In this document: positions 1 through 64,000 of the stretch, piece after piece
Numbering within the stretch: position 1 is the first letter of the stretch
How the letters are laid out: every line of letters starts with the position of its first letter
Source: Methanosarcina thermophila TM-1
GTDB taxonomy: Archaea; Halobacteriota; Methanosarcinia; Methanosarcinales; Methanosarcinaceae
DNA length: 64,000 nt
Reading direction: 5' to 3'
Assembly (NCBI RefSeq): GCF_000969885.1
Contig: NZ_CP009501.1
Coordinates: 2,921,877 to 2,985,876 of the forward strand
The notes under the pieces: model-generated
Database searches by the model: none
What the model was told of the DNA's origin: nothing
What the model saw: only the letters and a program-made list of their open reading frames with translations
Program-made: the position numbers and the translations under genes

Positions 1-27
1 ATCGATCCATAATAGAGGAGTACAAAC

Positions 28-1044
28 ATGTCAAAGCTAATATGCAAAAAGTGTGTTCTTGATTCCGATATTCCCGGTATCCAGATTAACGAGGAAAGTG
101 GTCTCTGCCATTTCTGTGAGACATATACTCCTCTTACTCTTCAGGAAAAGACTGATTATCTGACAAGAATAGAAAAACTTTTTGAACAATACGCAGGGAC
201 GGGAAACTACGATGTAATTTATGCACTTTCAGGGGGCAAAGACTCCTCATACACCCTTTATAAACTTAAAAAAGATTACCCCTTTTTGAAAGTTCTGGCT
301 GTTCAGTTCAATAATGGTTTTACTTCCGAGGGTGCAATTAAAAACGCAAAAAAGATTTGTGAGATTACAGGCTGTGATTATTTCCAGTTGACAATGAAAG
401 AGGAAATTCTGCTTGATACATTCCGAAAAGCTGCTGAATCTTATGACGCCTTTCCTAGATTTGCCAAATATCGAGCCAGTGATATCTGTAATGTTTGCAT
501 CAGTATCATTAAGCAAAAACTGATCGAAAAAGCCATCACTGAGAAGGCTCCTTTTATTGTATTTGCTTTTACAGCTGGTCAGTCTCCTAATCCTATAATC
601 CCTCTCTCGGCAAATTTTCTCAAGTGGTCAAGAAACCTGTTTGAAACCCAGCTCCAAAAAATAGGGGTTGATGATAAGGATGAAGTTTTCCTCCTGAAAA
701 AATCGGTTCTTGCAAATCTGGGTGAGAATGTTCCGAGTATCCTTCATCCTCTCTGCCTATGGGATTATAATGAAGATGTAATACTTGAGACCCTGCTTGA
801 AATCGGCTGGGAATCCCCAGGAATCAACGACAGCAACTCAACTAACTGTATCTTGAATTCCTTTGCCTGTTACAACCACCTGAAGAAATATGGATTCCAC
901 TCATACACCTTTGATATTGCAGGGCTTGTTCGAAGCGGGGATATGTCGAGGGAAGAAGGGTTTGAGAAAATTACTCAGGAACTCTCTCAACCCCTGATAA
1001 TGGAGGCTGCAAAGAAGCTTAATTTCGATTTAAATCGATTTTGA
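28..1044 (+). CDS. PP-loop N-acetyl sugar amidotransferase-like protein
   Basis: The 338-residue protein has the PP-loop ATP-pyrophosphatase signature SGGKDS at residues 68-73. Two CxxC pairs near the N-terminus (C6/C9 and C27/C30) look like a small zinc knuckle, and there is another CNVC near residue 155. This layout is typical of N-acetyl sugar amidotransferases of the WbpG type and related PP-loop enzymes, which adenylate a carbonyl and replace it with nitrogen or sulfur. The start is supported by AGAGGAG eleven bases upstream of the ATG. Its neighbours are a broken NadE-like PP-loop gene and an acyltransferase, which hints at surface-sugar modification. The exact substrate cannot be read from the sequence. 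Confidence 0.75.
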   Translation: MSKLICKKCVLDSDIPGIQINEESGLCHFCETYTPLTLQEKTDYLTRIEKLFEQYAGTGNYDVIYALSGGKDSSYTLYKLKKDYPFLKVLAVQFNNGFTSEGAIKNAKKICEITGCDYFQLTMKEEILLDTFRKAAESYDAFPRFAKYRASDICNVCISIIKQKLIEKAITEKAPFIVFAFTAGQSPNPIIPLSANFLKWSRNLFETQLQKIGVDDKDEVFLLKKSVLANLGENVPSILHPLCLWDYNEDVILETLLEIGWESPGINDSNSTNCILNSFACYNHLKKYGFHSYTFDIAGLVRSGDMSREEGFEKITQELSQPLIMEAAKKLNFDLNRF

Positions 1045-1050
1045 GACTTT

Positions 1051-1102
1051 TAACTAAGATTCAACATAAGTGGTACATAACTAAGATTCAACATAAATGG
1101 TA
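1051..1102. repeat. 25-bp tandem direct repeat upstream of NadE-like pseudogene
   Basis: Two 25-bp copies (1051-1075 and 1078-1102) differ at one base and are separated by two bases. They sit between the stop of the PP-loop gene and the start of the broken NadE-like frame. Function is unknown; they look like a recent local duplication. Confidence 0.85.
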
Positions 1103-1122
1103 TTCATTCCGAGGGTTAAGCT

Positions 1123-2115
1123 ATGGAAGCAGCAGAAGGTAAAAATGTCCATATTCTGGAAGAACTTAATCGAGATATTGAAAATTTATCTTTAAATCTC
1201 AAGAAATTTATTAAAGAGCAAGTAAGTGTTTTTAAGAAAAGAGGGGTGGTCATAGGAGTATCTGGAGGAATAGACTCTGCAGTAGCATAAACCCTCTGTG
1301 TCCATGCACTTGGGAAGGAAAACGTGTACTGTCTTCTCCTTCCTGAAGACGAATCCTCTCCTTCCAGCGCAGCCCTTGGAGCTGAAATCTGTGAGAGCCT
1401 TGGAGTTCCATACGAGGAAGTGTCCATCTCCCCTATCCTCAGGTCGCTTAATATCTATGATAAAAAGGAACAGATTATAAAGCGAACCTGCCCTGATTAC
1501 GACCCTGATCTCCATAAGACGTCGCTTGTTCTTCCTGATTTTCTTAACCAGGGACTTTTAAATGTTCCTTATATCCAGCTTGTTAAAGATGGGGTACCTG
1601 CTGGGAAGTACAGACTGAAAGCGAATGATTATCTTGAATTAATAGGACTTCAGAATGTCAAACAGAGATCTCGAATGCTTGTTCAGTATATGTATGCTGA
1701 GAAGTTGAACTATGCGGTTTGCGGGACAACGAATAAGACAGAACTGTTTCTTGGTCAGTTTGTGAAATACGGGGATGGAGGCTCAGATTTTGAACCTCTA
1801 GCTGACTGTTATAAGGTCCAGGTTTATGCCCTGGGTAGACTGCTTAATGTCAACGAAGCTATTATGAAACGTCCTCCAAGTGCTGATACCTGGAGCCATT
1901 TTACTAGTGATGAAGAATTTTACTGGCGTATGCCTCTTGAGATTCTGGATCAGCTTCTGTATGCTCAGGAGCACCAGTTGCCGACCGAGGTGATTGAGAA
2001 AAATACCGGACTATCAAGTGACACTATAGAAAAAGTCCTGAGACATATCAACAGGATTAGAGATAGTACGGAGTATGTACGAGCCGCGCCGCCTATCTGC
2101 TATATTAGCAGGTAA
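1123..2115 (+). pseudogene. NAD synthetase (NadE)-like gene with in-frame TAA
   Basis: The reading frame from ATG 1123 to 2115 would encode about 330 residues of the NadE amidotransferase/PP-loop family. The ATP-binding motif SGGIDS is at codons 47-52. An ochre codon (1288-1290, codon 56) follows immediately, after which the same frame continues uninterrupted to a NadE-like C-terminus ending in a PPICYISR tail. Family members often have Tyr at this position, so a single TAC/TAT to TAA change would explain it. Restarting at the GTG at 1324 would lose the ATP-binding loop, so the product is probably inactive. It is a paralogue within a sugar-amidation-like neighbourhood or a damaged housekeeping gene. 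A sequencing error cannot be excluded. Confidence 0.8.
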
Positions 2116-2294
2116 ACTACGATAGTGTCTGGAAGCAGAATTATAATGGCTAAAATCCCGGCTAAAACCAGAATTCTCAGGACTTATTCCACGGAAAATC
2201 TGATTATACGCTGCTAGAAATTTTTCTGACAGGTTGCCGTCACATAATGTCACTGTAATAAAATAAATTTAAGCAATAATCCAGAAGTGCGAGT

Positions 2295-3428
2295 ATGAAT
2301 ACCAAGGTCTCAATTGTTCGATGCCATGATTACTCAAACGTGAAAGATGCGGTTAAAGAGGCGCTGAACCTTATAGGCGGGCTTGAGAAAATTATAACTT
2401 CTGGCAACCGCGTACTTCTCAAACCCAATGTGCTTGCTATCCGACCGCCAGAGGATGCCGTCACAACCCATCCTGCAGTAGTAGCTGCAATGTGCGAGCT
2501 TGTCTCAGAAGTGGGAGGTATTCCAGTTATAGGGGATGGTTCAGGTATTGTAAAACCCGGTTCTACCTCTACTTCGCAGGCGCTTAAGGAGTCAGGCATT
2601 GAGAGGGTTGCCTCAGATTATGGGGTGGAACTTATCAATTTTGAGACATCAGGCTATGTTGAGGTTAATGTTCCGGGTGCCAAGGAGTTCTCACGACTGT
2701 ATATCTCAAAAGCTATACTTGAAGCTGATGTAATTATCTCACTTCCAAAGCTCAAAACCCATGAACTCACACTATACACTGGGGCTGTAAAAAATTTCTT
2801 CGGCGCAGTACCTCAGAAAACTCGAAAACAAGCTCACTTTCTGGAGGATCGACGCCGTTTCGGGCAAGCAATTATCGACATATATTCTGTAGTCAAACCC
2901 CAACTTGCAGTTATGGACGGTGTGGTCGGAATGGAAGGAAATGGTCCGTCCAATGGTACGCCTATAAAAACAGGCGTAATTATGGCAAGTTATGATTGCG
3001 TAGCCCTGGATATTGTAGCTTCAGAGCTTATAGGAATCGATCCTTTGAAGGTTCCTACAAATAGGGCTGCTCTTGCAAGGGGATTTGGGACTGAACATCC
3101 TGAGATTGTAGGGACACCTCTTGAAAAGGTGAAGGTCGGGTTTAAAAGACCGGAAGGCGGAATCACTGCTTACATACCTTCTTTTCTCATGAAAATGCTT
3201 CGAAAGCAGTTAGCTGTAAAACCCATTATTAACACTTCAAATTGTGCCCTTTGCAGAGCCTGTGTTTCGAATTGTTCGGTTCATGCCATTGAAGAAACTG
3301 ACAGTGTACTGAAAATTAACGACGAGAAATGCATTCAATGTTATTGCTGCCGCGAACTTTGTCCTAACGATGCGGTAGAAATAAAGAAATCACCGCTTCT
3401 TAAACTTGTAGCCCGGAGCAGAAGTTAA
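2295..3428 (+). CDS. DUF362 protein with C-terminal 2[4Fe-4S] ferredoxin domain
   Basis: The protein has 377 residues. The first about 300 form a DUF362 domain, and the last about 65 carry two cysteine clusters (CALCRACVSNC and CIQCYCCRELCP) expected to bind two [4Fe-4S] centres. DUF362 proteins are common in methanogens and anaerobes and are presumed redox proteins with no assigned substrate. No signal peptide is visible, so it is probably cytoplasmic. It lies downstream of the broken NadE-like gene after a spacer of about 180 bp. Confidence 0.85.
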   Translation: MNTKVSIVRCHDYSNVKDAVKEALNLIGGLEKIITSGNRVLLKPNVLAIRPPEDAVTTHPAVVAAMCELVSEVGGIPVIGDGSGIVKPGSTSTSQALKESGIERVASDYGVELINFETSGYVEVNVPGAKEFSRLYISKAILEADVIISLPKLKTHELTLYTGAVKNFFGAVPQKTRKQAHFLEDRRRFGQAIIDIYSVVKPQLAVMDGVVGMEGNGPSNGTPIKTGVIMASYDCVALDIVASELIGIDPLKVPTNRAALARGFGTEHPEIVGTPLEKVKVGFKRPEGGITAYIPSFLMKMLRKQLAVKPIINTSNCALCRACVSNCSVHAIEETDSVLKINDEKCIQCYCCRELCPNDAVEIKKSPLLKLVARSRS

Positions 3429-3590
3429 AAGAAACGTCATCCAGAAGTTAGTATGCTAAGTATACTGAAAATTATTGTATTCAATGGTTATCAGTATCAG
3501 GTTTAATTGAGCGTAAACTATAGGAATATATTTATTCATTAAAACCCATTGAGAAGTATAAATTATTAGATAAGTAGGGGGGGTATTAGC

Positions 3591-4124
3591 ATGACTACTT
3601 TAGTATCCAATAGAGACAAAGTAACCTTTGGCGAAATAGCTGACCATTATCACAGCAATAAACTCCTTTTTGGAATTAAATATTTTAAAAATTGGATTCT
3701 GGAGCGGCTTGCTTCAAGCGCTCCTGTTCCTTCCTGGAGGGCAGCATTTCACAGGATGCGGGGTGTAAATCTAGGGCGGAATGTATATGTCGGCTATGAC
3801 GTGGTTTTTGATAGGATTCACCCTGAGTTAATTACAGTAGGGGATTACTCTGAGATTGGCGACCGTTGCATACTGTCTGCTCATACAAGAGGCAGTTTGA
3901 CTACAAGGCAGGCATACCCGAGAACTATGGCTCCCATAAAAATAGGAAGGGGAGTTTGTGTGAATCCAGGATGTATAATTACTCAGGGGGTTGAGATTGG
4001 GGATAACTCAATAATCGGTATCGGATCCGTAGTTAGTCGCAGTATTTCTCCAAATAGTCTTGCTCTTGGCTATCCTGCCAGGGTTGTGAAAAAACTCGAA
4101 GGTGTAGGTGAACTTAAGACCTGA
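3591..4124 (+). CDS. Left-handed beta-helix (hexapeptide) acyltransferase
   Basis: The 177-residue protein has irregular hexapeptide repeats (NVYVGYDVVF, SEIGDRCIL, GVEIGDNSIIGIGSVV) over residues 60-165, as in the maltose/galactoside O-acetyltransferase and WbbJ group. Such enzymes transfer acetyl or acyl groups to sugars. A very strong SD (AGGGGGGG, 3575-3583) precedes the ATG. The sugar-amidation-like gene upstream suggests a shared role in glycan decoration, but this is inference. Confidence 0.85.
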   Translation: MTTLVSNRDKVTFGEIADHYHSNKLLFGIKYFKNWILERLASSAPVPSWRAAFHRMRGVNLGRNVYVGYDVVFDRIHPELITVGDYSEIGDRCILSAHTRGSLTTRQAYPRTMAPIKIGRGVCVNPGCIITQGVEIGDNSIIGIGSVVSRSISPNSLALGYPARVVKKLEGVGELKT

Positions 4125-4198
4125 TTTGAACACCTTCGCTCTTTTATTTCTTCACTTTTCTCTTGATCTCTTTTTCGATTATCCAGGTCTTCATGTTT

Positions 4199-4783
4199 TT
4201 ATTTTTCTGCTCTGTACTTTAGCTCAAAGCCATATTCACTCAGGGCAAAAAGTACCATCATTATTACGGAGCAAATTAGAAAGACCGATACAAAAGATGT
4301 CATCAGGTAATCGAGAAGTCCTGTTCTCATAAAACTTACATCAAGCATTGAGAACACGCTGATATCTTTCTCATATAACGGATAAAGGTACTCACAGCCT
4401 CCTTCACTGATGTCGTCCAGCAATAGGTGTGAAACAAAGGCAGCTTCTGCAAGAAGGCCGAGATGTATTGCTTTTCTAGGCTCCCTATATATAATGTACC
4501 CTGTGACTATCCCTAGCAGGACTGCAGGAAGACTGAATAGAAGTGAATGTGTTGGAATCGGGCCAGCCCAGCAATGTTCCATAGTACCATATACTAGAAG
4601 GCTGTGAACAATCATGATGTCTGGGAATAATGAGCATACGCTGCCTACGAATAGTAGCGGTAGTAAATGCTTTGAGCCTTTGAGAGAAAGCTCCCCTCGA
4701 AAAAATGATCTGACAGTAGCGTAGACTGCTACTGCGCTGACACAGAATACGAAGAATAAAACATGTACTACTGGATAAGGCAT
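4199..4783 (-). CDS. Membrane-bound metal-dependent hydrolase-like protein (YdjM/DUF457 type)
   Basis: The 194-residue protein is almost entirely hydrophobic, with about five membrane segments. Conserved polar positions include the PTHS tetrapeptide near residue 78, SHLLLDD near 118 and FPD near 53. This His/Asp pattern in transmembrane helices is typical of the YdjM/DUF457 family, annotated as membrane-bound metal-dependent hydrolases, although activity is poorly documented. The gene is convergent with the acyltransferase, with only about 75 bp between the stops. Confidence 0.7.
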   Translation of the reverse strand: MPYPVVHVLFFVFCVSAVAVYATVRSFFRGELSLKGSKHLLPLLFVGSVCSLFPDIMIVHSLLVYGTMEHCWAGPIPTHSLLFSLPAVLLGIVTGYIIYREPRKAIHLGLLAEAAFVSHLLLDDISEGGCEYLYPLYEKDISVFSMLDVSFMRTGLLDYLMTSFVSVFLICSVIMMVLFALSEYGFELKYRAEK

Positions 4784-4970
4784 AAGCGAACACTTATTAT
4801 TTCCTGTGAATAAAAAATTTTATGAACTTTAGACTAAATTTGCTTCCAAACTATTTAATATTTTTTATAGGATTTGTGAGAGAAAAAGTGTACATGTATA
4901 AAATAATATGAAGGGAATAGTGGTATTAAGAAATGGATTTTCCTGCCAGTCTATTTGCACGGAGAGTGCC

Positions 4971-6032
4971 TTAAAGAGGAATTAATTCTACAAGTAATCC
5001 GTCTTCGAATGGATATCTTTCAATAATCAGAAGCCTCGATCCCGAAGGTCCCAGTTCTTCTCTAAAGTTTTCTTTGAACTCTTCAAGTACCCACCAGGCT
5101 ACCTCGATTTTTCCGTCTTTTATCTCAAAGAATTCTGAAGGGATTTCCATATCTTGCAGGGTTTTTTCTGCAAGTTTCTGGTCTCCCCCTTCGATTATCC
5201 CATATACAAGGGTACCATCCTCGGTGACTTCGTCAAATTCTCTTGCGGTATTCTTTGCAATCCGCTTAAACCTGTTGCGGAGCTGGACTGCGTCCTTGTA
5301 GATCGAGGAACAAAAATGAACTTTTCTGCATACAGGCATTGCCTTCTTGGCAAATTTACAGGACCCTGCAGCTGCGCTGGATGTGTCGGACTCTAGACAA
5401 AAGCCCTTTCTCAGAAGAGCATCGGAGTTGTTATCTGAGAATTCCAGTTCGTTCAGGTTAAGGAAAACTTCCATTTCTTCTGCAAAAGCTGCGACTTTTT
5501 CTGCTCCCTCAAGAGCAGGAATCTCGATTCCGGCTTCGATTCCGAGTTCTTTTGCATTCTGCAGGGCAGTTGCATACGGACTATTTCTAAGATCCTCCCA
5601 GCAGTCCTGTGGCGGATGTAAACGGATCTCATCAAGGTCTGCATCTGCGAGTTTTTCAAGAGTCTGTCTACTAGGAGCCAGGGAAGTATATAGATGGATG
5701 TGATGTTCTTTTCCGAAAGTAGCCTTGAGTAGTCGGATGTAGTGCAAAACTCTCCCGGTTTTCAGCAGGGGCTCTCCCCCTGTAATCCCTGTCCCGAGAG
5801 CGTTCATCAACTCCGCTTCTTTTAATAAATCTTCATCGTTTTTTATAGACCTCTCATTCGCAAAAACAAGGTCTTTTCCACGCCTTTCATGGGAAAGTGG
5901 GCAGTAGAAACAGCTCTTAGGGCAGAGGCCTGTTAAGAAGAGCACCATTTTGGCACCCTCCTGACAGAGTCTGCACCCATCTGAAAGATAACTATAAAAA
6001 GAGCCGGTTTTGTCTTCAATGATCTTTTCCAT
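4971..6032 (-). CDS. Radical SAM protein
   Basis: The 353-residue protein has the CxxxCxxC cluster-binding motif (CPKSCFYC, residues about 33-40) and a GGEPLL-type SAM-binding motif near residue 100. It is therefore a radical S-adenosylmethionine enzyme. An extra Cys pair precedes the motif (C20 and others near the N-terminus). The C-terminal about 100 residues form an acidic domain of unknown role. It is divergently transcribed from the ferredoxin at 6167, which could be its electron donor. The substrate is not recognisable. Confidence 0.85.
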   Translation of the reverse strand: MEKIIEDKTGSFYSYLSDGCRLCQEGAKMVLFLTGLCPKSCFYCPLSHERRGKDLVFANERSIKNDEDLLKEAELMNALGTGITGGEPLLKTGRVLHYIRLLKATFGKEHHIHLYTSLAPSRQTLEKLADADLDEIRLHPPQDCWEDLRNSPYATALQNAKELGIEAGIEIPALEGAEKVAAFAEEMEVFLNLNELEFSDNNSDALLRKGFCLESDTSSAAAGSCKFAKKAMPVCRKVHFCSSIYKDAVQLRNRFKRIAKNTAREFDEVTEDGTLVYGIIEGGDQKLAEKTLQDMEIPSEFFEIKDGKIEVAWWVLEEFKENFREELGPSGSRLLIIERYPFEDGLLVELIPL

Positions 6033-6166
6033 ACCTGAACCTGCATATCCTTTTTTTCTATATAAGGCTTGTTTTTGACTCTCCAGTGTATCAGTATGAA
6101 AATAACTTCACTAAGAAGGGTTTAGCTGAGAAAATGATATATTTATAGGTTGCTAAAGGTCTGCAG

Positions 6167-6352
6167 ATGTCAGAAAAAACTGGATACGTCGTAGTTTTCG
6201 GCTGTAAAAGGTGCGGAAAATGCAAGAATATCTGTCCTGTGGACGCAATTTACGAGGAGAACGAGCTTTCAAAGATTGATACTGAAAAATGCACCCTATG
6301 TATGAAATGCATAGACGAGTGCACTAACAGGGCTATCATTTATATGGAGTGA
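6167..6352 (+). CDS. Small 2[4Fe-4S] ferredoxin
   Basis: The 61-residue protein consists of two CxxCxxCxxxC clusters (CKRCGKCKNIC at 13-23 and a second at about 44-54), the classic bacterial-type ferredoxin fold. The second cluster is followed by Thr instead of the usual Pro. A TATA-like element (ATATATTTATA, 6137-6147) lies only about 25 bp upstream of the ATG, so the transcript may be nearly leaderless, although a weak AAAGGT SD is also present. It is separated from the downstream cyclase gene by 9 bp, suggesting co-transcription. Confidence 0.9.
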   Translation: MSEKTGYVVVFGCKRCGKCKNICPVDAIYEENELSKIDTEKCTLCMKCIDECTNRAIIYME

Positions 6353-6361
6353 GATGTTAGT

Positions 6362-7144
6362 ATGGAAAAAAGTCCGGCTGGCGCGAAAGGGGTTCCTATC
6401 AGTATTGAAGAAACACAGGTTGATCTTGAGAAAATATTCAATGGAAAAATTATAGACATTACAACCCCGATCTCTCCTTTAACGCGGATTTTCCCGGGGG
6501 ACCCAGTAACTGCAATTGAGGAAATCTGTACGCTTGAAAATGAAGGTTGTGCCGTATCAAGGTTAAGTTTTGGAAGCCATACCGGTACTCATGTCGACGC
6601 CCCTTCTCACATCCTGGAAAACGGCCTGACTGTTGACAAACTGGAACTCAAAAATCTCATGGGTACGGCGCTTATTCTTGATTTTTCTTCAGTAACAGGT
6701 GCACTAACTGCTGAGATTCTTGAAAAAGATTTCAGTAATACAGCTGCTCCTGAGAATATTTCCGTTCTTCTTTTGAAAACTGGAAATTTTTCCAGAAAAC
6801 AAATAAATGAAGGTGAGGTCAATCTGCATAATGCAGAGTCAGGGTCTCAGGATGCAGAATCCCGGAAAGAAAAATTTGGTTCTGCATACCTTGATGAAAG
6901 CGGAGCAGCTTGGATTGTGGAAAAAGGGTTCAGGACTATCGGAATCGATAGCCTTTCCGTAGACAGCCTTTCTGCGGAAACCCTACCTGCCCATCATATC
7001 CTTCTTTCAGGTAACGTGAATATAGTAGAATGCCTTGAACTCAGCTTCGTTGAGGCTGGGATCTATTTCTTCCTCTGCCTTCCCTTGAGAATTGAGAACT
7101 GCGACGGAGCGCCCGCAAGAGCCATATTACTTCCTTACTCTTGA
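6362..7144 (+). CDS. Cyclase-family (kynurenine formamidase-like) metal hydrolase
   Basis: The 260-residue protein has the metal-binding motif HTGTHVDAPSH near residues 70-80, the hallmark of the cyclase/arylformamidase family (HxGTHxDxPxH). These metal enzymes hydrolyse amides or act as lactonase-like enzymes. Residues about 150-170 form a low-complexity acidic insert unusual for the family. It follows the ferredoxin by 9 bp. A tryptophan-degradation role is not indicated by context, so the specific substrate remains open. Confidence 0.8.
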   Translation: MEKSPAGAKGVPISIEETQVDLEKIFNGKIIDITTPISPLTRIFPGDPVTAIEEICTLENEGCAVSRLSFGSHTGTHVDAPSHILENGLTVDKLELKNLMGTALILDFSSVTGALTAEILEKDFSNTAAPENISVLLLKTGNFSRKQINEGEVNLHNAESGSQDAESRKEKFGSAYLDESGAAWIVEKGFRTIGIDSLSVDSLSAETLPAHHILLSGNVNIVECLELSFVEAGIYFFLCLPLRIENCDGAPARAILLPYS

Positions 7145-7184
7145 TCTCTATTCTGGTTTATTGTTTCTGACTTCCTGATGCCCT

Positions 7185-7371
7185 TTAAAAATGAGACATG
7201 GTATACCTTACTCCATTCTGCATGACCAGTTCGAAGGGGAAATCTCCTGAAACTGGGTACTCGATTACTACCCCCATCTTTTCATGGGTTATCGGTATCT
7301 GGGTGCTTTTCTGGCTTCCTGAAAGCATCCAGTTCCCCTGGGAGTCTATTTCGCCTTTTATAAAATTCACC
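7185..7371 (-). pseudogene. C-terminal fragment of IS-interrupted membrane-anchored protein
   Basis: This encodes the last about 62 codons of a gene whose N-terminal part is at 8388-8800. After removing the element and one 8-bp target copy, the two parts join in frame (EGKT then VNFIKGE) to give a 199-residue protein. The fragment is beta-rich and ends in YTMSHF. It is unlikely to be translated alone. Confidence 0.85.
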
Positions 7372-7379
7372 GTTTTTCC
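7372..7379. repeat. Target-site duplication (left copy)
   Basis: GTTTTTCC occurs here and again at 8388-8395, immediately outside the inverted repeats of the insertion sequence. One extra matching base would allow 9 bp. Confidence 0.9.
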
Positions 7380-8387
7380 GGCTCTGTAGAAATCCTCTAA
7401 ATTCTGTTTTTACCCAAAAATTATAAAAATAAAATTGTAAAAATGCTCCTTAATTTTTTTGTCCACACAAAAAACAAAGGAGCAATTGCTATTGTCATCA
7501 AATAAGTATATTAAATTTATTGATCTCAGTCTTAAAACGGTTCAGTCTTCCAGACTGAACCTTTACTCCTGCAAATATTCCAAACGTGTTTATACTCAAC
7601 ATCAGCTTCTTGTTCTTGTTTTATTGAAGGAGTATATAAGTACAGACTACCGTGACTTTGTAGAACTTGTTGACCTCATGAACAGTATAAAGGAAAAACT
7701 TGACCTTGATAAGGTTCCTCATTACACTACTCTTCAAAAGTTTGTGTCCAGAATTCCCTCTTCATTGTTTAACCTAATTTTGTCAAAAACTCTAAAACTA
7801 TTTTACTCACATGGAGAAAAAGTTCTCATTACGGCAATTGATGCAACAGGATTTACGAGTTCTTATGCAAGTCATTATTATTCTAAGAGAACAGGGAAGC
7901 TCCGAAGGAGCTTCCTTAAAACTTCAATATCAGTAGACACTATTAAAAAAGTAATATTAGGATGGAAAATTAGCCAAAAAACAGATCATGATGTCAAGCA
8001 TGCAAAGACTCTGATAAGACAATCAAACAAGTCAAGAAAGTCTCAATGTTATGTGATGGATAAAGGATATGATTCCGAAGAAATTCATACTCTAATAAGA
8101 GAAGAGATAAAAGCAGATTCAATAGTACCTTTGAGAGAAAGAAAAAGAAAGAGAATAAACGGAAAATATAGAAAACAATTAAACAAAGACTTTGATAAGA
8201 TCAAATACAATAGAAGGAATATAGTAGAGACAATAATATCTGTTGTAAAAAGAAAATTTGGAGAAACATTAAGAGCAAGAAAGGTTAGAAATCAAGTAAA
8301 AGAAGTAAAAGTTAAACTAATAGTCTATAATATAAACAAAAAAGTAATACAATTATTATGGATTAAATTAAGGATTTCTACAGAGCC
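7380..8387 (+). mobile_element. IS5-type insertion sequence, 1,008 bp
   Basis: Perfect 17-bp terminal inverted repeats (GGCTCTGTAGAAATCCT at 7380-7396 and its complement at 8371-8387) bound a single transposase gene. It is flanked by the 8-bp duplication GTTTTTCC. The size, one-gene structure, 8-bp duplication and DDE transposase fit an IS5-like element close to the ISH1 group; the family name is by resemblance. The element interrupts a minus-strand membrane protein gene, and precise removal restores that frame, so the insertion looks recent. Confidence 0.9.
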
Positions 8388-8418
8388 GTTTTTCCTTCAA
8401 GAAATAATCTTTTTTTAA
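7492..8418 (+). CDS. IS5-family DDE transposase
   Basis: The transposase has an acidic core: a TAIDATGF block (first Asp), a [11 protein letters not shown] block (second Asp) and a late [18 protein letters not shown] block (catalytic Glu). This matches the IS5/IS4 RNase-H-like fold. AAAGGAG at 7476-7482 points to TTG 7492 as the start, although the frame is open from TTG 7459. No stop occurs before the right inverted repeat. The frame crosses the repeat and ends at 8418 in host DNA, so the last about 10 residues come from the insertion site. It appears intact and potentially active. Confidence 0.9.
8388..8395. repeat. Target-site duplication (right copy)
   Basis: Second copy of GTTTTTCC, identical to 7372-7379. 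Confidence 0.9.
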
Positions 8419-8800
8419 CCCCATTTTTATACTGGTAAATAATAGTGTTGTTTTCAGGAATCCATTCCGAGTCACCTAGCTGCCCATTACAATCGGGATC
8501 TGGATCCACTCCAAAGCTGATGTACCTGACTGAATCTGGAAGGGTAAACTTGAGGGTACACATTGTTCCCTCAGGACTATGACTCTCAGCAGTGTTCCGG
8601 GCATACCCATCCTGAATTGAAAGAATGGCAAGGGAAGCGGCTTCAACCTGGGCTTTAATTCGTGCTTCTTCCAGAGCAGGATTAGCGGTGTTCCAGGATT
8701 GGATTAGCAGAATTAGCACCGCTGCAAGCAATCCGAGATATAAGATTAATTTCATCGGGATAGTGTCTGCAGCTGTGGTATCTGAAGCAAGACTCCTCAT
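8388..8800 (-). pseudogene. N-terminal part of IS-interrupted membrane-anchored protein
   Basis: It encodes a short N-terminus, one hydrophobic segment (residues about 17-36) and an extracytoplasmic region with a likely disulfide pair, running to codon 137 (the EGKT junction), where the insertion sequence breaks the gene. In the split state translation would run into the inverted repeat and stop a few codons later. The rejoined protein has 199 residues. The N-terminal anchor with a beta-rich tail resembles pilin-like or surface-anchored archaeal proteins, but the family is not recognised. Confidence 0.85.
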
Positions 8801-9107
8801 ATAAGATTAACATGCTATACGTAATAAAAAATTTTACTTTATCTTTTAACGGGTAGCCTTTGATTGATGGATTTAGCCTTTGATTGATGGGTTATTTCGA
8901 CAATCGAGGGTAAAAGGAAAACTTGAAGGATAAGAATAGATTAAAACATAACAATAGAAGATATAAAGAATAGATAATTGAAGGATAAAATAAGAAGTTA
9001 CTGAAGGAAATACAAAAAAATAACTCACGGATAAAGCAAAAAATCAAGTTGAAGGAAAGGTAAAATAGAAGTCGAATTAAAGTAAGAAGCCAGAAGACCA
9101 GAAATCA
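8801..9107. other. Intergenic, purine-rich, with a 17-bp direct repeat
   Basis: A 17-bp sequence (TAGCCTTTGATTGATGG) is repeated at 8854-8870 and 8874-8890. The rest (8920-9100) is unusually purine-rich on the plus strand and shows no open frame. No convincing SD precedes the gene at 9108. Confidence 0.7.
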
Positions 9108-9605
9108 ATGGAAATATATGGAGGGTTTGGGATAGAAGAACAGTGTGATGAAAACCTGCTCTGTATACCTTTTTCAGAGGAGGAGCTTGCCGAAATAAAA
9201 AAGTATGCCGACATAAGTGGTATGGAAGTTGAAGAATTTATAAAGAACGTTTGCATTTCCCATTGTTTCCAGCAAATGGAATGTCTTTACGGGGAGAAGC
9301 CAGAGGAGTTTGAAAGCGCAGGAACCGCAGAAAAACCGGAAAATGGGATGGAGACAAGACCACGGAAAGTTGAGTTTAAAGCTCAAAAGCTAGAACCTGA
9401 TTCAAAAGAACCGTCTGTGAAGACGTCAAAGGACCTGCTTGAGGGACCGCTCGTTCTAGATCAGCAGTGCATAATGGATTTATTTGCAATCAAGAGAGAG
9501 TTCAGAGACATTTCGAATAACGAGGTCATCACTATTGCCCTGAAACTGGGTCTTAATCAGCTCAATATGGCTCTCGGGTTAATTAAAAATAGACTGAAAG
9601 AATGA
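9108..9605 (+). CDS. Hypothetical protein, possible ribbon-helix-helix segments
   Basis: The 165-residue acidic protein belongs to no family I recognise. The N-terminal third (about 22-50) has a strand-helix-helix pattern (IPFSEEELAEIKKYAD then a second helix) resembling CopG-type ribbon-helix-helix proteins. A second similar segment (VITIALKLGLNQL) ends the protein. The centre (70-110) is charged and probably disordered. The two folds could make a DNA-binding protein, but this is inference. No SD is obvious, so the start is uncertain. Confidence 0.6.
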   Translation: MEIYGGFGIEEQCDENLLCIPFSEEELAEIKKYADISGMEVEEFIKNVCISHCFQQMECLYGEKPEEFESAGTAEKPENGMETRPRKVEFKAQKLEPDSKEPSVKTSKDLLEGPLVLDQQCIMDLFAIKREFRDISNNEVITIALKLGLNQLNMALGLIKNRLKE

Positions 9606-9762
9606 AAAGCGCAAGAAAAAGAGGAAGGATTTTATATAACAATCCTTTCTGTAATACTTTCTAAAGTTATAGACCTGTGCTCTGTGCTCAATTCTTACTA
9701 TAGGTTTTGCATAAGATAAACCGTCAAAGGCTGCTGTCCAGTTTTACGATCAAAACTTACTG

Positions 9763-11971
<2,209 letters not shown>

Positions 11972-12090
11972 TTATGGTCTCCTTCCAGTCCTTTTTGCTG
12001 TCACTGCCTCCGATAATACAGAAGAAAGTTTATATACATTTGCTTTTCCGGGACATCTACCTGTATTTCAAACTTTTCTTTCTCCAGGTA

Positions 12091-15000
12091 TCAAATGTTC
12101 CCGAGTTTTCGCACGCTTTCTTCCATTGGTTCAGGAGAGAACAGGTTTTTCTCAAGTCTTTCACCAAACTCCTCAAGTATGGATTCGGGAATATCAAGAT
12201 TCGGAGGCGGAGGAGTAAGAGTTTCGAACTCAGGTTCTTCTGGTCTGCCCTGTCTGAGTCCGGGCAGAAGCAGAATAGAAACCAGAAACAGGATAAAGAT
12301 TATGTACTCTATGCTGTAAATCGGCCAGGAGATATAACCTTTGAGCGAAAAAATGTAATTTACATATGAAGCCAGCCAGGAGATGATAGGAAGGGTTGAG
12401 GCTGCCGGATGGGACAGCAGAAGACCGGCTATAAAAAGGGAAATGAGCCCAAAACTCATCTTTTTAAGCAGGCTATTCGTTTTCGCATTAAGCCACCATT
12501 CCCACCAGGCAGGTTTCAGAGGACCAGTTTGAATATTTTTAAGAAGCAGGGATGCACACTTTTTCACCTCTGCCGGAGCTTCCAGCCTCAGACATTCTTC
12601 AAGCCTCTCTACAGCTTTCTGGTAGTAGTGTGCCCGGTAGTAAAAAAGGCCAAGGAAGTAAAATGCATAAGCTTTCAGCTCATTATCTTCGGGTCTCTGC
12701 CAGATTGCTCCTTTTTCAAGCTTTCCCGCAGCTGCAAGGAGCATATATCTGAAACGCGCACTATTTTCTTCAAGAAAAGCCTCAGCATACATATACCTCG
12801 CATATGCGTCCCAGAGCAGCAATCTTCGGTTGTCTGTATCCAGGGCAAGAGCCCTCCTGAAAGATTCAAGCGCTTCCTCATAGGCCTGTTCCTCAAGTTC
12901 TACTCTTCCTTTCAGGTTTCTTGAGAATGCATTCTCAGGAGCTTCCGAAATCGAGGCTTCAAGCTCTTTTAGTGCGCCTCTGCTATTCCCCAACCTGAAG
13001 TAAAGCTCTGCAAGCCCGTTTCTGGCATGGAAGTTTTTCGGGTTTGCAATAGTTGCTTTCCTGTAAGATTCGAGGGCTCTTTCAAAATCTTCCAGCTTGA
13101 AGCAGGCAAAGCCCAGCAGGCAGGCTGGTAAATCCGAGCTTGTGTCGTCTATTATTATCTTTTCGAGAACTGCAACAGCTTTTTCAAACTTCTGGAGCCT
13201 TATGAGGGCAAAAGCTTTCATAACCGAAGCCTGGGTATTTTGAGGATCTAAGGTAAGGATTTTATCAAAAACTCTCAGGGCTTTTTCCCATTCTCCGCAA
13301 TGCGCAAAAACAAGACCTTCTTCACAACATGCAATTTTTTCGTCTTCAGCAAGCTTCCTTGCGCTCTCGAAAGCATTTAATGCATCTTCATACCTGCCAA
13401 GGGAATCCAGAGCAAGCCCTTTAGCAATCTTGAGAATTACCAGCCTGGATTTAGTTCCAGGAAGATTTAAAACCCTGAGAGCTTTGTTTTCATCATTATT
13501 AGTAGATTTTTCTATCTGTGAAGCTGCATAAATAGCTTCTTCTGCGTTTTCCAGAGTTTTCAGGGCTTCATCATATTTTTTCAGGCATATGAGAGTAACT
13601 CCTTTCCAGATCTGTGGAAAAGGATTTTCAGGATTCGTGGCATTGTCAAAAGCTTTGAGAGCTTCATTATATTCTCCAAGCTCGGCAAAAACAAATCCCC
13701 GATATTTCCAGTTTTCACTTCCAATTTCTCTTTCAGGAAATTCCCCTGACAGTTCCAGGTACTTTTTAAAGGCTTTCTGAAGCTGACTCTCAAGAATCTC
13801 TTCAGAGCTTTTTTCTTTACGTTTAAGCAGGGAAAGGGCAACCCCCCGGTTATAACGTGCCGGCAAACTTTCGTAGTCAAGCTCGAGAAGCGTCTCATAA
13901 GCTTCCAGGGCTTCCCTGTATTTCCCAAGTTTACAGAGCGCGTTTCCCTTTCCATTCCACGCAAAAAGGTTCTCAGGCTCAAGCTTGAGAGCTTTCTCAA
14001 AATTTGCGAGGGCGCTGGAATATTTTTCAAGCTTATAATATACCTCTCCAAGCCCGCTAAAAATTCCGCTACTTTCAGCTCCTGAGGAAAGGGCTTTTTT
14101 ATAAGCCTGCAGAGCTTCATAAAGCCTGCCCAGTGCCAGTAAACAGTTGCCTGCCCCTTCCCATCCCTCAGGGTTCGAAGGATCAATTTCAAGAGTTTTC
14201 TCGAAAGCGTTAAGGGATTCTTTGTATCTGCCAAGAGCCAGCAAGGCTTTTCCTTTGCCAATTTTCGCTTCTATGAGAGAGTTATCCAGCTCAAGTGCAC
14301 TCTCAAATGCTCCAAGTGCTTCCCGGCACCTTCCCAACCTTCCGAGAAGCTTGCCTCTCTCAAGCCTGTTTTTTGCGTTATTGGGCTCAATTATAAGGCT
14401 TTTTTCGAAAGCTGATAGAGCCTCCTCCTTCCTTCCCATGCCTTCGAGAACTCTGCCCTGGATTTCCCAGGCAGCAGCAGATGCAGGTTCGAGCTCTAGA
14501 GCTTTTTCACATGCTCTCAAAGCTTCTCTTCTTCTTCCCAGGGCAAGGTATGCTTTTGCTTCACCTTCCCATGCCCCCGAATGTGAAGGTTCCAGCATAA
14601 GTGTTTTTCCGTAGGCTTCAAGTGACTCTTCATTCCTACCGAGTGCAGATAGGGTTAGCCCCAGATAATACCAGGCTTTGAAATTCTCGGGATTAAGCTC
14701 GGCAGCTCTTGTGAAAGCCTCAAGAGCTTCTTCGTTTCGTGAGAGCTGTCTTAAAGCAAGCCCGCTGTAGTACAATGCTCCTGCGTGCTGCTCATCTCTT
14801 TTAAGCACGCCTTCAAAAGCCTCAAGTGCCTTTTCAGGCATATTAAGATACCCGAAGGTAAGCCCCTTTTGGTAACGGGCAGGTATATTATCCGGGTCAA
14901 AATAAAGAGCTTTGTCATAAGCCTGTAAAGCTTCTTCCGGTCGGTCAAGATAACGAAGTATATTTCCCCTGTATTGCCAGGCAATACTATCATCAGGGTT

Positions 15001-15126
15001 TACTTTAAGTACGTCATCGAAAGCCTTAAGTGCCCTTTCAAAATTTTCCTCTGACCCAATCTGATTTTTCAGGTTCAAAAGAGCAAGGGCTTTACTGTAC
15101 CAAGCTTTGGCATAAAGAGAATTCAT
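12091..15126 (-). CDS. Giant TPR-repeat protein with C-terminal membrane anchor
   Basis: The 1,011-residue protein is built from more than twenty 34-residue tetratricopeptide repeats (recurring A-W-x-x-x-G, AL-x-AYEKAL and P patterns) over residues 1 to about 830. Two to three hydrophobic segments follow (about 870-965), then a Pro/Glu-rich tail of about 50 residues. TPR solenoids are protein-docking scaffolds, and here the scaffold would be tethered to the cell membrane. It lies between the S27ae-side operon and kae1-bud32 in the same orientation. No catalytic domain is visible and the partner is unknown. Confidence 0.88.
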   Translation of the reverse strand: MNSLYAKAWYSKALALLNLKNQIGSEENFERALKAFDDVLKVNPDDSIAWQYRGNILRYLDRPEEALQAYDKALYFDPDNIPARYQKGLTFGYLNMPEKALEAFEGVLKRDEQHAGALYYSGLALRQLSRNEEALEAFTRAAELNPENFKAWYYLGLTLSALGRNEESLEAYGKTLMLEPSHSGAWEGEAKAYLALGRRREALRACEKALELEPASAAAWEIQGRVLEGMGRKEEALSAFEKSLIIEPNNAKNRLERGKLLGRLGRCREALGAFESALELDNSLIEAKIGKGKALLALGRYKESLNAFEKTLEIDPSNPEGWEGAGNCLLALGRLYEALQAYKKALSSGAESSGIFSGLGEVYYKLEKYSSALANFEKALKLEPENLFAWNGKGNALCKLGKYREALEAYETLLELDYESLPARYNRGVALSLLKRKEKSSEEILESQLQKAFKKYLELSGEFPEREIGSENWKYRGFVFAELGEYNEALKAFDNATNPENPFPQIWKGVTLICLKKYDEALKTLENAEEAIYAASQIEKSTNNDENKALRVLNLPGTKSRLVILKIAKGLALDSLGRYEDALNAFESARKLAEDEKIACCEEGLVFAHCGEWEKALRVFDKILTLDPQNTQASVMKAFALIRLQKFEKAVAVLEKIIIDDTSSDLPACLLGFACFKLEDFERALESYRKATIANPKNFHARNGLAELYFRLGNSRGALKELEASISEAPENAFSRNLKGRVELEEQAYEEALESFRRALALDTDNRRLLLWDAYARYMYAEAFLEENSARFRYMLLAAAGKLEKGAIWQRPEDNELKAYAFYFLGLFYYRAHYYQKAVERLEECLRLEAPAEVKKCASLLLKNIQTGPLKPAWWEWWLNAKTNSLLKKMSFGLISLFIAGLLLSHPAASTLPIISWLASYVNYIFSLKGYISWPIYSIEYIIFILFLVSILLLPGLRQGRPEEPEFETLTPPPPNLDIPESILEEFGERLEKNLFSPEPMEESVRKLGNI

Positions 15127-15554
15127 AGGCCCTCGGAGTCTTTGAGTAAAATTTGGTTAATTAAAATTTCATTTAATTATATACTATGCCTATTATAAAT
15201 ACGGACACAGAAGATAGTTACTGATTTTGCTCTCATTAATTTGCAGGCTCATTGAACTAAAGCACCGGCAGTCTATGACAGAAAAGAAATTCAACGGGAA
15301 GATAAGAGAAAAATAGAAAAAGAAATTCAACGGGAAAATAAGAGAAAACAAAAAATTATAGTAATGTAAAAAACAATTAGAGAGTAGATAGAAGTAGAAA
15401 ATTGAGAGCAAGCAGGAAATTAAGAGCAAACTTCTTGCTCAAGCCTTTTTTAAAGAGACTTGTAAAAGGCTTACAGAATTCGGGTGAGTGAAAAAACCAC
15501 AGGAAACTTCCTGTGGTTCGAGTTGAAAAAGAGTCAAATTACTCTTGAGTCAGG
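15127..15554. other. Intergenic with 31-bp direct repeat and degenerate hairpin repeat
   Basis: A 31-bp sequence containing AGAAATTCAACGGGAA occurs at 15282-15312 and 15317-15347 with one mismatch (period 35). At about 15437-15475 there is a degenerate copy of the CAAGCCTTTT/AAAAGGCTT motif found near 35.66 and 54.67 kb. A terminator-like hairpin follows at 15495-15518. No gene is seen. Confidence 0.75.
15489..15518 (-). terminator. Hairpin plus T-tract downstream of S27ae
   Basis: AACCACAGGAA and its exact complement (15495-15505 and 15508-15518) form an 11-bp stem with a two-base spacer. Read on the minus strand it is followed by six T residues (15491-15496, partly within the stem). It lies 37 bp beyond the rps27ae stop and probably ends the aIF2-gamma to S27ae transcript. 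Confidence 0.75.
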
Positions 15555-15704
15555 TTATTTCTTGAATTCGGTATATCCGCATTTTCCGCAGGCGAGGCGG
15601 TTTTTGTGGTCCGCGAGGAATGTACCTGGTCCGCACCTGGGGCAGAACTGTTTTATTCTAGTTACGGAGTCGCCCTGGACTTTATAGTAATCTTTTACTG
15701 CCAT
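15555..15704 (-). CDS. rps27ae: 30S ribosomal protein S27ae
   Basis: The 49-residue protein is too short for many gene finders. It has the zinc-ribbon Cys pairs CPRCG (residues 21-25) and CGKCG (39-43), and a basic N-terminus beginning MAVKDYYKV. This is the typical archaeal S27ae, located 15 bp downstream of rps24e in the conserved archaeal order S24e-S27ae. It binds the small ribosomal subunit. Confidence 0.95.
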
Positions 15705-15719
15705 GTATATGCACCTCGC

Positions 15720-16025
15720 TTAAGCCTCTTCTCCCTCAGTCTCCGTGCCCGGGGCAGCATTTCTTTTCAGGACATAGTCCAGTTCTACCTGTTTCATACG
15801 GTCGGCATCTTCATAGAGTTTGGCATAGCCCTTGCCTTCCTGCATACCATATTCAGTTTTGATTCTCTGGATTACCAGCAGTTCAGCAGGGGCGTTTAAC
15901 ATTGCAGCGAGTTTATTCTTGATTTCACTTCTGGAAGGAGTCGAACCTTCATATTTCACAACGAAATCCAGTTCCCTTCGATTTAAAAGTACATTATTCT
16001 TGTCTTTAAGAATTCTTATGTCCAT
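15720..16025 (-). CDS. rps24e: 30S ribosomal protein S24e
   Basis: The 101-residue protein has the S24e fold markers: NRRELDF near residue 15, the TPSR segment and the KTEYG...GYAKLYED block. It is a small-subunit ribosomal protein. Its ATG lies inside the 3' end of the dephospho-CoA kinase gene (20-bp overlap), showing tight operon packing. The acidic C-terminal tail is ordinary for methanogens. Confidence 0.95.
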
Positions 16026-16593
16026 CTAAAATTCTCCGTATTTTATCCAATTCGTAATTCTGATTTTTGCTGATGAGTTTTTCAAAGAGAGTTCTTATCT
16101 CCTCTTTTTTCTCTTCAGTGACTTTTACAAAGACCACACCCTCATCAGGTTGACCATAAAGGACTACAGCGCCAAGAGGTGCCAGAAGGATTACAGGAAG
16201 GGTTGCCAGGTCCTCTTCTCCTCTTACAAGGATTCTCAGAGGCTTTTCCGAAGCAAAAGCTTCACAAAGGGTTTTAATCAACTCGTCGGTAATTATTCCT
16301 GCAGGATTGTCCACGGACATCTCGTCGTAAATTTTGTCCATGGTCCGGGCTGACACGTCACTGGAGACTGGTTTCCTTTTGGTGCGGTTGTCCACAATAC
16401 AGATATCAGGGATAATTCCGGCTTCAAGCAGGTGGAAGGTAGTAACATCCCCTACGGATATAAGTTTTGTGGGGCTTCCAAGCTCTCCTGCAAATTTGTC
16501 TATAGTGTCCCTGCCTTTACCCCTGTAAAGCGTGCCCAGGGGTTTTTTCATAAGCGGGCGAAGTTCTCTTGGAAGCTCGATATGAACACTCAA
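16006..16593 (-). CDS. GTP-dependent dephospho-CoA kinase (DUF359)
   Basis: The 195-residue protein matches the archaeal DUF359 family, with [17 protein letters not shown] and [11 protein letters not shown] signatures. A member from Thermococcus kodakarensis was shown to phosphorylate dephospho-CoA using GTP, the last step of CoA synthesis in archaea. It sits between spt4 (one-base gap) and rps24e (overlapping), an arrangement conserved in euryarchaea. Function is by family, not tested here. Confidence 0.9.
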
Positions 16594-16594
16594 A

Positions 16595-16780
16595 TCAGCG
16601 CACCTTCAGAGCGAATTTATCCGGAATGTCAACTCCAAGCTTTTTTGCTATTTCCGAGCGTTCAGGGTCCAGGATAATTACAAGCCCGCTCCATTCCTCT
16701 GCAAGGTCCGAAGTTCCGCAGACTACGCAGGTTTGCCCATCCAGGACCCTCATGCAGTGTCGACATACTTTTTCTGCCAT
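16595..16780 (-). CDS. spt4: Transcription elongation factor Spt4 (RpoE'')
   Basis: The 61-residue zinc-ribbon protein has CRHC (residues 5-8) and CVVC (18-21) pairs followed by the GLVIILDPERSEIAKKLG segment typical of archaeal Spt4. It pairs with Spt5 on RNA polymerase to aid processive elongation. It lies 18 bp downstream of rpo7, as in most euryarchaea. Confidence 0.95.
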   Translation of the reverse strand: MAEKVCRHCMRVLDGQTCVVCGTSDLAEEWSGLVIILDPERSEIAKKLGVDIPDKFALKVR

Positions 16781-16798
16781 TATAAATCCTCTCCCTTT

Positions 16799-17383
16799 TC
16801 AGGCAGTTCCTTCAGGAGCAGCTTCACTTGGCTGTTTTCTTTTACGGGCTTCTTCAAGCCATTGCAATTTTCCTAAAGCAGTTTGACGCATCGTAAGCCC
16901 GATTTTACTCTCTTTTGGTTCCCTCTCATTTATACTTACCGCGACAATTCTGGCTCTTACATGATCACCTTCGGCAATGGACTTGTTCCCGTTCCTTGTC
17001 ACGAGTCTTGCATTCTTGGCGTCGTATGAAATGAAGTCATCCGTAATCTGGCTGACGTGGAGCAGTCCATCCATTGGTCCAATACCTACGAAAACTCCGA
17101 AACTAACGGCTTCAACAACCTCACCCTCAATAATCTCCTGGAGCTCAGGCACAAACATTATTGCTTCGAATGTTACATCATAATATACTGCTCCATCTCC
17201 TACGAGGATGTGCCCTTCTCCTATCTCGACAATTTTATGAATCGCGACGAGACAGCCAAGTTTTTTGTCAACCTGCCCCTCCAGTTTTTCTCTTAACGCG
17301 TTTTTAACAGTAGGCTCCACCTCTTCTCCTAATAAGGTAGGGGGGATACGAACCGTATCAACGAGTTTCATCATTTTATACAT
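16799..17383 (-). CDS. rpo7: RNA polymerase subunit Rpo7 (E')
   Basis: The 194-residue protein has the N-terminal RNP-like domain (VDTVRIPPTLLG...) and a C-terminal S1/OB domain (EGEVVEAVSFGVFVGIGPMDGLLHVSQI). This is the archaeal counterpart of Rpb7 that forms the polymerase stalk with Rpo4. The start could be ATG 17383 or the ATG four codons later; the later one gives the more typical N-terminus MKLVDTVRIPP. It is adjacent to spt4 and Fcf1-like genes in one transcript. Confidence 0.95.
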   Translation of the reverse strand: MYKMMKLVDTVRIPPTLLGEEVEPTVKNALREKLEGQVDKKLGCLVAIHKIVEIGEGHILVGDGAVYYDVTFEAIMFVPELQEIIEGEVVEAVSFGVFVGIGPMDGLLHVSQITDDFISYDAKNARLVTRNGNKSIAEGDHVRARIVAVSINEREPKESKIGLTMRQTALGKLQWLEEARKRKQPSEAAPEGTA

Positions 17384-17441
17384 CTGCTAATCACCTGTAA
17401 TACAAACAATTCAATGCTGCCCTGTAAAATAATATGACCTT

Positions 17442-17810
17442 TCAGACAAAGTCCAGTTTGTTTTTCTGGCGCAGGGAGATGGTCTGGATTCCTTCTTTAG
17501 CAAGCCTGCGCTTTAATTCTATATCGTTTGTCAGAACGGCTGCTCCCATTTCTTTTGCCAGCCTGAGAATTACGTCATCCGCAGGCCCTGTAGCATCAGT
17601 TATACGCTCGCACCTGTCCATCATGGATCTGGCGACTTTTGCAGCTGCCCTGTTCGAACCTCTTTCCCGTTTTATGAGTTTTTCTATTTCAAATACTACA
17701 GCCTCAGGCACAAAAAATTCGTTAAATCCCAGTCTTTTTAGTTCTTCGAAGATGTCCACTCCGAACTGAACCGGGATCATAAATCCATTAGTATCGATTA
17801 TTACTTTCAA
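17442..17810 (-). CDS. PIN-domain protein, Fcf1/UTP24-like
   Basis: The 122-residue single PIN domain keeps acidic metal-binding residues: IDTNGF near the N-terminus, [10 protein letters not shown] near 80 and [10 protein letters not shown] near 97. The archaeal version next to aIF2-gamma is related to eukaryotic Fcf1/Utp24, an rRNA-processing nuclease. The ATG overlaps the aIF2-gamma stop (ATGA, 17807-17810), indicating coupled translation. No antitoxin partner is present, which argues against a VapC role. Confidence 0.85.
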
Positions 17811-19033
17811 CTCTTAATTACTCCTACTCCGATGAGCCGCCAGCGAGAGTCGATTCTCCTGCTGATAGCAACCCTTGACCCGATGGCTGCGCTAACCGGA
17901 CGCTTAAGGGCTACCTGCGCTTCGTTTTTCCGTGCGCTTGTAACCACTCCTACTGTGGTTGCAGTTCCTATGTTAAGCATGAGAGGTTCACTGGTCTTGA
18001 TCTCGTTGATTTTTTCTTCTCTTGTAACTCCCACTACCCTATCGAGCAAGTGTAATTCCATAACGAACTGGTGCCTGGTATCAGGAAGGGTGCCGGGTTT
18101 GCCAGCGATCTGTCCTGTTAAAGAGTCACCTTTTGTTAGTGTGGGGTCAAGATATGTTCCTACAGCCAGAAGACCTCCTGGGGTTGCTTCTTCTACCTTT
18201 GTAGAGCCTGCAAAGATTGACGAAACCGTTGTCATAATTGGAACCCATTTTGTAGTGCCTTCGGTGGTAACCTTAATTCCGGGTCTTATTTCCAGTTCAT
18301 CTCCGGGGCGAAGGACTCCTTCGGTCAAAGTGCCTCCAATAACTCCTCCCTGGATCTCGTCGATTGAAGCTCCTGGTTTGTTAACATCAAAAGAACGCGC
18401 AATCAGCATGCTGGCAGGTCTGTCAATTTTGTGGACAGGGGTAGGAATCTCGGTCTCCAGAGCCTCAATAAGGACATCTATATTGATATTCTGCTGAGCT
18501 GAAATCGGGATTATAGGTGCGTTTTCCGCGACAGTGCCTTTAACAAACTTTTTTATTTGTTGATAATTCTCGATAATGCGCTCTCTGGGTACAAGGTCAA
18601 TCTTATTTTGTACAATTACAATATTTTTAATCCCTATTATGTCCAGTGCCATAAGGTGTTCTTTTGTCTGGGGTTGAGGGCAGTCTTCATTTGCGGCAAT
18701 TACCAGGACTGCCCCGTCCATAATTGCGGCACCTGAAAGCATAGTAGCCATCAAGGTTTCGTGACCCGGGGCGTCTACAAAGGACACAGTCCTATGCTCT
18801 TCCGTCTGCTCTCCGCAGTTAGGGCAGGTCTCTTCAACGGTGTAACACTGGGGAGAAGGGCATTTGGGACATCTCATGAACGAGGCGTCTGCATACCCCA
18901 GTCTAATAGAAATCCCTCGTTTTACTTCCTCACTATGTGTATCTGTCCAGATGCCTGATAAGGCTCTAACAAGCGTAGTTTTTCCATGGTCGACATGGCC
19001 TACCATGCCGATATTAACACAAGGCTGACTCAA
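17807..19033 (-). CDS. eif2g: Translation initiation factor aIF2 subunit gamma
   Basis: The 408-residue GTPase has GHVDHGKT (G1, residues 11-18), DAPGH (G3), QNKIDL (G4) and a zinc knuckle with CPKC and CPNCG pairs at about 55-75. It forms aIF2 with alpha and beta subunits and delivers initiator tRNA to the small ribosomal subunit. The start is TTG 19033, supported by GGAGG at 19044-19048. It heads the information-processing operon that runs to S27ae. Confidence 0.96.
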
Positions 19034-19375
19034 GTTGTAATTTCCTCCAGTAAAATGAAGTGATATGATATAAAGAGGTCTTTATCCTGAACCTGTACAA
19101 TAAAAGCTTTGAATTCCCTTTTCCGGTATGTCTAAGGATTCCAATCCTGAACTCACTTGATTTGTAATTTAAACTTGTAAATTAAAGCAAGATTCTCAGG
19201 CCGGAATGTTTTCCCGGCCCAATCCATGTTCCAAACCCCTGAAAATAGAGATCCCGAACAAGTCTGCCATTAATTCTTCTCTCGCAGTCTAAAGCTTGCA
19301 GATTAAGGTGATATTTTTAAAGTTTACGATATCCTGCACAAATCATATTACTAATGCTGGAAAGCCTTAATAAAT
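19034..19375. other. Intergenic with GC hairpin and likely aIF2-gamma promoter
   Basis: Minus-strand TATA-like elements are seen at 19066-19075 (CTTTATATCA) and about 19092-19101 (CTTTTATTG); either could serve the aIF2-gamma operon. A compact hairpin, GGCCGG...CCGGCC (19199-19219), stands out in otherwise AT-rich DNA. It could be a terminator of the purP transcript or a structured leader. No open frame is supported. Confidence 0.55.
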
Positions 19376-20539
19376 TTATGTGACGATAGCGTCAAGTTTC
19401 TCCATTTCCAGGGCGCGCCTGATCTCAAAGGCTAGCCTTCTCCCTGTGCTCATAGGTCTTCTCCAGAGAGAGTTACCGTAAGAATGCCCTACCGACATAT
19501 GTACATTGGTCCCGCCGCCTACTCTTGGGGCGACATCATAAATATAGAAATTAAGATCCTTATCCACACAGGTTTGCAGGCAGAAAGGACCTATAATTCC
19601 GGGAGCGTAGTGTTCCTGTGTAGCTTTTATGTATTTCTCCCCCATTTCGAATACTTTCTCGAGCAGAGACTCGCGCAGGGTTGCGGAGTTATGCCCGCAA
19701 ATCGTGTATTCGGGAGTGAGCTGGTGTTCGGCCAGGGTCAATTGTTGCGGGGCAGGAAGCCTTACATGCCCGTCAAGGCTGGTCTCAAAGCGCCAGTCAA
19801 TTCCAAGAAGTTCCAGCTTGCTCATTTTCGGTTCGATAGGGGAGTAAAACATGTCAAGATTGAATACAGGACCTATGATATAACGCTCTATCCTTGCCTT
19901 CTCAAGGGCTTCCTTTGTAATAACTCCCTGTTTTATGAGAGCTTCGGATTTTTCCAGGTATTCTTTGTAACTCGAGGCTGTAAAGAATCCCCTTTCGAGC
20001 TTTTTTACTGCGTGTGGAAGTTTGACCATTACAAGTTCGTTGATATCCTCTGGAGACTCGATTTTTTCCGGGAAAGGAAGACCAGCTTTTTCCAGAATCC
20101 AATAATAACTCTGCTGCTCACTGCGTTCCTCGCTCCGAAGCAGATTCCGGCTTCCTACAAGAGGCACTCTGAAATCTTCTTCTATATCATCTATACTGCA
20201 GTAGGAGGTAAAGGAACGGTTAGGGATAAAAAGTACATTTTCATTAACCAGTTTTTGCTGGTTTTCGGGCAGGAGAATCTCGTTATATTTTTTGAAAACA
20301 ATGGTCTCGTCGACAATTCCTCGTTTTACTTTTCCGTAAGGGTCTCTCTGCGCCTTGAAGTACTCACTGTATGTTTTTTCCCTGCCAGCCTGGCAGACAG
20401 CAAGAGTCCTGAATCCCTCCTCAACTGCACCATCACAGATATCGAGTCCTGAATGAGAGGCTATTGTTCCTATTTTTATCTTATCAGCGTGAGCATAGTA
20501 GCCTTCAACGATTTCCTTAATTTCTTTCCTGTCAATCAT
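19376..20539 (-). CDS. purP: PurP-family ATP-grasp ligase (FAICAR synthetase)
   Basis: The 387-residue protein belongs to the archaeal PurP family. The N-terminal IGTIASHSGLDICDGA segment and the C-terminal APRVGGGTNVHM ATP-grasp metal site are characteristic. PurP uses formate and ATP to formylate AICAR, replacing the folate-dependent PurH step of purine synthesis in archaea. Some archaea carry PurP-like paralogues of unknown activity, so this could be one. A TATA-like element at about 20724-20733 on the minus strand implies a leader of about 160 nt. Confidence 0.85.
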   Translation of the reverse strand: MIDRKEIKEIVEGYYAHADKIKIGTIASHSGLDICDGAVEEGFRTLAVCQAGREKTYSEYFKAQRDPYGKVKRGIVDETIVFKKYNEILLPENQQKLVNENVLFIPNRSFTSYCSIDDIEEDFRVPLVGSRNLLRSEERSEQQSYYWILEKAGLPFPEKIESPEDINELVMVKLPHAVKKLERGFFTASSYKEYLEKSEALIKQGVITKEALEKARIERYIIGPVFNLDMFYSPIEPKMSKLELLGIDWRFETSLDGHVRLPAPQQLTLAEHQLTPEYTICGHNSATLRESLLEKVFEMGEKYIKATQEHYAPGIIGPFCLQTCVDKDLNFYIYDVAPRVGGGTNVHMSVGHSYGNSLWRRPMSTGRRLAFEIRRALEMEKLDAIVT

Positions 20540-20879
20540 ATCTGATGTTCCTTGGCTTTGGAAATAATTCCTTTTATGAAAGGTGATAAGTATGACTTCT
20601 CAAACCTGCTGCTTGATTTGAGTTTTTTGTAATGTAGATCTGGAGTTATTTGCCGCGTATTATGAAATAGAGATTCTGATAGGTTTCCCCCATTAACGGC
20701 TTTACCTATTAAAACCCTTTCTAATATAAGTAATCATTTATGATGAGAATCAAGTCGAAAAAAGATAACAAGAAATGGTATGCTGTGAAGATTTAAAACC
20801 GAAGAGTATAGGGTGGAAAAGATATTTGAACCTTTTCTGGGTTTCGGGATTTTAGCTTTTCTTAGTTTTCGATGCTTTC
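20540..20879. other. Intergenic, purP leader region
   Basis: It contains the probable purP promoter (minus-strand ACTTATATTAG at about 20724-20733). The remainder, including the 3' side of the SpoIIM-like gene's upstream neighbour, shows no open frame or strong structure. Confidence 0.5.
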
Positions 20880-21626
20880 TTAAATGAAACTCAGGATAAG
20901 AGGCGTAATGAAGGTTTCAATTACGGCTGCAACGAAAAGAAGAGGCAGAATCCAGCGGAAATAAAACAGTAGCCCTTCTTTAAACTCCTTTTTGATTTGT
21001 GTAGGCTTGCCTATAAGGGCAGAGAATACCTGGTACCCGAGTCGTAGCCCTATGCCCGCAGCCAGGAAGACCATAGGCAGTTCCAGTATTCCATGTGGGA
21101 GAAGGGCGAGTAAAATAAAAAGCGTGCCTCTTTCTTGAGCTGTCAGATAGGCGATTACTCCCACAAGATATCCATTGAAGGCGATAAACATCACTGGAAG
21201 AACTCCCAGAGCCAGCCCGAGTACCAGGAAAAGCAGGCTTACAAAGGCATTGTTAAGAAAGATCGCAAACATTATGGAAAAAGGGTTCATAGTCAGAAGT
21301 GACTCGAAACGAGAAGTGAAACTTTCCCTGAGAGCATCAGCCATAGATGGGAAATTTGCAGCTGAGATATAACCTGTAACCAGAGCCCCGAAAAACACAA
21401 TTGCCATGATTGCCGCATAAGGCCAGATAAAGCGCACATATCCTGTAAATCCCTTTTTCGGATCTTTTCGGTCATCGTGCCAGGTTTCTGCGGTTACGCT
21501 CCCTGGAATAAAGGCTTTTTCCTCTGCAACATATTCCCGTTCTATCTTTCCTAGAGGAGTTTTTCTCTGTTCATCTGTTTTTCTTTCTTCTGAATTATAA
21601 TCTTCTTTTTCCATACCTATCCCCAC
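20880..21626 (-). CDS. SpoIIM-family (DUF95) membrane protein
   Basis: The 248-residue protein has a charged N-terminal tail of about 60 residues, then five hydrophobic segments. The family core includes the PHGILELP motif near residue 178 and NAFVSLLFLVLGLALG. SpoIIM/DUF95 proteins are widespread integral membrane proteins. The Bacillus member works in engulfment, but the archaeal role is unknown. It is co-oriented with the DUF63 gene, with about 80 bp between them. Confidence 0.85.
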   Translation of the reverse strand: MGIGMEKEDYNSEERKTDEQRKTPLGKIEREYVAEEKAFIPGSVTAETWHDDRKDPKKGFTGYVRFIWPYAAIMAIVFFGALVTGYISAANFPSMADALRESFTSRFESLLTMNPFSIMFAIFLNNAFVSLLFLVLGLALGVLPVMFIAFNGYLVGVIAYLTAQERGTLFILLALLPHGILELPMVFLAAGIGLRLGYQVFSALIGKPTQIKKEFKEGLLFYFRWILPLLFVAAVIETFITPLILSFI

Positions 21627-21705
21627 CAGTAGTTTTCAGCCTGTTTAATCCGGTCAAATATGTAAGCTTGCCTATTAGCAGTTATTGTCACGGTCCTAAG
21701 CATTC

Positions 21706-22575
21706 TCAGATTCCCAGCATCATCCGGACCGTGTTCCGGGTTGCAGGGGAAAGCCCAAGAATCAAGATGACCAGTTTAATTAGCACTTTCAGGTTCGAGG
21801 AACGTTCGTCATCCTCAAACTGAGTATCAAGTACGTAAAGAACCCCTATAAAGATAATAAGCTTCAATGGATACATAACCAATGCGGTGCCTGTCAGGTC
21901 GATAAGATAGGCAGGCACAACATGCTTCTCAAAGTATCCGAGTTTATCCACTCCTATATAGGTTGAAGAAGCATCCATTAAATGAGCCATCAGGATTGAA
22001 AGGTTCAGGGGATCGGTAAATATCGAGGATTTGAAATGGTTAGCAATCAGGTAGAAGGTAAAGGTCAGCCCTATTCCTGCTCCGAGCACAAATAACGGAA
22101 CGTAAGAGGCTACCACATTCTCAAAATACAGGAGGGTAATGAGATTTACGGAAAACCATGCGAGTCCGAAACTTGCGAAGATTAGATGAAAATCCTTTAT
22201 CAATCCTGCTTTCTGAAGCCGGATGGAAATCCATAGGCAGCCTACGGTTATTGCAAAAACCAAAAAGTAAATGTTGGGGGTTATTAGAAGGTAGCTAAAT
22301 GGTGGGTGGAAGATACCTGCAGGGGAATCCTCAATTACACGAAGGGAAGAACCTGCAAGTACGAAAGGCAGGAGAGATATGATAAATTTAGGGGTGATTT
22401 TCACCTCAAGCTTCTCGAGCAGCCTGTAAATCCCGAATATACAAATGCCCAGTACTACTGCCCAGGTAAAAGTATTTACTATATTATATCCCTCATCACC
22501 TCGTATGGGGTCAAGATAATAGGTATTAATAAACTGTGATATTGTATCTATTGAAAAACTCATCTTATCACTCAT
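21706..22575 (-). CDS. DUF63 family integral membrane protein
   Basis: The 289-residue protein has about eight membrane segments. It matches the archaeal DUF63 family: an N-terminal YYLDPI...GYN segment, an AHLMDASSTYIGVD motif mid-protein and a C-terminal GLSPATRNTVRMMLG motif. No function is established for the family. It is followed by the SpoIIM-like gene on the same strand. Confidence 0.88.
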   Translation of the reverse strand: MSDKMSFSIDTISQFINTYYLDPIRGDEGYNIVNTFTWAVVLGICIFGIYRLLEKLEVKITPKFIISLLPFVLAGSSLRVIEDSPAGIFHPPFSYLLITPNIYFLVFAITVGCLWISIRLQKAGLIKDFHLIFASFGLAWFSVNLITLLYFENVVASYVPLFVLGAGIGLTFTFYLIANHFKSSIFTDPLNLSILMAHLMDASSTYIGVDKLGYFEKHVVPAYLIDLTGTALVMYPLKLIIFIGVLYVLDTQFEDDERSSNLKVLIKLVILILGLSPATRNTVRMMLGI

Positions 22576-23037
22576 TCAAAATGACAATGTCCTAAATGAT
22601 TTTGTGTATAAGGCGAACTTACTTTTTTAATCAAGAAGATAATATTCTTTTTCGGTGCGCGTTGTTCGTTCTAATGATAGATATGCCTTCCAGAGGGATT
22701 TACCTTCAACAGAGGATAACGTTGTTACAATGATTATATTCAGTATATTACAATTTTTATAATAATATGTGCTATTACAGTCTTATACAATATAATGATG
22801 TGGATATGGAATATAGTGATGTGAACATATAAATTATAATGATATAAACATGGAAATGACCTTAAATAAGTTTGGAGTAAAAAATTGCGTTAACCAGTTC
22901 TGAAACGAGGTTAACTTTGGGATAAGCCGATGCTTGAGCAATCAGCTCTGAACACATGCTGTACTGGGTTTAATAAAAAGTTAAACTAATGAATTGAAGT
23001 AAATGAATTAGGCAAATAAATTAAGTTAACATTAAAA

Positions 23038-23128
23038 TAACATATTAAAGTAACATATTAAAGTAACATATTAAAGCGGCATATTAAAATAACATATTAA
23101 AACAACACATTAAAGTAACATATTAAGT
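23038..23128. repeat. 13-bp tandem repeat, seven copies
   Basis: Seven consecutive 13-bp units with consensus TAACATATTAAAG run without gaps. Units four to seven have one to three changes each, and an 11-bp degenerate unit precedes them. It lies between two divergent genes and ends about 80 bp before the egsA TATA box. Confidence 0.9.
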
Positions 23129-23206
23129 TAATTAAGTTGACATAAAATAACATATTAAATTATGTTACCAAATATTGCAGTCTGCTGATATCTAAAATCT
23201 GTGACT

Positions 23207-23218
23207 TCATATATACCG
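23207..23218 (+). promoter_or_regulatory. TATA box of egsA
   Basis: TTCATATATACC lies about 60 bp upstream of the ATG at 23274, which would give a short leader of about 35 nt. It is the only good TATA-like element close to the gene. Confidence 0.6.
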
Positions 23219-23273
23219 GGCTTATAAGAGCCAATTCAACATCTATCGTGATTGAATATTATGCAGGTATGAA

Positions 23274-24338
23274 ATGATCAGCGACAAAAATAGCGCAAAA
23301 TGGATGCAGCTTCCTAGAGATGTGCTCGTCGGGCATGGTGTGCTTGAGGAAGTCGGAGATGTTTGCAATGACCTAAAACTGAAAGGAAATGCGCTGATAG
23401 TAACCGGAAGTACTACAAGGGATATTGTAGGCAAGAGAGTCTGTAACATTCTTGAGTCTGCCGGAATTAGTGCGGAGACTGTTATAACGTACAAAGCTAC
23501 TACTGAGGAGGTTGAGAAGGTTATGGAGAAGGCTCTTGAAGTAGAGGCAAGCTTCCTTCTCGGTGTTGGAAGCGGCAGGTCAATTGACCTTGCAAAACTT
23601 GCATCGACCCGGCTTAAGCTTCCTTTTATCAGCGTGCCAACTGCAGCTTCTCATGATGGCATTGCATCCTCCCGTGCCTCAATTGTGGATAACGGGAGAA
23701 GTACGTCTGTACAGGCTCAGTCTCCGATTGCTGTTATTGCAGACACCGAGGTTATCTCAGCAGCTCCTTTCCGGCTCCTTGCAGCTGGTTGCGGAGACAT
23801 AATTTCCAATTACACGGCAGTACTTGACTGGGAACTTGCAAGCAGGCTAAGGAATGAATACTTCGGGGAGTATGCTGCAGCACTCTCCCGTATGGCTGCT
23901 CAAGTCATTATAGACTGTGCAGATTCAATCAAACCCGAGCATGAGACTTCAGCAAGGCTTGTGGTAAAGGCTCTTGTATCGAACGGGGTTGCAATGAGTA
24001 TAGCAGGCTCTTCCAGACCTGCTTCAGGCTCAGAGCATATGTTTAGCCACGCTCTTGACAGGATAGCTCCAAAACCCGCCCTTCACGGTGAACAGTGTGG
24101 GGTCGGTACAATTATGATGATGTACCTTCATGGTGGAAACTGGCAGGAAATCAGGGACGCCTTAAAAAAGATAGGAGCTCCGGTAACTGCTGAAGAACTG
24201 GGCATAGAAGATAAATATATAATCGAAGCCCTGTTACAGGCACACACCATTCGACCTGAACGTTATACAATTCTCGGGAGTGGTCTTACTCCTTCGGCTG
24301 CTGAGAAAGTCGCAAGGATCACAAAGGTCATAAGTTGA
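23274..24338 (+). CDS. egsA: sn-Glycerol-1-phosphate dehydrogenase
   Basis: The 354-residue protein is a member of the iron/zinc alcohol dehydrogenase superfamily. It has the NAD-binding [10 protein letters not shown] motif, the [17 protein letters not shown] block and metal ligands Asp and His in [11 protein letters not shown] and LHGEQCGVG. It reduces dihydroxyacetone phosphate to sn-glycerol-1-phosphate, the backbone of archaeal membrane lipids. It stands alone behind its own TATA box, and its length is normal for the family. Confidence 0.95.
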
Positions 24339-24671
24339 AAAGTTATTCTTATTCAAGTCAAAACCGAGAATAATTATTGTTCAAAGTACCGGAACTTGAG
24401 GTCAGAGCTTCATTCCGGAATTACTGGCTCAAAACTGATTAATTTAACATAAGCCTGGTTAGAAGAATGCGGTTAATTCTAACCTCTTAATTTCCGACCA
24501 GTACCAAATTAACTTCCCGTCAAAGTAGTCACTTAATCTCCAACTAAACCGTCACCTGACCCCCAATTAAAGAGTTGTCTCATAGAACTCAATGTCGAAT
24601 TTCAAATTATCTCAGATAAGTTCCAGATGCCCATGAGAAATGGGCAAGAAAATGAATATGGAAGAATTATT
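24339..24671. other. Intergenic, no feature seen
   Basis: Low-complexity sequence with repeated short CCAATTAA-like motifs between egsA and the UPF0179 gene. There is no open frame or clear structure. Confidence 0.5.
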
Positions 24672-25121
24672 ATGACAGAAAGCGATACCAAAATAACACT
24701 TATCGGATCACGGCTTGCAAGGGAAGGGCTGGAATTCATATTTAAAGGTGAAATGCCCGAATGCAAGAAATGCCGGCTGAAGAACACCTGCCTTAACCTT
24801 GAGCCCGGACGCAGGTACAGGATCGAGAGGATCAGAAGCAAGGATCTCCATGAGTGCTTCCTGCATGACAGCGGCGTACTTGCTGTAGATGTCAGCAGGG
24901 CTCCTATCCTTACCACAATGGAATCAAGAAAGGCAGTGGACGGAGCAAAAATCATGTATGAGCCTCCAAAATGCGGAAAGAGAGAATGCGAGGTGTATGA
25001 TATCTGCCACCCAGAAGGGCTCTTAAAAGGCGATAAATGCAAAATTGTAGAGGTTTTCGAGAACCTTGATTCCAGATGTTTAGCCAACTACTCCCTGAAA
25101 AAGGTAAAGTTATCTTGGTGA
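24672..25121 (+). CDS. UPF0179 family cysteine-rich protein
   Basis: The 149-residue protein begins at ATG 24672, preceded by GGAAG; an in-frame ATG at 24627 would add 15 atypical residues. Cysteine groups CKKCRLKNTC near residue 34 and CGKRECEVYDIC near 103 suggest a metal or Fe-S site. UPF0179 is restricted largely to euryarchaea and has no known function. The next gene (DUF2150) lies 75 bp downstream. Confidence 0.88.
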   Translation: MTESDTKITLIGSRLAREGLEFIFKGEMPECKKCRLKNTCLNLEPGRRYRIERIRSKDLHECFLHDSGVLAVDVSRAPILTTMESRKAVDGAKIMYEPPKCGKRECEVYDICHPEGLLKGDKCKIVEVFENLDSRCLANYSLKKVKLSW

Positions 25122-25195
25122 GTCTAAACGAACATATTTTAGTAATAGTAAGTTCGATTATTAATTAATGAAAAAGGTTAGAAGCGGTGTTATAA

Positions 25196-25831
25196 GTGCC
25201 TGAACAGGAAATGAACCAGGTCCCCCCTTATGAATTTTATACCCAAAAGCGCTGGGGAAACTGGCTAGAACGGGCAAAAGAGAGCGGATTCCAGATAAAA
25301 GAATCGGAAGAGGAAGCTGGAAAAGAAAGTGCCGTATTCGTGAATATGGTTGATGATGTTATCCTTGCCTGTCTGAAAGTGACCGCGCGCTTTGAAAAAG
25401 GTATGCTCTCCAGAGAAAAAGCTCTGGAAATTCTGGCTGAGATCCGGGACATTGTGCTAGCCGAGGTCGAACCAATTTCCGAAGATATCGACCTTATGAT
25501 CGAGTCAGTACAAACCTCCCTTATGGGGGCTCTTGTCGCCTTCGAATCCTACATTATGGGCGACTATGATGAGGAAGCCAACATTGAAGAGCTTATAAAA
25601 TTAGCAATTGAGGCTGAAGCCTCGGACAACCTTGAACTTGCCCTTGACTATACTGCACAATGCGGTGCATTAGTGCTAAAAGGAAAAAGCCTGCCCGAAG
25701 AGGTTATGGCTGACCTTCCCTATGGCATTGTCGCAGAATGGCTTGATGGAATAGATTCCATTTCAGCTGCAATGGTAGGTAGCGATAGTTACAAAGAATT
25801 TGAAGAAGGGGACGAAGAGGATATCATCTAA
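25196..25831 (+). CDS. DUF2150 family protein
   Basis: The 211-residue, strongly acidic, mostly helical protein starts at GTG 25196. It fits the euryarchaeal DUF2150 family, with an N-terminal FYTQKRWGNWLER segment and the FESYIMGDYD motif mid-protein. No catalytic motif is visible. It is co-directional with UPF0179 in a plausible transcript. Confidence 0.8.
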   Translation: MPEQEMNQVPPYEFYTQKRWGNWLERAKESGFQIKESEEEAGKESAVFVNMVDDVILACLKVTARFEKGMLSREKALEILAEIRDIVLAEVEPISEDIDLMIESVQTSLMGALVAFESYIMGDYDEEANIEELIKLAIEAEASDNLELALDYTAQCGALVLKGKSLPEEVMADLPYGIVAEWLDGIDSISAAMVGSDSYKEFEEGDEEDII

Positions 25832-26135
25832 ACATTTCCCCTGCAAACAAAGGATTCCCTTTCCAATTTTCAGGATTGTGGAAGTCCTTTGAAAATTTAT
25901 AAAAAAATAAAAACAGACCCAGAGCCGAATACGGCTCAAAAGTCAGTTAAAATAGAATTGTTTTCGAACCGATAAGTTAAAAAAATAAATATTAATAAAA
26001 GTTTGATATATTAATAAAAGCTTGGATATATTAATAGAAATCTGTCCAAAATCCAGATTTCTACCATGATCATCCTGGGTCCAGTTTTTAACCAGGCATT
26101 CCAAGCCTTTACTAAGCAGTTCGAAATTTTTAATG
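25832..26135. other. Convergent spacer with hairpin terminator and AT repeats
   Basis: GAGCCG/CGGCTC (25922-25937) forms a 6-bp hairpin. On the minus strand a T-rich run follows it, suiting termination of the glycosyltransferase transcript. At about 25985-26040 the motif ATATTAATAAAAG(C/T)TT is repeated two to three times. Confidence 0.6.
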
Positions 26136-27347
26136 TTACTTAACTCTTACTTCGCAGTTTTCAACTGACTTTTCTTGCTGCAGACTCATGCTTTCAATAA
26201 CTTTTGCATACACCTCAAGAGTCTTTTTAGCTATAATTTTCCAGTTGTACCGCTCTTTTAAGAGATCGTAACCTTTTTCTCCCATATTGTTGCGACCAAG
26301 TCCTTCAAGGACGTAATTGAGTCCCCATGCGATAGAAGAAGGTTCTTTATGAGCAATAACGCCTGTTCTGAAATTCTCCACAAGGGTGACAGCATCGCTT
26401 GCAACTACAGGTTTTCTAGCATCCCAGGCTTCAAGCACTACAATCCCGAAAGGCTCATTCCGGCTGGGCACGCACACTAGGTCGCAGGCGTTGAACCAGT
26501 CTATTACGGTTTCATCCGGGGCATATCCAAGGAAATTACATGAATTACCTATGCCAAGCTTCCGAGCCCTATTCTCGCAGTGGGCGCGCATGTCTCCTTC
26601 TCCTATAAGCACAAACTGTGCATTCCTTTTTCTCAGAACTTTAGCCGCAGCTTCTACCAGCAGGTCAGGTCCTTTCTGATATGACATTCTTCCTGTGAAA
26701 AGCACAACCGGGAGACATGGATGAATGCCGTAATGCCTCTTCACATCTCCTGGATCAATTTGCCTTTTTATTTTTCCCACATTTATGCCGTTAGGGATTT
26801 CCCAGAGCTTGTAATCGGGAATATTGTATATATGTTTAATTTCTTCTTTCAATACGGTCGAGGTTGCAATAATTTCCGAAGACTCGTAGCCTCCGAGCCA
26901 CTCTCTGTGTGAGATTTCCTTCGCTTCCCACCAGTCTCCATGGCGGTTTCCATTGCGTCCCCATTCCGTACTATGGAACGTCAACACAAAAGGCAGTCCG
27001 AATTGAGTTTTTATCCTGCACAGAACATTTACAGGATGCCAGTCATGGCCATGAAGCACATCAAATTCTCCTGCACTTTCTCTCACTTCAATGAACCGGC
27101 AGTACATACCATCGCACATCCGGTCCATCTGTTCTACAATTCCCCCGCTCTGGTCACAGGCAATCTTATGGTAATAGACTCCGTTGATTAATTCATCTTT
27201 ATTTTCACGGTTTCGTGTAAACAGGTGGACCTCATGTCCCTCAGCTGCAAGCGCTTCAGACAGTTCGGATACATGAGGTGAGATCCCTCCTACACGTATT
27301 GAATACAGACTTTCCCAACTAAACATTCCTATTCGAAACTTTTTCAT
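26136..27347 (-). CDS. GT4-family glycosyltransferase
   Basis: The 403-residue GT-B enzyme has the N-terminal acceptor-domain loop GGISPHVSELSEAL (about 17-30) and a GRMSYQKGPDLLVEAA start of the donor domain (about 220). The EX7E-type motif lies in SRNEPFGIVVLEA near 318. It resembles starch/glycogen-synthase-like GT4 transferases that use nucleotide sugars. It is downstream of glycogen synthase and galT on the same strand, so a role in glycogen or related glucan metabolism is likely. Confidence 0.85.
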   Translation of the reverse strand: MKKFRIGMFSWESLYSIRVGGISPHVSELSEALAAEGHEVHLFTRNRENKDELINGVYYHKIACDQSGGIVEQMDRMCDGMYCRFIEVRESAGEFDVLHGHDWHPVNVLCRIKTQFGLPFVLTFHSTEWGRNGNRHGDWWEAKEISHREWLGGYESSEIIATSTVLKEEIKHIYNIPDYKLWEIPNGINVGKIKRQIDPGDVKRHYGIHPCLPVVLFTGRMSYQKGPDLLVEAAAKVLRKRNAQFVLIGEGDMRAHCENRARKLGIGNSCNFLGYAPDETVIDWFNACDLVCVPSRNEPFGIVVLEAWDARKPVVASDAVTLVENFRTGVIAHKEPSSIAWGLNYVLEGLGRNNMGEKGYDLLKERYNWKIIAKKTLEVYAKVIESMSLQQEKSVENCEVRVK

Positions 27348-27746
27348 AGGCTCACTTATCCCTTTTTGTCAAAATGGGAGTTAAGATGTAAAGAAAAATA
27401 CAGGCTGCCCCTTACCTTCTTAATTTTACATTCTTCAGCTTGCAGAATTCAGCTCTTATCGATCACCTTATAATCTCAGGTTAACTGAATTTTGGTCGCT
27501 ACAGTTTTTTCTATAATTTTGTACCCCCCTTAAGCCTCTAAATGCTCATAAAAAGGTAAAAAGGGGCATGACTCTGATTTCCATAACCCAAAGATAATTT
27601 TTCGCATTGAGAGTACGGTTTCTCTACTTTCTTAAGTTTATTCCTTATTAATGATAGATAAACGTATCTGCCAATTTTTTTCTTATTTGTTTGATAGGAG
27701 TGATGAAAGTACTTTCATGCTTCTTTTTTTTAAATTTACTTTATAT
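27348..27746. other. Intergenic with 16-bp perfect palindrome
   Basis: ATGAAAGTACTTTCAT (27703-27718) is a perfect palindrome 29 bp beyond the galT stop, followed on the plus strand by a T-rich run. Nothing else in the 399-bp spacer looks coding. Confidence 0.6.
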
Positions 27747-28751
27747 TTATCCTCCAAGGCGTATGTCTTCTCTTAAATAAGAGGCTGCTCTCTCTGGAGA
27801 AATTGTATTGATATATGTTCCAGTATTCAGTTCAAACCCCGCATTAATGGAAAGTCTCGGGAGCAAACGAAGGTTCATGTGATATTCAGGGGATTCGGAA
27901 AGCTGGTAGAACATATAATTGAAAGGTGGGTCTCCAAGGATTCTTCCATAACTTTTAATAATATCTCTCAGAATTTCCCCTAGAGCAAAAAGCATTTTAT
28001 TGTTACAATCTCCAAGATAACTGACATGCTTCCCGGGAAGAATCCACACTTCAAATGGTCCTATTGAGGAATAAGGAGTAAAGGCTATCCATTCGCTGTT
28101 CTCAAGTATAGTACGTGAAGAAGCTTTCTCCATCTCGAACATTGTGCAATAAGGGCATCTCTCTTTCTTCCTGATAACCTCAAGCTCCCTTGTTAGAGGA
28201 GGGGGGCAAAACGGCAGAGCAAGGAGCTGGCTGTGGAGGTGATTAATCGAAGCCCCGGCTTCTTTCCCGAAGTTTTTGAACAGGGAAACATAACGTATTT
28301 TTTCGCGGGTAATATAGCTGCATGTACGGTCTCTATACACCCGCATGAGTTCTGAGATCTCAGAGTCAGAAAAGTCCTCAAGCTTACTCCCATGCAAAGG
28401 TGATTCTACAATGACTTCATGAAAACCATATCCAGGTTCCTTCTGAAGGCTATCTTTCCGATATGTCTGCAAATACGGAGCAGGCGAAAGAGCAGGATAA
28501 AGATTCGGAAAGCAGCGGAAGTCCCAGTTGCGTACCCTTTTCTCAGGGGTATCGGAGTAAATTTTTCCATCTTTATATACTGCAGTAGCAAGAGGAGTAT
28601 TTTCCTCAGCTCCCCCGCAGAAAAAGCAATTTTCAGGGCTATCTTTTCCGGTATCTTCATCTGAATGTGCAAAATCCGAGGGTCTTTTAGCCCTTTCTTC
28701 GGCAATTATACAGTACTCGGAAAGAAAGTAGTGCTTTCTGATCTCTGACAT
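27747..28751 (-). CDS. galT: Galactose-1-phosphate uridylyltransferase
   Basis: The 334-residue HIT-superfamily protein has the nucleophile motif HLHSQ (HxHxQ) near residue 166, metal-binding CFFCG near 42 and CPYC near 200. It exchanges UMP between UDP-glucose and galactose-1-phosphate, linking galactose to UDP-sugars. It lies between glycogen synthase and a GT4 transferase. Some archaeal homologues act on other hexose-1-phosphates, so substrate preference is open. Confidence 0.88.
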   Translation of the reverse strand: MSEIRKHYFLSEYCIIAEERAKRPSDFAHSDEDTGKDSPENCFFCGGAEENTPLATAVYKDGKIYSDTPEKRVRNWDFRCFPNLYPALSPAPYLQTYRKDSLQKEPGYGFHEVIVESPLHGSKLEDFSDSEISELMRVYRDRTCSYITREKIRYVSLFKNFGKEAGASINHLHSQLLALPFCPPPLTRELEVIRKKERCPYCTMFEMEKASSRTILENSEWIAFTPYSSIGPFEVWILPGKHVSYLGDCNNKMLFALGEILRDIIKSYGRILGDPPFNYMFYQLSESPEYHMNLRLLPRLSINAGFELNTGTYINTISPERAASYLREDIRLGG

Positions 28752-28837
28752 TTCAGAAAAACCTCATTATATTTTTTTCTTTTCCCTTTTTATTATCTTT
28801 TCTTCCTTTTCATCCTCCCCGATACATTAATTCTCTT

Positions 28838-30673
28838 TTATCTCCTGTCAGCAGCATTTTCCTGCTTGCAGAAGCGAGCGCCGCTTATAAGTTCATAATA
28901 CTGTTCAGTAGGAGCTCTCCAGTCCATATCTTTTGCAAGAAGAAAAGCTTCTCTGCAGAGAAGTTTATACTTTACCCTATCATCTATGAAATTCTTAATA
29001 AAGTAGCTGACTGCCAGGGCATAGTCAAGAACTGCTTCGTAATAGGGAAGATCGATGTTGTCTACAACTATTACTCCCCCAAGAACTTCTTTAAGGGATT
29101 CTATTGTCTTTATGGCGTCACTGAAGCCGCAAACCCGGCTGACCACGCATGGGGTTCCTTCTTTTCCAGCCTCAAGCCCTGTGAGCAGGAAGGGATCGTA
29201 GCGAGAGGGAAAAATGCCTGCGCAACAGCCTGCCATAAACTCCCCTACTTCCATACCCAGCCCTCCGTCCGAGCTAGAAAGGATCTGGGGATAGAGAAGC
29301 GCTGCAACCGAGCGCTTTCCCATGACCATTTTCGAAAAATCCAGTCCTCTTTCCTCGATCATCTGCTGAATCCTCAGCTCGTTTCCTACAAGTATCTCTT
29401 TTGGCAGGTTCACAGGAAATCCTAAAGGAAGGTTTGTCTTTTGTCCTTCTGCTGTAACAAGTAAACAGATTACCTTTATTCCTTCCTCCATATGCCCTTC
29501 GAGAATGCTGTTCTTTATTATATGCTCAAGAGCGACAAGAGAGTCAAGAAGATCAGGGTAACCCTTATTTTCTACTTCCAGACGGGAGATCGTGAAAATC
29601 GGGATTATCTTTTCAGGGTTTATCCTTTCCCCTCCGTGATATTTGTACAGGTTTTCGGAAAGAAACTTCCTGATGCGTTCAAGGGAGCTTTCTTTTCTAT
29701 CCCAGTCTATCTTATCGGTTTCTATGGTTATCCCGTTTCGTATCACAATACTGTTAATTCCGTAAAAAAGCCTGAGTTCCTGCCTGGTTGACTCCCCAAC
29801 TGCAGTAACTGTATCGGCGTATGGTGCAAGAGCTTCAAGGGCAGACAGGTTTTCAGGCACGCCTGAAGGCCATGTGCTGTCATTATTCCTTCTTTTCTGT
29901 ATGGATTTATACCCAGCAGTCCTTCCGGGCAGGGTCGCATGCAGGGTTGCAACCGTATTTACCGGGACTCCGAGCCTTTTCAGCCTGGCTAGCGCATAGA
30001 ACACTCCGAATTCATGGCAGTGCAGGGACACCCCAGGGCAGGGAATAAAACCCTGAGCTGAAACTGTGTTGGAGACTTTGTAATTTTCTGAAGTTGTACT
30101 TATAAGAAGCCTGACAAACTCGGAAATCGCATAGGAAAGACAAAGATAATGAGTATATTCAGGCCCGTTTGGCATGCTCTCATATCTCAGGGAATTGAGC
30201 CCGAAGTAATTGTAGGCTTCAGCTTTAACCTTGCTTTCAAGTGTCATTTCATTTCCCATATACATTGAGCGCATTTTCCCAAAGTCTGAGGTTTGGAATT
30301 GCAAATAGCCTATCTTCGTATCTCCTACCAATTTGCTTCCTGTAAACACTTTGATGCCTGAGTTCTCAAGAGCTTCAAGGGTTTTCTGGAGTTCTTCGTG
30401 AGGATTGAGAGGGTCAAGTTCCTTCATATTTGTAATCCGATTTAGTCCCCGATTCCAATCTGCACCCCTGTGCCCGTAATAAGGTCCCGCAATAAGTATT
30501 TCTTTGTCATCCTTTGTATCCAGTTTATCGGAACTTAAAAGAGTTGCCAGAGTTTGTGCTTCCCCATTTATAACATTCCAGATTCCACCCATCTTATTTG
30601 ATTTTGGGCCGGCTTCTTCCCCGGCAATTATGATAAAGTGCTTCTCCAAATCCTGACCCCCAGGCTTTTGCAA
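28838..30673 (-). CDS. Glycogen synthase, GT3 type
   Basis: The 611-residue protein resembles the eukaryote-like GT3 glycogen synthase rather than bacterial GlgA. It has an N-terminal EEAGPKSNKMGGIWNV loop for UDP-sugar binding, a HCHEFG motif near 223 and a GLGMEVGEFMAGC segment near the C-terminal donor site. It would elongate alpha-1,4-glucan using UDP-glucose. The frame opens at TTG 30673; a second TTG eight codons later follows a G-rich SD-like sequence, so the exact start is uncertain. It heads the glycan cluster. Confidence 0.85.
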   Translation of the reverse strand: MQKPGGQDLEKHFIIIAGEEAGPKSNKMGGIWNVINGEAQTLATLLSSDKLDTKDDKEILIAGPYYGHRGADWNRGLNRITNMKELDPLNPHEELQKTLEALENSGIKVFTGSKLVGDTKIGYLQFQTSDFGKMRSMYMGNEMTLESKVKAEAYNYFGLNSLRYESMPNGPEYTHYLCLSYAISEFVRLLISTTSENYKVSNTVSAQGFIPCPGVSLHCHEFGVFYALARLKRLGVPVNTVATLHATLPGRTAGYKSIQKRRNNDSTWPSGVPENLSALEALAPYADTVTAVGESTRQELRLFYGINSIVIRNGITIETDKIDWDRKESSLERIRKFLSENLYKYHGGERINPEKIIPIFTISRLEVENKGYPDLLDSLVALEHIIKNSILEGHMEEGIKVICLLVTAEGQKTNLPLGFPVNLPKEILVGNELRIQQMIEERGLDFSKMVMGKRSVAALLYPQILSSSDGGLGMEVGEFMAGCCAGIFPSRYDPFLLTGLEAGKEGTPCVVSRVCGFSDAIKTIESLKEVLGGVIVVDNIDLPYYEAVLDYALAVSYFIKNFIDDRVKYKLLCREAFLLAKDMDWRAPTEQYYELISGARFCKQENAADRR

Positions 30674-31062
30674 TTCTGTTCCGTATTTATATTTTAATTC
30701 CCCTGTAAATATTAATATTTATCAATCAAAAAATAAACCTGTAATGTGAGATCTATGAACGGCTGAGATTATAGCCTGTGACCTGCTGCAGGTGGTTAAA
30801 AAAGGAAGAATGCAGCTATCTAGCCTGTTGAGGATCCTGCAGCCCAGAACCCTGAAATCGTCTTCAATTTTCTTGAGCACATTTCTGCAAAGTTCCTGAA
30901 AAGTAGGATTCCATCCGAATGGGGAGCCAATGTGAAGTTCAGTGCAATGTACCTTTCAGGAGTGATTATAAATATCCTTATACCAGTGATATTAGCTTAC
31001 TAGCTTACTACAATAAAAAGGTTTAAATTCTAAAACAATTTGCTTGATTAGCTCCAGAATAG
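30674..31062. other. Intergenic containing a coding-like fragment
   Basis: This 389-bp spacer holds a protein-like open stretch at 30824-31003, listed separately. There is no other feature. Confidence 0.5.
30824..31003 (+). pseudogene. Possible gene relic, 59 codons with C-terminal hydrophobic segment
   Basis: Codons from 30824 to the TAG at 31001 encode an Asn/Pro-rich start (PVEDPAAQNPEI), an amphipathic stretch (FNFLEHISAKFLKSRIPSEW) and a 20-residue hydrophobic end (MYLSGVIINILIPVILAY). There is no start codon: the frame follows directly after an in-frame TAG (30821-30823). Codon usage looks real and GC is above the surroundings. It is probably the tail of a decayed membrane protein gene. 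Confidence 0.4.
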
Positions 31063-31890
31063 ATGATAATAATGGCTCAAAATATAGACCTCCAAGGGAA
31101 GACCAATTCTCCTTTCCTGCTGGAGATGAAAAATGTGACTGTTGTTAAAAGTGGGAAAAAAATCCTTGATTCTCTGTCCCTTTCTATTGAGCAAGGAGAG
31201 CATGTTGCAATTATAGGACCTAACGGCTCCGGCAAATCTTCCCTCATCAAGACCTTTACAAAGGAATATTATCCCCTTGCATCAGCTGATGGATTAGTTC
31301 TGAATATCATGGGTAAAGGAACCTGGAATGTCTTTGAGCTAAGGAAGTTACTGGGAATTGTCTCCGGTGACCTGCAGCAGACCTACTGCCGCGAAGTCAG
31401 TGTGCTGGACGTTGTACTCTCAGGATTTTTCAGCAGCATAGGCATTTACTACAACCATGAAGTTACCCCTGAGATGAAATCCCGGGCATGGGAGGTGCTT
31501 AAGTTCCTTGAGATTTCCCACCTTGCAGACAGGATGATGTCTGAACTTTCATCAGGAGAAGCCAGGAGAGCACTTATAGGCAGAGCCCTTGTGCACGACC
31601 CGCAAGCCCTTATTTTAGACGAGCCTGCAAATAGTCTTGATCTTAAAGCTCTCCATAGTTTCCGCGAATGTATTCGAAAGATAGCCGGTTTGGGAAAAAG
31701 TGTAATTCTAGTCACTCACAACCTTGAGGATATTATTCCTGAAATTAATCGGGTGGTGCTCATAAAAGACGGAAAAATCTTCAGGGACGGAAAAAAAGAA
31801 GAAATTCTGACAGATGAGAATCTCTCAGAACTTTTTTCCCTCCCTGTTGAAGTCCTGAAGATAAATGGTTACTATACGGCTGTGGTCTGA
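31063..31890 (+). CDS. Orphan ABC transporter ATPase
   Basis: The 275-residue protein has all ABC motifs: Walker A GPNGSGKSS near 52, Q-loop in the LQQTYC region, signature LSSGEARRA near 160, Walker B ALILDEPANSLD near 184 and the H-loop in VTHNLED near 216. It has no membrane segments and no neighbouring permease. It resembles YlmA/ModF-like soluble ABC ATPases. Start ATG 31063 or 31072; neither has a clear SD. Confidence 0.85.
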   Translation: MIIMAQNIDLQGKTNSPFLLEMKNVTVVKSGKKILDSLSLSIEQGEHVAIIGPNGSGKSSLIKTFTKEYYPLASADGLVLNIMGKGTWNVFELRKLLGIVSGDLQQTYCREVSVLDVVLSGFFSSIGIYYNHEVTPEMKSRAWEVLKFLEISHLADRMMSELSSGEARRALIGRALVHDPQALILDEPANSLDLKALHSFRECIRKIAGLGKSVILVTHNLEDIIPEINRVVLIKDGKIFRDGKKEEILTDENLSELFSLPVEVLKINGYYTAVV

Positions 31891-32128
31891 CAAGAGTCGT
31901 TGATATATAACAAATGCAGATAACTGTAAAATATATTTTATATATTTTTCAAATCTCTATTTTTTACTTCTCAGAACTTTTTCATGCCCAGTCTTGTTAA
32001 ATCTTTTTAAAAACCTCCCTAAAAATTGTTAATCTCTACTTTAGTTACTTGTGTTTGTTTCTTGCGTTTATATAACCTTAAAAATAGTTTGCTTCTATTG
32101 AGAAGTGGGGGATTCTGGGGGTTGTTTG

Positions 32129-32485
32129 TTGGAAGTCTGCAATACTCGCGGTTCGTTCAGTTCCTACCTTTATGAGATACGTTTTATCATTCTTTTTTAT
32201 GTGATCGGAGATTGGGCCTCTACTGTTTATGCCCTGCCTCGGGGTATAGAATATAATCCTGTTCCTGCTATGATCCTGGAAAACTACGGAATTTATCACC
32301 TATTACTCATTAAAATAGGCTTTATTTTCTTGCTTTTCTATGTAGCGCCTATGATAAAAACGTCAGCAGGAAGATGGGCTCTTACAAAGCATATTATTGA
32401 ATTTGTAGGCATTTTTGTAACTGTAAATAATCTTATGGTTGTCTGTTATGGGAACAGTCTTATACAGGCGCTCGGGCTTGTATGA
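32129..32485 (+). CDS. Small four-TM membrane protein (DUF5658-like)
   Basis: The frame is open from GTG 32105, but TTG 32129 follows a G-rich SD (GGGGG at 32117-32121) and gives about 118 residues. Three to four hydrophobic helices are separated by a conserved-looking VIGDWASTVYALPRGIEYNP loop with a D...P...E-N-P pattern, as in DUF5658-type proteins. Function is unknown. It is convergent with the acetyltransferase. Confidence 0.65.
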   Translation: MEVCNTRGSFSSYLYEIRFIILFYVIGDWASTVYALPRGIEYNPVPAMILENYGIYHLLLIKIGFIFLLFYVAPMIKTSAGRWALTKHIIEFVGIFVTVNNLMVVCYGNSLIQALGLV

Positions 32486-32559
32486 TTTCTAAGGTCAATA
32501 CAACTGCTTATTTTTTCTCTTTTTTACACCCATATCTGAGTGAATCTTTCCTGCCTTCC

Positions 32560-33087
32560 TTATCTGGTTTTAGCATACAGGAAACAGTCGTAATAGTCTT
32601 CCCCTACCCTATGGATTTTTCTCATAACGCATTCTTTCTGGTACCCACATTTCTGGGCTACGCGCTCACTTGCACGATTTCGGGTGTCTATGAGGATGAC
32701 AATTCTCTGTAAATCCAGTTTCTCAAATCCGATCTTCTCGAGCTGTTTTACAGCCTCAGTAGCAATACCCCTTCCCTGATAGTCTCTATCAATGAAATAC
32801 CCAATTTCTCCTATCCAGGGTCTATGCTGGTCGATCCTGATTCCACAGGCTCCTACAAGTTTTCCGTAATAGAGAATAGAGTAATTGTGCTCAAAGTTAG
32901 CCCTTCTTTTAGCTTCATTAAGCTGTAGAAAGTCTCTCTCTTCTTCAAGTGTTTTTATAGGAAACTCCATGAACTCAAGATTTGTATGTGAGATTATCTC
33001 AAAGAAACGTTCGGCATCAAAGAGTTCCTGAGGGCGAATTTTTACTTCGGGCATAAACAGAGATTGAATCTCCTTTATGAAAAACAT
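32560..33087 (-). CDS. GNAT acetyltransferase (RimJ/RimL type)
   Basis: The 175-residue protein has the acetyl-CoA binding loop in DYQGRGIATEAVKQLEKIGFE (about 104-124) and the NRASERVAQKCGY segment near 140, both typical of RimJ/RimL-like N-acetyltransferases. Members acetylate protein N-termini or small amines. It is divergent from the AlkD-like gene, with 114 bp between the start codons. Confidence 0.85.
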   Translation of the reverse strand: MFFIKEIQSLFMPEVKIRPQELFDAERFFEIISHTNLEFMEFPIKTLEEERDFLQLNEAKRRANFEHNYSILYYGKLVGACGIRIDQHRPWIGEIGYFIDRDYQGRGIATEAVKQLEKIGFEKLDLQRIVILIDTRNRASERVAQKCGYQKECVMRKIHRVGEDYYDCFLYAKTR

Positions 33088-33201
33088 TTTCAGGCTCGGT
33101 TTTTATTTTATCTTAATTTTTATTCTTCTGGAAGATTCACTAAAAATAAAATAGAGGTAGTATAAATAAAGTATAAGTATACCTCTATTTAAATAAGAAC
33201 T

Positions 33202-33918
33202 GTGGAACCCAATATTATAGCCAGGATAAGAGAGGATCTGGCACTTAATGCGGATGAGAGAACAAAAGCCAGTAGTTTTCGCTTTTTTAAAGAAAAAGTT
33301 CATTGCTACGGAGTAAGATCTGCGCTTGTTGGAAGAATCGCGAAAGATTATTTTAGCGAAATCGAGTTCGAAGACAAGAAAACAATCTTTGCCATGTGTG
33401 AAGAACTTTTTCGGTCGGATTACAACGAGGAAGCCTTTATCGCAGCTGAATGGGCTTACTGGGTAAGAGAAGCTTACACTGAGGACGATTTCTTCACTTT
33501 TGAGCGCTGGATTGAAAACTACATCAACAACTGGGCAAAATGCGACACCCTGTGCAACCACGCAGTAGGCTCTTTTATTGAGAAATTTCCAGCTTATGTA
33601 GCAAACCTCAAAGCCTGGGCTCTGTCGGATAACAGGTGGGTTCGGCGGGCGGCGGCAGTAACCCTGATCCTGCCTGCCCGAAAAGGCAATTTCCTGAATG
33701 AGGTTTTTGAAATATCCGATCTTCTGCTCAAAGACCGGGACGATCTGGTGCAGAAAGGTTATGGCTGGTTGCTCAAAGAAGCCAGTAAAGCCCACCAGCA
33801 GGAAGTCTTCGACTACGTTATGAGAAATAAAAAAGAAATGCCCAGAACCGCTCTGCGTTACGCGATCGAGAAAATGCCACCAGATCTGAGATCCAGAGCC
33901 ATGGAAAAAAACTGGTAA
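33202..33918 (+). CDS. DNA alkylation repair protein (AlkD-like)
   Basis: The 238-residue all-helical protein of HEAT-like repeats starts at GTG 33202. It has conserved AlkD-family segments WAYWVREAYTEDDFFTFE, CDTLCNHAVG and DNRWVRRAAAVTLI. AlkD enzymes excise bulky or cationic alkylated bases. A long open frame on the opposite strand (33103-33984) is a shadow of this gene. Confidence 0.88.
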   Translation: MEPNIIARIREDLALNADERTKASSFRFFKEKVHCYGVRSALVGRIAKDYFSEIEFEDKKTIFAMCEELFRSDYNEEAFIAAEWAYWVREAYTEDDFFTFERWIENYINNWAKCDTLCNHAVGSFIEKFPAYVANLKAWALSDNRWVRRAAAVTLILPARKGNFLNEVFEISDLLLKDRDDLVQKGYGWLLKEASKAHQQEVFDYVMRNKKEMPRTALRYAIEKMPPDLRSRAMEKNW

Positions 33919-34694
33919 ATCCTGAACCAGGTGCAGGAAAGCGGAAAAAGAGGGCGCAGGAAAGCGGAAAAAGGAAAGGAACAATGAGAAAATATTGTAA
34001 AGATATTAAAAAACTAGAATTAGAAGAGAGAATTAGAAGGGATATGAGAAGTGAGAATAGTTGGGAGTAAGGAACTTCCCCGACACAGTACCCCCATACA
34101 ATATCTTCGTTCCTTACTCCCGGATGTTCCCTTTTAATTCCTGTATCTATTGCCTGCAACTGACTTCTGCAGGGACTTTGTCTCAATTACATATTTTTCC
34201 CTAGGTTACAATTACAAAGATCTTTTCACAAGTATTTTGTTCTATTTACCCAGCTATGATACTGAATTAACATTTAGAAAACTTTTGATAACACCATCTC
34301 CTGTGTCTGGTTTTTTAAAACCCCTTTCTGCAAGGCAGGATGTTCAGCATTCTTATTTTCCATTAAATGAGATAAAATGTGAATGAAAAGAGAAAGGTAA
34401 GAGAACAGGTTATTGAGAGTTTTATCTGGTCAAGAAAGTGTTCACTGGTTAATATTAGTAATCAGGTTAAGATCATGGAAAATACAGAAGATCTGGCGAA
34501 AGGGAGCATACAACAGTTTTCTCGCAGTTTTCGAGTCTTTGTAGCTAGCAAGATTCATTAAAACAAGAATTGAGACAAAATTATGTTAAAGTTAGAAAAT
34601 GTCAATATATCAACGTGAACAAGGCAAATAAAAGTAATAAAAATAAAATTAATTTTATTACCTATTTTTTTTAAAAAGTGATGTGATGATATTA
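33919..34694. other. 776-bp spacer with 18-bp direct repeat; no supported gene
   Basis: GCAGGAAAGCGGAAAAAG is repeated at 33933-33950 and 33956-33973. A weak 60-codon frame starts at GTG 34379 but has no SD or recognisable motif. The rest is AT-rich. Confidence 0.6.
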
Positions 34695-35369
34695 TCACCA
34701 ATATATCAATAAATTAGCCAAAGTACAGCCCATCTGAACCGTGCCACTCCTGAATAGATATTTCCCAGTAAGCGGCTGTCCGACCTCAACATTGAGTTGC
34801 TTATCCTGGAGAGTTGCACCGCCAGGCACGCCAGTACAATCTATATAAACTGTTCCCTTATCTGTGGTCTGGAAAACATTGAATGCGTGATTGCAACTCC
34901 TCGAGCCGATCCATCCGGCTCTAATGCCATTCTTCTCCGCATTATCATGGAGAGTTTTGGCGAAATCGCTGCATACATAGGTAGAAGTATAAGGCCTCTC
35001 ATCGGTCTTATCAGCTTTTAAAAACTCTATAAGCTGATCGTACGTAGGATCTACCGCGTTATTGTAGTTTGTCAATGTAATGACCTCGCCATTTCCTCCT
35101 ACCGTACAAACATTATTCGAGCAGAGCTTCACTGTTGTAGTACCTGCCGCATCAGTTGGAACCACGGGTTGGACTTCATCAGGCGGTACTGCAGCATCTT
35201 CAGCCTCATCAGCCGTAGCAGTTTCCCTGCAACTTTCACAGGGTTCATATCTATAATGATTCGGGAAATGTCTATGACATTTCCCTTCTCCGGAACAATA
35301 TGCAGCTGAAGCTGCCGAAGCGGTCAAAAATAAAATAATAAAAATAGAAAATATTTTTAATAGTCTCAT
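34695..35369 (-). CDS. Secreted transglutaminase-like protein
   Basis: The best start is ATG 35369, which begins a classic signal peptide (MRLLKIFSIFIILFLTASA, cleaved near ASA-A). The ATG at 35393 would add eight residues. After a Cys/His-rich and Pro/Ala-rich linker, the C-terminal half has a Cys-His-Asp arrangement (YVCSDFAKTL, NHAFNVF, VYIDCT) typical of transglutaminase-like folds. It is probably exported and may act on, or bind to, the envelope. A TATA-like element lies at about 35402-35414 on the minus strand. Confidence 0.7.
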   Translation of the reverse strand: MRLLKIFSIFIILFLTASAASAAYCSGEGKCHRHFPNHYRYEPCESCRETATADEAEDAAVPPDEVQPVVPTDAAGTTTVKLCSNNVCTVGGNGEVITLTNYNNAVDPTYDQLIEFLKADKTDERPYTSTYVCSDFAKTLHDNAEKNGIRAGWIGSRSCNHAFNVFQTTDKGTVYIDCTGVPGGATLQDKQLNVEVGQPLTGKYLFRSGTVQMGCTLANLLIYW

Positions 35370-35393
35370 TCCTAATATCCCTCTAAAGTACAA

Positions 35394-35819
35394 CGAAGTA
35401 ACAATATAAATATTTTTCCAAAAACGTAGGATATATTGAAAAAATTTTATTAATTAACTCAAGCTATTTAAGATCATATTTATGCAGCTCTATATATTTT
35501 CAGACTTAACCAAAAAATATTCATAAAAAATGTAAGATTTTTTACAGGCTTTTTCAAAAAAGAGTTTGACCGCAAGCCTTTTAAAAAAATTTTGAGCGAG
35601 AACTTTTTAAGAAAAGGTTTTATCGAAAACTTTTTAGAAAAAAGTTTGGATTACAAGCCTTTTCAAAAAAGGCTTGAGTGAAAGCCCCGTGAAACGGGTA
35701 CACTTTAAAAAATAGAAACAGATCGTTTTTACTTGCACTTCACTGTTTAATCGGTTTACTGTTATAAATTGTAACCGTTTTTCAACTTGAAATCAGTCCC
35801 TGCTCTGGTTTATCAGACT
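35394..35819. other. Spacer with chain of hairpins
   Basis: Contains the repeat cluster at 35545-35676 and a flanking AT-rich region. No open frame. Confidence 0.6.
35545..35676. repeat. Chain of short inverted repeats (dispersed family)
   Basis: Successive small hairpins occur: AACTTTTT/AAAAGGTTT, AAACTTTTT/AAAAAGTTT (about 35627-35648), then a perfect CAAGCCTTTT/AAAAGGCTTG stem (35654-35663 and 35667-35676). The last stem recurs exactly at 54662-54684, and related half-copies lie at about 15437-15475. Confidence 0.75.
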
Positions 35820-36218
35820 TTATTCTGTAGTGACCCCGTCGAATTCAGCTTCATTTGCTTCGGCTTCTTCTTTCGTGGCACGCACGATTCCATCCTTGTG
35901 GTGTGCCGGCGAATAGATTGTATAAAGTTTTAGATCCTCTGTGTCCGAAGTGTTGATAACATTATGCTGCGCTCCGGCTGGCACAACCACTGCAACTCCG
36001 TCCTTGAGCTCGTATTCGTTGCCGTCGATTATACACTTTCCCTGCCCAGATTCAAAACGGAAAAACTGGTCGTTTTCCTCATGCACTTCCATTCCGATTT
36101 CTTCCCTGGGCTTTAGGCTCATTAATACTAACTGGCTGTACTTTGAGGTGTAGAGCACCTTACGGAAATTGTTATTTTCCAGAGTGGCCTCCTCTATATT
36201 AATACTAAACCCTTTCAT
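35820..36218 (-). CDS. Cupin-domain protein
   Basis: The 132-residue single cupin has metal-ligand motifs in EIGMEVHEENDQFFRFESGQG (His and Glu) and in PAGAQHNVINT (His). Small cupins of this kind are isomerases, dioxygenases or binding proteins; the substrate is unknown. A TATA box (36241-36250) is centred only 28 bp upstream of the ATG, so the transcript is probably leaderless. Confidence 0.88.
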   Translation of the reverse strand: MKGFSINIEEATLENNNFRKVLYTSKYSQLVLMSLKPREEIGMEVHEENDQFFRFESGQGKCIIDGNEYELKDGVAVVVPAGAQHNVINTSDTEDLKLYTIYSPAHHKDGIVRATKEEAEANEAEFDGVTTE

Positions 36219-36873
36219 ACGTTTTAATACATGATTGCTAGTATATATAATTACTTGGCAATGTGATTAACTGGAACAAATATTAAAAAAGTAAAACATC
36301 TATACAACACTTTGACAAAAAAATAAATATATTATACAATTATAAAAGCATTTGGACTAATTAAAGAAGAGAAATATCTATACCATATTTTGGTACAAAA
36401 TAAGATCTTACACAATTATAAAAGTATTTAGACCAATTGAGTTAAAAATTGGAACTAAAGTATGCCATTAGCGTGTCTGCGATTATGATTTACTTCGATA
36501 CGTTCCCAGAAATGTGATGAGGTTAATGCTTATGTCCCTGAGTTAAAGAATCATGGGTTTTACATTTCGTACTATAAATTCAATTTTAATATCAACAAAA
36601 ATGAAAATGCTGTCTGGAGATTTAATTGCCTTAATTTTTTCACAGTAAGTTTAATATACTTGTAAGTGCTATTATTATTTATATTAAGTTATTTTAATGC
36701 CTTGCTTTTTTTACATGGGAAATATGAATATAGCCCGATCCAAATTTTTTATTAAAACTTATATCATATCTCTAGCTTAATGCTTATACATATTTGATAC
36801 TCTGGAGACTCGGCATCTTCAGTTTAAAAACAAATCTCAAAAATAAAGGTTAATTAAAAAGGAAGCGAGGACA
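36219..36873. other. 655-bp spacer with duplicated TATA-containing repeat
   Basis: A 28-bp sequence with ACAATTATAAAAG is present at 36335-36362 and, with four changes, at 36411-36438. Each copy includes a good TATA-like element. Short coding-like fragments (about 36490-36665) contain several stops. No intact gene is seen before the TTG start at 36874. Confidence 0.6.
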
Positions 36874-37230
36874 TTGGATTCACAAAAAATGAAAAATCTG
36901 GTTCGAAAATTCAATACCTGTATTGATATGAATAAAGACTATCAGGCATATTCAGATTTTAAGGAAGGAGTTAATAAAGGTCTGGATATCGCCAAATATG
37001 CTTTCGAGGAGAATCTGGAAAAACTCTCCTTATCCTGCTCCGATGAGGATAGGATTGAAAGGATAAGGTTATTGGAAAACGATTTTAACGCGCTCTTAGA
37101 CGCCATTACCCTGCCAAAAACGCCGAATTGCTCGGAGGAGCGGCTAGTTGGAGTACAAACCGGATTCGAAAAATCGAAAAAGATCTTTAAGGAATTCATA
37201 AAGGAATCATTCCCCCTGGAGAATACATAA
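36874..37230 (+). CDS. Small helical protein, paralogue of 39144 gene
   Basis: The 118-residue charged, all-helical protein has no recognisable family. It starts at TTG 36874 behind GGAAGCGAGG. It shares the pattern YSDFKEGVNKGLDIAKYAFEEN, LLD-I and GFEKSKK-F-EFIK with the protein at 39144, so the two are paralogues. No signal peptide or membrane segment is present. Role unknown. Confidence 0.7.
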   Translation: MDSQKMKNLVRKFNTCIDMNKDYQAYSDFKEGVNKGLDIAKYAFEENLEKLSLSCSDEDRIERIRLLENDFNALLDAITLPKTPNCSEERLVGVQTGFEKSKKIFKEFIKESFPLENT

Positions 37231-38404
37231 AAAATTTAGAATTTTTTGAGCTCAAAGGCTTTATTCTTTTTTACTTAGCTTAAGAGCTCTACTTTTATAG
37301 TTCCAATTTTATCAAACTTAAAACCCTACTTTTATAGTCATAATTTTATTAAACTTAAAACCCTACTTTAGGGAGCTAAAAACTTTTACTCTTTCTTACT
37401 GAGTCTACTCGCTCTATTTTTTCTATTGGCCTAAGACCTCTATTTTTTAATCAAACCAATAAAAGGCAATTATGTTCATTGTTTTTCTCTTTCACTCCTG
37501 TTCTCTTACCTTAAAAAAGGAAGAGATGAAATATATAAGCAAACTTGCAGATATAAGAGGTGGCAAACTCATCTTGTCGTGCTTCTAGCTGAAAGGGAAA
37601 AAGCTAAAGCTAAGGTTTTCTGAAAAATGGAACCCACGAAAAAAGCAGTTCCGCCAGAGATGAGAATGATCCGAGAGCAGTGAATAATCACCAGAAGAAC
37701 CAGAACCTGAGCTGAAATAATTTTCTTTCGAATCCACCCTGCAAGTCATAGAGACATAAAATCGGTTTATTGTACTCTATAATTGAACCTATCGAAAATG
37801 TTAAAAAGGATGTTATATTATCATGTTCTCGATAATACTATATGAGGTAAAAAGGAGCAAGTAAAACGTCAACGACCGAAATGCAGATCTCAGTATGTGC
37901 ATTGTTTTTTTTGGCTATATGTTTCACAATTTTGTTTTTTAGCTGTAAGTTTTTTTTATGGAGATGTTCAAAATATAACAAAGAGTAAGAGTATAACAAA
38001 GAATAAGAAGGAGCAGGTAGATTCTTTAGCTGGATAAAACCGAATTTAATTTTTTATAATTTTTAGTTTTTATCCTTTTACATTTTTGCATCTTCTCTAA
38101 TTTTTTCCTTTAACTATATCTTATATATTTTCTATATTCCTTTAAGATTTTATTACTCAGTTCAAAGAGCGTTAGATTATAGTTAGACATATATTCACAG
38201 ATAAAATTCATTAAGAATAAAAATTCGATTATTCTGGCAGGAAAATTTAATACACTACCTAAGTATTCGGTTTGAAAACAATTAAAAAAAAGATTGAAAG
38301 CTGAACAAAACAGATATATAAAATGGAACATATAATCTCTTACGTATATAGATAAAAGTATACATAGATAAATTAGAATTTTTTCAGTTATATGGGGGTA
38401 AATT
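37231..38404. other. 1.17-kb gene-poor spacer with 37-bp tandem repeat
   Basis: The region is AT-rich. It contains the tandem repeat at 37289-37362 and several short broken frames, none with a start, SD and family signal. A 20-codon ATG frame at 37524 ends in TAG and would continue 24 codons if read through. Confidence 0.6.
37289..37362. repeat. 37-bp tandem repeat (two copies plus partial)
   Basis: Two adjacent 37-bp units (37289-37325 and 37326-37362), beginning CTACTTTTATAGT and ending AACTTAAAACC, differ at five positions. An 8-bp start of a third unit follows. Confidence 0.85.
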
Positions 38405-38707
38405 ATGGAAGAGAAAGAACAGAAAGCAATATTTGGAGTCTGTCCAAATTGTGGAAAGCCGTTCAGGATAGAACCAACAGGTGGCGGGGAAGATTGGCGC
38501 TTCTGCTCAGATGTCTGCTTAAATCCTGCAGCAATACCAACAGGGGCAAGGCTGATGCCCGATCAGGCTACTCTACGCTTTGTAGATGGAAACATGAATG
38601 AGTATCTGCGAGATGAATATATCAAAGTTCACGGTATCGATCCTCTGCCCATCTGGAAAGCTATGGAGAAATGGCGTGAAGAACAAATGAAAAAATGGAA
38701 GATGTAA
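38405..38707 (+). CDS. Zinc-finger-like small protein
   Basis: The 100-residue protein has a CPNCGKPF pair (residues 13-20) and a FCSDVC pair (33-38), forming a treble-clef or FCS-type zinc site. A basic, Trp-rich tail (WKAMEKWREEQMKKWK) follows. The GGGGGT SD at 38394-38399 supports the ATG. Function is unknown; a nucleic-acid or protein-binding role is possible. Confidence 0.75.
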   Translation: MEEKEQKAIFGVCPNCGKPFRIEPTGGGEDWRFCSDVCLNPAAIPTGARLMPDQATLRFVDGNMNEYLRDEYIKVHGIDPLPIWKAMEKWREEQMKKWKM

Positions 38708-39143
38708 CTCGAGGTATATACTTTCTGAATTATTTCACCTTTTTACTTATTCTCTTATTTTGCTTTTTTTCAGTTTTATTTCTTAGTTCTTATTTCTCTA
38801 GTTTTAATTTTACCTTTACCCTCCTAGCTTTTATCTTTACTCTCTCCCGATTGTATTCCATATTATGTTTTATTTTTGCTTCTGTCATCTTCCCCCTTTT
38901 TTAATTTTTAATTTTATTCCCCTCATTATTCTCTCAGGCATATCGAATAATACAGGTGAAGATGCAATAATGCTTAATATTAAAATGAGATTACAATTCT
39001 CGATAGATTAAATTGACCGAATTTCGAGATAAGATATAAATAATATATCCTTAATTTCTGGAAGCGAGATTAATTTAGTCGGGAATTAAAATTTCTTTCT
39101 ACTGGCGTGGATACTTTCTGTTTTTAAGATTTGGAGGGGTTGA
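38708..39143. other. Pyrimidine-rich spacer and promoter of 39144 gene
   Basis: About 200 bp (38730-38905) is strongly pyrimidine-rich on the plus strand, which makes a spurious hydrophobic frame. A TATA-like element (AAGATATAAATAATATA, about 39031-39047) precedes the gene at 39144. Confidence 0.55.
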
Positions 39144-39482
39144 TTGGAGAAGCAAAAAGTTAAAGATGCGGTTAGAGCATTTAGTGAGCTAATTGAGAGG
39201 AATAAGGATAGACAACCTTATTCAGATTATAAAGAAGGAATAAATCATGGACTCGAAATAGCCAAAGATACATTTGAGGAAAATGCGGAGAAATTTATTT
39301 ATTCCAATTCAACTGAAGAGCGGGATGCAAAGATAAAAAACTTACAGGATAAATTTAACCTTCTTTTAGACACGATAGTTGTCGAAAAACCCCGTTATAC
39401 CGGAGACCATTTGAAAGGGATAGATAAAGGTTTCGAGAAATCTAAAAAGCTATTTGGGGAATTTATAAAGAATTTCGTATAA
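39144..39482 (+). CDS. Small helical protein, paralogue of 36874 gene
   Basis: The 112-residue protein starts at TTG 39144 behind GGAGG (39133-39137). It shares with the 36874 product the YSDYKEGINHGLEIAKDTFEEN block, a central LLDTI and the end motif GFEKSKKLFGEFIK. Both are acidic-basic helical proteins without membrane segments. The pair flanks the zinc-finger gene, suggesting local duplication. Function unknown. Confidence 0.7.
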   Translation: MEKQKVKDAVRAFSELIERNKDRQPYSDYKEGINHGLEIAKDTFEENAEKFIYSNSTEERDAKIKNLQDKFNLLLDTIVVEKPRYTGDHLKGIDKGFEKSKKLFGEFIKNFV

Positions 39483-39755
39483 TTGAATTAAAGCTTAGAA
39501 TCTCCAATTTTTCATTATCCTCTCTTCATTTTCATTATTTGTTGATTCTCTTTTATAGAAAGTAATTTTTATTTCTTTATCGTAGGATCGGGGATTACTG
39601 CAGCAACTGAAATACTATCTTGTTTTCCGTACATACGCCTGTGTTGGTAGAATATACAGTCAGAGACTATATGTTCATCAGCTAAGCTTCAATCTAATTT
39701 GCAGGTAAAATACACATTTACTGGCAGAAATAGTCTTTTTTGTCGATTAAATGTC

Positions 39756-39929
39756 TCATCCATTATCGTTTAAAGCTATTCCTCGTATTTCCAATAATTC
39801 AGATAACCTGTTCAATGCGTATTTTTTTTCATTTATCATAACTTCTAATTTGTTTACTTCCGCCTCTAACTGTGCAATTTCTATTTTTAACTGTAATATC
39901 TGCTCCTTAATGAGATCATTACTTTGCAT
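39756..39929 (-). CDS. 57-residue coiled-coil microprotein
   Basis: The frame starts at ATG 39927-39929 on the minus strand and encodes 57 residues. It has clear heptads (LQLKIEIAQLEAEVNKLEV) and a helical tail with LNRLSELLEI. A TATA-like ATTTATACAT lies about 55 bp upstream, and a weak GGA-rich site precedes the ATG. It is likely to form a parallel or antiparallel dimer. The overlapping plus-strand frame is Ser/Phe/Cys-rich and looks like a shadow. Confidence 0.6.
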   Translation of the reverse strand: MQSNDLIKEQILQLKIEIAQLEAEVNKLEVMINEKKYALNRLSELLEIRGIALNDNG

Positions 39930-40084
39930 CGTATCCGTCCGGTAACTTTGTATTAACCCCTTAAATCAATGATATTGCATATGTATAAATCAATTCGTTC
40001 TCACTTTTTAGATATTCACTTACTTATTATTCTGTCACTATTGTGATCTCTGACAAATAGATATATGTATTATTTGAAAACAAA

Positions 40085-40151
40085 CCCACTACAACGTGAT
40101 TAAAATGATTTAATCAAACAACGTGATTAAAATGATTTAATCAAGAGTGGG
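40085..40151. repeat. Two 27-bp direct repeats inside a 6-bp inverted repeat
   Basis: Two adjacent 27-bp copies (40092-40118 and 40119-40145) differ at the last base. Each contains the near-palindrome GATTAAAATGATTTAATC. The pair is bounded by CCCACT (40085-40090) and AGTGGG (40146-40151). Confidence 0.85.
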
Positions 40152-40229
40152 CTGCCTTATCTATTTAAATAATTAAAAATAAAGTTCAGCTTAAAAATAT
40201 TGAAGTCGTCCAACTAAAAAAACATAAAG

Positions 40230-40538
40230 TCACACTGCAGGAGAAAACCACTTCTCAAAGTCGTTTCCATTCAAAAGGCGATCCATTGCGATAGGGACTA
40301 AAGTTTTCCACTGTTTTCCCGGCATATGGGATTGAGTTGTGCGTTCTATACAGTCAAAGTAAGATTTGTCTGAAGACCTAAAAAAGGAAGGATTTACCGA
40401 TTTGAATGTTTTATAATGGCGGGATAGAATGGCAGCAGTTGAAACGACTGAAAGGTTAGGACGTAGCCTTGGCTTTTTCTCGACTTTTGCAATCAGTACA
40501 GGTACAATTATTGGGGAGGGATATTCATTATAGACCAC
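40230..40538 (-). CDS. Uncertain 102-residue hypothetical or gene relic
   Basis: The open frame from GTG 40538 has ordinary amino-acid composition but no SD, no recognisable family and a stop just upstream. It could be a small gene or the tail of a decayed one. Confidence 0.25.
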   Translation of the reverse strand: MVYNEYPSPIIVPVLIAKVEKKPRLRPNLSVVSTAAILSRHYKTFKSVNPSFFRSSDKSYFDCIERTTQSHMPGKQWKTLVPIAMDRLLNGNDFEKWFSPAV

Positions 40539-40815
40539 AAATCCTGAAAATCAGGGGACTGAGTATTAAGCCTGTTGAAATGAGGATTAAAATCTTAAAT
40601 TTATAAATTGTCCCTCAATGAGCCTTTTTTCGTCCATTCCTTCTTTTCCAAAAATTTGTGTTTTTATTTGGAAAGTCGAGGTATATATGTTATAAGATTA
40701 ATATAACATTATAGGAAAAAGCTTATAAAAATAATTAAACATGATTATTAATGAGCTTTTATTTTTTTAAGTGAGCGTCCATATGGATAATTTCACATTT
40801 GAGAGGGGGAATTTT

Positions 40816-41103
40816 ATGTCAGTTAAGATAGAGTGGCAAATTTTTACAGCCGAAACACGGAACGACGGTACATGGAGTTCAAACAGTCCCGCGCTTGCGG
40901 AATTGCTCAATGCCATAGCGGGTCCGGAAAAAATTAAGGAGCCTACTCAGGATATCGAGGTTGCAATGGCTCATCTGGCGATTAAAGGACTGCCGTATTT
41001 CAAAATAATCGAGGAAAATTCCGGAAATAATGGGGGGAATAACAGCACCAAGAACTATTCTGAAACCCTCGGTTTAAACAAATCTTCCGGTAAATCAGGT
41101 TAA
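40816..41103 (+). CDS. Small hypothetical protein
   Basis: The 95-residue protein starts at ATG 40816 behind GAGGGGG; an in-frame GTG at 40771 is less likely. It begins MSVKIEWQIFTAETRNDG, has a short helical centre and ends in a Ser/Asn/Gly-rich low-complexity tail (about 70-95). No family is recognised. Confidence 0.6.
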   Translation: MSVKIEWQIFTAETRNDGTWSSNSPALAELLNAIAGPEKIKEPTQDIEVAMAHLAIKGLPYFKIIEENSGNNGGNNSTKNYSETLGLNKSSGKSG

Positions 41104-41358
41104 AAAATAGTTCATTAGTGTTAAATAATATTACTATTTGAGAAAAATGTATTATCTTAGTTATCTTTGTGAACTAATAGTAGTAACGTATGAATAAAAC
41201 TTTTAATTTTTATTTTAATAATACTATTTTTTCTTAACAAATTTCTGTATCTTATTTAAATTTAAAAGATTAATAAGTATCCGGGAACACTGAGCTAAAT
41301 AAATATATTAAGTCTGTCAATGAACTGAATACCGATCTTTTATCTTTCGGGTTTGGGG

Positions 41359-41868
41359 TTACGTGGCTGTCTCAAATTTGTTCTCGCCGCAATTTGAGAG
41401 TGACAAAGCTTTAAGAGCTGCTAGCCACCCACATGCTCCAATTATCATACGCACGTAGTTTAGACGCACCCACCAGAAAACTGTGGACTCAACCTCAGAA
41501 GCAGGCAATGTTTCGGCTTGCCACAACCAGATCATTTTAGGGACAAAATAAGTGTAAGTAAAAATTCTGTAGATCACCATTATAATTGAGGCTGCTAGCC
41601 ACCATTTGCGTCTCCTTCCCGTGGTACGCCAGGCTACAACTGCATTTGCAAGTGCAAGCAAAGCAACGGGAGGGGATACGAATGCCCAGAATTTAAGCGC
41701 TGAGCTTTCCTGGCCCGAGCGAGAAAGTGCGTCGCCAACTTCTTCTGGAGGCACATTACTCCACTGGGGAACGACAATTTGTTTCTCATAAAGGCCAGCT
41801 CCGAACTGAATACCAACCCAGATGACAAAAAGCCATAATAGAACTTCTCCTGCCTGGTGCTTATTCAC
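41359..41868 (-). CDS. Four-TM membrane protein, DUF1772-like
   Basis: The 169-residue protein has four hydrophobic helices. Family-like features include the IQFGAGLYEKQIVVPQW segment after the first helix, an RRRKWWLAASI motif before the third and a WWVRLNYVR segment before the fourth. This resembles DUF1772 (anthrone-oxygenase-like) membrane proteins known mainly from bacteria and fungi. GC is higher than in adjacent spacers, which is compatible with lateral acquisition. Function unknown. Confidence 0.65.
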   Translation of the reverse strand: MNKHQAGEVLLWLFVIWVGIQFGAGLYEKQIVVPQWSNVPPEEVGDALSRSGQESSALKFWAFVSPPVALLALANAVVAWRTTGRRRKWWLAASIIMVIYRIFTYTYFVPKMIWLWQAETLPASEVESTVFWWVRLNYVRMIIGACGWLAALKALSLSNCGENKFETAT

Positions 41869-42260
41869 AGATCAGTCCTCCAAAGTTTGATATAATTTCT
41901 TTAAGTCATTTGTAGAGAGACGACAGGACTGACAATAAGATGACCAAAATAAAACTATAGCTACTGGCCAAATTCCCCCATCAGCTCCTCACCATTTCTC
42001 GATATTGATATTCAAAATTTTGCAGATATAATTATAAATATTGTTTTATAACTAATACCCTATAAATACTATCTTTTTTAGCTTTCTGCTTCTTTGAGTG
42101 AAAGGCAGGGATTGGATTAAGATGTACATATTCCCTATGAAATCACTTTAATTTAGCTAATAAACACTATTGGATACTGATAATTAGAACGAAATATTTT
42201 CTCTATTTTTACGCAAAATTCTTTTAAAAATAATCTTCTATACTTAAATGGGGGAAGTAA
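41869..42260. other. Intergenic, no gene seen
   Basis: A 7-bp inverted pair CAGTCCT/AGGACTG (41873-41879 and 41935-41941) flanks the probable promoter area of the membrane protein. The rest is AT-rich. Confidence 0.5.
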
Positions 42261-42491
42261 ATGCCATATAAAAGCAATTCCGAACTGCCGGAAACAGTTA
42301 AGGAAAACCTGCCGGAACACGGACAGGATATCTACAGGGAAGCTTTCAATAGCGCCTGGGAAGAGTATAAAGAACCTTCCGATCGACGGGGAGGAGCTTC
42401 AAGAGAGGAGACCGCACATAAGGTTGCTTGGAGTGCAGTCAAGCGAGTATACAAAAAAGATTCAAGGGGAAAATGGGTAAAAAAGGACTGA
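42261..42491 (+). CDS. ChaB-family protein
   Basis: The 76-residue basic protein matches ChaB: MPYKSNSELPETVKENLPEHGQ..., then AFNSAWEEY, EETAHKVAWSAVKRVY and a Lys-rich C-terminus. ChaB is annotated as a regulator of the cation transporter ChaA, but in archaea and viruses it is often solitary, as here, and may have a different role. The G-rich SD (GGGGGAAG) supports the ATG. Confidence 0.85.
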   Translation: MPYKSNSELPETVKENLPEHGQDIYREAFNSAWEEYKEPSDRRGGASREETAHKVAWSAVKRVYKKDSRGKWVKKD

Positions 42492-42830
42492 AATTGTGAT
42501 TTGTGAAGTCCTGCTGTCTCCTTCTGTATTCTTTCCATGTAATCTGCGATCTGAGTTTAATTCTTCTTCGGACTCTATTTTAAACTCTGTTTTAGGTTCT
42601 CTTTTGTCTCTACTCTCAACTCTACTTTAAATTCTATTTTGTCAATCTTTTAATCTTTTATTCATCTGTAATAAAAGAGGGTTTTTGCGGAGTGTTTAAG
42701 ATAAAACCAGGGTGTTAAGACAGTACAGGTGAAACCATAAAAGATAGCAAAGTACAACAGAGCCTCTTGTAACAATAAAGACGGCAAAGTACAACAGAAC
42801 ATTTTATATATATAGAGAAAGTATACCTAT
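42492..42830. other. Intergenic with 15-bp direct repeat
   Basis: GCAAAGTACAACAGA is repeated at 42747-42761 and 42784-42798, ahead of a TATA-like TTTATATATATAG (about 42803-42815). Pyrimidine-rich sequence fills 42500-42660. Confidence 0.6.
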
Positions 42831-43037
42831 ATGTGGGAAGTCAGAACATTTTACACATATCGGGAAAGTATTACTAAATGTGGGAAGGTAACAAGAGTGG
42901 GTATATTATCCTTTATAATACGGCATGGATGTAAATACCGCACATCGTGTTCGCATTTCCAAAAGGGAGGTAAATACTGCGAAGGAATAGATTACTGTAA
43001 GTGCGGGTTGTTTTTGAAAAAGCAACGGGGAATATAA
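42831..43037 (+). CDS. Possible small cysteine-rich protein
   Basis: The 68-codon frame ends in a cysteine cluster (GCKYRTSCSHFQKGGKYC then YCKCG), which could bind zinc or form disulfides. A TATA-like element lies about 20 bp upstream, implying little or no leader, and the SD is absent. The N-terminal half is unconvincing, so the real start may be an internal GTG near 42898. Reality uncertain. Confidence 0.4.
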   Translation: MWEVRTFYTYRESITKCGKVTRVGILSFIIRHGCKYRTSCSHFQKGGKYCEGIDYCKCGLFLKKQRGI

Positions 43038-43244
43038 GCTTTTTTACTTCTCGTTCCAGGACTATTGTCTCTCTGCTAGTTCTCCGGTAATTTTAAGATT
43101 TTTATGCTTGAAAGGGTTGTAATTACAGGGTATAGCTTGAGAAATGTACTTTATCGGTTAGTCTTTAAAAGTTTATCTAGATGTTCAGACTTTATCTATT
43201 CACGTTAAGTTTTTAAACTTATACCATGTTTTTGGAGGGGTAGT

Positions 43245-44126
43245 GTGACAAAGATAAAGTCTTTAAATCCATTAAGCCTGTCTCTTTTCTTGCTTCTCCT
43301 GTATGGATTTACAGCGGGCTGTATAGATTCTGCGGATAATGGGGAAAATTCTGTTTCAGATTCGGTTCCTGAAACTCCGGTAACGGATATAAAGGACTTA
43401 ATCCCTGACAGGATGAACACCTTTTTGACTGATGAGGAAGGTTCAGGAGAACGAAATAGCGTAGATAGGAATAAGAGTGCTTTAAATTCCGAAGGTTCTG
43501 TATCTTCTGATATCCCGAATGTTCCGACTTATCCCGAAGAGAAATCAGATATCGTTTATCCCAGGGAGTACAGGCGGCTATCTCTAAATTTTCAGAGAGG
43601 CATAGGTTCAGAAGATGAAAGAATTGCATCTGAGGTCTTCAATATTACCGGGAAGACATCGGGATACAATATTAAAGATGCATGTGATATTTTTGATTAT
43701 GTGAACCGGCACTGGAAGTATCGGTATGACGGGAATGCCGAGTTCTTCTTTGGGGCTGCTCAAACTATAAATGAGGGCTATGTGGGAGACTGCGATGACT
43801 ACTCCATAGTCATATCTGCCCTTTTAAGGAATATGGGATTCAATACAAGGGTTGTTACTTCAATAAATGGGAGCTATGGACATGCCTATCCTGAGCTTTA
43901 CATAGGGAACGATACAGAAACTGCATATGAGATTCTAGGGTATGTAAAGGGCAGATATTCTTATGCCGAGAGTATCTGGTATTCAATCAGAGAACTTGAA
44001 GGGGGGGAGCTCCAGTACTGGCTGAACTTCGATTGGAGTGGTTCAAACGGGTACATGCATCCAGGAGGCAAATATTTTGAAGGCTCACAGGTAATTTATT
44101 ATCCTAATGGACTAATCGAGTTCTGA
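43245..44126 (+). CDS. Lipoprotein-like transglutaminase-domain protein
   Basis: The 293-residue protein starts at GTG 43245 with a strong GGAGGGG SD. The signal peptide ends in a lipobox-like LYGFTAGC (Cys near residue 26), followed by an acidic disordered linker. The C-terminal domain has the transglutaminase-like triad in GDCDDYS (Cys), YGHAYPELY (His) and NFDWSG (Asp). It is likely anchored outside the cell. Methanosarcina genomes contain several such proteins; their substrates are unknown. Confidence 0.85.
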   Translation: MTKIKSLNPLSLSLFLLLLYGFTAGCIDSADNGENSVSDSVPETPVTDIKDLIPDRMNTFLTDEEGSGERNSVDRNKSALNSEGSVSSDIPNVPTYPEEKSDIVYPREYRRLSLNFQRGIGSEDERIASEVFNITGKTSGYNIKDACDIFDYVNRHWKYRYDGNAEFFFGAAQTINEGYVGDCDDYSIVISALLRNMGFNTRVVTSINGSYGHAYPELYIGNDTETAYEILGYVKGRYSYAESIWYSIRELEGGELQYWLNFDWSGSNGYMHPGGKYFEGSQVIYYPNGLIEF

Positions 44127-44361
44127 ATTAACCTGTGAGCTGAAATCCTCCTTTCTTACGAAAAAGCATATTTTTTCACATAAAATCCCAAAAAAGAAAA
44201 AAATAAGAGAAAAATAAGTTTAACCCTTTTTCCCTTTCTAAAATAAAGTTTTCAAATTAAATTTCTATGATTAACTTTATATGGGCATACTTCTACCCTC
44301 TTTTGGTAAAAGGAAGTCTCGGCTGGACTAAATTTTTTAAAAAGGCGTAAAGGGGCGTTTT

Positions 44362-44841
44362 ATGACAATAAATGACTATAGCGAACTCATTCGGGGAGAC
44401 AGGGTGCGGGCTAATACGTCTCCTGAAATTAACCAGGCAATCGATACTGAAATAGCTGCATCAGTTCGATTCTATGCGAGCAAAACCAATTATGAGATAA
44501 CCAAAAGAATAAAAGAGCTGGATCTTGAATGGGATATCGAGCGATATCTTGAGGCTAATGCAGCTATATTTACTGCAATCGGATCCTCAATGGGTTTTAA
44601 AAAAAGCAGGTTCTGGCTTATTCTGCCACTAACAGTCTCCATTTTCCTGCTTCAACATGCAGTACAGGGCTGGTGCCCTCCAGTGTCCGTGTTCCGACGG
44701 CTTGGCATACGTACAAGACGGGAAATCGAGGTGGAAAAATACGCGCTTAAAGCTTTGCGTGGGGATTTTGACGAAGTTTCAGATCAGGAAATCAGCATAA
44801 ATCGTGCAAAAAAGGCTGTAACTGAGAGTAGAAGTGTTTAA
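44362..44841 (+). CDS. DUF2892-like membrane protein
   Basis: The 159-residue protein has a DUF2892/YgaP-type core (DIERYLEANAAIFTAIGSSMG, then LPLTVSIFLLQHAVQGWCPP and VFRRLGIRT). This normally forms one to two membrane helices around a CP motif. The flanks are charged and helical. The family is often fused to rhodanese domains, but here it stands alone. Role unknown. Confidence 0.8.
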   Translation: MTINDYSELIRGDRVRANTSPEINQAIDTEIAASVRFYASKTNYEITKRIKELDLEWDIERYLEANAAIFTAIGSSMGFKKSRFWLILPLTVSIFLLQHAVQGWCPPVSVFRRLGIRTRREIEVEKYALKALRGDFDEVSDQEISINRAKKAVTESRSV

Positions 44842-45063
44842 TATCCTCAATAATCTTAATTTTCTTATATATCTCTTTTGGGATTTTGCCCTGCTTTTTT
44901 TGTTAAGCCTGAGTTCTTCTCTCAGCCTCCTGATCTCGATATCCTGTAGTATTCCGAATCTTTCCTCTTCGAATTTTATTTTTAGATATTATTAAATAAA
45001 TACAGACCATAATTTCATTCTGCCGAACGATATTTATTTTTTCAAACTTAAGGGGGAGTTAGA

Positions 45064-45507
45064 ACGTCAGAAACAGGAATAGGTAATCTTGATAAAAGTA
45101 TTGATCTGACCAATGTATGGATAAGGGACATTCTGAGCCAGCTGAGGTGGCAAAGCAAGGAAAGTGGATACCAGGCACTCAGGGGCACGCTTCACGCACT
45201 CAGGGATAGGCTCCCACCAGAGGAAGCGGTCGATCTCGCAGCACAGTTGCCCCTTATAGTTAAAGGGATATATTATGACGGCTGGACTCTCAGGGATAAG
45301 CCTGAGAAATTCAAAAAAGAGGAATTTGCAAGAAGGGTGCACGCACAGTTTGGGTTCGATGAGAATGTAAATCCGGCTGAAGTTATTCGGGCTGTCCTGC
45401 GGGTAATGTACAACCATATGGGCGAAGGGGAGCTTTGGGATGTCAGATCCAATATGCCGAAAGAAATCCAGGAATGGTTCCCTGAGGAGGTCGCCCCAAA
45501 GGGATAA
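45064..45507 (+). CDS. DUF2267 protein with apparent ACG start
   Basis: The frame encodes a full DUF2267 protein of 147 residues. It has an N-terminal helical pair (WIRDILSQLRW, QALRGTLHALRDRLP), the AVDLAAQLPLIVKGIYYDGW signature, and FARRVHAQFGFDE and MPKEIQEWFP motifs. No ATG, GTG or TTG occurs between the upstream stop (45049) and this domain. The first in-frame codon after a perfect SD (AGGGGGAG, 45051-45058) is ACG 45064, six bases away, followed by a normal TSE N-terminus. Either ACG is used or a start mutation has damaged the gene. TTG 45247 would delete about 40% of the domain. Confidence 0.75.
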   Translation, partial: TSETGIGNLDKSIDLTNVWIRDILSQLRWQSKESGYQALRGTLHALRDRLPPEEAVDLAAQLPLIVKGIYYDGWTLRDKPEKFKKEEFARRVHAQFGFDENVNPAEVIRAVLRVMYNHMGEGELWDVRSNMPKEIQEWFPEEVAPKG

Positions 45508-45657
45508 AAAACGTGCTCTTACATAGAAATCTTTTTTGGGAACCTTTTTTAATCCTGCTGTCCATCTGGGTTTCTCATCTTTCTCTTTCTTGCGGAGATT
45601 TCTTTTCTCCATTTCCTTCGAAACTTTCTCCCGCTGTTCCTTTCTCAAAAGAATTAT

Positions 45658-45670
45658 ATCATATAAATCC
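45658..45670 (+). promoter_or_regulatory. TATA box of the cfb cluster
   Basis: ATCATATAAATCC lies about 80 bp upstream of cfbA. A transcript starting about 25 bp further would have a leader of about 55 nt with the GAGGT SD. Confidence 0.55.
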
Positions 45671-45744
45671 TAACTATGTTAATCTCTCAATGTTACAAAT
45701 CCAAATAATTGTGTTAAGCCCGCATAAAAAATGAGGTTTTAAAA

Positions 45745-46137
45745 ATGACAGAGAAAATTGGAATTTTGGCCATAGGTCACGGGAGCAAGCTGCCTTACAA
45801 CAAGGAAGTAGTTACTCAGATCGCAGATTACATTGCAAAGAAGCATTCCGATGTCGTTGTACGAGCCGGCTTTATGGAGAATGATGAACCAACACTTGAG
45901 GAAGCAATTGAAGGCTTTTCAGGTACCGGGGTCACAAAAATTGCAGCAGTACCGGTTTTCCTGGCTTCGGGAGTTCATATAACAAAGGATATCCCTAAAA
46001 TCCTGAGCCTGGATGAAAATGGCTGCGGTACCCTGGAAATCGACGGAAAAACAGTTCCAGTGTGCTACGCAAAGCCCCTCGGAGCTGATGAACTTATCGC
46101 TGACCTTGTGTTCAAAAGGGCTCAGGAAGCCCTTTAA
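45745..46137 (+). CDS. cfbA: Sirohydrochlorin nickelochelatase CfbA
   Basis: The 130-residue protein is the small archaeal CbiX type. It has metal-binding/catalytic His residues in [11 protein letters not shown] (H11 region) and [10 protein letters not shown] (near 76). It inserts Ni(II) into sirohydrochlorin, the first committed step to coenzyme F430, the nickel cofactor of methyl-coenzyme M reductase. It is the first gene of the contiguous cfbA-E-D-C-B cluster, with cfbE starting 26 bp downstream. Confidence 0.95.
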
Positions 46138-46163
46138 ATTCTTATACGGGGTCCGATCTTATC

Positions 46164-47618
46164 ATGGGCCTGCATCAGAGGAAGCTCGCCGTGCTCGACC
46201 TGACTCATGGCGGCATTCCAATTGCTAAAAGCCTCGCAGCTGCTGGAAACGAAGTAACCGGTATAGATGTTTATGGGACAGTTGAACCTGGTGCTTTGCT
46301 TGAGCTTGAAGAAAAATACGGGATCCGCTGCTCAAAAATTCCTTTTCCTTCTGCCAAATTCGATCTTCTGGTCGCGCCCGTACATCTGGATCCTGCCTAT
46401 CCCATGCTAGTAGAAGCCAGATCACAGGGAAAAACTGTCCTTTCGCATCACCAGATCGTCGGAGAAATCCTCAAAAGTGATTCAAGACTCTCAGGCATAA
46501 AAACTGTTGAGGTTACAGGCGTAAAAGCAAAAACAAGCACTGCATCTCTTCTTGCTGATATGCTTTCTAGGAGGTTTGAAGTAGCGCTGCATACCTCACG
46601 GGGGCTCGAATACTGGAAAGCGGGATCTTCTTCTCTTATCCATAAAGGTCTCAGCATAACTCCCGGAAGCATTCTTGTTGCAGTTGATAAAGTTTTTGAA
46701 TCAGGTTTAATGCCGGATTTTTTTATCTTCGAAATCTCGATAGGAGGTACAGGCACCGCTGATTTTGGGATCCTTACAACCCTTTTGCCGGACTATGGGA
46801 TTGCAAACAATACCGCCCTCGCAAGCGAGGCGAAACTCCAGCTCGTAAGACATGCAAAACCTGAAGGTGTTCTTCTAATTAATTCTGGAGCTGAAAAAGC
46901 ACTCGAAGCTGCAAAAAAAAGTCAGGCAAAGGTTTTAACCTTTAAAGATCCCTTCATTATTGAGTCTCCTCAAATCCCGGATCAGATAGCCGACTTCGTG
47001 CTGGAATCCAAATGCGGATCTGCATCATCAATCTCAAAGTCCTCAACATCTTCCGAATTATCAGGCTCTTTCATTCGCTTTATGCACAGGGGAAAAGAAA
47101 TTTTTTCAGTTTCCCCGCGTCCAGGGTATAATTTCCTGGCTTACAGGACTGCCTTTGTTGCAGCATCAGCAGCTGCCCTCGAACTTGGAATTGGACATGA
47201 GGCTATTTCTTCGGTAATTGAGAAGTTCGAAGGACTCTCGGGCAGGATGCAGGAAAAGGTGATGAATGGCATCTGCCTTATAGACAATTCCAATTCAGGC
47301 ATGGATATCCTCTCAGCCGAAAAAGCCCTTGAATATGCTCTCCTAAAAAAAAAGGACGAAAGGAAGGGAAATATAATCCTTGTGCTGGGAGAAGAAGCCT
47401 CTCAGGTTTGTGAAGGACTGCCCCCCGAATCCGTGCAGCGTTTTGTAGAAAAATTCGGTACAAAATGCAGCCAGGTTATCCTGGTAGGGGAACGGATGAG
47501 GACTATAAGTGGGAAAAACATATCTTACGCAGGGAATCTTCATGAGGGACTCTTAAAAGCCTCAAAATTTGCAGGAGGGGTAGATATAATACTCTCTTCA
47601 GTAAAATGCTTTCGCTAA
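46164..47618 (+). CDS. cfbE: Coenzyme F430 synthetase CfbE
   Basis: The 484-residue Mur-ligase-like ATP enzyme has a modified P-loop [18 protein letters not shown] near residues 113-130 and a C-terminal domain with IDNSNSGMD and [10 protein letters not shown]. CfbE catalyses the last step, forming the carbocyclic ring of F430 from 15,17(3)-seco-F430-17(3)-acid with ATP. It follows cfbA by 26 bp and precedes cfbD. Confidence 0.93.
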
Positions 47619-47831
47619 ACTTCTTTCCGGAGTTGTTTCCAGAATTATTATGATACAATTTTATACAGGCTCTTCCAATCTGTATCCGTTTCCATTACCT
47701 GTTAAATTCCACTGCCCGTGTTTCCTGCACTATCTTACGGTACAGCCAAGTTCTCCGGGATACAGGAATTCTGAAGGAAACACATTATCATCCCGATAAT
47801 CATCTCGATTAGTTGAATAAGAGGACTTATC

Positions 47832-48944
47832 ATGACTGGAAAAGAGATTTCAATCATCCATCCCCGCCCCAGTTCCATAGTTGCGGCTCTTTACACTCTC
47901 AGAGACTTAAATGTTGATGTCGCTATTCTGCATGGACCTCCTGGCTGCTCATTTAAACATGCAAGGTTGCTCGAAGAAGACGGCATACATGTAGTTACCA
48001 CTGCTCTTGATGAGAATGGCTTTGTTTTCGGAGGTCACGACCGACTTGTAGAATTAATAAACAAATCTGTGGAACTTTTTAATCCCAAAATTATAGGGGT
48101 TGTAGGCACCTGCGCCAGTATGATTATCGGGGAAGAAATGCATGAAGCTGTGCTTGAGGCTAATCCGGATGTCCCTGTAATCGAAGTTGAGGTGCATGCA
48201 GGCTACCACAATAACACAAAAGGAGTACTCTTTGCCCTGGAATCCGCACTCGATGTCGGGATCATCGACCGTAAAGAATTCGAGCGCCAGGAATACCTCC
48301 TTACAAAAGCTACAGAAGTGGAAAGGAGGTTTGGGGCTGCAAGCAGGGAATACCTTGCCCCCTCTCGCGGGGATGTCAAATATAAGGTTGCAAAGCGTGT
48401 AATTGAACTGCTTAAAGAAGGTAAGAAGGGCCTGGTCATCATGAATGCTAAAAAAGAGACCGGCTACATGTTTGCGGACATCACCCTTGCGGTCAATGAG
48501 GTTGCAGCACTTCTTGGGAAAAAAGAAAACATTATCAATATGGCAAATATCGACCCGAAACTCGGGCTTCCAAGGGTAAGGCAGCATGCTGAATATATAT
48601 TGAGAGATTTCAACGCACATAATGTTGAGGTGCATGAGATTATTGGCGGTATGGACGAGTATCCGATTGCAGGGGAAAAGGTCAGCGAATTGATAAAGGA
48701 AAAATACAGCGATTTCGATTTTGCGATAATTACGGGCGTTCCGCACGCAATCCCTATGGAGCACATAAGAGGTATGGAGCTAATTTCAGTCACTAACGGA
48801 CCGAGACAGGTTTTGCCCTTAAAAGAAATGGGGCACGAATATGTACTGGTTGAAATCGATCTTCACCCGAAAACACTCGGAGTCAGTGGAATCGTGGAAT
48901 CAGAGTTTGGAGCTACCTTAAGGGAAGTTGCAAAGGAAGCCTGA
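47832..48944 (+). CDS. cfbD: Ni-sirohydrochlorin a,c-diamide reductive cyclase, CfbD
   Basis: The 370-residue NifD-like catalytic subunit has [12 protein letters not shown] near residue 35, [12 protein letters not shown] near 93 and the late [15 protein letters not shown] segment. With CfbC it carries out the six-electron reduction and gamma-lactam ring closure of F430 synthesis. It is a shorter homologue of nitrogenase NifD without FeMo-cofactor features. A TATG start with no stop overlap and about 210 bp from cfbE suggests a possible separate promoter. Confidence 0.93.
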
Positions 48945-48981
48945 GCAAGAAAAACCAGAATAACATCAGGAGGAAGATCCT

Positions 48982-49779
48982 TTGAAAAAACAAAAGATCA
49001 TAGCGATCTACGGAAAGGGCGGAATAGGCAAATCGAGCACGGCTTCAAACGTTGCTGCCGCCTGTGCCGAGGCAGGAAAGAAAGTAATGATCATAGGCTG
49101 CGATCCTAAAAGTGACTCATCAATCACCCTGCTTGGAGGCAGGAGAATTCCAACCATTCTCGACCTCCTGCGCGAAGGTGTGGATGTAAAAGAAGAAGAT
49201 GTAGTTTTTGAAGGATATGCAGGAGTCAAATGTGTGGAAGCAGGCGGTCCTGAACCTGGCATAGGGTGTGCAGGTCGGGGAATTATTGTTGCCATCCAGA
49301 AATTGAAAAGCATCTCAGGAGATCTCCTGAAAGAACAGGACCTCATAATTTATGATGTGCCCGGAGACATTGTCTGCGGCGGCTTTGTTGCCCCTGTCAG
49401 GAAAGGGTTCGTAAATGAGGCTTATGTCCTGACCTCAGGCGAATACATGCCCCTTTATGCAGCAAATAACATCTGCAAGGGTCTTTCCAAAATAGGAATG
49501 CCGCTTAGCGGGGTAATCTGCAATTCCAGAAACGTAAGCAGGGAAGAGGAAATTGTTACGAAATTCGCTGAGGAGATCGGCAGCCAGCTTATGGCTTTTA
49601 TCCCGAAACGACAGGTAGTCCAGGACTGTGAAAGGGAAGGTTATTCTGTAATGGAAAAAGCGCCCGAATCCGATATTGCAGATATTTACCGCAAGCTTGG
49701 AAAAGCAATCCTTGAAAACGAAAAAAGAGTTACATCAAATCCCCTGAGTGACGAGCGGTTGAGGGAACTGACTAAGTGA
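48982..49779 (+). CDS. cfbC: F430 reductive cyclase iron protein CfbC
   Basis: The 265-residue NifH-like ATPase starts at TTG 48982 with an AGGAGGA SD. It has the P-loop [14 protein letters not shown] (residues 9-22) and the two [4Fe-4S] ligand cysteines in GIGCAGRGI and VPGDIVCGG. It passes electrons to CfbD with ATP hydrolysis. It is separated from cfbD by 37 bp, consistent with co-translation in one transcript. Confidence 0.94.
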
Positions 49780-49880
49780 ACTGGAGCACAGATTAATTTA
49801 CGACTTAAGCTGCAAGGACAATAGACTATAAACATATATTTACCGTACAATGCCGTGCAAAACAAATCAGGGGTATAAAA

Positions 49881-51368
49881 ATGCTTAGTGACAGCCAACC
49901 CGTAGCAGGGAATATTCCCAGGATTCTCATCTCTGCAGACCGTTCCTCTTCAGGCAAAACCACAATCTCAATGGGACTGATGGCTGCCCTCGTTTCAAGA
50001 GGATACAAAGTCCAGCCCTTCAAGGTTGCTCTGGATTATATCGATCCGAGCTATCACACTGAAATAACAGGAAGGTTCTGCAGAAACCTTGACGGTTACC
50101 TTATGGATGAGAATGACATTCTGGATGTTTATACCCATGCCTGTGAAGTCGGAGATAGGGCTGATATTGCGATTATTGAAGGGGTTCGAGGGCTTTACGA
50201 AGGTTTTGAGAGTTTGAGCGACCTTGGAAGCACTGCCCAGATTGCAAAAATCCTCAAATGCCCTGTAATTCTCGTAATTAATGCCCGGAGCATTACCCGT
50301 TCAAGTGCTGCTCTTGTCAATGGATATAAGAACTTCGATCCTGATGTGGAAATTGCGGGCGTTATCCTCAATAACATAGGAAGCCGCCGCCATGCTGAGA
50401 AAGCTAGAGAGGCAATCGAGTATTATACAGGTGTCCCAGTTATAGGGATCGTTCCGAGAGATCCTTCCATGCAAATTTCCATGCGCCACCTGGGGCTTAT
50501 ACCAGCTCTTGAGGGTCGAAAACGGTTTGGAGATGGAAACTTTGGTGCACGCCTTCGTAGTATTGAGGAAATCATCAATACAGGAATTGACGTGGACCGC
50601 TTTCTGGATATCGCAAAAAGTGTAAAACCCCTGAAAAGCCCTGAGAATAGCGTTTTTACGCCGGCTCCCAATTCTGGAATGTCCAGGCCAAAAATAGGTG
50701 TTGCCCTTGATGAAGCTTTCAATTTTTACTATCGTGATAACCTCGATCTTTTAGAGCTTGCAGGTGCAGAAATCGTTTACTTCAGCCCTATCAAAGACAC
50801 CTCGCTTCCTGAGGTTGATGGACTCTATATTGGGGGCGGTTATCCCGAGCTCTTTGCAGCCGAACTTGAAGCTAATGAGTCCATGCGCCAGGACATTAAA
50901 AGAGCTTCTGCTGCAGGAATGCCAATTTATGCCGAGTGCGGGGGGCTTATGTACCTTACGGAGAGAATCAGTACAGGTGTCCCCGGAAAAGGCACATATC
51001 ACGATGCTTCAATGCCGGAATCCACATATTCAATGGTCGGGGCGCTTCCAGGGCATACTATCATGGGGCAAACAAGAGTTGTCAGTTATAACATCGGAAC
51101 CCTTAGTAAGGATTGTATTCTCGGGAAAAAAGGCAACAGCTTCAAGGGGCACGAATTCCATCATTCTGAAATAGAAGGAATTCCTGAGGATGCCGAATTT
51201 GCAATAACCCTGTCGAGGGGGGCAGGCATAAAAGACTACAGGGATGGGCTTATCTCTGGAAATACCCTTGGTTCTTATGCTCATCTGCATGGAGTTGCGT
51301 ACAGGGATCTTGCAGATTCACTTGTGGAGGCTGCAAGGAAGTTTCGGGAATCCAGAGCTCTTTCGTGA
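49881..51368 (+). CDS. cfbB: Ni-sirohydrochlorin a,c-diamide synthase CfbB
   Basis: The 495-residue amidotransferase is related to CbiA/CobB. It has an N-terminal ATP-binding SSGKTTISMGL (P-loop) and a C-terminal class I glutaminase with YAECGGLMYL (catalytic Cys) and GHEFHHSE. It amidates the a and c acetate side chains of Ni-sirohydrochlorin using glutamine. It completes the F430 cluster. Confidence 0.93.
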   Translation: MLSDSQPVAGNIPRILISADRSSSGKTTISMGLMAALVSRGYKVQPFKVALDYIDPSYHTEITGRFCRNLDGYLMDENDILDVYTHACEVGDRADIAIIEGVRGLYEGFESLSDLGSTAQIAKILKCPVILVINARSITRSSAALVNGYKNFDPDVEIAGVILNNIGSRRHAEKAREAIEYYTGVPVIGIVPRDPSMQISMRHLGLIPALEGRKRFGDGNFGARLRSIEEIINTGIDVDRFLDIAKSVKPLKSPENSVFTPAPNSGMSRPKIGVALDEAFNFYYRDNLDLLELAGAEIVYFSPIKDTSLPEVDGLYIGGGYPELFAAELEANESMRQDIKRASAAGMPIYAECGGLMYLTERISTGVPGKGTYHDASMPESTYSMVGALPGHTIMGQTRVVSYNIGTLSKDCILGKKGNSFKGHEFHHSEIEGIPEDAEFAITLSRGAGIKDYRDGLISGNTLGSYAHLHGVAYRDLADSLVEAARKFRESRALS

Positions 51369-51746
51369 TGTGAGCAGGCTTTTCTGTTAACACGTGCAGG
51401 TTTCCTTAAAGCGAACTTTCTCGTAATCTGTGAAAATATTCAAACGAAGTGCGCCTGTAAACAAAACAGCTAATCCATGTGAGATCACTGGACTTCAGGC
51501 TTAAACCCTGAAGGTCTGAATCTTTGCAGGTCGAAAAAGCTTATATTTTATATTAAATCAGATTATAGCAGGTTAGATTACAATAAACTAGATTACAATT
51601 AATCATTTTATGAGAACCCAGATCAGGATAAAACACGCTATAGTAATATTAGATTATAGCAGGAAAGACTATAGCAGGTTAGACTACAGCAAGCTAACCT
51701 GTTGAAGAGACTTATTTTCATTTCATTTTCTTTTAAGGTGAATCTA
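51369..51746. other. endA leader with 15-bp repeat arrays
   Basis: Two groups of three 15-bp units related to AGATTATAGCAGGTT occupy 51560-51604 and 51651-51695. A hairpin CAGGTTAG/CTAACCTG (51675-51682 and 51694-51701) overlaps the second group. No gene is seen. Confidence 0.75.
51560..51695. repeat. 15-bp tandem repeats, two triplets
   Basis: Units at 51560, 51575, 51590, 51651, 51666 and 51681 (15 bp each) share AGA(T/C)TA(T/C)A and mostly GCAGG. The triplets are separated by 46 bp. Confidence 0.85.
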
Positions 51747-52799
51747 TTGAGAACACAACTTAAAGGAGACCGAGTCCTTGCCGGAAAGGAAGCGGTAACC
51801 GAGCTTTACAAAACTGGTTATTTCGGACGCCTCAAAGGTGATGGGCTCGAACTCTCACTTGTAGAAGCTGCTTTCCTTCTGTCCAGAGGAAAGCTAGAAA
51901 TCGAACTCGAGGGTACATTGCTTGATTTCAGAACCTTTTTTGAGCAAGCTTCTTTAAGGCAGCCGAATTTTGAGCTGAAATATATCGTTTATAAGGATCT
52001 CAAAGAGAGGGGGTACTACGTCCAGCCGTCAGCTGTGGATTTCCGGGTGTATCCAAGAGGCAGCCATCCGGGTAAGAGTGCGGCAAAAATCTTTGTCCAC
52101 GTTCAATCGGAAAGACAACTCCTTCCTGTGAAACTTCTACAGGACTCGGTTGCCTCGGCAGAGAATGTACACAAGCAGTTTATCCTGGCTGTAGTGGATG
52201 AGGAAAGTGATCTTACATTCTATGAGGTTAAAACTAAAGTCCCTGAAGGAGAGATGCCTGAGCCATATCCTGCGGTCAAAACCGATGCTACTTTCCTGGA
52301 AGACAGGGTGATAGTCTGGGATGCCCGAATTTCGGAGATTCTCTATTCAAAGGGCTTCTACGGGAAAATGCTGGATTCTGAAAGGCTGCAGCTCTCCCTG
52401 GTAGAGTCCCTTTATCTCTTTTCCAGAGGCGTGATAACGATTCGGGACAGGAAAGGTAAAGTGCTTTCATTCGACGAGTTTACTGAGAAAGCCTCGAAGA
52501 TTGAGAGTTCTTTCATGAGAAAGTACAGTGTATATAAGAACCTCAGGGACTCTGGGCATGTGGTCAAAACCGGATTTAAGTTCGGGACGAATTTCAGGGT
52601 ATACCGAAAAGTCGAATCAGTAGAAAAAATCCCACATTCCGAATACCTTGTAAATGTCATCCCTGCAGATTTCGAGTTTAAGCTTCCTGTCATGTCGGGA
52701 GCGGTCAGGCTTGCAAATAGTGTAAGGAAGACAATGCTTTTTGCGATCGAGAAAGGAGAGGAAGTTAAATATCTGGATATCAGCCGAACGAAAATGTGA
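51747..52799 (+). CDS. endA: tRNA-splicing endonuclease EndA
   Basis: The 350-residue protein is of the duplicated euryarchaeal type: an inactive N-terminal repeat and an active C-terminal repeat. The catalytic triad is visible: Tyr in FRVYRK, His in PHSEYLV and Lys in SVRKTMLFA. It cuts bulge-helix-bulge introns from pre-tRNA. TTG 51747, six bases after AAGGTGA, is the best start; an upstream TTG at 51702 would add 15 hydrophobic residues not typical of the family. Confidence 0.93.
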   Translation: MRTQLKGDRVLAGKEAVTELYKTGYFGRLKGDGLELSLVEAAFLLSRGKLEIELEGTLLDFRTFFEQASLRQPNFELKYIVYKDLKERGYYVQPSAVDFRVYPRGSHPGKSAAKIFVHVQSERQLLPVKLLQDSVASAENVHKQFILAVVDEESDLTFYEVKTKVPEGEMPEPYPAVKTDATFLEDRVIVWDARISEILYSKGFYGKMLDSERLQLSLVESLYLFSRGVITIRDRKGKVLSFDEFTEKASKIESSFMRKYSVYKNLRDSGHVVKTGFKFGTNFRVYRKVESVEKIPHSEYLVNVIPADFEFKLPVMSGAVRLANSVRKTMLFAIEKGEEVKYLDISRTKM

Positions 52800-52803
52800 T
52801 TAT

Positions 52804-52855
52804 CTAAATCAATACTCTAGATCAATGCTTTAGACCAATGCTCTAGATCAATGCT
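52804..52855. repeat. 13-bp tandem repeat, four copies
   Basis: Four contiguous 13-bp units with consensus CTAGATCAATGCT begin 5 bp after the endA stop. The unit length equals that of the array at 23038 but the sequence differs. Confidence 0.85.
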
Positions 52856-52943
52856 CCAGCTGATATTCAAGAGTATTCTCCCTATTATTAACATCGTTTA
52901 GAATCTCATAAAAACCGAATCTTCAGCCGAGGGTGAGATATAA

Positions 52944-53339
52944 ATGTGGGACATAATTGCAGTAGATATTTCCGGCAGGCACAGGATTAAAGGAGGTTAT
53001 TACATGGTATGTGCAGCAGCAGCGCTTACGGTCTCAGCCAACTATATTGAGAAGGTTAAGCAGGTCAAAATCCTGCCCCTCTGGCTAAAAAGAGCTCCAA
53101 GTTTGCTGGATGTCGTGCAGCTAATTGAAGATACTGCTGACCAGCTATCTTTCGAGGGCACGATTGTGGCAGAAAAAGGGGACATGTATAATAAACCCAG
53201 ATGGGTGACCGAAAGTATGTTTTCCAGGGCTTTTAAGTATCAGGAATCAATTGCCGAGAGGCGGTCGATAGAACTCGTGCATCATATTTCCCAGAGCGCC
53301 CGCAATCTATTGATAAAAGAACTTCAAATCGAGACATGA
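52944..53339 (+). CDS. DUF2209 family protein
   Basis: The 131-residue archaeal protein begins MWDIIAVDISGRH and contains an RAPSLLDVVQLIEDT helix and ERRSIELVHHISQSAR. It matches DUF2209, an archaeal family of unknown function with a possible RNase-H-like start (a VDIS motif). The stop overlaps the HflX ATG by ATGA (53336-53339), so the two are translationally coupled. Confidence 0.85.
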   Translation: MWDIIAVDISGRHRIKGGYYMVCAAAALTVSANYIEKVKQVKILPLWLKRAPSLLDVVQLIEDTADQLSFEGTIVAEKGDMYNKPRWVTESMFSRAFKYQESIAERRSIELVHHISQSARNLLIKELQIET

Positions 53340-54622
53340 AAATTTCAGCAGAACAAAAACTCGGTAACGGAAACAGGGTAATTCTAGTTAAAAGGGCCAC
53401 TCCTAATTCCGACTCTGAACGTGAGGAATACCTCTTCCAGGAACTCAGAGAACTTGCAAAAGCAGCAGGTTACCTGCCGGTTGGTGAGCTTAAGCAAACC
53501 AGGTATCCTGATTCAAAGTATCAGCTAGGCAAGGGGAAAATCGAAGAACTTGCCGAACTTGTGAGAAGCATTGGTGCAGATAAAGTAATTTTCTATAACA
53601 GACTTTCCACGACACAGCTCTTCAACATCTCGGAAATCTGTAAATGCCAGGTTATAGATAAGTTCCAGCTCATCCTTGAGATCTTTGCAAAGAGGGCAAC
53701 CACCCACCGCTCAAAACTCCAGGTAGAACTGGCAAGACTGAGATACGAGATACCCAGGGCAAGAGCCGTTGTTTCTCTCGCTAAGAAAGAGGAGAGAGCA
53801 GGCTTTATGGGACTTGGAGATTACGAGGATTCTTATGAACAGGATCTGAAGAAGAGGATCGCAAGGATTGAGAGTGAGCTTGAATCGGCAGAAAAAGATG
53901 ACGAGTCTCTGCGGGCTTTAAGGCACAAGAAGGGGTTTTCTTTAATTTCCCTTGCAGGATATACAAATGCTGGAAAAAGCACGCTTTTCAACGCTATTGT
54001 CAGTGAAAGTGTCGATGTGAGGAATATGCTTTTTACAACGCTTGTGCCTACCACCCGAGCTCTGGACCTTGGAGGACGAAAAGCTCTTTTAACCGATACC
54101 GTGGGATTTATAGAAGATCTTCCTCACTGGCTGGTTGATGCTTTCAAATCTACCCTCAACGAGATTTTTCTATCGGATCTTATACTCCTGGTCGTGGATG
54201 CAAACGAAAAACCTGAAATGATTCTGCTAAAGCTTGCTACATCCCATGACACCCTCTGGGACCGTATTCAGGGAGTTCCTATTATAACTGTGCTTAACAA
54301 GGTAGATCTTGTTGACGAATCCAGACTTGATAGTATTATGGAACAGATAGGTTATATGGCTCCTAATCCTGTTTTCGTTTCTGCAAAAAAAGGCATCGGT
54401 ATGGATGTACTAAAAGCCGAAATAGTCAAGCATCTGCCTCCCTGGTGTTTTTGCTCCCTTTCCCTACCGAATTCGGAAGAAGGAATGTCGATTCTTTCCT
54501 GGCTATATGATGAAGGAATTGTACACAGAGTTGAGTTTGGAGAACAAATCCATGTGGATTATGAAGCCAGGACCGAGATAGTTAACAAAGCACATGCCCT
54601 CCTCGGACCGAAGGAAGTTTAA
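53336..54622 (+). CDS. hflX: GTPase HflX
   Basis: The 428-residue protein has an N-terminal HflX domain with a glycine-rich QLGKGKIEELA motif, a coiled linker and a G domain with GYTNAGKSTLF (G1, about 207), DTVGFIEDLP (G3) and LNKVDLV (G4). HflX binds large ribosomal subunits and can split stalled ribosomes. It is coupled to DUF2209 by a 4-bp overlap. Confidence 0.95.
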   Translation: MKISAEQKLGNGNRVILVKRATPNSDSEREEYLFQELRELAKAAGYLPVGELKQTRYPDSKYQLGKGKIEELAELVRSIGADKVIFYNRLSTTQLFNISEICKCQVIDKFQLILEIFAKRATTHRSKLQVELARLRYEIPRARAVVSLAKKEERAGFMGLGDYEDSYEQDLKKRIARIESELESAEKDDESLRALRHKKGFSLISLAGYTNAGKSTLFNAIVSESVDVRNMLFTTLVPTTRALDLGGRKALLTDTVGFIEDLPHWLVDAFKSTLNEIFLSDLILLVVDANEKPEMILLKLATSHDTLWDRIQGVPIITVLNKVDLVDESRLDSIMEQIGYMAPNPVFVSAKKGIGMDVLKAEIVKHLPPWCFCSLSLPNSEEGMSILSWLYDEGIVHRVEFGEQIHVDYEARTEIVNKAHALLGPKEV

Positions 54623-54635
54623 CTATCATTTCGAT

Positions 54636-54706
54636 AAAACCTTTTCTCAAAGGTTTTCGCTCAAGCCTTTTTTGAAAAGGCTTGTGATCAAGCTTTTTCT
54701 TCAAAA
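54636..54706. repeat. Chain of inverted repeats, dispersed-family copy
   Basis: AAAACCTTT/AAAGGTTTT (54636-54644 and 54649-54657) is followed by CAAGCCTTTT/AAAAGGCTTG (54662-54671 and 54675-54684). A third, imperfect AAGCTTTTT stem follows. It starts 14 bp after hflX and could also terminate it. It is the same element type as at 35.6 kb. Confidence 0.75.
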
Positions 54707-54948
54707 GTTTGGGATGTTATTTATATTAAATTGTAATTTGTAACTAAGTATCTTAAACTATGCATAACTATCTACACTCTTAATGAAATATACACAATCA
54801 TCAAAAATTGATAATTTCCATGTTTATTGATATTTTTTAAAAAAGTTTATGTCAGCATAATCTTCAGACCTTCCATAAGAATAGAAAAATATTCTAAATT
54901 TATAAAATTCTTTGAAATATTAATAAATCCATTTCTAATATGTTTTCC

Positions 54949-55053
54949 TTAGGGAATTTTTTGCACAGGTGGAATAATGTTCGTATAAATACGAAAGGTA
55001 TTTATATTCAGAAATCGTTTGTATATATGCGAACGGGCGTCTACTGTAGACAT
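54949..55053 (-). CDS. Candidate 34-residue microprotein
   Basis: ATG 55053 on the minus strand follows a perfect AAGGAGGG site (55058-55065) at four-base spacing and opens 34 codons (MSTVDARSHIYKRF...). It overlaps the palindromes and inverted repeat of this locus, so its sequence may be dictated by DNA structure rather than protein function. No family is recognised. Confidence 0.3.
   Translation of the reverse strand: MSTVDARSHIYKRFLNINTFRIYTNIIPPVQKIP
54979..54995. promoter_or_regulatory. TTCG palindrome 1
   Basis: GTTCGTATAAATACGAA contains a 7-bp perfect inverted repeat around a two-base centre. It lies just upstream of a TATA-like TTTATAT (55001-55007). Similar palindromes occur at 55016-55035 and 55161-55177. 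It could be a repressor operator. Confidence 0.45.
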
Positions 55054-55120
55054 CAGACCCTCCTTATATCCTAAACTATACCCTTAGAACCAGATTTTTG
55101 CTATGTTTCTGCCCGTTCGC
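55029..55120 (+). ncRNA. Candidate structured RNA
   Basis: GCGAACGGGC (55029-55038) and its exact complement (55111-55120) would close a 92-nt hairpin. Inside is a smaller palindrome, GTCTACTGTAGAC (55039-55051). The left arm begins about 25 bp after a TATA-like TTTATAT (55001-55007), where transcription would be expected to start. The right side is followed by T-rich sequence. The minus strand is equally possible. No known RNA family is recognised. Confidence 0.3.
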
Positions 55121-55160
55121 AATTCCTCCTTGTTTTGTCTTTATTTTTAAGACATCATTT

Positions 55161-55177
55161 GTTCGTATTAAAACGAA
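55161..55177. promoter_or_regulatory. TTCG palindrome 3
   Basis: GTTCGTATTAAAACGAA has TTCGT/ACGAA half-sites like palindrome 1. It lies upstream of the PHP gene promoter and of a minus-strand TATA-like element. Confidence 0.4.
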
Positions 55178-55256
55178 GGTTTGTTAAGTCTCTATGAAGT
55201 CTCTATGTAATCATAATTGTCTTTTTCTTTTTCAATTTTGCTCCCGTTTTCAAAAT

Positions 55257-55265
55257 TTATATAAA
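55257..55265 (+). promoter_or_regulatory. TATA box of PHP gene
   Basis: TTATATAAA centred about 29 bp before ATG 55290 predicts a leaderless transcript and helps choose that start. Confidence 0.6.
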
Positions 55266-55289
55266 TTCATTTCTCATTCTCCTGTTAGC

Positions 55290-55964
55290 ATGAAATTCGA
55301 TCTGCACGTACATTCCGAGTATTCAAAGGATAGCAAATCGAGCCATGACGCCATTCTTGAGTCTGCGCGCAAAAAAGGACTTGATGGATTTGCTATCTGT
55401 GATCATGATACTGTGGAAGGTGGGCTTGCCTGTGAAAAACGAGCCATGGAACTTGGCTTTGAGCTTACAGTCATTCCCGGAGTCGAGGTTACCTGTTCTA
55501 AAGGGCATATCCTGGTGCTAGGAGTCAAACAGAACATTGAGCCTTTCCTTAGCCCGGAAGAAACGATCATAAGAGCCCGGAAACTTGGAGGCACGGTTAT
55601 CATCCCTCATCCTTTCAAGCGAAGTTCCCACGGAATAGGAAGCTTCGAAGGGCTTGATATTGATGCAGTTGAGGTTTTCAATTCCCGCTGCCTATTCAAT
55701 AACGCCAACAGGAAAGCTGCAATCGAGGCAAAGAGGCTTGGAATTCCCGGGGTTGCAGGAAGCGATTCCCACATTCCCGAAATGGTCGGCCAAGCCTATA
55801 CCGAGATCGACGCGCCTGAAAACACCCTCACCGCCGTGCTTGCGGCCATCCGAGAAGGAAAGGTAGCTCCTGCGGGAAAAAATACGCCCAAATCAATTAT
55901 TCTTAAGCAGATGTCAGGCAGTGCAAAGCGAAAAATCAAGAGAAAACTGTTTCATAAAATCTAA
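55290..55964 (+). CDS. PHP-domain phosphoesterase
   Basis: The 224-residue protein is a PHP metal-dependent phosphoesterase with DLHVHSEYSKDS at residues 3-14, CDHDTVEG, HPFKRS and GSDSH metal-ligand motifs. It starts at ATG 55290: a TATA element (TTATATAAA, 55257-55265) is centred about 29 bp upstream, so the mRNA is likely leaderless. An upstream ATG at 55194 would add a non-conserved stretch. Family members hydrolyse nucleotides or phosphorylated metabolites; the substrate is unknown. Confidence 0.88.
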   Translation: MKFDLHVHSEYSKDSKSSHDAILESARKKGLDGFAICDHDTVEGGLACEKRAMELGFELTVIPGVEVTCSKGHILVLGVKQNIEPFLSPEETIIRARKLGGTVIIPHPFKRSSHGIGSFEGLDIDAVEVFNSRCLFNNANRKAAIEAKRLGIPGVAGSDSHIPEMVGQAYTEIDAPENTLTAVLAAIREGKVAPAGKNTPKSIILKQMSGSAKRKIKRKLFHKI

Positions 55965-56501
55965 AACTTCAAGATTAATTCTAGCAGACTTGACGTTTAA
56001 GAGGGATTAAAATCTACACTCTACTTATTTTTTACGATCAATGCCACTTTTATTTATGGTGTAATTTTTCATAATTTGATAATGAATTGTAAGCGTTAAC
56101 TGTTCTATCTCCCATTACTACATACTACTTTCTCTATGAACTCATTCCAAGACCGATCTTATTCACACATCAGTAATAGTTCTTCAGAACAAATCTCATA
56201 ATTGGAAGATCCATCGACCATTTAAAATTAGACATTTAAAAATGTAATTCTGAGTTTTGGGATTTATTCTATCTTTTTCTTATTTATAACAGTAGAAAAA
56301 ATTTTATAACAATCAGCTCGATTAAGCGATTTTTAATAATCTTTTTCTTTTTAAGTTTGCCTTCATTTTTCTACTTTAATTTTTTATATTGGATTTTTGA
56401 TTATAATTGAATTTTCTTTCAGAAGTAAAGTATTTATTCGTAGAAACTCAATTAATTTTTTGATTCAGTTGTGTTTATTTTCTATCTTAAGGAAGGGTTT
56501 G
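55965..56501. other. Intergenic, AT-rich, nothing recognised
   Basis: No open frame or strong repeat is supported. An in-frame TTG at 56397 extends the next gene, but an SD favours ATG 56502. Confidence 0.5.
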
Positions 56502-59500
56502 ATGGCCAGGAAACCTGACAATTTTTCATTCTTCATTGAGGATACCTGTGCCTACATTCCCTATGCCGTAATCGGGATTTTCATCCTGCTTGTATCAACC
56601 TTCACCTCAGTTTACCTTCTAAAGATCGACAGTGAAGTCGCAGAAACCATTTACACCACCGAGAATGTTAACCCTGAGAAAAGTGCCATCAATCTTGCCT
56701 CATTCGACCTTGCCCGCTGCCTGAACTACGCAGGAATGGAAGCTCTGGAATGGCAAGGAGAACATCCTGTAATTCTGCCTGAAGGCAGTGCAGTTGACAG
56801 GTTTTCTGAAGACGGTTTTATGGTGATCCCGAAAAACCAGAACCTTGAGAAAGGAGATTTGCTCCAGCTTTCCATAAACCTGCCTTCAGATATCTGGGGT
56901 AAAATAGAAGCTCTTTGGAAAAACCGCGACATTAAACTGATTGTCAACGACTCTTCAGGTAACGAAATAAAAAACATAAACTACGGCCAGGCAACCGGTT
57001 TTTTCCAGAAAGTCTCATTCCAGGAAACCGTGGAAATTCCGGACTCTGCAGCCTCAGGATATGCCTCAATTGAACTTTATTACGGCGACGGATTAAAAGC
57101 CTCGGACTGGTTCGTAATTGAGGTAAGCCCGGTAAAAGACATAACAGCAGACGCTTTTAACAGGCTGCTTTCTGCAAATTACCAGGGAAACAGCCACACG
57201 TTCAGGGAATACGCAATCAATGTCGAACCTGACATAAAACCCGAGCAAATAAAAATCAGAAAAGTAACCGGAACTTTGCAAAGGGAGATCTCATCTGGTG
57301 GCAAACATAAGAATTATGCTGACGCAAACCCTGCTTTTGATACAGGTTACAACACTCATTCCAGCAAAAATTATACTATTTATTACGTTTTCGAGATTCC
57401 TGCCCTCAATTATACTCTTGTTAACCTGGAGACCGGAGAAAGCTCTAACCGCAGCATGAAACTTTCTACCCTGATAACCTCACGGGAACCTCTTCTTGAA
57501 GAGCTTGTCCGGGAATACGAAACCGAACTTGGAAACACTTCAAGTCTTGATTCAACATCTAACCTTGTGCTCGGAGCAACAAACCTGAGAACTTTCGTTT
57601 ACGGTCCCTGGCAGCATTATGCAAACGGTCCTCTGAATATCCTGACCAATCCTGCCCTCTCAAGTTCAATTAACGGAGCCACACTCTACACTCAGAAAAA
57701 AATTTTTGATTCGGTTGACCCCCTGTCTCTAACATACACAACCTATTATAATGAAAAAGTTCTTTATGAAGATGTTTCTTCTTCAAGCAGCGTTTCAGAC
57801 CGAAATAAAGCACCTTCGGGTTCTAATAGTATCTCGAATACTTCAATTTCTAGTTATGAGCGAGATAAAGGCGTAAACCTGACAACTACTTACGATTCTC
57901 TTGCGCAGAATAAATCTTTCTCTTTTGATGTCGAAAAAAGCATAAAAGAATCCCTGAGAGAGACAAATACTTCCTTTGAAGAGCTCTCTGAGTATTCGAA
58001 AATTGAAGTTTCAGCTTCTAATTATACAAATGGAGTTATTGACGGCTGGGTCTTTAATGATCACGTATGGATAGAAGAGAATCCTGATCTCATTCATGCG
58101 GTTACGGACAGCGTTTACACAGCATCGGTTCAGGGGCAAATCCTGAGAGATGGTTTCGCTTTTCCTGATCCGATTTCCTCTCAAATTACTGCAAATTTTG
58201 ATTCGGATTCGGTTTCGTTTACCAGTCAAACTGTTAGCTGGGACTCGAACTATTTAGCATCAGGAGCGCATAAAGGCTCTCTTGTGCCTTCTTACTCATG
58301 GAGAGACTCAACCAGAAAATCCTATTCCGAATCCTTAGATCCTTCAATTGAACCTCCGGAAGGAAGTGTATCCAGATGGTCAATTTCAGCGGCAGATGTC
58401 AGCCTGATTTCTGCCGACATAGTCGATGTAAAGATTGAACCTCATTTTTCCTATGCAGGTAATGATACCCTGACGTTTGAAAACCGGAGTGAAGGCTACC
58501 TGAACCGCGAAGAGCATGTCTTTGACTGGCGAGTCAGGTACGATATTTCTTACAAAATCGTAACAAACTGGAAAATAGACTATAGTTACGATTACACTTA
58601 CAAATGGAAAACCAGAGAGCAGTTGCCTGATGGAAATTATACCACGGTCACGCATTCCGATACATCAAGTGGTTTAGCCTCAAAAACTGTAAGCAAAGTC
58701 AATCTCGCATCGCTTTCTCATGCAGAAACCGAAGCCGAAAAACTGACAATAGTTTACCACAAACGACCTCCTGCAGGCGGTTACATCGGCTTGTCAACCT
58801 ATTCTGATCCCATAGAGCGAGAATACAGGGAAACAACCCTTTATCTGGACAATAAAGGCGGTACAGGCATTCTGAACGAAATAGATAGTTTAGATAGTGA
58901 CACAAATAAAATCGAAAGATTCGACCCATGCTGTTCTGATGCTGCCGACAAATACAGGGACGAATATGTGGATTTAAGGGCAATAGAGAGCATGTTTTGG
59001 GCTTACCCTGACGGGCAATATCTACCCAAACATGCTGTAAATTGCGATATTCCACCATGGCTGCACAGAATTATGGCAGAAGAAGTTCTGGAAATGCTCA
59101 ATTCTGTAGAAAAGGATAATCCTACCTTTAATTATTCTCTTATGGATTCCCCTGGGCAGGATCCTACAGATTTGCAGGTACAAACTGCCGAAAAACTCAT
59201 TCTGAAACTGGAAAAAGGCAGGGAAGCTTACGTAAACAAAGAAAAGTATCTTACACCGTCAGGAAAAATATATGCTTCAAGCGATTCTGCCCGGTACATT
59301 GCTAAAAACGAGGCTTACAACAGGTTGATAGAAGATATCGACAGGAAAAACCGTAAACTGGATTCTGATATCAATTCCTACATTCTTAAAGCTCTTGAGA
59401 AAAAAAGCATTGATACCAGTTCGTTTGACAGCGTTACCTCAGTCAAAATGACTCTTTTTAACAATCCGGCAGTGGAAAGGGCTGCTTCAGTTCTGGGCGA

Positions 59501-60713
59501 AGATATGGGTATAATCTCCACTATGACTGTTACCGGTCAACCGGAAAGCAAATACAATTGGACAGAAAATCTGACTTTGATCGTTGATCAGAAACCTAAC
59601 TATCTTTATCACGATCCGGATTTTGACCTGAGAGAGGAGTATGAATGGACTGATGCCGCGACTGGAAGAACAATTTACCCCCTTGGTGTACGTAATACCT
59701 GCATTTTTACAACAGGTATCTCCGAGGAAATAGCAGACAGTATTTCTTCAAGCAATGAATACGTAAAAACTGAAATAGCACAGCAAATAAGCCAGAGTAT
59801 CTCAAGCCTGAACACTGAAGTTCTATTATTTGAACAAGATCTGAGCGAGCAGAATATCTCTCTGGATACAACTCGTCTTAACAAAGAAGTTTACAATTTG
59901 AAGCATACTTATGCGCAGGAAATGAGATCTCAAATAACTGAAAATGTAGTCAAAGAGATAACTTCGAATCCAGTAATTTCAGACTGGATCAAAGAAGAAA
60001 AAGTTAGGGCGATTACAGCAAGCTGTCTGAATAACTTTTCCGATGACCAGGTAATCCAGAAATCTACTACTGATGAACTCGCAGTTGAACTCTCTGCTAT
60101 TATAAAATCTGAAATTCGAAACTCAAATCTATCGATTGGGCATGATGAACTTGAAGCTACTCTAAATAGAGTAGATACTGACATCAGAATAGGGGTTGCA
60201 AATGGAATCTGTGCAGTTACAGTAAACAAAGGCCAAACCCTCGATGCTGGCTTCGAGAGAATTGATAAAGAGTTGAAAAATCTAGCTAATGAAACTGTTG
60301 ACACATATTCCGGTGAAGCAGGAGATAAGATAAGAAGAAGGCTGGATAGGACGATGACAACTATTCCGTGTGGATTGCCTGTGTTGCCACCACATTGGGT
60401 TTTTACAATTAATATTTGGACGTATGATGTAATGGCAGAGTACAAAGAATTCACTATAATCGATAATGATAATGAAGTTATTCCCAAGCCTTATTTTGGG
60501 CATAAAGGACAGAAGTATGTTAGACAAGATGACGCAATCGTTTTGAACGACGAATATCTTGGTGAAAACATACCTATAACTTTTAAGTTCAGTGGGTATG
60601 CAACTTCAATAGTAGGTTCAGGCCCAAAGGGTGTTGGGGATAAACTGGGAAAAAGTACTGAAGAATCAATAGGATATGAATATCTTTTATCAAGAGTTGG
60701 AGGAAGTAAATGA
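56502..60713 (+). CDS. Giant membrane-anchored surface protein
   Basis: The 1,403-residue protein starts at ATG 56502 after GGAAGGG; the open frame extends to TTG 56397. It has one N-terminal membrane segment (residues about 16-38) resembling a TadE-like or pilin-like anchor, then about 1,360 exported residues. These are rich in Ser, Tyr and N-glycosylation sites (NxS/T), with a helical region at about 980-1340. The stop overlaps the next gene by ATGA, so both are made together. The family is not recognised; it is probably an envelope or adhesion protein. Confidence 0.8.
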   Translation: MARKPDNFSFFIEDTCAYIPYAVIGIFILLVSTFTSVYLLKIDSEVAETIYTTENVNPEKSAINLASFDLARCLNYAGMEALEWQGEHPVILPEGSAVDRFSEDGFMVIPKNQNLEKGDLLQLSINLPSDIWGKIEALWKNRDIKLIVNDSSGNEIKNINYGQATGFFQKVSFQETVEIPDSAASGYASIELYYGDGLKASDWFVIEVSPVKDITADAFNRLLSANYQGNSHTFREYAINVEPDIKPEQIKIRKVTGTLQREISSGGKHKNYADANPAFDTGYNTHSSKNYTIYYVFEIPALNYTLVNLETGESSNRSMKLSTLITSREPLLEELVREYETELGNTSSLDSTSNLVLGATNLRTFVYGPWQHYANGPLNILTNPALSSSINGATLYTQKKIFDSVDPLSLTYTTYYNEKVLYEDVSSSSSVSDRNKAPSGSNSISNTSISSYERDKGVNLTTTYDSLAQNKSFSFDVEKSIKESLRETNTSFEELSEYSKIEVSASNYTNGVIDGWVFNDHVWIEENPDLIHAVTDSVYTASVQGQILRDGFAFPDPISSQITANFDSDSVSFTSQTVSWDSNYLASGAHKGSLVPSYSWRDSTRKSYSESLDPSIEPPEGSVSRWSISAADVSLISADIVDVKIEPHFSYAGNDTLTFENRSEGYLNREEHVFDWRVRYDISYKIVTNWKIDYSYDYTYKWKTREQLPDGNYTTVTHSDTSSGLASKTVSKVNLASLSHAETEAEKLTIVYHKRPPAGGYIGLSTYSDPIEREYRETTLYLDNKGGTGILNEIDSLDSDTNKIERFDPCCSDAADKYRDEYVDLRAIESMFWAYPDGQYLPKHAVNCDIPPWLHRIMAEEVLEMLNSVEKDNPTFNYSLMDSPGQDPTDLQVQTAEKLILKLEKGREAYVNKEKYLTPSGKIYASSDSARYIAKNEAYNRLIEDIDRKNRKLDSDINSYILKALEKKSIDTSSFDSVTSVKMTLFNNPAVERAASVLGEDMGIISTMTVTGQPESKYNWTENLTLIVDQKPNYLYHDPDFDLREEYEWTDAATGRTIYPLGVRNTCIFTTGISEEIADSISSSNEYVKTEIAQQISQSISSLNTEVLLFEQDLSEQNISLDTTRLNKEVYNLKHTYAQEMRSQITENVVKEITSNPVISDWIKEEKVRAITASCLNNFSDDQVIQKSTTDELAVELSAIIKSEIRNSNLSIGHDELEATLNRVDTDIRIGVANGICAVTVNKGQTLDAGFERIDKELKNLANETVDTYSGEAGDKIRRRLDRTMTTIPCGLPVLPPHWVFTINIWTYDVMAEYKEFTIIDNDNEVIPKPYFGHKGQKYVRQDDAIVLNDEYLGENIPITFKFSGYATSIVGSGPKGVGDKLGKSTEESIGYEYLLSRVGGSK

Positions 60714-61321
60714 GAGCAGGAATTATGTTTTTAGGATTAATTTTATTGTTACTTATCGATACTGTTTCTGCATCTTCTCCTTACTGTTCAATAGATGTAT
60801 ACTATAACGATAAGATGCTACCTGGGGATGAAGTAGCAAAACCAATTCTGAAAATTGATGAGCTTTTCAAAATCAAAATCACTATGACATTAAATCAAAC
60901 ATCTAGACTATTTATTGAAATTGACAGTATTGGATCTGAATCTCCTTATGAGGTGATTGAGGGTCCTTCTAAGTTTTCTGAGAAAAAGCATTTTGAGTCC
61001 TTAGATCCAGGAGTATATAATTTTGAATGGCTTTTGAGACCTACTGAAGAATGGGCAGATTGGTCTATGCCCGTAAATTTCTGGTACCAAATACACGAAA
61101 AAGGGAAAGATGAGCCTGCTGTAAAAGGAGAATTCACAGTTGCATACCCTTATATCTCCAACGAATACTACGAAGGCGAAGTTCCATCTTCGGAAACTCA
61201 ACCCACCCAACAGTCAACCTCAGAAAACTCATCTTCCCCAACAGCATCTACACCAGCTTTCAGTTTAGCAACTGCTATTCTGGCGCTTGTGATTTTATTC
61301 TTCAAATTTTCCCGCCAGTAG
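60710..61321 (+). CDS. Sarcinarray-like secreted protein
   Basis: The 203-residue protein has a signal peptide (MRAGIMFLGLILLLLIDTVSA), a beta-sandwich-like domain with the SIDVYYNDKMLPGDEVAKP opening, a Ser/Thr/Pro-rich linker (about 150-182) and a C-terminal membrane helix ending FKFSRQ. This layout matches the sarcinarray family of Methanosarcina surface proteins. It is translationally coupled (ATGA overlap) to the giant protein upstream, suggesting a joint surface complex. Confidence 0.75.
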   Translation: MRAGIMFLGLILLLLIDTVSASSPYCSIDVYYNDKMLPGDEVAKPILKIDELFKIKITMTLNQTSRLFIEIDSIGSESPYEVIEGPSKFSEKKHFESLDPGVYNFEWLLRPTEEWADWSMPVNFWYQIHEKGKDEPAVKGEFTVAYPYISNEYYEGEVPSSETQPTQQSTSENSSSPTASTPAFSLATAILALVILFFKFSRQ

Positions 61322-61330
61322 AAACACTCC

Positions 61331-61350
61331 TTTTAGGACTATTCCTAAAA
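61331..61350 (+). terminator. Hairpin downstream of surface operon
   Basis: TTTTAGGA/TCCTAAAA (8-bp stem, four-base loop) starts 10 bp after the stop codon. It is a plausible transcript end for the surface-protein pair. A larger 11-bp inverted pair CTTTCGAGAAA/TTTCTCGAAAG follows at 61354-61364 and 61409-61419. Confidence 0.5.
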
Positions 61351-61514
61351 TATCTTTCGAGAAATTGTAACTTTATAGAACGCAAAGAAATGAACTTCTG
61401 GCGCTGATTTTCTCGAAAGAAAAGGACTTATCGCTTACGGTCATATCCTCTCTATTAGCTCAAAAATACAAGCTCAAAATCTGTTAAACCGAATATAGCT
61501 TTAGGGGATAAACA

Positions 61515-61880
61515 ATGGCAGAAGCAACCGAGCAAAAAAATAAGCCCATGATCTGGAAAGAACTCGTATTGGGATTTGCTGTAGTCGAATCTTGCATATA
61601 TCACTCGATCCGTACAATACCTATTGTGACCGCGAGCAATGCCGAAGAAGTGCTTTTTACGGACAATTTAACCAGACTTACGAAACTGGAAAGTGACGAG
61701 ACTGTAAAAGGAGTCCTTCCGGTACCATTTCCAACCTATGAGGTAACTGGAGCCATGCCGACTGAGGGTGAAGAATTCAGTGAGGTAATACTTTTAGGGT
61801 ATGAGTATCCCGGCATGGAGGCTCCGGACTGGATGGAAATTCTTAAAAGAGAGGTCGAAAATCCGAGAAGATGTGTGTAA
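61515..61880 (+). CDS. Hypothetical protein
   Basis: The 121-residue protein starts at ATG 61515 with an AGGGGAT SD. It has a helical N-terminus, a short hydrophobic stretch (LVLGFAVVESCIYHSI) and an acidic C-terminus. No family is recognised. It may be functionally tied to the surface genes just upstream, but nothing proves it. Confidence 0.6.
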   Translation: MAEATEQKNKPMIWKELVLGFAVVESCIYHSIRTIPIVTASNAEEVLFTDNLTRLTKLESDETVKGVLPVPFPTYEVTGAMPTEGEEFSEVILLGYEYPGMEAPDWMEILKREVENPRRCV

Positions 61881-62287
61881 ATTTGGCTGTATAATAACAA
61901 TTTCTATTTTTATAAAAATGATTTACAGGAAAACTCATTCTTTTTCATCTTTTCTGTGCATTGGGATTTCAAAACTTTTAACTTGTCACTTGGTTTCAAG
62001 TTATTAATCAGATTTTTTTAATATCCAGCTGGCTCCAGCCGTGCACCTGCGCAGGATAGAGATAACCGAAAATGCTATTCCGATCCCCCTGAACTGATAT
62101 CAATGTTTTAACTTCTGACCATCGGAAACCTGTTTTTGAATCTTATGTCAGATTTATGTCAATTCACCTCTTTTCCAGCGTGAAAGTTGCTAACTTCCTT
62201 ATTTAGTTAGAATCTGCTTTCTGTCTAAATGAGTTAATTACTAATATAGAAAGCCTTATAGGGTAAAAATTAGAGACTGATGGAAGC
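61881..62287. other. Intergenic upstream of mre11
   Basis: AT-rich with no open frame. A TATA-like AATATAGAAAG (about 62240-62250) precedes mre11. Confidence 0.5.
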
Positions 62288-64000
62288 ATGGCCAGGGAAA
62301 TAAGGATACTCCATACTGCTGACACGCATCTGGGATACAGGCAGTACCACAGTGAGAACCGGAGAAAGGATTTTTTTGCAGCTTTCGAGCTTGTCGTAAA
62401 CGATGCGGTTGAGATGCAGGTCGATGCCGTAGTGCATGCGGGAGACCTTTTTGATTCGAGGAACCCGACCCTTGAAGATCTCCTTGAGACAATGAATATC
62501 CTGGCACGGCTCAAGGAGGCTGGCATACCTTTTCTCGGGATTGTCGGGAACCATGAGAGCAAGCAGAATATCCAGTGGCTTGACCTTTTCGAGGAAATGG
62601 GGCTTGCGGTAAGGCTTGGGAAAAAACCATTTATGGTAGGCAATGCAGCTATTTACGGGATTGATAGCGTCCCGAAATCAAAAATTCCCATATTCGATTA
62701 CTCAGGCTTTGAGGCGCCGGATTCCAGCCTTTCTACCTTATCTAATCCTTCTACTCCAGAAGAAAACTTCTGGAAACTGCTTGTAATGCACCAGATCGTG
62801 AATCCTTTTCCATATGCGGAGTGGGACTGTGATGAGGTGCTTGAAAACCTGCCTTTCAAGGTTGATGCAATTCTTCTTGGCGATTACCATGAACATGCAA
62901 TAATTAAAAACAAAACAGGCGAGACATGGATCACTTACTCCGGAAGCACGGAGCGGAATGCAGTTTCCGAAAAGGAAGCCCGTTCCTATAATATCATCAC
63001 GCTTTCCGAAAAAGGACTTGAGATCAGCAGGCGCACGATCCCGACCAGGAATTTTCTTTCCATCCAGGTAGAGTTAAATGGGGAAGATAATCCATATGAG
63101 CAGATTTTCTCTAAAGTAAACGAGCATTTAGAAGAAATTCCGGGTTCCGTGGTCTTTCTGGAAATTATCGGGGATTCTGGTCCAGTCCTGTCACAGAGCG
63201 AGCTTGAGGAATACCTGATTAATAAAAAGGCTATTGTGGCAAACGTTAAAGACTGGAGAACAAAAGAATCCTTCCCTGAGGAAGCCCTAAAGATCACCTT
63301 CTCCGATCCTGATCATGCAGTTGCAAGTGAAATCAGAAAAATGAGCTTAAACGACGGTGGGCTGATTATTAACGAAGTTGTCCGGAGCCCGGATATCTCA
63401 AAGTCAAGAGTGGACGAAGAAACCGAAAGCCGGCTTTCGAAGCTCATTGAGGCTAAAGCTGAGGAATTCAAAAGCCCTGATTTTAGAATAGAAGTGCCTG
63501 CCAGCCCTATTTCCCCTGCCAGTTCAACATCCGATTCTGGATTTTCGGGACTTGAAGAATTAAAACCCAGCGGAGAGAGCGAACCGGATAAAAATTTTAG
63601 ATCAGCTATGGAAATTGGTTTTGCTGGGAAAGCTGAATTCTCAGGAGAGACTGGACTTTCAGGGAAAACCAGGCCTATAGAGGTAATTGCCGGAAAGCTT
63701 GAAATTACTGAACTATCAGGCGTCCTCAGGACTTCAGACCTAGATGAGAAAACTAAAATGAAATCTGTAAGTCAGCCTGTAAGTCAACTTCATGAAACTA
63801 AACTTGCAAGCAAACCTGAAAGTGAACTTCCTGATAACGAGCCTGGGAAAGAGGCTCAAAAGCCGTCTGAGTTCGCGGTTAATAGCAAATCTCAAGAGGA
63901 GACATCAGGCAAATCCGAGAAGCTGACTGAAGAAAAACCTGCAAGGGCTACGGGATTAACCAGAAAAGCGGGAAAGGCAGGGCAGAAAAAAGGAAAAAGC
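62288..64000 (+). CDS. mre11: Mre11 nuclease (partial, runs off window)
   Basis: The frame from ATG 62288 stays open for 571 codons to the window end, so the C-terminus is missing. It has the phosphoesterase motifs HTADTHLG (9-16), HAGDLFDS, GNHES, MHQ and LGDYHEH, and the late YSGSTERN segment. Mre11 with Rad50 processes DNA double-strand breaks; rad50 usually lies downstream in archaea. From about residue 390 the sequence becomes Ser/Glu/Lys/Pro-rich and repetitive, a long linker before the expected Rad50-binding tail. Confidence 0.95.
   Translation, partial: MAREIRILHTADTHLGYRQYHSENRRKDFFAAFELVVNDAVEMQVDAVVHAGDLFDSRNPTLEDLLETMNILARLKEAGIPFLGIVGNHESKQNIQWLDLFEEMGLAVRLGKKPFMVGNAAIYGIDSVPKSKIPIFDYSGFEAPDSSLSTLSNPSTPEENFWKLLVMHQIVNPFPYAEWDCDEVLENLPFKVDAILLGDYHEHAIIKNKTGETWITYSGSTERNAVSEKEARSYNIITLSEKGLEISRRTIPTRNFLSIQVELNGEDNPYEQIFSKVNEHLEEIPGSVVFLEIIGDSGPVLSQSELEEYLINKKAIVANVKDWRTKESFPEEALKITFSDPDHAVASEIRKMSLNDGGLIINEVVRSPDISKSRVDEETESRLSKLIEAKAEEFKSPDFRIEVPASPISPASSTSDSGFSGLEELKPSGESEPDKNFRSAMEIGFAGKAEFSGETGLSGKTRPIEVIAGKLEITELSGVLRTSDLDEKTKMKSVSQPVSQLHETKLASKPESELPDNEPGKEAQKPSEFAVNSKSQEETSGKSEKLTEEKPARATGLTRKAGKAGQKKGKS

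Follow-up and report, generated by a model that had tools for sequence, protein, structure and literature searches.

An intergenic locus of Methanosarcina thermophila TM-1 is, as far as its sequence allows a judgment, probably a stand-alone small RNA gene that is repressed by MsvR and induced by oxidation, and whose RNA would occlude ribosome-binding sites. MsvR is a methanogen-specific redox repressor; the locus holds the strongest predicted MsvR site of the genome together with a concrete output, and the RNA is a good candidate for a switch by which strict anaerobes damp translation upon oxygen. The oxygen response of strictly anaerobic methane producers thereby becomes directly testable through this locus. 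It lies in a window (the whole 64,000-nucleotide stretch of DNA that was analysed, positions 2921877-2985876 of a single 3,127,379-base Methanosarcina contig) between hflX and a PHP-phosphoesterase gene, both on the + strand. Its features, in window positions, are:

53336..54622, + strand: hflX (HflX-type GTPase; Pfam GTP-bdg_N, MMR_HSR1, GTP-bdg_M), the upstream neighbour, which adjoins the RNA in relatives too
54980..54995, no strand: operator 1, TTCGTATAAATACGAA, an MsvR-type box abutting the BRE/TATA and equal to the published TTCGTAN4TACGAA
54992..55007, + strand: BRE-like CGAAAGG and TATA box TATTTATAT, the predicted RNA promoter, conserved in a 22-locus alignment
55018..55033, no strand: operator 2, TTTGTATATATGCGAA, an imperfect palindrome across the predicted start site (matrix rank 4 in the window)
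55029..55120, + strand: body of the predicted small RNA, with a 10-bp stem closing it (covariance model R1, fold, stem retention)
55029..55038, + strand: 5' arm of the closing stem, GCGAACGGGC (inverted repeat, pairing in aligned sequences)
55039..55051, + strand: small hairpin GUCU-N5-AGAC (85% of cells paired, columns 12-14/27-29; one compensatory change)
55050..55071, + strand: single-stranded core ACAUCAGACCCUCCUUAUAUCC with the anti-Shine-Dalgarno CCCUCCU (mean column identity 0.97)
55111..55120, + strand: 3' arm of the closing stem, GCCCGTTCGC (column identity 0.95)
55121..55148, + strand: 3' tail with a second anti-Shine-Dalgarno, UUCCUCCUU, and a U-rich, presumed termination zone (TCCTCC in 21/27)
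55162..55177, no strand: operator 3, TTCGTATTAAAACGAA, 3' of the RNA (matrix rank 2 in the window)
55290..55964, + strand: PHP-domain phosphoesterase (Pfam PHP and PHP_C), the downstream neighbour, with its own TATA box directly before its start

The distribution of the locus makes it highly probable that the conserved RNA gene is real. Of 24 other Methanosarcina genomes, BLASTN recovered the locus from 21, and it did so from none of the 15 genomes searched outside the genus. The covariance search suggested by a first-pass annotation of the window was made with model R1, built from 27 distinct sequences, across 186 genomes of the order, and returned one copy each in 28 of 31 Methanosarcina and in all four sister-genus genomes, with no copy in any other of the 186. 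The single copy in the present genome scores 109 bits (E 9e-23), and the next match 19 bits. Alignment reveals one conserved block, consisting of palindrome 1, the BRE-like element and TATA box, and then the RNA; mean column identity is 0.91 across the RNA and 0.60 after 55132, and conservation is confined to operator, promoter and RNA, dropping to 0.53-0.60 outside them. The first-pass annotation had named a lack of conserved stems or palindromes in relatives among the grounds for rejecting its proposal; the comparison with relatives did not refute it. For the suggested small RNA with operators the support is good, and comes from conservation across the genus, from the promoter geometry and from the structure.

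The RNA gene is predicted to extend on the + strand from 55029 to about 55145, giving an RNA of about 110-125 nt that begins GCGAACGGG at about 55029. As annotated, the 10-bp inverted repeat is present and bounds 92 nt, and this 92-mer folds at -23.4 kcal/mol (shuffled mean -13.3), better than all 200 shuffles, with a z of -3.7 on the plus strand and -3.4 on the minus. Across the 27 sequences 98.5% of the cells of the closing stem are paired; this owes most to invariance and to G-U variants, and a full exchange of G-C for A-U is seen once. Covariation in the stem is no higher than in shuffles of these 27 sequences, since the arms hardly vary and the 5' arm also serves as the right half of operator 2, so that support for the stem comes from energy and retention. 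In the core that the stem encloses, CCCUCCU is invariant among the 27 sequences with a mean unpaired probability of 0.89, and the second anti-Shine-Dalgarno, in the tail, is unpaired at 0.95. The annotated internal 13-bp palindrome is present (GTCTACTGTAGAC, 55039-55051), but its perfect form is private to this genome among the 27 aligned sequences. No Rfam family matched above its gathering threshold, the sub-threshold matches being chance matches only.

The three annotated palindromes were all recovered within one or two bases of their reported positions. The TATA box is centred 26 nt upstream of 55029, and operator 1 and the TATA box together have a mean column identity of 0.88. All relatives whose locus was inspected have operator 1 in exact or near-exact form, and the left half of operator 2 and its GCGAAC are kept genus-wide in the 22-locus alignment. 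Operator 3 is one of three one-mismatch sites in the genome; it lies far from any TATA box, and a TTCG-N8-CGAA occurs near that position in about half of the relatives. With a matrix trained on 19 distinct msvR-promoter boxes of the genus, none of them taken from the RNA locus, operators 1, 3 and 2 come first, second and fourth in the 64-kb window. The features to which the first-pass annotation drew attention are more than chance, given these ranks, the fold of the 92-mer and the unique match at operator 1.

A genome-wide palindrome search, also proposed by that annotation as a route to a regulator, found no exact TTCGTAN4TACGAA in the 3.13-Mb genome other than operator 1, and the box pointed to MsvR. 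Isom and colleagues described MsvR boxes as this partial inverted repeat upstream of the M. acetivorans msvR TATA box, bound by MsvR only when the protein is reduced, and mapped a TATA-start distance of 27 for msvR (PMC3729527). No MsvR binding was reported for a TTCGN8CGAA within rpoK, which indicates that the motif alone is insufficient; in that Methanosarcina study binding was shown at msvR's own promoter only, and tests of an antioxidant gene cluster were negative (PMC3729527). The msvR gene of the present genome (780957-781691; ArsR-type HTH and V4R) is preceded by TTCGTGGCGATGCGAA-CGG-TTTATATAA, and across the genus msvR promoters carry box, BRE and TATA in the same order as the RNA promoter. 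Of the 28 RNA-bearing genomes, 22 have the exact motif TTCGTRN4YACGAA at the promoter of the RNA, and in 18 of those 22 it is the sole genomic copy; the RNA promoters without it that were inspected read TTCGCA...TACGAA. The number of exact motifs per genome is not above that of a reversed control, and it is position alone that stands out: the other exact sites inspected are coding or have no TATA box, except for a tandem copy in G006. The protein whose box these palindromes match is encoded about 0.93 Mb away, unlinked to the locus, so the annotated idea of a self-regulated unit finds no support.

The distribution of MsvR parallels that of the RNA. MsvR was found in 27 of the 28 RNA-bearing Methanosarcina (the exception being a genome 75% complete) and in 4/4 RNA-bearing sister-genus genomes. 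It was found in none of the three Methanosarcina lacking the RNA (G005, G011 and G017), which are 99, 92 and 73% complete, absence in drafts not being proof. The hypergeometric probability of this co-occurrence is 4/4495, uncorrected for kinship. That RNA and MsvR are absent together may go back to no more than one or two evolutionary events; when proteins of G005, G011 and G000 were compared in part, no clear sister grouping appeared. Many genera that lack the RNA also have MsvR, which therefore has other roles, the RNA being a lineage-specific addition. Sequence evidence of several kinds supports an RNA gene with this promoter geometry and genus-wide conservation, the match of its operators to MsvR boxes, and its joint absence with MsvR. 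We consider it likely that the RNA gene is MsvR-controlled.

We hypothesize that in the reduced, anoxic cell MsvR would sit on operator 1, over the BRE beside the TATA box, and probably also on operator 2, over the start site, where it would block TBP/TFB and polymerase. Oxidation of the MsvR cysteines would release the protein and allow an RNA of about 110-125 nt to be transcribed from about 55029. The 10-bp stem of this RNA would present the single-stranded core, whose CCCUCCU could pair with Shine-Dalgarno regions of target mRNAs, assisted by the second CCUCC after the stem, and translation initiation would be blocked. Transcription, the occupancy and redox release of MsvR, ribosome-binding-site occlusion and the choice of target mRNAs are steps that we infer.

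Whether the RNA acts at ribosome-binding sites is, on its sequence features, a finely balanced question. The argument for it joins the preference of the anti-Shine-Dalgarno core for such sites to the reviewed sRNAs of M. mazei, which typically work through occlusion of ribosome-binding sites (PMC6560208). The preference itself is a modest effect: compared with shuffles, the anti-Shine-Dalgarno part of the core gives a z of -2.2 on ribosome-binding sites and -0.5 on coding segments, and the 3' tail has a weaker tendency than the core to pair with ribosome-binding regions. No perfect trans target was found, searches for the complement of a 16-mer with 3 mismatches giving counts not above control, and the 13-mer GGAGGGTYTGATG is almost confined to the antisense of the RNA itself. 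No conserved target mRNA emerged from 100 ORFs, the complement searches or the flanks of relatives. Among the 100 ORFs tested, the best pairing (-24.4 kcal/mol) was that between CAUCAGACCC-UCCUU of the RNA and AAGGAAGGGUUUGAUG, the ribosome-binding site with start codon of a DUF7286 gene (window 56502-60713, 1403 aa). This gene was not found beside the RNA in the relatives' flanking sequence examined, so its conservation as a target is not shown. The ACDS genes were tried as a preferred target and rejected, their pairing of about -10 to -16 kcal/mol being ordinary when the mean is -12.4 (sd 4.9).

Two readings would deny that the locus is a stand-alone RNA gene. The first-pass annotation entertained a microprotein, and its 34-codon minus frame (55053-54949, SD AGGAGG) does exist; if this frame were the gene, with the ATG at 55053, the plus-strand features would be its regulatory region. 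The succession of SD, spacer and ATG seen here, and the retention of ATG or GTG in 21 of the 27 sequences, speak for such a gene. It is nevertheless very improbable: the start is gone in six of the 27 (ATA, ACA, ATT), several have a premature stop or a shift in the frame, its first residues are free to vary, and the conserved promoter points the opposite way. What the annotation took for a "perfect SD" in the minus frame is more plausibly the complement of the anti-Shine-Dalgarno core of the putative plus-strand RNA. A plus-strand microprotein was discarded as well, as most of the 27 sequences have a stop after 6 codons. A riboswitch or other cis-acting leader belonging to the PHP-phosphoesterase gene downstream would account for the shared strand, the hflX-RNA-PHP order common to most relatives, and the aptamer-like closure of a stem round a conserved interior. 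The PHP gene, however, has a TATA box of its own adjoining its start, the spacing between RNA and PHP gene runs from about 150 to 750 nt among relatives, and in G019 the RNA is intact with the PHP start about 5 kb off, all of which argues against a leader and leaves it a poor explanation. The RNA is, by sequence, an independent intergenic unit with its own conserved TATA box, and stands alone in G019. The mRNA of the PHP-phosphoesterase is itself likely leaderless, to judge from its promoter. In G019, transposase-like sequence (by eye) lies immediately 3' of the RNA (C16, around 203162-208574; L283).

Two further readings accept the RNA and dispute its regulator or its novelty. TTCG-type palindromes could be bound by other proteins, boxes 2 and 3 are imperfect, and binding of MsvR here is a prediction only; the operators might then belong to a different palindrome-binding regulator. 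We regard this as unlikely in view of the exact published consensus at operator 1, the geometry shared with msvR promoters and the high matrix ranks, and the joint absence of RNA and MsvR. Less easily set aside, if still on the unlikely side, is that the RNA is one of the catalogued sRNAs of M. mazei, for instance sRNA41, in which case MsvR control would be a new fact on a known RNA. The 2009 M. mazei list reportedly holds about 200 sRNAs. sRNA41 occludes several ribosome-binding sites, among them those of ACDS genes, as an anti-Shine-Dalgarno RNA might, and is lowered in nitrogen limitation; moreover TTAGGAGG, which is complementary to CCUCCUAA of the core, makes an 8-nt match at some ACDS ribosome-binding sites of the M. 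mazei-like G008. Against identity, the ACDS sites taken together show no special complementarity to the RNA, and the RNA matches no Rfam family. No paper linking MsvR to an sRNA was found in the literature searched.

Known systems share parts of the proposed MsvR-repressed RNA gene. The Methanosarcina msvR promoter has the same TTCG-N8-CGAA directly upstream of BRE/TATA and a TATA box about 26-27 nt before the start, whereas the RNA promoter would drive a non-coding RNA instead of msvR and has extra boxes over the start and 3' of the gene. The trans-acting M. mazei sRNA154, sRNA41 and sRNA162, which occlude ribosome-binding sites, are likewise intergenic with exposed anti-RBS sequence and a stable stem; they differ in being under nitrogen control where the present RNA has a redox-type operator, and sRNA162 is a 191-nt RNA located at MM2441-MM2442. 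OxyS of Escherichia coli is an oxidant-induced sRNA under OxyR. The likeness proposed here is one of working only, a thiol-based redox regulator set over a small RNA with translation as its point of action: there is no homology, and OxyR is an activator while MsvR is a repressor released by oxidation. We know of no Hfq dependence for the present RNA. Haloferax volcanii offers other archaeal sRNAs that respond to H2O2; these were found by sequencing, targets were studied for the antisense ones, and the abstract ties none to a defined redox repressor (PMC5892119). More tentatively, the present RNA might be the first sRNA of the MsvR regulon and the principal Methanosarcina target of MsvR besides msvR, with a generic anti-Shine-Dalgarno core by which translation would be damped across a broad range of mRNAs in the oxidised cell; it would then be an archaeal analogue of OxyS of independent origin.

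Two other sites carry similar boxes. The second-best motif site, at 1372347, was considered as the msvR promoter, wrongly, as msvR lies elsewhere with its own box. There, overlapping near-MsvR boxes, TTCGTACAATTTCGTATAGTTACAAA, are followed by a TATA-like GCGTATATAA (G000:C1:1372337-1372362; L048:1491-1516) in a spacer adjoining a class II fructose-1,6-bisphosphatase-like gene, and by their sequence these boxes are a possible further target of MsvR. In G006, the main RNA is followed, about 300 bp downstream, by a second, diverged RNA-like unit (L285, G006:C216:24000-26500; L015:1881-1962). This unit, possibly a tandem paralogue of the RNA, has its own exact MsvR-type box, TTCGTATGTCTACGAA, and a TATA-like element, and its closing stem, GCGAACGG/CCGUUCGU, is 8 bp long and encloses a different interior.
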